From the NCBI GenBank assembly GCA_027003115.1, contig JALWYS010000197.1, forward strand, positions 1-35,002: a DNA stretch of 35,002 nt. Direction: 5' to 3'. The DNA comes from Deltaproteobacteria bacterium (GTDB lineage: Bacteria > Desulfobacterota > Dissulfuribacteria > Dissulfuribacterales > QOAL01). Under the pieces are notes generated by a model. The model was not told where the DNA came from, did not search any database, and worked only from the letters and a program-made list of their open reading frames with translations. Shown piece by piece: positions 1 to 35,002 of the stretch (the stretch's first letter is position 1; each line of letters begins with the position of its first letter). A program made the position numbers and the translations under genes.

Positions 1-204
1 GGCTTTTATCTCTTTAAGAATGGAACTGCACTGGAGATCAAACCCTATAGGAAAAGTCAGAAAAAATCTGCCTTCTTTCAAAAAATTGGCATGGGACAAA
101 TTCACACAAAAAAGTTGACAGTACCGGTGATAAAACTGGATGATCGCAGGGACAGGCCAACAACCATTGGGGACAAGGTGAAATCAGTGGAAGAAAAGCT
201 ATGA
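1..204 (+). CDS. C-terminal part of an unidentified protein (5' end outside window)
   Basis: Frame 1 is open from base 1 to TGA at 202-204 (GFYLFKNGTALEIKPYRKSQ...VKSVEEKL*). The stop overlaps the next ATG (ATGA). Confidence 0.5.
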   Translation, partial: GFYLFKNGTALEIKPYRKSQKKSAFFQKIGMGQIHTKKLTVPVIKLDDRRDRPTTIGDKVKSVEEKL

Positions 205-335
205 AATCCCGCATACCCCTTTTCATTTTCATCTTTTGTTGCCTGTTGACCCTTTCCGGGATAGTGCTTGGAGAGCCAGGCGAGGTCTTTCAAAAGGCCG
301 TAGCCATATGTTTGAGCTGTATTGGAATAGGTTAA
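201..335 (+). CDS. 44-aa CxxC-motif small protein (CD1871A-like family)
   Basis: Own translation: MKSRIPLFIFIFCCLLTLSGIVLGEPGEVFQKAVAICLSCIGIG*. N-terminal hydrophobic segment plus terminal ICLxCIGIG motif. ATGA overlap upstream and stop immediately abutting the ATG of the 4Fe-4S gene at 336. Absent from the supplied ORF track because it is short. Confidence 0.75.
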   Translation: MKSRIPLFIFIFCCLLTLSGIVLGEPGEVFQKAVAICLSCIGIG

Positions 336-1244
336 ATGGAACGCTTCAGGCACCTATTACAGCTCGTTTCTGCTTTTGTTGCCAACTGCCGCCTGTTTAT
401 TACACCTTCAAATCCCATCTACAAGGGACCTTTGAAACACGTATGTTTCCCTGGGCTGAACTGTTATTCCTGCCCAGCAACGCCCTGGGCGTGTCCCCTT
501 GGTGCTCTGCAAAGCGCATTTGCAAATCTCAAGGCGAATCTTGCCGTTGGGAAAATTAATCTTGGCCTTTATGTTCTTGGCTCCCTGGGCGTAGTTGCCT
601 CACTTGTAGGACGCATGCCCTGCGGCTGGTTTTGTCCCTTTGGGCTTTTGCAGGACATCTTATTCAGGGTAAGACTTCCAAAGGTAGATCTTTGGAGACC
701 ACTCACCTGGGGGCGCTACCCTAGCCTTATCTTTTTGGTTATCATTCTTCCCATTTTTCTTACAGACAAGTTCGGCTTTGGACAGACCTGGTTTTGTAAA
801 TACCTCTGTCCTGCAGGCACCTTTGAGGCTGGCATCCCCTTGCTCATTATGTCTCCAGAGCTTAGATTGGCCATTGGAACCCTGTTTTACATCAAGTTTA
901 CCCTACTGGGGCTCTTCATATTTTGGAGCATGGTCACAATCAGGCCTTTTTGCAGGACGTTGTGCCCCCTTGGTCTCATACTTGGCCTGTTTAACAAGGT
1001 TAGCTGGCTTAGGCTCAGATTCCACCAAAACACCTGTGTTGATTGCCATGCCTGTGAGCTCATCTGTCCAACAGGGGTATTTTTTGCAACTGGAAGGGAT
1101 GATATTAATTCTACAAAGTGTATAAGATGTTTCAGGTGCTATGCACTCTGCCCTGGAGGGGCTGTCACCATTGAGTTTTCAAGTATCATGAAAGGAGAAC
1201 TAGAAAATATTGAAAGCTGTGATTGCAACCAGAAACAAGGGTAA
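336..1244 (+). CDS. 4Fe-4S binding membrane protein (NapH/YccM-like ferredoxin-type)
   Basis: Several Cys-Pro motifs (CPATPWACPLGAL, CGWFCPFGLLQD, CKYLCPAG, CRTLCPLG), hydrophobic segments, and two C-terminal ferredoxin clusters (CVDCHACELICP, CIRCFRCYALCP). Confidence 0.85.
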   Translation: MERFRHLLQLVSAFVANCRLFITPSNPIYKGPLKHVCFPGLNCYSCPATPWACPLGALQSAFANLKANLAVGKINLGLYVLGSLGVVASLVGRMPCGWFCPFGLLQDILFRVRLPKVDLWRPLTWGRYPSLIFLVIILPIFLTDKFGFGQTWFCKYLCPAGTFEAGIPLLIMSPELRLAIGTLFYIKFTLLGLFIFWSMVTIRPFCRTLCPLGLILGLFNKVSWLRLRFHQNTCVDCHACELICPTGVFFATGRDDINSTKCIRCFRCYALCPGGAVTIEFSSIMKGELENIESCDCNQKQG

Positions 1245-1863
1245 AATCAGGGAGCTCAAGGAGCTACTTGCCGATTTTGGCCTTGATATCCTGTCCCTTG
1301 ACCAGTTTCCCCAGGTGAGAGAAATTGTGGAAGATGGAAACACCTTCTTTGAAAATGCCATGAAAAAGGCAAAAACCGTTGCGGAAAAGACGGGGCTTAT
1401 GGCCATTGCCGATGACTCCGGCCTTGAGGTTGATGCCCTAAAAGGTGCTCCAGGGGTCTATTCTGCAAGATACGCTGGGGAAGATGCAACAGATGAGCAA
1501 AATTATCTAAAACTTCTTAATGAAATGAAAGACGTGCCAACGGAGAAAAGGGGCGCTCAGTTCAGGTGCGTGATAGTCGCCTACCGCCCGGATGGTAAAT
1601 GGGTCAGCGCGGAAGGCGTGTGCCGGGGCAGGATAACCTCTTCTCCCAGGGGTGAGCAGGGTTTTGGATACGACCCTGTATTTGTTCCAGAGGGTGACAT
1701 CCGTACCATGGCTGAACTTACCAGGGATGAAAAAAATAGGATAAGCCACAGGGGTAAGGCCTTGGAGATGCTAAAGAAAAAGATAGGGGAACTGATATCG
1801 GAAAAAAACGATATAGAGGTAAAGGAAGCGGGATTAAAGGATTTTGAAAAGGAACGTACCTGA
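1210..1863 (+). CDS. rdgB: XTP/dITP diphosphatase (RdgB/HAM1 family)
   Basis: MKAVIATRNKGKIRELKELL, IADDSGLEVDALKGAPGVYSARYAG, GFGYDPVFVPEG, SHRGKAL motifs. TTG start overlapping the end of the upstream ORF. Confidence 0.93.
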   Translation: MKAVIATRNKGKIRELKELLADFGLDILSLDQFPQVREIVEDGNTFFENAMKKAKTVAEKTGLMAIADDSGLEVDALKGAPGVYSARYAGEDATDEQNYLKLLNEMKDVPTEKRGAQFRCVIVAYRPDGKWVSAEGVCRGRITSSPRGEQGFGYDPVFVPEGDIRTMAELTRDEKNRISHRGKALEMLKKKIGELISEKNDIEVKEAGLKDFEKERT

Positions 1864-2030
1864 AACAGGCGGTTAAGATAACAAAGGCGTTTGCCCGTTC
1901 CGGGGAAAACAAGCACGGCTCTGTTGCGGATTTTTTTGAAATGGTTTACAGAAGGCTCCTCCATTTGAGGAAAATAGGATCGGGCAAATAGCCTGCTCCT
2001 TTATAGAAAATAATAAGGAGAAAAAGACAG

Positions 2031-2591
2031 ATGACAAACAGATCAGATTATACCCTTTTTAGTGGAGGTCTTAGAGGGGCCGAGGCGGAATTTGGAAGGT
2101 GTGCAGAAAAGTGGGGAATAAACGAGGTGAATTTTTCCTTTAAAGGGCACAAGCTGGACAGGGTAAAGGATGTTCGTGTGCTTAGCGAAGAGGAGCTAAA
2201 GCAGGGTGACATAAGCATGGAGATTGTTTCAAAACGCATGGGACGCACCTATGCCGAAGCAGACAAGATTAGGAAAGTGATCCAGTCCATTTTTCACATG
2301 GTCAATAATGGCTACCAGGTTTTTGCAATAGGCTGGATTCGTCCTGATGATACCGTAAAGGGCGGCACTGGCTGGGCTGTTGAACTGGCCAAGCTCTTTA
2401 ACAGGCCTGTGAGTGTCTTTGATCAGGAAAAGAACAAGTGGTACACGTGGAAGGAAGGAAAATGGGTCGAAGACGTCCCCAAAATAGAGCATAAGACCTT
2501 TGCAGGAACGGGTACCCGCTATCTTACAGAGGAAGGCAAAAAGGCCATTGAGGAACTTTTTGAAAGGTCCTTTGGGCCTGCCGAGGCGTAA
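2031..2591 (+). CDS. SLOG/LOG-like (YpsA/DprA-type Rossmann) putative nucleotide-binding protein
   Basis: N-terminal FSGGLRGAEAEFGRCAEKWGI and internal VFAIGWIRPDDTVKGGTGWAVELAKLFNRPVSVFDQEKNKWYTW resemble SLOG-fold signatures. Confidence 0.6.
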   Translation: MTNRSDYTLFSGGLRGAEAEFGRCAEKWGINEVNFSFKGHKLDRVKDVRVLSEEELKQGDISMEIVSKRMGRTYAEADKIRKVIQSIFHMVNNGYQVFAIGWIRPDDTVKGGTGWAVELAKLFNRPVSVFDQEKNKWYTWKEGKWVEDVPKIEHKTFAGTGTRYLTEEGKKAIEELFERSFGPAEA

Positions 2592-2594
2592 ACC

Positions 2595-3680
2595 ATGCTT
2601 CATGGTCATGGCGGAGACGTATATTCCATAGCTAGGGAGCTGGGAATAAGGCCGGATCAGGTCCTAGATTTCAGCTCCAACTGCAGCCCCCTACCCTACC
2701 CGAAGGGGCTAAAGGAATATCTTTGCCAGAGCCTTGACCAGATGCACCTTTTGCCAGAGGTGGATTCAATCACCATAAGGAGACTCCTGGCACAAAGGTA
2801 CGGACTTGATCCAGAAAACTTCCTGCTTGGAAGCGGTACTACCCAGTGGATTTACTCACTGCCGCGTATCCTAAAGCCTGAAAGGGCGCTCATTGCCTAC
2901 CCCACTTATGCAGACTACGAAGATGCCTGCAGGGCAGAAGGCGTACCAGTCATCTCCATTGGCACCTTTCCAGGGGGTGCTGAGGCTGACGTAAAAGGGC
3001 TTCTTGCATCCATAAGATTCATTGAAGACAGGCTCCTTGAAAAGGCCTTGGTCTTTATCTGCAACCCCAACAACCCAACAGGCCTCTTCATTCAACCAGA
3101 TGAACTTGCAGAGATAATAAATTCGAGGCCCTCTTCTGCCACTTGGGTGATTGACGAGGCCTATGCACCCTTTGTGGATGAAGACGGCAGATCATCCCTG
3201 TTGGGATGCGGTCTTCCAGAAAACGTGATTCTTCTTCGCTCCTTTTCCAAGATATACGGCATTCCCGGGCTAAGGGTCGGTTGCCTTGTTACCAGGGCCA
3301 AGGTAATGGAACAGCTCATGGGAATCATGCACCCCTGGGCGGTTAATCGTATGGCCCAACTTGCCGTGGAATTTCTCCTGAAGGAACAGGCAATAGAGGA
3401 ACAGGCTCGAAACTACTGTCAAAAAGAAAAGGACTTCATAGTAGAAGGGCTTTCAAAATTAGAGGGCCTTTTGCCAGTAGAAGGAAGATGCCACTACGTT
3501 TTATTCAGCCTTAAGGGTTTAAGTGCCAAAGAGATTACGAACTCCCTCAAAAAAAGGGGGATTCTCATAAGAGACTGCCATAATTTCAAGGGCCTTGACG
3601 GCCAGTTTATTCGCATAAGCCCAAGGCTCCATGAGGACAACCAAAGGCTCATCTCAGAAATGACATCCCTTTGTTCCTGA
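2595..3680 (+). CDS. PLP-dependent aminotransferase class I/II, threonine-phosphate decarboxylase-like (CobD/HisC family)
   Basis: MLHGHGGDVYSIARELGI...LDFSSNCSPLPYPKGL (CobD-like start), CNPNNPTG, WVIDEAYAPFVDE, LRSFSKIYGIPGLRVG PLP-Lys motif. Confidence 0.82.
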   Translation: MLHGHGGDVYSIARELGIRPDQVLDFSSNCSPLPYPKGLKEYLCQSLDQMHLLPEVDSITIRRLLAQRYGLDPENFLLGSGTTQWIYSLPRILKPERALIAYPTYADYEDACRAEGVPVISIGTFPGGAEADVKGLLASIRFIEDRLLEKALVFICNPNNPTGLFIQPDELAEIINSRPSSATWVIDEAYAPFVDEDGRSSLLGCGLPENVILLRSFSKIYGIPGLRVGCLVTRAKVMEQLMGIMHPWAVNRMAQLAVEFLLKEQAIEEQARNYCQKEKDFIVEGLSKLEGLLPVEGRCHYVLFSLKGLSAKEITNSLKKRGILIRDCHNFKGLDGQFIRISPRLHEDNQRLISEMTSLCS

Positions 3681-3687
3681 GAATGTA

Positions 3688-4809
3688 CTAGCCAAGCTCG
3701 CCGACCTTGTGGCCCCTAACCTCCTTTCTTATTTTTTCACTCTTTTCCACAAGCCTTTCAAAATCAGTATCAGGTATGTAATAGACCTCTAGCATTCCCC
3801 TTTCCAAAGAACCCCCTATCTCAGAACGTATCTTATTGCCTATTCCAAGTCGCCCAATGGCATCCACAAGTTCCCTTGAATCCAGCATGCCCATGTCTGA
3901 AGAGCCAATGCCTGAAAGCGCATCCCTTCCCCTTTCCTTTAATAGTGCAGAAATGCCATAGAGTACGCAGGTGTTGTCTGAAAGGATGGCGTATTCGGCA
4001 CTTCTAAGGGCATAGCGGTTCCCATTAAAGGAAATGGCAACCCCTCTGGCCTCTCTTACAAGGTCAAGGGCCTGGCAATCTGTAATGCTGTCTCCTGCAT
4101 ACACAACGTGTTCAAGGTCAAGTCCCGTTCGTTTCACGCTGTCTTCTACTGCCCTTGCCTTTTCAGGGCCTCCAATGGGATTTACCTCATCAAGAATCCT
4201 TCCTATTGACATAGATGGGATGATCTTCCAAAAGATCTCATCAAGACGCTTAATGGTCTTGTGGTGTATTGGCTCAAGGTCCTCGTGGCCTTTTGCGTCA
4301 AGGGGCCATTCCATCATCTTCATCCTGGCTATTTCAGAAGCAAGGGCCTTCAAGGTCACTGCCTCCTCCTTTGACAAAAAATACTCATCAAGGGTTACGG
4401 CAGTACAGTAACAATTTTCCAAGGGGAAGCTGGTGATTTTACAAAGTGCCTCAAGGTATGGCTTGTAACTTGTGCTTATTATAAAGGAAGGAAGTAAGCC
4501 GTTTATAAGTGGCAGCATCACCTCTGTTCCAGGAAGAAGGACAAGGGTCCTTTCGGAAAACTTTTCCATTTTCTCATCTGTTACTCCAAAGGCCTTTAAA
4601 AATGGAAGCACAAGCCTCAATGTGTCCCCTGCCTTGTAGCCGGGCCTTTTTATAACATCTGCAAGAAAATCATCGTACTTGCTCACAATGGAAAAGAACT
4701 GTCCGCCCTTTGGAATAAACTCCTGGCATAGTTCATAGGCATTATCATTTTGTGTCAAAGGACCTTCACAGTCCATATTAAGCTGATACATGCTAACATC
4801 CCCTTTCAT
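3688..4809 (-). CDS. HAD-superfamily-like hydrolase (resembles methanogen EhaR-type HAD proteins)
   Basis: N-terminal MDCEGPLTQNDNAYEL (HAD motif I-like) and YAGDSITDCQAL (HAD motif IV-like). Confidence 0.6.
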   Translation of the reverse strand: MKGDVSMYQLNMDCEGPLTQNDNAYELCQEFIPKGGQFFSIVSKYDDFLADVIKRPGYKAGDTLRLVLPFLKAFGVTDEKMEKFSERTLVLLPGTEVMLPLINGLLPSFIISTSYKPYLEALCKITSFPLENCYCTAVTLDEYFLSKEEAVTLKALASEIARMKMMEWPLDAKGHEDLEPIHHKTIKRLDEIFWKIIPSMSIGRILDEVNPIGGPEKARAVEDSVKRTGLDLEHVVYAGDSITDCQALDLVREARGVAISFNGNRYALRSAEYAILSDNTCVLYGISALLKERGRDALSGIGSSDMGMLDSRELVDAIGRLGIGNKIRSEIGGSLERGMLEVYYIPDTDFERLVEKSEKIRKEVRGHKVGELG

Positions 4810-5138
4810 GCAGTTATTTCCGTCTCTTTAAGAAGGGTGTCAATGAAATTCAAAATGAACTGTCTCTGTTGTGCGTTTGCATAGGATATGCAGTTACAGC
4901 GGAGCCTTTTGCGGCTTCTTACAAGCATCTCAAAGACAACCTTGTCCTCGGTAACCTCAATGCCTATGCAAAAAGGGCTGCAGCCCTTGTGTTCATACTG
5001 CACAGGGGTCAGAAGATCGTCTGGAAGTTTAAGCCAGAAAAGGTTGTCGATGGTGCTCCTTTCACAACTTTTTTCAAGGTAATTTGTTATCCTTTCTATC
5101 TCTCCGCTTCTAAGTTCGTCAACCACGTACTGTTGCAT
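4806..5138 (-). CDS. hypothetical protein, translationally coupled to the HAD-like gene
   Basis: 110-aa ORF overlapping the downstream gene start by 4 nt. Cys-containing segments CSPFC and CNC. No family recognised. Confidence 0.55.
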   Translation of the reverse strand: MQQYVVDELRSGEIERITNYLEKSCERSTIDNLFWLKLPDDLLTPVQYEHKGCSPFCIGIEVTEDKVVFEMLVRSRKRLRCNCISYANAQQRQFILNFIDTLLKETEITA

Positions 5139-5227
5139 CTCTTTCTCCTCGAAAAAGGCTTCTTTTTCATCTGAAAATAGGCTAATCAGAATAAAAAAAG
5201 ATTGCGTCCTTTGGAAGGGAAAAAGGA

Positions 5228-5545
5228 ATGTCCAGTAAAAAGTCCGTTAAAAAACAACCTCGTAACTCAAAGGGTGAATTCCCTCAAACCGTAACCCTTG
5301 AAATCACAGGGGAGCTGGACCTTCACTCCTTTAACCCCAGGGATGTGGGCTCTCTTGTGCCAGAATATTTGAAGGCCTGCAAGGATGCTGGTATAAAAAC
5401 CGTTAGAATAGTTCATGGAAAGGGCACGGGTACACTCAGAAGATCTGTTCACAGCATTTTGAAGGATCTCGATATGGTTGATTCCTTCAAGATAGCTGGC
5501 CTCCATCAAGGCCACTGGGGAGCAACCCTTGTCTTTCTGAAATAA
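5228..5545 (+). CDS. Smr-domain protein
   Basis: LDLHSF...VRIVHGKGTGTLRRSVHSIL...HWGATLVFLK matches the Smr-domain pattern (LDLH, HGxGxGxLR, GATxV). Confidence 0.88.
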   Translation: MSSKKSVKKQPRNSKGEFPQTVTLEITGELDLHSFNPRDVGSLVPEYLKACKDAGIKTVRIVHGKGTGTLRRSVHSILKDLDMVDSFKIAGLHQGHWGATLVFLK

Positions 5546-5571
5546 GCCTAACCGTAGGATAGGAGAAGAAA

Positions 5572-6348
5572 ATGAAAACAAAATTTACTTTGTTTCTTGT
5601 GTTTTTATGCGTGTACTTGTTTCTTGCTGGCTGTCAGGGTTCTGAACAAAAGGCATCTAAAAAACCGCAAGAGAAGGCAAAGGTATCACATGCCACCCAG
5701 AAGCCCGGCTACATTTACGGGAAGGTCAAAGAAACCATGAATGGGGGCGGCTATACCTACCTTCTGCTTGACTTTGATGGAAAGAGCAGTTGGGTAGCAG
5801 TACCTCCAATGAATGTCAAGGTGGGGGATGAGGTAATGCTATACCCTGGCCAGGTAATGAAAAACTTTCACAGCAAGAGCCTAAACAGGACATTTGAAAC
5901 AATAGTATTTTCACAGGGGCCAGTTTCGCCTCCATCTTCTGAGACAAAGGCGTCAAATCCGTCGGAGATGGCTGTTAAGGCCCATTCTTCTAGCAGCAGA
6001 ATCGCCAAAAAGGCAGTCAAGGTTGAGCCTGCAACCGGGCCAGGGGCCATAACTGTGGCCATGGCCTATGAAAAGGCAAAGGAACTTGACGGCAAAAAGG
6101 TGGTTCTTAAGGCGGTGGTAGTAAAGGTTTCAAAGAACATTTTGGGAAAGAACTGGGTTCACTGCCAGGATGGTACTGGCTCTGAAAGCGGTAAAAACTT
6201 CGACATAACCGTTACCACCAAGGCTGCTCCAGCCGTAGGAGATACAGTGCTAGTCAAGGGAATCCTGTCAAAGGACAAGGACATTGGGGCTGGATACTTC
6301 TACCCAGTAATCATTGAGGATGCAGAGGTGAAGACACTAAAAAAATGA
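5572..6348 (+). CDS. lipoprotein with tandem OB-fold-like domains
   Basis: Lipobox LFLAGC after an N-terminal signal peptide. GYIYGKVKETMNGGGYTYLLLDFDGKSSWVAVP...VKVGDEV and a second module VVLKAVVVKVSKNILGKNWVHCQDGTG...GDTVLVKGILSKDKD. Confidence 0.7.
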   Translation: MKTKFTLFLVFLCVYLFLAGCQGSEQKASKKPQEKAKVSHATQKPGYIYGKVKETMNGGGYTYLLLDFDGKSSWVAVPPMNVKVGDEVMLYPGQVMKNFHSKSLNRTFETIVFSQGPVSPPSSETKASNPSEMAVKAHSSSSRIAKKAVKVEPATGPGAITVAMAYEKAKELDGKKVVLKAVVVKVSKNILGKNWVHCQDGTGSESGKNFDITVTTKAAPAVGDTVLVKGILSKDKDIGAGYFYPVIIEDAEVKTLKK

Positions 6349-6352
6349 TTCA

Positions 6353-6991
6353 TCAGGTCAGGGACCTTGCAATACCCCTGGCCCTTTCTTCCATCTCTGC
6401 AAGCTGGGCCTGGTTGTGCCCGTAACGGGGATAATATTTACGCGTTAAGGAATGGTGCCTGGGATTTATTCCGGCAATGGTCATAAAGGTGCCTATGGTA
6501 CTCCATGGCTCCTTTACCTTGTGGGTAAAGACAACTGGAACGAGGCATTTCCCCCGACAAGAGTCGATTTTCTTCTTTAGATACCTGTAATGCGAACGCC
6601 AATACTTCCTGCATGAAATGACCGGAAGGACTTTCTTGCCTTCCAACAGGTCCGAATACCTGTCTAGAAAATCAAGGACAGGCCCACTTGGATTATAGGA
6701 CCAAGTTGGACCTGCCAGGACAACCATGTCCGCCTTAGTTATTTTCTCTTTATCCACTGATCTAATTCGCACCCTCTGTCGGAAAAAGGTCCGAAGCATC
6801 ATCGAAATGGTTCGAGCAACGCTGTGAAGCGGAAAAGATAGTTTCTTTTTGGGAATGAGTTTGAGGGTATCAACCTCAATGCCGGCTTCCTTGAACCCTT
6901 TTCTGAGGTGATGAACCAGCTTTGCAGTCTGGTTGCTGAAGCTGTAATAGATTACAAGCACGCTTTTTGCTTTTTCTGGACCAGTGTCCAT
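6353..6991 (-). CDS. flavodoxin-like / NAD(P)H-dependent oxidoreductase family protein
   Basis: VLVIYYSFSNQTAKLVHHLRKGF (flavodoxin-type P-loop) and MVVLAGPTWSYNPSGPVLDFLDRY. Confidence 0.72.
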   Translation of the reverse strand: MDTGPEKAKSVLVIYYSFSNQTAKLVHHLRKGFKEAGIEVDTLKLIPKKKLSFPLHSVARTISMMLRTFFRQRVRIRSVDKEKITKADMVVLAGPTWSYNPSGPVLDFLDRYSDLLEGKKVLPVISCRKYWRSHYRYLKKKIDSCRGKCLVPVVFTHKVKEPWSTIGTFMTIAGINPRHHSLTRKYYPRYGHNQAQLAEMEERARGIARSLT

Positions 6992-7001
6992 TAGCTTCCT
7001 T

Positions 7002-7880
7002 TCAGGTGGCCTGTTCCCTTATCTTTTGGAGAAGACTTAGGGCCATGCGCTTTACCTCCATGGAATTATCATCTAGCAGGGAAAGGAGCTCTTCCTGGCT
7101 CATAACACCAAGTTCTCCAAGTCTTTCAAGGGCAAGGGCACGGATTTTTCCCCTCTTGTCATTTAGAAGCTCCCTGTAGACGTCCTCGTTTTCAGGCCTG
7201 GCTCCAAGCTGGCCAAGCAGGATGAGGATATCCAGCTTCAAGGCCGGATTCCCGCTTTCTAGCTCCTGCTTGTAAATGGCTGCCACCTCGTCCTCTTTGT
7301 CCTTAAAGCGCCACAAATTAAAAAGAATGGCCCTTTTCTGATCAAAGGAACAGGTCTTCAAACGGTCTGCCAAAAGCCCCATGAGCCTGCTATCCTTAAG
7401 GTTGCATAGGGCGTTAACGGCAACCTCCTGGACCTCAGGGTCAGGCTCATAAATACACTCTATGAGAGGAAGGACCGCAGAAAGGTTGCCCTCCCATCCA
7501 AGGGCCATGATGGCCCTTATCTTTATCTCTTTATCGGAGGCGGAGACATCCTGAACAAGCCGCCTTATAAGGCCTTGGGGGTCATCGAGAAATGGGCCAA
7601 TTACTGCAAGGTGTATTGCAGCCTGATCCCTGAGCTCATCTGGTTCTCCCTGGTCTTTCATAATATCGTAAAGCGGCCAGTATATTTCGTCCTTGGCCAC
7701 GCTTCCAAGAAGAAAGATGATTTGCTTCCTGAGGTTTACATCCCCTGCCCGAAGGGCCTTGAGCAACAGGGGAATGGCCTTGTGCCTCTCCTTGAGTAAC
7801 AGGCCTGGATTTTCCATGTAGCACTTTGCCTGGCTTATTACTCTTTGTGCCAGGTCAAAGGGAATCACCGGTTTTTTCAA
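7002..7880 (-). CDS. HEAT-repeat protein
   Basis: Repeated helical units (ALRAGDVNLRKQIIFLLGSVA; CIYEPDPEVQEVAVNALCNLKD; LLNDKRGKIRALALERLGELG; LLDDNSMEVKRMALSLLQ). 4-nt overlap with the Hsp70 gene. Confidence 0.82.
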   Translation of the reverse strand: MKKPVIPFDLAQRVISQAKCYMENPGLLLKERHKAIPLLLKALRAGDVNLRKQIIFLLGSVAKDEIYWPLYDIMKDQGEPDELRDQAAIHLAVIGPFLDDPQGLIRRLVQDVSASDKEIKIRAIMALGWEGNLSAVLPLIECIYEPDPEVQEVAVNALCNLKDSRLMGLLADRLKTCSFDQKRAILFNLWRFKDKEDEVAAIYKQELESGNPALKLDILILLGQLGARPENEDVYRELLNDKRGKIRALALERLGELGVMSQEELLSLLDDNSMEVKRMALSLLQKIREQAT

Positions 7881-9679
7881 TGTCTTACATCAAACTCCAG
7901 ATCGAATTTGACACCCTTTTCCTTTGAAACCAGTGAAAGCGCAAGGGTGCCCACCTCGGTCACCTCTGCCTGGAGGGTGACAGGTATTACGGTTCCAGGC
8001 TCAATGCCGGGCGCTTCCATCTTTGTGCGAAGGGTACTAACTGGCTCTATTTCATGGTCCTTCCAGAAATCAATAAGATCCCCAGGCTGGTCCTCTGGTC
8101 TCTGGCTTGAGCCCATGAACTGAAACTCCACCTCCTGGCCCACAACCAGGCCAAATTCCTTTTCTGGAATATCCACAACGGTTCCCTCTTCAAGCCCCTT
8201 AGGCACAACACAAAGGGCCTTTATCACAGGAGGCATTCCAGGGATGGCAAGCCCGGAGGATTCAACGGCAATATAGTAAGACCTTGCAATTCCCCCGCGT
8301 ATCTTTATACCCTCACCCATCTGGACAAGGCCAAAGTGAGCAGCACCACGGGAGACAGCAAGATCAAGATCCGTCCCCAAAAGCTCCTTTGGGGCCTCTT
8401 CCCCATTGACCCAAGAGCTCAGGATTGACATAACCCTCTGTCTCAAGACCGTGGCCTTGAAAACACCGCCGTTAAAAAGAACTGCAGTGGGTCTTACCGG
8501 GCCGTCCATTCCAAGGGCCTCACCCTGAACAGTCAAGAACCTTGCAAGGTGCCTTGTAACTCCGGTATCGCTACAATAGGGAAGACCCAACTCCTTAAGA
8601 CCCAGTGCCTTTCGTTCAGCCGGCGTGTCTGTTACCTGGCACTCAGGGAAGAAGCCGTCAAGTATCACACGGGTCACGAGCTCCCGGCTGAGACTAGTCC
8701 TTATGGTGCCTCCCACCAGTCCGGACCCTCGCCCAGGGATCACCACTGGTACCTCATCAAGCCCTTCGTCCGCAAGTAGCTTTTCCTTGGCAAGTCTCAC
8801 GTTGTTCCAGAGGCTTTGGAACTGGCCCTGATCCAGGTTATGCCCCTTCTTTTTAAGCTCCTCAAAGAGTACGTGGGTGAGGGTAAGGTCCATATTGTCA
8901 CCGCCAAGAAGCAGGTGCTCACCAACAGCAAGCCTTTCAAGGGTGAGAATATTATCTCTGTTCTCCACCTGAATAAGGCTGAAATCCGATGTCCCGCCTC
9001 CAACATCCACCACAAGAATGATGTCTCCTGGCTCTACCTGTTTCTTCCATTCGTCTCCCATTTTGCTTAGCCAGGCGTAGAATGCTGCCTGAGGCTCTTC
9101 AAGGAGAGTGACATTTGAAAGCCCTGCAGAGTTTGCAGCCTGAACGGTCAAGTCCCTGGCAACTGCATCAAAGGAGGCAGGAATGGTGATATAGACCTTT
9201 TGATCCTCGAGGTTCAGGCCTGCCGCTTTACCCATCTTGTGGTTCCAGGCTGCCTTGAAGTGCCTCAAAAAGGTTGCCGTGGCAACAATGGGAGAAAGCT
9301 TCTGGACGTCTTCAGCAGCATCCAGAGGCAGGATTGGGGCTGTCCTGTCAATACCCTTGTGGCAAAGCCAGCTCTTGGCAGATGCAATAAGACGCCCTGG
9401 CACCTCTGCCCCCCTGATCCTTGCCCATTTTCCAACCACCCGTTCCCCAAAAGGGTCCCAGGGCATAACCAGCCCTCCCCCCTCCTTTTCCCGGACGGTT
9501 GGAAGATATATAAAGGAAGGAAGAAGCTTGTATTCCCTGATTTCTCCTGGCGATTCTATTTGAGGGACATCAAAAACCTCTATGCCACTTTCTTCCTTTT
9601 CAAGGTCCATAAAAGAAAGGACACAGTTTGTTGTCCCCAAGTCTATTCCTATAACAAAACGTGATTTTTCCTCGGACAT
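7877..9679 (-). CDS. Hsp70 family protein (DnaK/HscC-like)
   Basis: IGIDLGTTNCVLSFMD, VYITIPASFDAVARDLTVQAANSAGL, VVDVGGGTSDFSLIQ, VLFNGGVFKATVLRQRV nucleotide-binding-domain motifs. Confidence 0.93.
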   Translation of the reverse strand: MSEEKSRFVIGIDLGTTNCVLSFMDLEKEESGIEVFDVPQIESPGEIREYKLLPSFIYLPTVREKEGGGLVMPWDPFGERVVGKWARIRGAEVPGRLIASAKSWLCHKGIDRTAPILPLDAAEDVQKLSPIVATATFLRHFKAAWNHKMGKAAGLNLEDQKVYITIPASFDAVARDLTVQAANSAGLSNVTLLEEPQAAFYAWLSKMGDEWKKQVEPGDIILVVDVGGGTSDFSLIQVENRDNILTLERLAVGEHLLLGGDNMDLTLTHVLFEELKKKGHNLDQGQFQSLWNNVRLAKEKLLADEGLDEVPVVIPGRGSGLVGGTIRTSLSRELVTRVILDGFFPECQVTDTPAERKALGLKELGLPYCSDTGVTRHLARFLTVQGEALGMDGPVRPTAVLFNGGVFKATVLRQRVMSILSSWVNGEEAPKELLGTDLDLAVSRGAAHFGLVQMGEGIKIRGGIARSYYIAVESSGLAIPGMPPVIKALCVVPKGLEEGTVVDIPEKEFGLVVGQEVEFQFMGSSQRPEDQPGDLIDFWKDHEIEPVSTLRTKMEAPGIEPGTVIPVTLQAEVTEVGTLALSLVSKEKGVKFDLEFDVRH

Positions 9680-9689
9680 TCGCTGTTTT

Positions 9690-10382
9690 CTACTGAATCT
9701 CTACTTCGGCAGGCGCAATGACATCCGTCTTTTCCTTGCCTGTCCATTTGGGAAGGTTAAGCTTGGTGAACCTCCAGCCGCAGTGACGAATTATTCCCCT
9801 GTATGGAGGCTCTCCATGAAGATTGCCAATGAGGCGTATCTTGGAAGGGTCAAAATCCTCTTCTATCTCTACCTCGCTGCCCTCTCCTGCATCAAGAACG
9901 GGCTTAAGGTCAAGGGTATCCATGAGCGCTGCCCTGCAGCCTCGGTGAACCTCTCTAACCGCTGCCCCTATCTGGGCATCGTCAAAAGGCTCGATATCTT
10001 CCTGCAAGAAATCAATGAGCCGTCCTTCCCGCTGCAAGAGCCCCAAGAGCTGCACAACGGCAACCTCCTTTGGATATAGCTCTTCTACAGCCTTTTCTGG
10101 CTCCTTTTCAGTGGAGGAAGCTTCCTCCTTTTCTTCTTCCTCGGAAGCAGGGGGCTCTACCGCCTTTTCTTCAGGGCCCTCCTTGCCCTTTCCTGACGGG
10201 ATGCTAGCCATGATCAAGGCGAATATGACCCATGCCACCATGGGACCTGCTGCAAGGGCCCAGCCCTCCCAGTTGTTGTCCTTAAGGAAAAGGTCCTGGT
10301 GAAGATAGACGATATAACTGGTCAATCCACTTACACACGCAAAAAGGAAAAAGGATATGGTTAAGATAGTGCCTTTTTTCAT
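9690..10382 (-). CDS. DUF2760-family membrane-anchored protein
   Basis: Two N-terminal hydrophobic segments, acidic linker, C-terminal block VVQLLGLLQREGRLIDFLQEDIEPFDDAQIGAAVREVHRGC...YRGIIRHCGWRFTKLNLPKW typical of DUF2760. Directly upstream of Hsp70. Confidence 0.8.
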   Translation of the reverse strand: MKKGTILTISFFLFACVSGLTSYIVYLHQDLFLKDNNWEGWALAAGPMVAWVIFALIMASIPSGKGKEGPEEKAVEPPASEEEEKEEASSTEKEPEKAVEELYPKEVAVVQLLGLLQREGRLIDFLQEDIEPFDDAQIGAAVREVHRGCRAALMDTLDLKPVLDAGEGSEVEIEEDFDPSKIRLIGNLHGEPPYRGIIRHCGWRFTKLNLPKWTGKEKTDVIAPAEVEIQ

Positions 10383-10501
10383 AACGTTGCCTTCCGCATA
10401 TTTTTTAAATTACATCAGGACAATAATTCCAGGTACATGATAGGTCAATACGCCTTCTAGGTTGGAAATCAGCCTTGACTCTTTTTCATCTGGCCTTCTT
10501 T

Positions 10502-11500
10502 TTATCCCTTTTTGATTCTTTTTTTAAGAATGCTATCAGGTGATTTTAGCCTGGAAAGAATAGACCTATCCACCTTGAAGACGTATCCTCTGTCGTCCTT
10601 TAAAATACAGTAGCCTTCCTTTTTCTGAAATCCATAGATAAAGAGGCTATGTTCCTTTCCATTACGGATTTTATAAACAAACCTCGTCCTTTTATCCAAA
10701 GCCTTGACCTCGCCTTTTGGCAAAACATCCTTTGCATAAAGGGGAAAAAACTGATTCAAGATTTTGGATGCATCTTCCTGGCTTATAAGCTGCTTCTTAC
10801 CTTTCAACGTAAAGGCCCACTTCCCCTTTCCGTCTTTTTTATCACCCGTTTGTCTGGAAAGACTCCAGTTAACGGACTTGGACTCAAATCTACACTCTTC
10901 TACGTCTATGGATGTATTTGGAATGACAACCAGATCGATCCACGGTCTTACCTCAATTGGCCCCTTTATCTCGTTTGCCCAGATGTCAAAATCGCCTAAA
11001 AGATCCCTTGATACGAGAAAAACCCTGTTTGAATCGTGCCTTTTTACAAATGAGGTTCCCCAGCTTGGACCCTTTTTGCCAACAACAATCCTGGTGATCT
11101 CTCTTCCGCCTCTTTTAAGGACTATCTCTAGACCTTGGCCCTGGGCCAGCCCAAAATCACCCAGATACTTCTGGCTGCTCGACCGAAGCTCACCTGTAAA
11201 ATCAGAAAGGTCTTTTATCAATTTTTCTACCTTTTTCCCCTTGGCAGGTGCCCAGAAGTCCTGTTCCTCTTGCCTGATATGTACTTCCCATCCATCTTTT
11301 GTCTTTCTAAGCTCCAGCTTCTCGTCACTGTTTGAGCGGGAAAATGCACAGATATAATCGGGACGCCTCTCCTTTATCTCTGGCAAAAGGGTTATGAAAA
11401 CCTTTGCCATTTCCTGGCTCATTGGCCGCTGTTTTAAAAAATAAAGAAAGGTTAGTGAAATAAATATGAGGCCCAGTGCAATCAGCTGCCAAAATCTCAT
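10502..11500 (-). CDS. DUF4340 domain-containing protein
   Basis: N-terminal TM, then KLELRKTKDGWEVHI..., KLIKDLSDFTGELRSSSQKYLGDFGL, DUF4340-type architecture. Downstream of Gld-type ABC genes, as is common for this family. Confidence 0.75.
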   Translation of the reverse strand: MRFWQLIALGLIFISLTFLYFLKQRPMSQEMAKVFITLLPEIKERRPDYICAFSRSNSDEKLELRKTKDGWEVHIRQEEQDFWAPAKGKKVEKLIKDLSDFTGELRSSSQKYLGDFGLAQGQGLEIVLKRGGREITRIVVGKKGPSWGTSFVKRHDSNRVFLVSRDLLGDFDIWANEIKGPIEVRPWIDLVVIPNTSIDVEECRFESKSVNWSLSRQTGDKKDGKGKWAFTLKGKKQLISQEDASKILNQFFPLYAKDVLPKGEVKALDKRTRFVYKIRNGKEHSLFIYGFQKKEGYCILKDDRGYVFKVDRSILSRLKSPDSILKKRIKKG

Positions 11501-11516
11501 TTTTTACCTCCAAAAA

Positions 11517-13976
11517 CTAATTCCATGAAAAGCTGCAATTTTGGCGCGCCCTTTTCCTTTTAATTGCATGAAAAATGCCCAAAAGTGTCCAAAGACATGG
11601 CATTAAGAATATGGTAAAGGCCTTCCACAAAAGCCTTTGGGCAGGGGCTACCTCTCTAATGAACCTTTGCATTTGGCTTTTTGTCCTTATGTGGATAAGC
11701 TCATCGCCTAGGCACATGACATCAATGCAATTTAGGAGAAAGGCGGCATTTGAAAATGCGGAAATGCTGCTATCTGAAAACATCTCGCTTGAGCCGATAA
11801 GGATGAGCCTAGATGTCTTGTTTTCACTTTGTTTCGCATGGCCTTTTTCGTTATCATCCACCTTGTCTTTTTTCCCTGTCTTCTTTGCCTCATCCTTTTC
11901 CTCTTCAGGCCACTTTGGTATGCCCTTTTCTCCAAAGGGGTTCTTGAATTTGCCCTTGAGCATCACGGCGAGTGGCCTTTTGGAAAATTCACTGTTTTTT
12001 GGGGTTAAGTCCTGTCTTGAGAGGTCACCTGGATGAAAGGGCCTTGTCCAGCTGTATGGACTTGTCTCAAATAGGTTCAAAAGCCCGAGTTTCTTTTTGG
12101 CCAGGACCTTTTCATCTATTTCAAGACTGTTGCCCCAAAGATATAGCAGGGCCGACAGGTCACTTGTCACGGAGATCTTTTGATTCATGGAGTCTGGCAG
12201 GACCTTTATCTGCATTGGGAAATCTACCGGAGTCCTAACAAGTGCAGTAAAAAGGCCCACTTGAGTGCTGGACTCAATGGAAAGAACCGCATGTCTTTTG
12301 TCAAAAAGCATCTTTTTGCTTACGCTTATGCCAAGATCCTTCACCAACTTGTTTAGGTTGTTGGACATCTGCTGGGCACTTACAGTTATCGTGCCCTGGG
12401 AATTCGAATAATGGTATTTGTAATGTTGAAAGGCAATGATGACAGGCCTTCCAGAAGCGAGAAAACGCCTTACCTCGAATAACTGCCTCTCATTCAGATC
12501 CCAAGGGCCAAGTATAAAAAGGGCCTTGGCATCATCGGGAATGGGAGAGTTCTTTTTTATCTCCTGTCTTAAGACAGTGTAGCCCTGTGATCTTAGAAGC
12601 TGCTCCACCGTTTGGTAACGATCTACAACCGGCGGAACAGGCTGCCCCATCCTTTGATACATCAGATACATCTGGGGTGGTATCTGCTCCTTTTGAGCAA
12701 CCATCACTACCTTGGGGTTTTCCTTCAAGGTGAGCCGGAAAATCTTTGAGACAATGTCATATTCAAGGCTTCCCAGGGAGTCTGGCAGTACCTGGGGGAT
12801 GATTTCATCCTTCTTGTCAAGGTAGGAAAGCTGAAGGGCAGAATAGATCCTCTTTATATTCAATGCGTCCTTTTCAATGGTCTGGGCATTAAAAGGAAGT
12901 ATCCCCTTTTTCCGAAGTTCATCCCGCTCCTTCTGAGAAAGATTGTCTGGATCAACTATCTTGTAGGTAAATTTTGGAGAAAGTCTGGACAATTCATAAA
13001 GGATATCCCCCACATCCCTTGACATCTCCTTCATGGCCGTCGGCATCTTGTCTGGAGAAGAGCAGTAATAGATCACTGATATGGGGACCTTGAGCCTGGA
13101 TAGAACCTTTTTTGTGGACTCTGAAACCGTGTATATCTTGTTTTCCGTAATATCAAAACGGGGAAGTCTGACGTCAAAAAGTAGGGCATTAAGAAAAACG
13201 GCAATGCCAAAAAGCATTAAGACTCCAAAAGTGAATCCCCTTTGAATGCGAAGTTTAAGGAGGCCTTCAAGGGTCAGGATATTGATTGTGAGAAAAACTA
13301 TCGTGTAGGAAAGGAAAAAGACCATGTCCCCTACGTCAATAACTCCCTTTGCAAAGGAAGCAAAATGGCTCTGTATCCCAAGGCTGTGGCGCAAAAAGGT
13401 GCCAAGGCCAGGGACCCAGCCGTCAATAAAGGTTGAAAAAAACTCTGTTCCAGCCAGAAAGCAGAAGAACCCTGCCACAAGGCCAAGGATGAATGCCACT
13501 ATCTGGTCCTTGAAAAAGGCAGATATGGCCATACCCAGAGAAAGCAGGAAGGCCAGTAACAAAATGCTTCCAACATAGCCTCCAATTATTGGCCCCATGT
13601 CGGGATCGCCAAGAAAATGGAGCATTATGGGAATGGTGACAGTGCTGAGCATGGCAAGGGAGCAAAAGATAAGGGAGGCCAGAAACTTACCAAGTACAAG
13701 CCCTGTACTTGAGACCGGAAGACTGAAAAGCAGGCCCAGAGTGCCCTTTCCGCTTTCTTCTGCCCAAAGCCTCATGGTTATTGCAGGGACAAATATTATG
13801 AGAATAAGGGGCAGGTTGGAAAAAAAGGCCCTCATATCGCATAGGCCTGCCACGAAAAATGGAGTCATGAAAAGGCCTGAAGCCACTATCAAGAAGACGC
13901 CAATAAATACGTAGGCCACCGGAGAGTTGAAATAGGAATGAAGTTCCTTTCTGGAAAGGGTTAAGGAAAGGCTCAT
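11517..13976 (-). CDS. ABC-2 permease (GldF-like) fused to GldG/ABC_transp_aux-type domain
   Basis: N-terminal ABC-2 permease (KELHSYFNSPVAYVFIGVFLI, MRLWAEESGKGTLGLLFSLPVS) followed in the same ORF by GldG-like FDITENKIYTVSESTKKVLSRLKVPISVIYY and DDAKALFILGPWDLNERQLFEVRRFLASGRPVIIA. Confidence 0.87.
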   Translation of the reverse strand: MSLSLTLSRKELHSYFNSPVAYVFIGVFLIVASGLFMTPFFVAGLCDMRAFFSNLPLILIIFVPAITMRLWAEESGKGTLGLLFSLPVSSTGLVLGKFLASLIFCSLAMLSTVTIPIMLHFLGDPDMGPIIGGYVGSILLLAFLLSLGMAISAFFKDQIVAFILGLVAGFFCFLAGTEFFSTFIDGWVPGLGTFLRHSLGIQSHFASFAKGVIDVGDMVFFLSYTIVFLTINILTLEGLLKLRIQRGFTFGVLMLFGIAVFLNALLFDVRLPRFDITENKIYTVSESTKKVLSRLKVPISVIYYCSSPDKMPTAMKEMSRDVGDILYELSRLSPKFTYKIVDPDNLSQKERDELRKKGILPFNAQTIEKDALNIKRIYSALQLSYLDKKDEIIPQVLPDSLGSLEYDIVSKIFRLTLKENPKVVMVAQKEQIPPQMYLMYQRMGQPVPPVVDRYQTVEQLLRSQGYTVLRQEIKKNSPIPDDAKALFILGPWDLNERQLFEVRRFLASGRPVIIAFQHYKYHYSNSQGTITVSAQQMSNNLNKLVKDLGISVSKKMLFDKRHAVLSIESSTQVGLFTALVRTPVDFPMQIKVLPDSMNQKISVTSDLSALLYLWGNSLEIDEKVLAKKKLGLLNLFETSPYSWTRPFHPGDLSRQDLTPKNSEFSKRPLAVMLKGKFKNPFGEKGIPKWPEEEKDEAKKTGKKDKVDDNEKGHAKQSENKTSRLILIGSSEMFSDSSISAFSNAAFLLNCIDVMCLGDELIHIRTKSQMQRFIREVAPAQRLLWKAFTIFLMPCLWTLLGIFHAIKRKRARQNCSFSWN

Positions 13977-14929
13977 GATATCCCCTCCTTTTCCTTCTTC
14001 GTCTTTGCATCTTTATGCAAAAGGGCAGAAAAAATCTCTTCAAGGTCCCTCTTTTCCTCGGTTAACTCTAGTATCTTCATTGACCTTTCAAGTGCAAGGC
14101 CAGCAATCTTCTCTCTTACTGGTTCAGGTTCCTTGGTGGTAATGAGGAATGCGTCCCTGTCTCGGCTTACCATTGCTTTATGTGGCGCGAGCAGTTCATT
14201 GAGTTCTTTGATGCCAATGCCATCTTTGGGTGAAAAAACGACCCTCAGATTGGTCTCAGGAAAGACCCTTTTTGAAAGCTCATCAAGTCGTCCATCTGCC
14301 GTGATGCGACCGCCGTTAATGACCACTGCCCTGTCCGTAACAGCCTTTATCTCCTGAAGGATATGACTGCTAAAAAGTATGGCCTTGTCTTTTGCCAGGC
14401 CCTTTACGAGCTGTCGAATCTCCATGATCTGAAGGGGATCAAGCCCAGAAGTTGGCTCATCCAGAATGAGTACAGGAGGGTCATGAATCAGGGCCTGAGC
14501 AAGCCCTACCCTCTGCCTGTAACCCTTTGAGAGCTCTGAAATGGGTCTGCACCATACGGGCGTAAGTCCGCAGTTTTCGCATACCCACTCAAGTCTTTCC
14601 CTTAGATTTTTGCCCTTTATACCTCGGGATCTTGCCGTGAAATCCAGATATTCCCTAACCTCCATGTCATCGTACAAAGGGGCCTGTTCTGGCAAAAATC
14701 CCAGCTCTTTTCTGACAAGCAGGGATTCTTTAGATATGTCGTGCCCGTTTACTGTGGCGGTACCCGAGGTTGGATGTATCTGTGTGGCAAGTATCTTCAT
14801 TATGGTGGATTTGCCAGCACCATTTGGACCTACAAGGCCTACAATCTCACCTTTTTGGACCCGGAAGCTGCAGTTTTCAACAGCCCTAACGCTACCGTAA
14901 CTCATAGACAAGTTCTGGACATCTATCAT
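13973..14929 (-). CDS. ABC transporter ATP-binding protein (GldA/CcmA-type)
   Basis: Walker A VGPNGAGKSTIMKIL, signature ELSKGYRQRVGLAQALIH, Walker B VLILDEPTSGLDP. Start chosen at MIDVQNLSMSYGSVRA rather than the longer tracked start (14971). Confidence 0.9.
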   Translation of the reverse strand: MIDVQNLSMSYGSVRAVENCSFRVQKGEIVGLVGPNGAGKSTIMKILATQIHPTSGTATVNGHDISKESLLVRKELGFLPEQAPLYDDMEVREYLDFTARSRGIKGKNLRERLEWVCENCGLTPVWCRPISELSKGYRQRVGLAQALIHDPPVLILDEPTSGLDPLQIMEIRQLVKGLAKDKAILFSSHILQEIKAVTDRAVVINGGRITADGRLDELSKRVFPETNLRVVFSPKDGIGIKELNELLAPHKAMVSRDRDAFLITTKEPEPVREKIAGLALERSMKILELTEEKRDLEEIFSALLHKDAKTKKEKEGIS

Positions 14930-15081
14930 CCTGAACCTCCAACGAGTTCTTGACCAGGGCCAATGGCCCAAAATTTTTTGGACCTAGAAAATTTATTTCC
15001 TAAAGGGACCTTGTCAAGGAGGAGTCATGACATGATTCTTAAAAGAAAGGCAAGTGATTAGAATTTTTAAATGAGGGCTGA

Positions 15082-16149
15082 TTATATGGGGAGCTCTCCA
15101 GAGGTAGCACTTGCCGCATACTTGAAATATTGCTCCATAAAGCGGCCTGAAACAACTTCCGCCACCGAAAACCTTAGTTTTCCCTTCTCCAGAAACTTTC
15201 CAGACAGGGCAAAAAACAGCATCCTCGAGACCTCAAATATCAGGTTATGGATGGAATCGAGTTTCTCTTTATCAAGTTTTGCCCCATAGGCCCGACACCT
15301 TACCGGTCGGGTTTCAAAGATGGCACATTTGCCATCTAAAAGAAGGGCACACTCAAGGCCTTCATTTTTGTAAGCTCTTATAAAATCCTCCACTAAAATA
15401 TCACCTTTTTCTGAAGACAACCTGCGCCTTATTTCCCTTTCCTTTTGAAGCTGCTCATTGGCCCTTTCCACGAGTCTGTGCCGTTCTGCAATGCGAAGTT
15501 GTTTGTTCAAATAGTAATGTATGTAAAGACTTTCAAGAAAGGAAAGCTCAAAATACTCGTGGCAGCAGTCCGCATGGTCTCTTCCACATGCAGGCACTGA
15601 TTCTGCTACCATGGAGTCCACTGCCTCCAGGATCTTTTCGTATTTGGAAAAATAGACAGAAAGATCAACGCTTTCCCTGTTCTCAAGGTTCGGCTCCCTG
15701 ATACTTAGGCGCCTTTCCCTTTTGTCATACTGTTTAAGGAGCCGCCATTGACTCCAGGAGCTTGAGCCAGCCCGCGTACCCTTAAGCATCTCGCTTGCCT
15801 TTTTGTATCCAAGGCCTTTACGGATGAGATAGGCAGTAACAAAGGTTCCTGTTCGCCCTATGCCGTGCTTGCAATGCACAAGCACCTTCTTTCCCAAAAA
15901 AATGGCCTCGTCAAGCCAATCTAGGGCCTTTTCCATCTCTTCCATGTCAGGGGCATGTTCGTCTGGAATGGGCAGGTAATAGACGTCAAAGCCGGCCTTT
16001 TCCTCTATCTCGTGGAGATCGCAATATTCACCGCATAAATTTACTATGGCAGTTATGCCAGCCTTTTTTATGGTTTCCAGGTCCTCATACGACATAGGCG
16101 CATAGCCAACTGCAAGGTTTGGAGTTATCCAGGTAATCTCATAGGCCAT
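15082..16149 (-). CDS. dual-specificity phosphatase domain fused to YkgJ-like Cys-cluster domain
   Basis: VLVHCKHGIGRTGTFVTAYLIRKGL (HCxxGxxRT phosphatase loop), then CGRDHADCCHEYF and CALLLDGKCAIFETRPVRCRAYG (YkgJ-like cysteine cluster). Start chosen at ATG 16149; the tracked TTG at 16164 is an alternative. Confidence 0.78.
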   Translation of the reverse strand: MAYEITWITPNLAVGYAPMSYEDLETIKKAGITAIVNLCGEYCDLHEIEEKAGFDVYYLPIPDEHAPDMEEMEKALDWLDEAIFLGKKVLVHCKHGIGRTGTFVTAYLIRKGLGYKKASEMLKGTRAGSSSWSQWRLLKQYDKRERRLSIREPNLENRESVDLSVYFSKYEKILEAVDSMVAESVPACGRDHADCCHEYFELSFLESLYIHYYLNKQLRIAERHRLVERANEQLQKEREIRRRLSSEKGDILVEDFIRAYKNEGLECALLLDGKCAIFETRPVRCRAYGAKLDKEKLDSIHNLIFEVSRMLFFALSGKFLEKGKLRFSVAEVVSGRFMEQYFKYAASATSGELPI

Positions 16150-18643
16150 TTTTGTCTTCCTCAAAACCGGATGAAAAGTCTGACCTCCCCCTTAAAAATT
16201 CCTCTGCCAAGGCCTCCACATCAATCTCAGGCTTAAGATACATGTCCATTAACCTAGTTGCGCCTACAAGCCGACCAAGTTCTTTTAATATTTTCTTGAC
16301 GTCATCCTCCGGAACCTGGGAAATCTTGCCATCTACCAGCTCACCTGTGCTTTCAGCCTCAAAGCCTAGTCTTCTAAGAATATGAATGAGAAATTGGGTT
16401 CGCAACAGCCTACCTTCAGGAGCACCACCTCCACCAGAGAATCTGAATGTGATATAGTTCGCCTGGCTGTTTTCCGTACAAAGGGCGTTTATCTGCACAA
16501 AATGGTAGCCAAAGCGCACGTTGAGATTCATGTAATCCCGGGCAACAACGGCGTAGCTTGAAAGCTGAGCAGAATCCTTGCTCACAACCCCCCCTGCAAG
16601 CATGATGTTGTCATAATCTCCCCAGGCAAAGTGTTCTACCTCAGTCCACTTTATAGAGGGATCAGTTAGCCCCTTCCAAAAAGCCTGCATGGGTACAGAT
16701 GAGATGTTTTCAATGGATATCTCCTCAAGACCTTCTGCCTCATCCTTTATTCCTCCTCCAACGTCCAACACATAAAAGACCAGAGGGAGCCCATCCTTGA
16801 GCCTCTTGGTGCCTTTTCCTGTTATGCTGCCCTTGCTTCCAAGGGAAAACATTTCCCTCATGGAGGTCTCGTGACAAAATCTGATTATATCATGAAAGGA
16901 CCGACAGCCTTCTGGCCTGAAATCAGGGGAATCTGGGTCCACCAGGCTCAAGTGACATGCAAGTTTAATAAGCTGTTTAAGCATGGAAAAGATGGGCCTG
17001 TTTTCCTCCTTTTCCCTATCCCTCAAGGACGATCTCTGCTCACATTCCTTTACCTTTCCATGATAGACGCTGCAGTTATCTGCATCCACTGTTACAAGTT
17101 CGTTGTTTTTAAGTACGCTTAAAGCATCATTCATGCCGCAGATGTATGGGATACCCATTTCTCTTGCCACTGAGGCACAGTGGCTTGCAGGGCTTCCCTC
17201 TTCAGTAACCATGGCCCTGATCCTGTCAAAGACAACCACATAGTCTGGAGGGGCTGTTCTTGACACTAGCACGGCACCTTCTTGAATAGTGTAAAGGTCT
17301 CCTGTTGAAAATACCCTGTGGACCCGTCCACAGGCACAGCCTCCAGATGCACTCTGGCCACCTGTCAGAATTGTAATAAGACCCTTTGGCATTTTTTGGC
17401 GTTCTTTAGTTTTTTGGTCGCCAGATTCCAATGACAAAGGACGCGCCTGTAAAACCTTGAGCTCACCCTTTTGATCAATACACCATTCCATATCAACAGG
17501 ACCTTCAATAAGCTTTTCGATTTTCACGATCCATTTTGCAAGCCCTTTGGCAAGCCTTTCATTAAGATTTCTGCAAAAGAGGCCCCTTTCAATAGATGCC
17601 ACCTTCATGGAATGCCTGTTTACCACAATTTGGGCAGGCCTGACCTTTCCAGACACCACCTGTTCGCCCTGCCCTTCAGTGGCATAAATACAGATGAAAT
17701 CGTCTTTTTTCCTTTCCGGATCCCTGGAATAGGCAACACCTGCGCAAAGAGGCTCTATCATCTCCTGCACTATAGCTGCCATGGGGGTTTCAAGATCACA
17801 GTACCCCTTTTTAATCCTGTAATAGATGGCATTTGGAGTGTATTTGCTTTCAATCACCTTCTTGTAGGAAATTTTTATGTCATTGGCATGAACACCTATG
17901 ATCGATAGATACTGACCGGCAAAGGAGCTGCTGCTATCTTCTGCCACTGCACTTGACCTTACGGAAAACTTCAGCCTGCTGGTTGAACCAAAATTTTTTT
18001 CCAAAGCCGTCTCTATTTCTGCCTGTAGTGGGAGAGGAATATCAGCGGACCTAAAATAACTGAGAATCTTCGTAGAACAGCGCTTGAGACTTTCAGGATC
18101 TTTAATGTCAACCCTTGCAAGCTCTTCCTTTAATACAGGTAGCATGTCCAGGCATTCCATCAGGTAAAAAAAGGAATGGGTAGTAACAACAAAAAATTCA
18201 GGGACAGGAAGGCCAAGTTCCCTTACAAGCCTAAAGAGATTATAACCCTTTCCACCCAGGAGGTTGTCAGAAACCTCTTCCTTTAATTCAAGAGAGGCCG
18301 TAAATGGAGGAGAAATATTGTAATATTTGGGTTCAAGCAAAAATCGGCAGTAAAAATCAATCTTTTTATAGTAATCCCTTAGATTTCCATATTTAAGGGG
18401 TGAAAGCTCAATAAGCGCTTCCACCATTTCGCTTACGGCCTTTGATAGGCTTTCAAAAACCTTATAAACACGATAACAATCAACCTCCTTTTTTTTATAA
18501 AATATCTCTTCCAATTGGGCCAAGTAAACATGGGCCTCTTTGTCAGCAACCAGGATCTTTTTAAAGGCCTCGTATTTTTTCTTGGCAAGCACTCCTGGAG
18601 CAAAAAATTGGTAGGTCAAATACTTAAAAAGTGTAAGAGGCAT
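16139..18643 (-). CDS. PEP-synthase/PPDK-like dikinase with a noncanonical C-terminal region
   Basis: ATP-binding region NLLGGKGYNLFRLVRELGLPVP, FSVRSSAVAEDSSSSFAGQYLS, DMEWCIDQKGELKVLQARPLS. Phosphohistidine domain VTEEGSPASHCASVAREMGIPYICG. The last ~290 aa do not look like the PEP-utilizer TIM barrel. Confidence 0.82.
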   Translation of the reverse strand: MPLTLFKYLTYQFFAPGVLAKKKYEAFKKILVADKEAHVYLAQLEEIFYKKKEVDCYRVYKVFESLSKAVSEMVEALIELSPLKYGNLRDYYKKIDFYCRFLLEPKYYNISPPFTASLELKEEVSDNLLGGKGYNLFRLVRELGLPVPEFFVVTTHSFFYLMECLDMLPVLKEELARVDIKDPESLKRCSTKILSYFRSADIPLPLQAEIETALEKNFGSTSRLKFSVRSSAVAEDSSSSFAGQYLSIIGVHANDIKISYKKVIESKYTPNAIYYRIKKGYCDLETPMAAIVQEMIEPLCAGVAYSRDPERKKDDFICIYATEGQGEQVVSGKVRPAQIVVNRHSMKVASIERGLFCRNLNERLAKGLAKWIVKIEKLIEGPVDMEWCIDQKGELKVLQARPLSLESGDQKTKERQKMPKGLITILTGGQSASGGCACGRVHRVFSTGDLYTIQEGAVLVSRTAPPDYVVVFDRIRAMVTEEGSPASHCASVAREMGIPYICGMNDALSVLKNNELVTVDADNCSVYHGKVKECEQRSSLRDREKEENRPIFSMLKQLIKLACHLSLVDPDSPDFRPEGCRSFHDIIRFCHETSMREMFSLGSKGSITGKGTKRLKDGLPLVFYVLDVGGGIKDEAEGLEEISIENISSVPMQAFWKGLTDPSIKWTEVEHFAWGDYDNIMLAGGVVSKDSAQLSSYAVVARDYMNLNVRFGYHFVQINALCTENSQANYITFRFSGGGGAPEGRLLRTQFLIHILRRLGFEAESTGELVDGKISQVPEDDVKKILKELGRLVGATRLMDMYLKPEIDVEALAEEFLRGRSDFSSGFEEDKNGL

Positions 18644-18780
18644 GATAACATTTCCCTCGAGAGTTATAGGGAATAAAAAAACTGAGATATTTTCCTAATC
18701 TTTGGATTTAAGGCCCCTAATCCCTCAAGGGCATAAAAAAACGGTTCATAAATATTTTTTTACCAGAAAAGGAAGGAATA

Positions 18781-18808
18781 GAAAAGAAAAGGCCGCACGC
18801 AGGCGGCC
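18781..18808 (-). terminator. Rho-independent terminator of the pil operon
   Basis: On the - strand: GGCCGC-ctgcgt-GCGGCC followed by TTTTCTTTTC, about 40 nt downstream of the secretin stop. Confidence 0.85.
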
Positions 18809-18849
18809 CTTCATCAACTTGCCAAAACCATGTATTCTATTTCCGTAGA

Positions 18850-20661
18850 TTAAATCTCCACTATCTGCGGCCTTAAAAGGATTACAAGCTCTCTCTTTTT
18901 GATAAATTTTCTTTCGCTTTTAAAGGCGTAACCTATTAGGGGCAAGTCGCCGAGAAATGGTACCTTGTTCCCTTCAACCCCTTCGGTACTGTCTATTATA
19001 CCACCGATTACCAGGAGATGACCATTTTTTACCCTTGCCATTGTAGTCATTTCACGAAGGTTTACCTCTGGCAGATCGACTTCTGCATAACCGGTAAGGA
19101 AGGAGCCAAACTGCCTTGGGGTTATCTTGGCAAGGCGGCTGTTTACTGGGGTAAGCTGAAGTACTATCTCGTCGTCTGATTCTATATTTGCAATCACTCC
19201 AAGGCCTATGCCCGACAGGATGTCCCTTGTTTCAATAGTGTAGGATGTGGTGGCACCGTTACCTGTGTCATTAACCACCGTGGTAACCTTGTCGATGTAT
19301 CTGGTAGTTTTACCACCTGTGATCATGGCAGGCTGTCCATTAAGAAGCGATAATTTGGGATTGGACAGCACCTTTACATTTCCAAACTCGTCAAGAAAAT
19401 TGATAATGAGATCAAAGGGTTCCCTTGTCATGGTAACACTTTCAAGAAGCTTGATACCATCCGTAGGATAAATCTGACCGTTCTTTCCAAACGTCATGTG
19501 GAAATTAAAGGCCGAGTTCTTGAGGAGTCCGCTCCAGTCAACCCCCTTGCTGCTGGAGTCATCCAGATCCACCTCAATTATTTTTGCTTCAATTACCACC
19601 TGTTTGGCAAGCATCTCGTGAAGATGATCCAGGTAATTTTCCACCTTTTCAAGAATGGACCTGGGAGCGGTGACCGTTACTATCCCAAGGGGCTTGTCAA
19701 TGGTAAAGTAAAATCCTTTTCTGGTTCCCTCGCCGGTTCCCTGTACCACCTGTGTATTTTCCGTCTGCTGCGTGTTTCGGTTGTTTCCCTCAAGCCTTAA
19801 TCTAGCCTGTTCTTGCTGTACACAAAGGGCCTGCTGGGCAGGGTTGTTTGGATACCTCGTTCTGCAAAGACTTTCAATTCTAGACTGGTCAAGTGTTTCT
19901 GTTTGTGCCTCAGGCACATTTAGGGTTGCCAGATCCAGGATCCTTCCCAGGTTTTCCTCGATTGTTTTCCATATATTGATATTCTCATCATTGTGCTCAA
20001 CAGATAACTCTCCCTGAAGTCCGGTTTCTACATCCCCGGCGTTGCCTAAAAAATCGCCTCCAACAGCCGTCTTATAACTTCCTGTGAGGAAGGGGCATGT
20101 GACATGGAAGCGTTTTGTATCCTTATATTTGACTATTATGGTGCGGTTCTTGAATTCATAGAAATAATCAACCTGTCTTAAAAGATCGCTTAAAGCGTCC
20201 CAGAAGCTGGCATCTGCCTTGATGTTTACGTTAACAAGGATGTCCTGATCCACATCACTTGCCCAGCTTACATTCATTCCCTTCAAATCAGCCAAGGATT
20301 TTACTATTTTGTGTAAAGGCACGCGGCCATTCTTTGAATTTATGTTGGCACCAACAATCATGTCAGGAAGCTTGGAATCCTGATTGGTTATGTGAACCTC
20401 ACTTAGGCTATAAGAAGGTTTCCAATTGATACCAGGCTTTAATGAAGACGAACTTGCGCTTGTTCGTGACGCCAGTTTTGGTAATTTTTCTGTACCGCTA
20501 GGGAGCTGTTCACTTGATTTTACGGCCGGCTTATTAAGCTCCTGCTGATTCGTACCTGGATTAACATTGTGTTGAGCGCAGCCACTTAACACAATAAATC
20601 CAAACAAAATTAAAGGAATCAAAAACCTTTTTAGCCTTATATTGGTGAGAGGAGCCGACAT
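18850..20661 (-). CDS. type IV pilus outer-membrane secretin (PilQ/MshL-like lipoprotein)
   Basis: Lipobox LSGC, KIVKSLADLKGMNVSWASDVDQDILVNVNIKADASFWDALSDLL (STN-like), secretin domain VLSNPKLSLLNGQPAMITGG...LPEVNLREMTTMARVKNGHLLVIGGII...VPFLGDLPLIGYAFKSE. Start at MSAPLTNIRLKR preferred over the tracked 20712. Confidence 0.9.
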   Translation of the reverse strand: MSAPLTNIRLKRFLIPLILFGFIVLSGCAQHNVNPGTNQQELNKPAVKSSEQLPSGTEKLPKLASRTSASSSSLKPGINWKPSYSLSEVHITNQDSKLPDMIVGANINSKNGRVPLHKIVKSLADLKGMNVSWASDVDQDILVNVNIKADASFWDALSDLLRQVDYFYEFKNRTIIVKYKDTKRFHVTCPFLTGSYKTAVGGDFLGNAGDVETGLQGELSVEHNDENINIWKTIEENLGRILDLATLNVPEAQTETLDQSRIESLCRTRYPNNPAQQALCVQQEQARLRLEGNNRNTQQTENTQVVQGTGEGTRKGFYFTIDKPLGIVTVTAPRSILEKVENYLDHLHEMLAKQVVIEAKIIEVDLDDSSSKGVDWSGLLKNSAFNFHMTFGKNGQIYPTDGIKLLESVTMTREPFDLIINFLDEFGNVKVLSNPKLSLLNGQPAMITGGKTTRYIDKVTTVVNDTGNGATTSYTIETRDILSGIGLGVIANIESDDEIVLQLTPVNSRLAKITPRQFGSFLTGYAEVDLPEVNLREMTTMARVKNGHLLVIGGIIDSTEGVEGNKVPFLGDLPLIGYAFKSERKFIKKRELVILLRPQIVEI

Positions 20662-20677
20662 AATATTTAAACCTCCT

Positions 20678-21910
20678 TTATTTGTTAGGTCCTGTTGCAC
20701 CGGACAGGGCATTCAACCTCAGTTTTGCAAACCGAATCATGTTAGTTGGTACATTTTCTCCAGAAGATAGGAGCGATCTGTACTCTGCAATGGCCTGGGG
20801 TATCTTTGAAAGATATTCGTAACACTGAGCCTTAAGCATGAGCATATCTGGAGTTATGTTAAAGTTTGATTCAATCCGGTTTATCAGCCTTAAAGCCTGC
20901 CTGTAATTTCCCTGGGAGAAGGAAAAGACTGCATAATTCCACAATATGTCCTTTGTGGGCTTTATGTTCATTGCAAGCTCAAAATATTGCTTTGCCTCAT
21001 CTGGACGATCCATTCTATCAAGAGCTATGGCCGCTATGGCAGCTGCCTCGGCATCCTTCTTCCTGAGTTTGAGTGCCCTTTTTGCATAGTTAAAGGCAGC
21101 AAGGTTGTCGTTTTTCTTAAGAGCCAAGGCCGCAAGCTTGTCAAGGAGCTTCAGATTATCTGGCCATATTTCAGCAGCCTTTTTCAGGGATTCGTAGGCT
21201 CCCACCATGTTTCCATATTTTTCCTGGGATGCGGCCTTCTTTATCAGTTTTTCGGCCTTCATCACCTGTTTAAGGGGCGTAGTTGATTTCCGCTTATTTT
21301 CCACGGTCAACGTGCTTTTGATCCTCTTAATTCCAGAAATTTCGACAGTTCCTGGCACAGTCTCAAGGGTTCCTGAAGCAGAAGGTGCACCTGCCCATTC
21401 TATGGACTTTTTCTTCGGATAAATCATGATGGTGTTATTTCTTTCAATGCTTTCTAACCCTTTAAGGTTCTTGATTACCTCCAGAACAAATGTCCAGGGA
21501 ACATTATCCAGTGCCAAGGTTAAGGTACCCTTAACCCCTTCATCCACCACCACGTTCTTTCCGCTGACCTGTCCAAGTAACCTGAAGACGTTGTGCAGAT
21601 CTACTTTATAAAAATCAACTGTTATCCTCTTTGGACCTTTGAATGAATCTTCTTTACGTTCCACTACCATTTTGGTCTTTGGGAGGCTATTGGCAGCTAC
21701 TATCTCGGTTCCCGTCTTGACAGAAGCCACCTTCATGGAATGGGGCTTTCGACTCTTTAGCTCCTTAAGCCAGTAGTCCACATCACTCTTTGGATTATCG
21801 GCAAACGATGTTCCAACAAGGCCTGATGGTCCCCCACAGGCCAATCCAAGAATGAGAGTCAAAATAAGTGTGGTCCAAAAGTATGTTTCTTTTTTACTAA
21901 CTAGATTCAT
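20678..21910 (-). CDS. STN (secretin N-terminal-like) plus TPR protein of the pilus operon
   Basis: FYKVDLHNVFRLLGQVSGKNVVVDEGVKGTLTLALDNVPWTFVLEVI (STN-like), then TPR units (YESLKKAAEIWPDNLKLLDKLAALALKKNDNLAAFNYAKRALKLR...AKQYFELAMNIKP). Start at MNLVSKKE preferred over the tracked 21976. Confidence 0.8.
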   Translation of the reverse strand: MNLVSKKETYFWTTLILTLILGLACGGPSGLVGTSFADNPKSDVDYWLKELKSRKPHSMKVASVKTGTEIVAANSLPKTKMVVERKEDSFKGPKRITVDFYKVDLHNVFRLLGQVSGKNVVVDEGVKGTLTLALDNVPWTFVLEVIKNLKGLESIERNNTIMIYPKKKSIEWAGAPSASGTLETVPGTVEISGIKRIKSTLTVENKRKSTTPLKQVMKAEKLIKKAASQEKYGNMVGAYESLKKAAEIWPDNLKLLDKLAALALKKNDNLAAFNYAKRALKLRKKDAEAAAIAAIALDRMDRPDEAKQYFELAMNIKPTKDILWNYAVFSFSQGNYRQALRLINRIESNFNITPDMLMLKAQCYEYLSKIPQAIAEYRSLLSSGENVPTNMIRFAKLRLNALSGATGPNK

Positions 21911-22517
21911 CGCCTTCCTCCGGATGGAGATATAAAATTCTGTCTCTATAGGTTGGCTGTCCCCTAAGGTCTTCAACCTTTTCCTTCACAACCACCCTGT
22001 CCCTTGTGATGGATACCACCTTACCATCATTGTATCCGATCCTTGTTCCAGGCCTTAAGGTATACCCAATACCAGAAGCATCCTGCGCCATGGCCAGGGC
22101 GCCACCGTTTGGTTCAAGCACGATTCCAACAAGAGTTAACTGGCCTACGTCCATACACTCAAGGGCCGTGTCACACCTTTCGGGTTTCCGCGCAACTTTC
22201 TTTTGCTTGACAGACGGTCCCTTTCGCACCTCTGTGCTAAGAAATGGTTTGAACGGATCTGGTTTACCAGCTGCCACGTAGCGGTAGTCCACAGGCGCAA
22301 GTAAACTTTCCAGCCTGTTCTTGTATTGCTCTATTTTGTTGGCGATTTTTTTGTTTGAAGTTGCTGAGGACCGGTTTGGAATCTTCCCCTTGTTTGGGCT
22401 TGCAAGAGACTTCTGGCCTGTTGATTCTGTGCTTACTGCCAGCGCCACAAATAAAATCAAAAGCCTGCCTAACGTCCTTAAACTTCGTAACTTTGCAAAG
22501 GAAATTTTGCTCATCAT
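21897..22517 (-). CDS. pilP: type IV pilus assembly protein PilP
   Basis: YVAAGKPDPFKPFL, LECMDVGQLTLVGIVLEPNGGALAMAQDASGIGYTLRPGTRIGYNDGKVVSI: PilP signature, in order after pilO. Confidence 0.88.
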   Translation of the reverse strand: MMSKISFAKLRSLRTLGRLLILFVALAVSTESTGQKSLASPNKGKIPNRSSATSNKKIANKIEQYKNRLESLLAPVDYRYVAAGKPDPFKPFLSTEVRKGPSVKQKKVARKPERCDTALECMDVGQLTLVGIVLEPNGGALAMAQDASGIGYTLRPGTRIGYNDGKVVSITRDRVVVKEKVEDLRGQPTYRDRILYLHPEEGDESS

Positions 22518-23278
22518 TTTTTCTTCTTGCCTTTTCCTTTTGCCTTTTTTTGTTCCTGGGGAGTTAGAAATCTATAGGTCAGTGCTGTACACTTGGTGTG
22601 AATTACCCAGTTGCTTCCCCTTTGAACCACACCTTTTACGTCTTGAGCAGAGGTCTTTGAAGCATCAGAAGCACCCTGGACAGCACTGCCATTTGGTTGT
22701 TTGTTAACTGCCTGACTCCATATCTGAGAGCTTTCCTTGGCATTTCCCATGCTCACATCTTCAATATGAACAATTCTTGCCATCCTGCTTATCCTATCGA
22801 AAAAGACCGCGGTATTGTGAAATGGACCTTCTAACTCTAAAGACACGGGAATGGCGGCATAGAACTTGTTTATCTTTTCCGATCCAGGCTTAAACGCCTG
22901 AAACTCAAGCCGTGCCTCATTTCCCAGGGAGGAAATCTCTGTAAGCACAGATGGGATATCCTCCTTTTCAGGAAGGAGCTTCATGGCCTGTTTCAATATT
23001 CCTTCCATTTCCTTGAGTTCTTTTTCGAGCTTTGGAATCTGTTTGCTTTTTTGTTCAAGGATGGCTATTTCCTGTTTCAGCCTTGGAATCTTTGTTGAGA
23101 TGGAATCCATTTCTCCAATGCGGGCTGAGAGAAACAGATACCAAAAAAGGCCTATGGGCAGAAGCCAGGAAAGAATGAAAATCAAGATCTTCTGCCATAC
23201 AGGCATTGTGTAAACCGTATCAAAAAGTGTTGATGGAATCTTTACCTGAAGTTTATCTTTTACAGACATGGCATTCAC
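22514..23278 (-). CDS. pilO: type IV pilus assembly protein PilO
   Basis: Single N-terminal TM, coiled coil (KLEKELKEMEGILKQAMKLLPEKEDIPSVLTEISSLGNEARLEFQAFKPG) and position between pilN and pilP. Confidence 0.88.
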   Translation of the reverse strand: MNAMSVKDKLQVKIPSTLFDTVYTMPVWQKILIFILSWLLPIGLFWYLFLSARIGEMDSISTKIPRLKQEIAILEQKSKQIPKLEKELKEMEGILKQAMKLLPEKEDIPSVLTEISSLGNEARLEFQAFKPGSEKINKFYAAIPVSLELEGPFHNTAVFFDRISRMARIVHIEDVSMGNAKESSQIWSQAVNKQPNGSAVQGASDASKTSAQDVKGVVQRGSNWVIHTKCTALTYRFLTPQEQKKAKGKGKKKK

Positions 23279-23295
23279 TCACGTAAAAGTGCTAT

Positions 23296-23838
23296 TTAAA
23301 GGACTAGATCAGCCACCAGATCAAACTGCATGAGATCGTGTCCCTGTATTTTTTGCCTCCTTGTGTTCACCAGCTTCACTTTTTTGGTAGATGGCGAAGC
23401 GTCAAGCCTTTTCATGAAAAGGGCAACAGTATGGTTATCAAGGGCTATACCAGACAGTTTGAGCTGTCCTCCCTGAAGGTTCATGCTTTTTAGCCACAAC
23501 CTGTCTATAGGGAGGCAAGTAACCACCTCGTCCATTATTTTGACTGTTCTTGTCCTTCCCTTTTGAAGCCGTTCTATTGCATTGAATTTCGCCTCTATTT
23601 CCTTACTTTTCTTCTTGGCCTGGGTTATCTTTTTTTCTACGTAGGCTAGTTGTGCCTTTCTGGCCTCAAGCCTTTTAAGCTCTTTTCTTTGTGCCGATAC
23701 CTTGCCTTGGATAGCGAAACCCAATGCAAAAAGACCGGCAAGAAGCAGCATGAAGGACAAGAAAAATACAGATACCTGTTGTCTGACTGCTTCCCTTTTC
23801 TTCCACTCCCTTACAGGTAATAGATTTATGGAAATCAC
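23296..23838 (-). CDS. pilN: type IV pilus assembly protein PilN
   Basis: MISINLLPVREWKKREA start, TM, coiled coil, VTCLPIDRLWLKSMNLQGGQLKLSGIALDNHTVALFMKRLD. Confidence 0.9.
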   Translation of the reverse strand: MISINLLPVREWKKREAVRQQVSVFFLSFMLLLAGLFALGFAIQGKVSAQRKELKRLEARKAQLAYVEKKITQAKKKSKEIEAKFNAIERLQKGRTRTVKIMDEVVTCLPIDRLWLKSMNLQGGQLKLSGIALDNHTVALFMKRLDASPSTKKVKLVNTRRQKIQGHDLMQFDLVADLVL

Positions 23839-24911
23839 TATTCAGCACTCCTTAAGGCCAATCCACTGGCAATAGCCATCTGAGGTGAAACGCTGGCCAG
23901 ATATTTTTCATCAATGCTTTTATCTGCCTTTTTGCTGTTAAAGGCATTGAGCCTCCTGGTTTCAAGACCAAGCGAGTCACTGAAATAATCCTCAATGCCA
24001 GATAACATGGATGTGCCTCCACTAATAAAGACACACGTAGGGAATTCCTCTGGAGGAGAACTAGACTTGAAAAAACTTATGGCCTTTTTGATCTCCTTGG
24101 TCCAAAGACTGGTCATGTCTTGAACCACCTCACCAATCTCTCTGGCAAGGACCTTATCCTTAGTACCCCCTATTTTTACTGCCTCTGCGTCCTCACGATT
24201 AAGACCAGTTGCATCCTGGATGGCTTCGGTAAGCTGTTCGCCGCCCATGGTCATGTCCCTGGTAAAAATGGGCATGCCCTTTTTCACTATGTTCAAATTG
24301 GTCTTGCTCGCCCCTATGTCTATAAGAACCGCCGGCTCCTCCACCTTCCCAAAGGCAAGCTCAAAGGCGTTAACCAGGGTGAAGGCGTCCACGTCTATTA
24401 CAGATGGAGTAAGCCCCACCCCTTCAAGGAGATTTGCATATTCGTCCACAATCTCCTTCTTGGCTGCTACAAGAAAAATGTCGCTACCGCCGTTGTCAGC
24501 CTCATAGGTCTTAAGGATACTGAAATCTATGTATACGTCTGAAATTTCAAAGGGAACGTATTTTTCGGACTCGATGATCAGGTTTTCCTCAATCTCTCGT
24601 TCACTCATGTAAGGTACATGAATTTTCTTTACGATTACGGAATAGCCTGAAATGGATGTGGAGGCCTTTTTTAAGGAGGGCTGTAGGTTTGATATGATTT
24701 TTTCTAAGACCTCCTGGACCATATCAAGCTCCTTTATGGAGCCGTCAACGATTGCTCCCTGCGGCAGAAGAGCCCTGCCAACTTTTTTGACTTGCATGTT
24801 GCCACCGTTTCCAGAAAACTCTACAACCTTAATGGTGTGTGAGCCCAAATCGACACCAAGAGTAAGTTGTGGCCTTTTTTTGAATAGCCCTTTTAAATTA
24901 AATTTTTTCAT
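23838..24911 (-). CDS. pilM: type IV pilus assembly protein PilM (actin-like ATPase)
   Basis: LTLGVDLGSHTIKVVEFSG, VLIDIGASKTNLNIVKKGMPIFTRDMTMGGEQLTEAI, CVFISGGTSMLSGIEDYF. Confidence 0.92.
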   Translation of the reverse strand: MKKFNLKGLFKKRPQLTLGVDLGSHTIKVVEFSGNGGNMQVKKVGRALLPQGAIVDGSIKELDMVQEVLEKIISNLQPSLKKASTSISGYSVIVKKIHVPYMSEREIEENLIIESEKYVPFEISDVYIDFSILKTYEADNGGSDIFLVAAKKEIVDEYANLLEGVGLTPSVIDVDAFTLVNAFELAFGKVEEPAVLIDIGASKTNLNIVKKGMPIFTRDMTMGGEQLTEAIQDATGLNREDAEAVKIGGTKDKVLAREIGEVVQDMTSLWTKEIKKAISFFKSSSPPEEFPTCVFISGGTSMLSGIEDYFSDSLGLETRRLNAFNSKKADKSIDEKYLASVSPQMAIASGLALRSAE

Positions 24912-25083
24912 AACCCTTTAAAAATTTCCCCGTAATCTTCATGTTATTATCTTGTTCGGCATGAGCATTTTTTTTCTAAAGCACTCTGAAAGACTTGTTA
25001 AAAAAATTTTGCTAATTATCATTACAACCGTTAATTATGAAACCCTCAAAAAACATTTAACTATTTGAAAATTTTAAAAATTA

Positions 25084-26882
25084 TGAAATTTGATATAAAC
25101 CGCATAAGAAATTTTTCCATAATTGCCCATATAGACCATGGCAAATCCACATTGGCCGACAGGATACTGGAGTTTACAGGTAGTGTGACTGCCAGAGAGA
25201 TGAAAAAGCAATTCCTGGACCAGATGGATATTGAGAGGGAACGAGGTATTACCATAAAGGCACAAACAGCCCGGCTGTTTTACGATTCAAGGGATGGAAA
25301 TCGCTACCTGTTAAACCTCATAGATACCCCTGGCCATGTTGATTTTTCCTACGAGGTGTCAAGAAGCCTTGCGGCATGTGAAGGGGCCTTGCTGGTTGTT
25401 GACGCAACCCAAGGGGTGGAGGCCCAGACCTTGGCCAATGTCTATCTTGCCCTGGAAAATGATCTGGAAATTATCCCGGTACTAAACAAGATAGATCTTC
25501 CCAGTGCAGATCCAGAAGCGGTCGCTCAACAAATTGAAGACATCATTGGGCTAGATGCCTCGGACGCCATTTTGGTAAGCGCCAAGGAAGGCATAGGTAC
25601 CCAAGCGGTTTTGGAGGCCATTGTCAACAAGATTCCCCCTCCAAAGGGTGCTCCAGATGCTCCACTAAAGGCCTTGATATTTGATTCCTGGTTTGATTCA
25701 TATCAGGGGGCTATAGTCCTGGTCCGCGTTGTACAGGGTACCATCAAAAAGGGCATGCAGCTTATGATGATGTCAAATGGCAAAAGATACGAGGCGCTTA
25801 GAATCGGAGTGTTCGCTCCTCAAAGCATAGACGTTGACGCCCTTGGTCCGGGAGAGGTCGGTTTCGTGGTGGCAGGAATAAAAAATGTAAGAGACACCCA
25901 GATTGGAGATACACTCACAGAGGTCAAAAGGCCTGCAAAGGAGCCGCTTCCAGGTTTTAAACCCGTAAAACCCATGGTCTTTTGCGGACTCTATCCAGTA
26001 GACACAGGTCAATACGATCAACTGAAGGAGGCTGTTGAAAAACTTTGGCTTAATGACCCTGCCTTTACTTACGAGCCAGAAAGCTCAACGGCCCTGGGAT
26101 TTGGCTTTCGCTGCGGATTTCTTGGGCTTCTTCACATGGATATCGTACAGGAAAGGCTTGAAAGGGAATTTGAACTCACCTTAATAACTACTGCTCCGGC
26201 AGTGGCCTACAAGGTAGAACTTACATCAGGTGAGGAAATCACCATACACAACCCTGCACAAATGCCCGATCCCGGGAAGATTAAAACCATCTCCGAGCCT
26301 TACGTGGAGATGGAAATTTACGTGCCAAAGGAGTTTGTAGGGCCTGTAATGAGTCTTTGTGACGAAAAGAGGGGCAAACAGAAGGACATGACATATCTCA
26401 CTTCTGAAAGGGTGCTTCTAAAATATGAGCTGCCTTTTAATGAGATAGTCCTTGATTTTTACGACAGGCTCAAGTCGGTAAGCCGGGGATACGCTTCAAT
26501 TGATTACGATTTTCTTGAATACAGGCCAGCAGAGCTGGTGAAGCTCGATATCCTCATTAACAAGCAACCAGTGGATGCCCTTTCTGTCATAGTTCACAAG
26601 GAAAAGGCCTACTATAGGGGAAGGGACCTTGTTTCAAAGCTTAGAAAAATCATTCCCAGGCAGCTCTTCGAGGTGGTGATTCAGGCTGCAATAGGGAGCA
26701 AGGTCATAGCCAGGGAAAGAATACCTCCCCTCAGAAAGGATGTTACTGCAAAATGCTACGGCGGAGATATTACCAGGAAGCGAAAGCTACTTGAAAAACA
26801 AAAGGAAGGCAAAAAACGCATGAAGCAGGTTGGACAGATAGAGATTCCTCAAGAGGCATTCCTTAGCGTCCTCAAGGTATAG
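25084..26882 (+). CDS. lepA: elongation factor 4 (LepA)
   Basis: [82 protein letters not shown]-terminal Lys/Arg-rich [25 protein letters not shown]. Start ATG 25084 preferred over the tracked 25065. Confidence 0.97.
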
Positions 26883-26935
26883 TTCCCTCTTTCAGCCTTG
26901 CCAATCCAATATTCAAGAACTAACATAGCACGGTC

Positions 26936-27601
26936 ATGAAACCGAGCAGACCAAAAGAGCCCTTCTTATCCCCTTTTTCCATCTCCTTTCCGCCAGACAG
27001 GAATACCATAAAGGAATACACCCAGGCGGTACTTATTGCGCTTGTCATAGCGCTTTTCGTCCGTACTTTTATAGTTCAGGCCTTTAAGATTCCTTCTGGC
27101 TCAATGATTCAGACTTTGCTTATTGGAGACCACATTCTTGTAAATAAATTCATATATGGAGTTAAAAATCCCCTCACCAGGGAGACTTGGGTCAAGATGG
27201 GAGACCCAAAACGAGGGGATGTGATAGTTTTCATTTTTCCTCTGGAAAAAGACAAGGATTTTATAAAAAGGGTCATTGGTGTCGGAGGCGATACCATAAA
27301 GATCGTCAACAAAAAGGTCTTCGTCAACGGCAAACCTTTTAAAGACCCTCCCGGTGTACAGCATACTGATCCCAATATACTGCCTGCAGGCGTGAGTCCC
27401 CGGGACAATCTTGGCCCCATAAAGGTCCCTGAAGGAAAACTCTTTGTCATGGGGGATAACAGGGATCAAAGCTTTGACAGCAGGTTTTGGGGATTTGTTC
27501 CTGTAAGGGATGTAAAGGGAAAGGCATTTATCATTTATTTTAGCTGGAACCCTGATACAAAAAGGATAAGATGGAATCGGGTAGGCCACTTGATAAAATA
27601 A
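26936..27601 (+). CDS. lepB: signal peptidase I
   Basis: FIVQAFKIPSGSMIQTLLIGDHILVNKFIYG (catalytic Ser), KDFIKRVIGVGGDTI (catalytic Lys), MGDNRDQSFDSRFWGFVP. Confidence 0.95.
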   Translation: MKPSRPKEPFLSPFSISFPPDRNTIKEYTQAVLIALVIALFVRTFIVQAFKIPSGSMIQTLLIGDHILVNKFIYGVKNPLTRETWVKMGDPKRGDVIVFIFPLEKDKDFIKRVIGVGGDTIKIVNKKVFVNGKPFKDPPGVQHTDPNILPAGVSPRDNLGPIKVPEGKLFVMGDNRDQSFDSRFWGFVPVRDVKGKAFIIYFSWNPDTKRIRWNRVGHLIK

Positions 27602-27617
27602 TCCTATCCAAATGCCT

Positions 27618-28355
27618 TCAGGCCATAAGACGTTTCTTCACCATCTTCCCTAACCATTCAAGGCTTAACAGATAAAAAGAGGAACAAAGCCCAATATACA
27701 AAAGGCACGAAAGTATTGCTGCCAGGTTGTTCTGGTAAAGGGCCTTTCTTATTACGTAGCCTATCCCCATGGTAGCTGCCAGAAACTCTGCCACAATGGT
27801 GCCAACCATGGCCAGGGTGGCGCTTCCTGCTATAACCGTTATTATCTTGTCAAGGTTTTCAAACACCCTGATCCTGATTTCCATGATGCTGTCCAGGCGG
27901 CCAGTCTGTTTAAAAAAATGCTCCACGTCCTGAACAGGCTCAGAAAAGATACCTAAAAAATTTAGGAGCAAGGGAAAGTAGCATATGATGGTGGCTATCA
28001 GGAGTCTTGAGGCCAGGCCATCTCCCAGGAATATGAAAACAAGGGGCGCTATTGCCACGACCGGATATGCCTGGAGATTGTACGCTGCAGTTTTAACGAT
28101 ATTTGAAAGGACTGAGCCGCTTCTTGCTGCAAAGGCCACAACGGCGGCAAGCACAATGGCAAGGAAGTGACCTCCTATTGCAACTAGCAGGGTATTGAGG
28201 GCAGGCATGAGGAAGTTGCGCCATTTCTGGCAAATCATTGTTATTATCTCATTTGGAGGGGGAATGAGGTAGTCGGAAAGGCCTGCTACATACTTGACTC
28301 CCTCAAGGATCAAAAGGCCAATCAAAAATATGAGAAGGAACTGAAAAAGCCTCAC
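27618..28355 (-). CDS. ABC transporter permease (NitT/TauT-type)
   Basis: Several TM segments and LQAYPVVAIAPLVFIFLGDGLASRLLIA...; typical SsuC/TauC-like arrangement, 4-nt overlap with the ATPase gene. Confidence 0.82.
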   Translation of the reverse strand: MRLFQFLLIFLIGLLILEGVKYVAGLSDYLIPPPNEIITMICQKWRNFLMPALNTLLVAIGGHFLAIVLAAVVAFAARSGSVLSNIVKTAAYNLQAYPVVAIAPLVFIFLGDGLASRLLIATIICYFPLLLNFLGIFSEPVQDVEHFFKQTGRLDSIMEIRIRVFENLDKIITVIAGSATLAMVGTIVAEFLAATMGIGYVIRKALYQNNLAAILSCLLYIGLCSSFYLLSLEWLGKMVKKRLMA

Positions 28356-29092
28356 GTTTCACCCTCTGGATTCTGACCTGTGGAGGCCGCCTTAAGCACT
28401 TTCAAAATCGTTGCTTGAAGGGCTTTTTCGCTTCCATAGCCTTCTTTCTGTTTTTTGGTTGTGTCAAGTCCCTTGATTTCAACAAGTCTTCCTTTTGTTA
28501 CACCATAAGCAGGAATAACGAAGATCTTTTTGGAATAAAGACAAACCTCTTCCACGTTATGGGATATGTAGAATAAGATGGTGTCTTTTCCAAAACGCTC
28601 CTTTATGACAGCAAGAATGTGGTTCCTTGACGGCTCATCAACATTTGCTAGCACCTCGTCACAAATAAGCATGTCAAAGTCCTGGACAAGGTACCTGATG
28701 AGATTTGCCCTGTTTTTTTGCCCCATGGAAAGCCTGAAAAACTTCTTGTTAACATAGTCAGACAGGCCAAATTCACTTACGAAATAGTCTAACTCAGCCC
28801 TAGAAGACCTTGGCGAGACCACCTTAGCCAGGTGTTCACCCACACTGAGCCAACCTGGAAGTCTCTCTGTATTGTAGGTTAGGAGGATATTATCAAGATT
28901 TGTAATAGAAATGGAACCGGCCCCTGGTTCCAAAAATCCTGCAATTATTCTTGCGAGAGTGGACTTGCCGCAGCCTGAAAAACCGAAAAGGGAATAAAAA
29001 CCAGGGCCTGATATACGAAAACTTATGTTTTCAAAAAGAGGGTATTCTGCCTCCCTATAGCCAAAGCTGATGTTTTGGGCAGAAATTTCCAC
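28352..29092 (-). CDS. ABC transporter ATP-binding protein (NitT/TauT-type)
   Basis: FGFSGCGKSTLARIIAGFLEPGAGSI Walker A, RLSMGQKNRANLIRYLVQDFDMLICDEVLANVD signature/Walker B, ISHNVEEVCLYSKKIFV. Confidence 0.88.
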   Translation of the reverse strand: MEISAQNISFGYREAEYPLFENISFRISGPGFYSLFGFSGCGKSTLARIIAGFLEPGAGSISITNLDNILLTYNTERLPGWLSVGEHLAKVVSPRSSRAELDYFVSEFGLSDYVNKKFFRLSMGQKNRANLIRYLVQDFDMLICDEVLANVDEPSRNHILAVIKERFGKDTILFYISHNVEEVCLYSKKIFVIPAYGVTKGRLVEIKGLDTTKKQKEGYGSEKALQATILKVLKAASTGQNPEGET

Positions 29093-29116
29093 TTAACAAT
29101 GTCTTATCTAGGTATA

Positions 29117-30025
29117 TTATCTGCGCCCCTTGGCAAGGCGTTCAAGCCGTCTGCGCCTTTTCTTCCTGCGTTTTATTATCTTTTTTACAGTGGCATTAAG
29201 GATATCTTCACGAAGCTTTACGACTTCGGACTCCGCTCCAAAGACCGCCACCTTGAGATATTCAAAGCCAAACTGCATGAGCTCCACATCATCCTCAAGA
29301 ATCTTTCTGAGGACCTTGCTGTCAACCTTATATGTATCCAGGAAACGGCTTTCAAATACGAAGCTTCTGAACCTCTCCATATTGGTTGAAACCATAAAAA
29401 AAAGCTCCCTTGCCTTTGGGGGCATTTCGGTCTCTTCTCCAAAGGAGCGTTTTCTAAGAAGAAGTTCCATCCATTCCCGATTCATTCGGTCGTAGAAGTC
29501 AGAGCCTTGATCCTGCCTCCACGACTCAATGGTCCACTCGGTATCTTCATTAAAGCCCTTGCAATGAGGCTCCTTTACGAGAAAGAAAAATTCCTCCTCC
29601 TCACCGGCATGCTTTTCCTGCTGACGAAGACTGGCAAGACCAACAGGATAATAGCGGCAACAAACAGGTCTGTCTGTATAGACCTGACATCCGTCCTTTG
29701 TGACAAAGGGGCACCTTCCCCCTTCATCCTCAAGCATCTTGAGCCGTGCAACAGGGATCCTGGTTATGCCCAAAAGCTCAGGTTCGGTATAAAGCCTCAA
29801 AAAAAGATCCGATGACAGGCCCAGCCGGTGCTTCAATCTTATTATGTCATAAGGGGTGAGGATTATATTCATGTTACGACAGCACTTGGTAAAACAGCTT
29901 ACCCCAGGATAGCAGCGAAACTTGAACTTGCTGTCCCGGTCAAGCCTTACCGGATCAACCACGCTGTCTTTTTGCCCTTTTTTAAGGGCCTTATCTATTC
30001 TCTTTTCTAGGTGTTTAAGTGACAT
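29117..30025 (-). CDS. YkgJ-family cysteine-cluster protein
   Basis: CYPGVSCFTKCCRNMNIILTPYDIIRLKHRLGL...CPFVTKDGCQVYTDRPVCCRYYPVG; basic C-terminal tail KKIIKRRKKRRRRLERLAKGRR. Confidence 0.88.
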   Translation of the reverse strand: MSLKHLEKRIDKALKKGQKDSVVDPVRLDRDSKFKFRCYPGVSCFTKCCRNMNIILTPYDIIRLKHRLGLSSDLFLRLYTEPELLGITRIPVARLKMLEDEGGRCPFVTKDGCQVYTDRPVCCRYYPVGLASLRQQEKHAGEEEEFFFLVKEPHCKGFNEDTEWTIESWRQDQGSDFYDRMNREWMELLLRKRSFGEETEMPPKARELFFMVSTNMERFRSFVFESRFLDTYKVDSKVLRKILEDDVELMQFGFEYLKVAVFGAESEVVKLREDILNATVKKIIKRRKKRRRRLERLAKGRR

Positions 30026-30124
30026 AGCCTGCTCTTTTTTCGATTTTTGATATTCAAAGCCTTGCCAGTCTAAACTAGATGAAAGGCCCAGGCAACAGTT
30101 ATAAATCTTGAGCGGTTGCGGCTT

Positions 30125-30715
30125 TCAAAAATTTTCGCGGCTTTTAATTTTCTTAAAATCTTCAACAGTATTTACATTGGTCAGGCAAAGCTCAAGATTA
30201 ATTTCATCCCCCACCTCATCGTGGCCAACGATCTTGACGGGCACCTTATTTAAAAGCTCACTCATCTTGTAGGCCTTTTTCTCGATAAGCCCCTCTATGA
30301 TGGGCAAAAGGCTCTTGTGGTATCTGGCATGAAGTGGATGTAGTCTTCCATTCGCCTTTGGTATTACAACAGGTTCAGAGGCTTTGAAATCTATAAGAAA
30401 TTTAATAAGCCTTGGATCAAGAAGCGGCATGTCACAGGCCACAAGAAGCACTTCTGGAAATGAAATGGCCTTTAATACCGAATAGAGACCTCCCATTGGT
30501 CCGATGCCCTTTTTTTTATCAGGAATCTTGGGTATATCCAGCCAGTTATAGTCTGATGGATTTTTTAAAGAAAGAACCACATTATCTGTAACAGTTAATG
30601 CCTTCTGAATTATATCTTCAATAAGGGTCTTGCCCCTCCATTTAACAAGGGCCTTGTTCGTGCCAAATCTACTGCTTTCCCCTCCAGCCATTACAACAAC
30701 TACACAGTCTTCCAT
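30125..30715 (-). CDS. mobA: molybdenum cofactor guanylyltransferase
   Basis: VVVVMAGGESSRFGTNKALVKWRGKTLIE, IGPMGGLYSVLKA, LLVACDMPLLDP, LHARYHKSLLP. Confidence 0.9.
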   Translation of the reverse strand: MEDCVVVVMAGGESSRFGTNKALVKWRGKTLIEDIIQKALTVTDNVVLSLKNPSDYNWLDIPKIPDKKKGIGPMGGLYSVLKAISFPEVLLVACDMPLLDPRLIKFLIDFKASEPVVIPKANGRLHPLHARYHKSLLPIIEGLIEKKAYKMSELLNKVPVKIVGHDEVGDEINLELCLTNVNTVEDFKKIKSRENF

Positions 30716-30772
30716 TTTCTCTTTATCCTATCACTCATCTTTTTTTCCACTTGTGGCACAAAGAAACTACTA

Positions 30773-30803
30773 TTGACAACCACCTCCTTGGTGATTATTT
30801 AAT
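30773..30803 (+). promoter_or_regulatory. putative sigma-70-type promoter for the tRNA gene
   Basis: Perfect TTGACA at 30773-30778 and TTTAAT at 30798-30803 (19-nt spacer, slightly long), ~16 nt before the mature tRNA 5' end. Confidence 0.5.
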
Positions 30804-30818
30804 TTAACACAATTCGAT

Positions 30819-30895
<77 letters not shown>

Positions 30896-30906
30896 AGAAA
30901 ATCACG

Positions 30907-30937
30907 GGGTTACAGCTCAAAGGTTGTAACCCTTTTT
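30907..30937 (+). terminator. Rho-independent terminator after the tRNA gene
   Basis: GGGTTACA (30907-30914) / TGTAACCC (30925-30932) followed by TTTTT. Confidence 0.82.
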
Positions 30938-31092
30938 AATTTGGTGCAACCCAGATGCAACCTCCATCGGTTTTGTTCCGTTCTTTCTGAAGCTGGCGCG
31001 GGTCGCGACAGATACCAATCGTGTCTGCCTCCATGTCTTATCAAAAGACATCCCATATTCTCGAGCCTTTTTATTAAATCCCTGCGTTTCAT
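30910..31092 (-). pseudogene. HicA-like toxin with aberrant or replaced C-terminus
   Basis: MKRRDLIKRLENMGCLLIRHGGRHDWY is HicA-like. The following residues (LSRPAPASERTEQNRWRLHLGCTKLKRVTTFEL) lack the expected PVPRHxEI-type HicA core and run into the tRNA terminator. Confidence 0.6.
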
Positions 31093-31313
31093 GCCACACG
31101 GGGTTCAGCTACTCTTCGTACATGAGGAATTTCCCCACTGTTTAAATCCTTATGCAAGTCCAAAAGGTTTTCTTTCAATTCATCCAGACTTTCTGCCTGA
31201 GTCCAATAATCAGGAAATTCCTCCAGATAACCAAGCCACCAGTCCCCTTCCTGCCAAAAGACATATCTAACTGTTTTTTCTTCAGTCATTTTTGATGCCT
31301 TCTTTTTAACCAT
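31089..31313 (-). CDS. hicB: HicB-family antitoxin-like protein
   Basis: VRYVFWQEGDWWLGYLEEFPDYWTQAESLDELKENLLDLHKDL resembles short HicB N-domains. 4-nt overlap with the HicA-like ORF. Confidence 0.75.
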   Translation of the reverse strand: MVKKKASKMTEEKTVRYVFWQEGDWWLGYLEEFPDYWTQAESLDELKENLLDLHKDLNSGEIPHVRRVAEPRVA

Positions 31314-31415
31314 CTATTATTAAATCCTCAGTCAATGTTTTGCATAACTGACCGGACTCACTTACTCTGACACAGAGGACTCAACCGTTTTTTAAAAAAG
31401 CAACTCTTTTAAAAA

Positions 31416-34400
31416 TCATCTCAAAATTGATACACGGCATTGTGTTAGTTTTTCAATTTCCCTTTCCATCTTGTTCAATACCTCACCGATTACAACCTCC
31501 GCCCTTTTTTTGTGTATGGAGTCGGCAAGCCTGCAACAAGAATCAAGGGCAGATTGACCAAGGAGCCTTGGCCCTTCTACACTTGCCCAGTCTCCAAGCT
31601 CTGGGATTTTAATCTCAAATAGAAAATCCTTTGAAAATGGTCTTAGAGGCCCTGTCCATAGATTAGAAAGGCTGAAAATTGATTCCCTTTCCATCCTTTG
31701 ATCAAGCCTTTTTATGGCCTGCCAGAAACCTTCGTTGTCCTCGGTATCCAAATCATTCAAGAGGGCAAATCCAGTGACCAGGCTCAAGACATGCTGGGCC
31801 TTTGCCGCCCTAGTGTTTGCCTTTTCGATTTGTTCAACTGAGTAAAGGGGCATGAATTCTTCTTGGACCTTTTCTTTAAGGATTTCTCTTACGCTTGAAA
31901 TTTCCGAATCAGTAAGCCTATGGTCTTCGGCTATTTCAACATTAAAAAGGTCGGAAAGGGACGTAATGGCCTCAATCTTTATCTCTTCCTTATCCTTTAC
32001 TGCCACAGCCAGACAGGCCACCTCTTTACCAAATCCCATAACTGGTACAGAAATCTTTTTTGCACAATCTGGAAGGTCAAACCCTTCAATATGATTTAAA
32101 ATGGCATCAAATACAGGGTCTCCGTAAGAGGCAAATCGAATGGTCTTTTCAATTCCAGGCATTCCCTTTTCCATTATGTCCCGGTCTGCTGTAAGGATGC
32201 TTCCATCCAAAACCCCGTCAATGCCTTTTACCACCAGTATCTTTTTGTCCCTGGATACTTCGCAGCCAAGGCGTCTCAAATAGTCTGAAGTGCAAAGAAC
32301 ATCCCAAATTCCAGAGAGAGTAACAGGGAGGGCCTCTTCCTTTTCTTTTTTGCCCATCCTCATGTATATCTCATAAAGCTCGGTTGCCGGGATCTCCAAT
32401 GTGCTTCGCTGTTCTTTTTCCTTTTCGAGTCGCTTTCTCGCAATACGTTCAAGTTCATTCTCGGTAAGCTTTCCGCTTGCAAGTTTTTCAAACTCTTCTT
32501 CATAGATGGGAAGAAGAGATACCTGCTGACTGCCAACCACCTGTCCTGCCTGAATCAGGCGTTGAAGGAGCCTTCCATATACTATTTCTTCAACCGAGCC
32601 TGCATAACAAAGGTTGAGGACGTATATCTCTTGATGCTTCTGACCTATCCTGTCTATTCGCCCAATGCGCTGCTCTACCTTCATTGGATTCCAGGGAAGG
32701 TCAAAGTTTATCAAAAGGTCTGCTGTCTGAAGATTCAGGCCTTCTGCCGCTGCATCGGTGCAGACAAGGACATCGATCTCATCTCTCAGGAAACGGTGTT
32801 TCACCTCATCCCTTGAACAGTTTTTTAACCTTCCTGTAAGCGGATCCGTGTATTGACCACCTTTTCCACTATAGGTGCCAATTAAGATGGAAGGATCAAT
32901 CCTTGTCAGCTGTGAAACAATATCAGTAAGGGTGTCATAAAAGCGTGTAAAGATCACTGTCTGTTTTATTCGTCCCTTTGGTGTCTTTCTCTTATCGAGT
33001 ATGTCAAGGAGGGTCTGTATCTTTGACGGTCTTTTCGAGATGCTTGAAATGGATTCCAGAAGCCCTTTAAGGTTCCTCTTTTCCCATTCAAGGTCACTTG
33101 TTGACCTGCCTTTTAAAAAAGATTCAAGTACCCTTTTATCAAAGCCTTCCTCGTCAAAATACTCGTCACTAAATCCATCAAAATCAGGTGAATCCCAGTC
33201 AGTTTGAAAAGAAAGTGTCTTTTCAACCCTTTCAAGCCTTCTTTTTACTGTTTCTCCTATGGCATAAAGACTCGATGCAAAACGAAGCCTGAGCAGGCTA
33301 AGAAGAAACCTGAGGCTCATCTGTGCCTTTCGCCCACCCTTTCCTCTTCCTAACTGTCTGGCAAGGCCTGAACAAAACTCTTCAAGCCTTTCGTAGGCCC
33401 TTTTTTCCTCTTTTGTGAAAACGATCCTTGGGGTGGGAAGAATCACCCGTTTGGCAAGACCGGCCCTGAGCCTCCCTTTTTCCTTGTAAATCTCAAGAAG
33501 GGCCCTGGTATGTCTCAGCATCACCCTTGAAAGCGGAGCTGCCGAAAAGATGAGGCGTTTCATGTTATCCCTGTCCCTTCCCCTGGGAATACGCCCGCGT
33601 TCTATGAACTGCCTTGAGGGAGCACGTATCCTTCCATCAATGACGGCATTATCAAAATATTTTTTTAGGAAAGGGTCATGGTATTCTATAGATTTTAGGA
33701 CTTTTCTCAAAAAGGCCCATTCAAGTCTTTGAAGCTCGTCTTTTCTGCCAAGTCGTCCTAGGATTTCATAGTACCCCCACACCAGGGTGGGATCGTCCCT
33801 AAATGCCCCGATTCGGTTTGTAAGCCGAATGAGGTCGTAGACCTCTATCCAGTCAAGCTGCATCGGGGTTGCAGTTGCAAGAAGGAGACAGCGGCTCCTG
33901 TTTCTAAGTTCATCTCGTATGACCCTGTAGAGCCTTCCAAACCTTGGCTTTACCCTTCTGGTATCCCTGGCTGCCGGGTTCTTTCTCCTGGCATAGTGGG
34001 CTTCATCCACCAGGGTTATGTCAAAGGCCAGGGCAGCAGCAAGCTCAAATTTCCTTCCTTTGTGGGCCAAAAGTCCGGTAGAGACAATGGAAAGAGGCGG
34101 AGAATAAAGCCCCTGGGATTCAACCGTCTTTTCCTCTGGAAAGATGTATTCATGACGACTTCCAGGGCCTGTAAGGGCCCTTGCAAAGGAAAGCAAAAAC
34201 TTGGAGGCCATCTCCCTCTGCCACTGCCTGGTAAGGCTTGCAGGTGCTGCAATAAGCACCCTTTTGGCTAGACCTGAAAGAATAAGAGAGCGTATGGCAA
34301 GCCCTGCCTCTATGGTCTTTCCAAGCCCCACCTCATCGCAAAGAAGCCACGAAAAGGGCCAGGTCTCTATGAGCCTTCTTGAAACAATTTCCTGGTGGGG

Positions 34401-35002
34401 CCAGGGCTCAACAGGGGCAGTGGCCATTCCAACAAATCTCCCCCCGGGAAGAAACGGGCCATCCTTAATGATGGCATACCTGAGTCTTTCCATGGCTGAT
34501 GGCGGCTCAATCTCTGGTCTGAATGCAGTTGTTCCGTCAACCTCAAGGGGAACAGAAAGCCCTTCTGAAAACCGGATAAGCCTTTTGCGCACTGCCTCAG
34601 GAAGTTCCATGACCCTAAGGTAAGGGGTTCTGTCCCTCCAAACTGCCTCGAAATCCCGGGCAGCTTCTTCCACCCTTTTCCTCTCAAGCTCGTTCCACCA
34701 TTCACAATGGACGTCAATGTTTTCGGCATTAAGGGCAAGGGCCGTCCTTGATTCATTAAGGGAACCCGAGATATAAATCCTGTTTCCCTCTCGGTCTGTA
34801 AACACGGCCCACTTTTCGTGAACATAGCCGTCCTCGGTTGAATCAATTGGTATGGGCCTTCCTGTCTTTCCGTGAACCCTGAAGGCCACCTTCACGTCCA
34901 GGTGACCTCTTGCAACCATCCAGGAAAGTAGCCTTACACCGCGGCTTACATCTTCAGGCCATGACTGCCAGCCCTCCAACTCTTGCAAAAGCCTTTTTTC
35001 AA
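31416..35002 (-). CDS. PLD-like domain plus SNF2/RapA-like DEAD/DEAH helicase (5' end beyond window)
   Basis: HEKWAVFTDREGNRIYISGSLNES (PLD/HKD-like), LLCDEVGLGKTIEAGLAIRSL (Walker A), LVDEAHYARR (DEAH), LLATATPMQ, VEQRIGRIDRIGQKHQEIYVLNL (motif VI). The frame stays open to the window edge (EKRLLQELEGW...), so the tracked TTG at 34988 is probably not the real start. Confidence 0.88.
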   Translation of the reverse strand, partial: EKRLLQELEGWQSWPEDVSRGVRLLSWMVARGHLDVKVAFRVHGKTGRPIPIDSTEDGYVHEKWAVFTDREGNRIYISGSLNESRTALALNAENIDVHCEWWNELERKRVEEAARDFEAVWRDRTPYLRVMELPEAVRKRLIRFSEGLSVPLEVDGTTAFRPEIEPPSAMERLRYAIIKDGPFLPGGRFVGMATAPVEPWPHQEIVSRRLIETWPFSWLLCDEVGLGKTIEAGLAIRSLILSGLAKRVLIAAPASLTRQWQREMASKFLLSFARALTGPGSRHEYIFPEEKTVESQGLYSPPLSIVSTGLLAHKGRKFELAAALAFDITLVDEAHYARRKNPAARDTRRVKPRFGRLYRVIRDELRNRSRCLLLATATPMQLDWIEVYDLIRLTNRIGAFRDDPTLVWGYYEILGRLGRKDELQRLEWAFLRKVLKSIEYHDPFLKKYFDNAVIDGRIRAPSRQFIERGRIPRGRDRDNMKRLIFSAAPLSRVMLRHTRALLEIYKEKGRLRAGLAKRVILPTPRIVFTKEEKRAYERLEEFCSGLARQLGRGKGGRKAQMSLRFLLSLLRLRFASSLYAIGETVKRRLERVEKTLSFQTDWDSPDFDGFSDEYFDEEGFDKRVLESFLKGRSTSDLEWEKRNLKGLLESISSISKRPSKIQTLLDILDKRKTPKGRIKQTVIFTRFYDTLTDIVSQLTRIDPSILIGTYSGKGGQYTDPLTGRLKNCSRDEVKHRFLRDEIDVLVCTDAAAEGLNLQTADLLINFDLPWNPMKVEQRIGRIDRIGQKHQEIYVLNLCYAGSVEEIVYGRLLQRLIQAGQVVGSQQVSLLPIYEEEFEKLASGKLTENELERIARKRLEKEKEQRSTLEIPATELYEIYMRMGKKEKEEALPVTLSGIWDVLCTSDYLRRLGCEVSRDKKILVVKGIDGVLDGSILTADRDIMEKGMPGIEKTIRFASYGDPVFDAILNHIEGFDLPDCAKKISVPVMGFGKEVACLAVAVKDKEEIKIEAITSLSDLFNVEIAEDHRLTDSEISSVREILKEKVQEEFMPLYSVEQIEKANTRAAKAQHVLSLVTGFALLNDLDTEDNEGFWQAIKRLDQRMERESIFSLSNLWTGPLRPFSKDFLFEIKIPELGDWASVEGPRLLGQSALDSCCRLADSIHKKRAEVVIGEVLNKMEREIEKLTQCRVSILR

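Follow-up and report, generated by a model that had tools for sequence, protein, structure and literature searches.

What might a protein that resembles phosphoenolpyruvate (PEP) synthase be doing when its gene runs into that of a dual-specificity phosphatase (DSP)? This question is raised by two minus-strand genes in the window, that is, in the whole stretch of 35,002 nucleotides that was analysed, whose features are collected in Table 1. The initial annotation had described a PPDK/PEP synthase-type protein overlapping by 11 nt a gene for an HCxxGxxRT phosphatase fused to a YkgJ-like cysteine cluster, and both ORFs were confirmed. The phosphatase ORF of 15082-16164 opens with TTG and the orthologues favour the ATG at 16149; it is because of this orthologue-supported start that the overlap measures 11 nt. 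The reading favoured here, tentatively and with a chance somewhat short of even, is that the two proteins belong to a phospho-switch kept throughout the window's phylum (of Desulfobacterota type), in which a receiver-linked dikinase and a phosphatase would be tied to sulfur-oxyanion metabolism.

Table 1. Features of the dikinase and phosphatase genes, in positions of the window.
Feature	Position	Strand	Basis or remark
Receiver-associated dikinase (NTE, PPDK_N, mobile phospho-His domain, CTD), 834 aa	16139..18643	-	ORF; Pfam; 51-member clade
NTE, about 115-118 aa, without family match	18290..18643	-	Stays with CTD where kinase core is lost
PPDK_N ATP-grasp domain, aa 127-416	17396..18265	-	Pfam E 1e-64; catalytic residues conserved
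PEP-utilizers swivelling (mobile) domain, aa 453-523	17075..17287	-	Pfam 5e-22
Phospho-His H488 codon	17180..17182	-	48/48 clade members having that position; 28/28 paralogues
CTD, aa 530-834, putative acceptor or ligand site	16142..17056	-	Invariant D585, H591, H714, N729, R748, D800
DSP phosphatase-YkgJ-like fusion, 355 aa, ATG start	15082..16149	-	ORF; Pfam; orthologue-supported start
Dual-specificity phosphatase domain, aa 1-150	15700..16149	-	Pfam; PDB sequence matches; orthologues
CX5R loop HCKHGIGR (H92-R99), nucleophile C93	15853..15876	-	Sequence and homologue alignment
Six-Cys cluster C188, C195, C196, C267, C275, C285, YkgJ/CxxCxxCC-like	15295..15588	-	Orthologue and homologue conservation
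Two-gene overlap, 11 nt, ATG...TGA, ATGGCCTATGA	16139..16149	-	Dikinase end over phosphatase ATG

The core of the dikinase is a known kind of enzyme. Members of the dikinase family convert ATP into AMP, and their phospho-His intermediate swivels to the acceptor. Like PEP synthase and PPDK, the window protein joins an ATP-grasp PPDK_N domain to a swivelling phospho-His domain and keeps the catalytic residues, as found by both Pfam and alignment and as had been recognised from the outset. The phospho-His H488 lies within the motif GSPASHCAS and, like K132, R229, E386, Q399 and R401, is conserved in all members wherever the position is present. As judged from the alignments, this conservation far exceeds chance, and the ATP site and the phospho-His appear intact. 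However, the window dikinase differs from PEP synthase and PPDK in having an N-terminal region (NTE) and a C-terminal region (CTD) in place of a detectable PEP-utilizers_C TIM barrel. The PEP/pyruvate barrel (PF02896) was undetectable in the dikinase, so that the barrel fold that would have told against the earlier proposal is not seen at the level of sequence, and the NCBIfam PEP synthase models scored only 256-270 bits against cut-offs of 598-740. The window's genome carries PF02896 on two other proteins, one of them a separate PEP synthase-type protein on contig C82, and the assignment as a canonical PEP synthase was rejected on the grounds of the missing barrel and of this separate protein. 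The match of the PPDK_N and mobile domains to PEP synthase models could still mean that this is a normal PEP synthase beside which the phosphatase lies by accident, but with the barrel absent, a barrel-bearing protein of that type already encoded on C82 and the phosphatase pairing conserved across the phylum, this is extremely improbable. Moreover, control of this dikinase by a DUF299-type regulator seems unlikely, since Ala takes the place of the regulatory Thr at position 486, two residues ahead of the catalytic His, in 42 of 48 members and no DUF299 protein (PF03618) was found in the window's genome, which is about 90% complete.

The kinase core is flanked by two further regions. Beyond residue 523 the dikinase gave no Pfam match, and the NTE and CTD (about 280 residues) are without a Pfam, NCBIfam or PDB match. 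For the identity of the CTD, Pfam on 40 members, a PDB profile search and Foldseek returned nothing better than chance. AlphaFold models from three sequences reached a mean pLDDT of 52 for the CTD, well predicted only over its last 130 residues, and of 54 for the phosphatase; they are too weak for structural claims, and the CTD may have a distant structural relation to the rifampin- or phenol-binding domains of other dikinases. The invariant polar residues of the CTD (Table 1) are the same in the paralogues, and paralogues on contig C200 of the window's genome show the same four-part build and are without the phosphatase. The initial annotation was right on the core and omitted the conserved NTE of about 115 aa, which occurs together with the CTD in 98 of 110 frames, the remaining frames being mostly truncated or divergent. 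H38 of the NTE was considered as a relay histidine and ruled out, as it is replaced by Leu in 11 of the 47 NTE-bearing clade members and also in most paralogues.

The phosphatase carries a DSP domain (PF00782, 60 bits, aa 25-143) with the signature HCKHGIGRT (C93, R99) and the general acid D63, in agreement with the first description, and its active site appears intact. The nearest solved sequences are those of 5z5b (E 5e-16) and of ShufPTP, 9e9l (E 7e-18), archaeal/bacterial DSPs which the protein resembles in the phosphatase domain; unlike them, it has in addition an NLCxExCDLHxIE loop signature and a six-Cys C-terminal half. For the YkgJ-like cluster proposed for this half, the evidence is mixed. 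About 51 of 56 homologues preserve the pattern C-x6-CC...C-x7-C...RPxxCR, whereas the window copy itself falls below the Pfam cut-off for YkgJ/CxxCxxCC (PF03692; 17.7 versus 23 bits); this family is matched at E<=0.01 in 5 of 22 orthologues. A literature search on YkgJ function gave nothing useful. The six-Cys tail would probably hold a metal, with a stabilising or tuning effect on the phosphatase, and metal or redox control through it, as first suggested, is conceivable.

Dikinase and phosphatase, judged by their conservation, form a real unit, because their adjacency is conserved, they are fused in two genomes and the dikinases concerned fall into one clade. Among 60 relatives examined, the full phosphatase fusion was present in 23 genomes (with the copy of G030 split by contig ends), and it adjoins the dikinase orthologue or its remnant in 22 of these, the exception being G031, where the two lie on separate contigs. 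The surroundings of the pair vary; in the window, as in its nearest relatives, it follows pilus genes, and in others it stands at different sites. In a sample of the phylum, 42 of 395 genomes contain the phosphatase fusion, 31 of them outside the window's order. In these 31, 26 phosphatases are adjacent to or fused with a dikinase, two share an operon with it but are separated from it by receiver, kinase and binding-protein genes, two face a sister-clade dikinase tail-to-tail, and that of G252 is unlinked, 130 kb from the dikinase. Dikinase and phosphatase are joined in single polypeptides of 1259 aa in L150 and of 1252 aa in L163. Thus, the co-occurrence on which the original proposal depended recurs among related genomes and throughout the phylum. 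A tree of 79 CTDs groups the DSP-linked dikinases together as a single clade with 51 members (SH-aLRT 98); a DSP lies within 1.5 kb in 47 of these and elsewhere in the operon or genome in the other four. Conserved adjacency, among relatives and across the phylum, and this single clade rule out chance neighbours. Relatives were not found on viral contigs, searched with patterns from both alignments, or on plasmids, searched with the CTD.

The strongest single clue to the function of the pair, and also the chief difficulty for a simple writer/eraser story, is a kinase-less form, which the initial annotation missed. G023, whose genome is one contig, and G024 both have beside the phosphatase a 393-aa protein in which the NTE is joined straight to the CTD and both kinase domains are absent. 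These genomes are sister branches (SH-aLRT 96), so that one loss event suffices. The polar invariants of the CTD are preserved in both, the receiver described below is also retained, and a second clade member was not found above the search threshold in either genome. The exact loss of the kinase core indicates that the core is inserted into a single module made up of NTE and CTD, and that the partner of the phosphatase is this NTE-CTD module and not the kinase alone; since the phosphatase is kept, it does not need this kinase as its writer. The phosphatase substrate could be the NTE/CTD protein itself, dephosphorylated on Ser/Thr/Tyr or His, with the NTE-CTD module as the real effector and the kinase core as a removable add-on. 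It is precisely these two regions that persist with the phosphatase in the kinase-less genomes and that co-occur in most frames. Nevertheless, such auto-regulation seems quite improbable, because 49 of 51 clade members have the kinase core, intact or interrupted merely where a contig stops, with its catalytic residues kept, and it is thus under selection in most hosts. In the literature searched, no description came up of the CTD, of the partnership between receiver and phosphatase or of the kinase-less form.

The preferred reading, a receiver-linked phospho-switch, draws on a third recurrent component. A single-domain receiver of about 119 aa, RR119, mostly 60-72% identical across the phylum to the copy in the window's genome and with an invariant phospho-acceptor set (D8, D9, D52, T80, K102), adjoins the dikinase-phosphatase pair in many genomes. 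It occurs in 38 of 42 DSP-positive genomes versus 13 of 353 others (Fisher p 3e-37, without correction for kinship). Where paralogous dikinases lack the phosphatase, a receiver gene again tends to be near, at <=1 kb in 15 of 28 cases, against 77 of 559 for the background ORFs of these loci. In the window's genome, RR119 lies on another contig, unlinked to the pair. Elsewhere, the full operon runs from a PhnD-like binding protein (PF12974) through a histidine kinase (Cache/HAMP/PAS) and the receiver to the dikinase and the phosphatase; the window's genome yielded no close homologue of this binding protein. A TauE gene is added upstream in L148 and L164, and the order in L164 is TauE, a hypothetical protein of ~200 aa, PhnD-like protein, histidine kinase, receiver, dikinase and phosphatase. 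PhsA-like molybdo-enzymes, PhsB/TtrB-like ferredoxins and several TauE/SafE genes lie nearby in several genomes, and these neighbourhoods would fit a role in sulfur-oxyanion metabolism.

The receiver gene often lies directly upstream of the dikinase gene or overlaps it, which, together with the invariant acceptor set and the fact that transfer from phospho-His to Asp is standard chemistry, could point to a phosphorelay. The dikinase phospho-His and RR119 would exchange a phosphoryl group (His to Asp), the dikinase would serve as an ATP-driven alternative to a histidine kinase, and the DSP would act on a third protein. This arrangement is distinctly unlikely, as many operons already have an ordinary histidine kinase beside the receiver and the kinase-less genomes still keep the receiver.

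The partners of the pair also bear on whether a metabolite or glycan is phosphorylated, with the dikinase acting on a small molecule or polymer and the DSP as the matching phosphatase. In plant starch metabolism, GWD and SEX4 are a dikinase and a dual-specificity phosphatase that work as an antagonistic pair, and thus the combination of dikinase and DSP is not unheard of, a precedent that the initial annotation overlooked. The window proteins differ from this system in that a carbohydrate-binding domain was undetected in both and a glucan-gene context was not seen. The invariant polar residues of the CTD look enzyme-like, also in the paralogues, and sister-clade dikinases bear a lectin-like C-terminal extension (weak Laminin_G_3 and 3keto-disac_hyd matches), which is, however, absent from the DSP-linked clade proper. 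Moreover, RPH, PpsAB and HpeHI use ATP-grasp and swivel domains with non-pyruvate acceptors (PMC12167813). The small-molecule dikinases, comprising rifampin phosphotransferase, phenylphosphate synthase PpsAB, HpeHI and CreHI, resemble the window-type dikinase in combining these two domains with a non-barrel acceptor domain (PMC12167813). Nevertheless, the rifampin enzyme model reached 155 bits on the window dikinase against a cut-off of 999, and a CTD sequence profile matched no solved acceptor domain, including the rifampin- and phenol-binding ones, among PDB sequences. The pair is regularly accompanied by signalling genes (receiver, histidine kinase), not by catabolic ones, carbohydrate genes were not recognised among the recurrent neighbours, and two genomes lose the kinase yet keep the CTD and phosphatase. 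Such a phosphorylation cycle is unlikely.

For the phospho-switch there is a genetic parallel, in a cluster already seen in Desulfovibrio. The initial annotation did not recognise the pair as part of a named system, and in this it missed the context of receiver, histidine kinase and PhnD-like protein and the link to the 'nitrate cluster' with its mutant phenotypes (PMC4001038). DVU0251-DVU0245 and Dde_0597-0605 have the same gene order as L164 and comprise TauE, a hypothetical protein of ~200 aa, a PhnD/PtxB-like binding protein, a histidine kinase, a receiver of ~119 aa, a PPDK-N/PEP-mobile protein and a PTP/DSP of ~369 aa (PMC4001038). DVU0245 and DVU0246 probably belong with the present dikinase-phosphatase clade, a match made by gene order, annotation and gene lengths only; the DVU0246 gene is listed as shorter (2235 bp) than would correspond to the 834-aa window dikinase. 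The composition of the cluster, with a dikinase followed by a DSP and accompanied by receiver, histidine kinase, PhnD-like protein and TauE, was found in L148, L151 and L164, and the parts found in the window's genome are only the dikinase, the DSP and the unlinked receiver.

The nitrate cluster is known through mutant phenotypes only, and the roles of its products were considered 'not obvious' (PMC4001038). Transposon mutants in DVU0246 (dikinase), DVU0247 (receiver), DVU0250 and DVU0251 (TauE) grew at 100 mM nitrate as they did without nitrate, and the DVU0245 phosphatase mutant was still inhibited by nitrate, with a pooled fitness of -6.04 (PMC4001038). Because the phosphatase mutant is without the phenotype, we infer that the dikinase phenotype is not simply polarity onto the phosphatase. 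In D. alaskensis G20, the phosphatase mutant was mildly favoured by nitrate (2.08), a value that fits simple antagonism poorly, and cluster mutants were mildly impaired on thiosulfate (PMC4001038). The authors suggested that the cluster serves to take up thiosulfate and that nitrate enters along with it by accident (Korte et al. 2014, PMC4001038).

These observations could be brought together in the phospho-switch favoured at the outset, with the chance given there. The dikinase would autophosphorylate H488 from ATP, releasing AMP, and pass the phosphoryl group not to pyruvate but to an acceptor held by the NTE/CTD module. The co-translated DSP would strip the same mark, so that kinase and phosphatase would act antagonistically on one shared target, or would reset the NTE/CTD module. 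The dedicated receiver, to which the adjacent histidine kinase and PhnD-like protein would signal in many genomes, would set the direction of the module, whose output may concern the uptake or use of sulfur oxyanions such as thiosulfate-type compounds. The boldest form of this reading, a new kind of bacterial signalling device in which the dikinase phospho-His writes and the DSP erases a mark on an acceptor held by the CTD, under the gate of the receiver and in control of sulfur-oxyanion entry, is possible but doubtful.

If this is true, two-component signalling would have put a PEP-synthase fold to use as a regulated writer that comes with an eraser of its own. It would also help to explain the nitrate resistance of sulfate reducers that lose these genes, which was left open in the 2014 paper, and would bear on souring control. 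Moreover, because nature supplies both a kinase-less form and fused forms, the parts of the system are open to direct test.

In the window's own genome, three further dikinase genes of the same architecture (N-terminal region, PPDK_N, mobile phospho-His domain and uncharacterised C-terminal domain) lie on contig C200, one of them close to genes for a TauE-like permease and a UspA-like protein, and arrays of such dikinase genes, together with receivers and NtrC-type regulators, occur in relatives (L095-L098, L104). Within the window's family, the gene for the conserved receiver stands alone, apart from the dikinase (on C59 of the window's own genome and in relatives, L188-L192 and L195), in a conserved neighbourhood where it adjoins a gene for a protein of ~311 aa that reads like a cation-diffusion facilitator. 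In the operon histidine kinase of L140 and L150, a Cys-rich insert (CWQIMNCKNEVCPAFGNRGHRCWYLAGTLCP...C) precedes the PAS region.

Sister-clade dikinases carry an additional C-terminal region of ~200 aa (L136, L217, L221 and other frames), the extended frames being about 1,050-1,180 aa long; in L136, this region bears a weak likeness to concanavalin-like lectin domains (Laminin_G_3, 3keto-disac_hyd).

Coordinates of the features discussed
Location	Positions	Feature
Window	29117-30025	Second YkgJ-type CxxCxxCC protein of the window, this one stand-alone (40 bits)
Window	30125-30715	MobA-type nucleotidyltransferase-like gene, adjoining the YkgJ-type gene
Window phosphatase	aa 37-49	NLCGEYCDLHEIE loop
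G000, C59	10947-11303	Solitary receiver
G000, C200 (L093)	564-3215	Dikinase paralogues (three in all over both C200 stretches)
G000, C200 (L094)	6824-11997	Dikinase paralogues
L140	1103-3148	Operon histidine kinase
L150	4084-6108	Operon histidine kinase
L136	10630-13818	Extended sister-clade dikinase

The NLCGEYCDLHEIE loop of the phosphatase domain, with residues C39, E41, C43, D44 and H46, is nearly invariant in the alignment that includes the window phosphatase, and may form another site for metal binding or redox chemistry, a second one in this protein.
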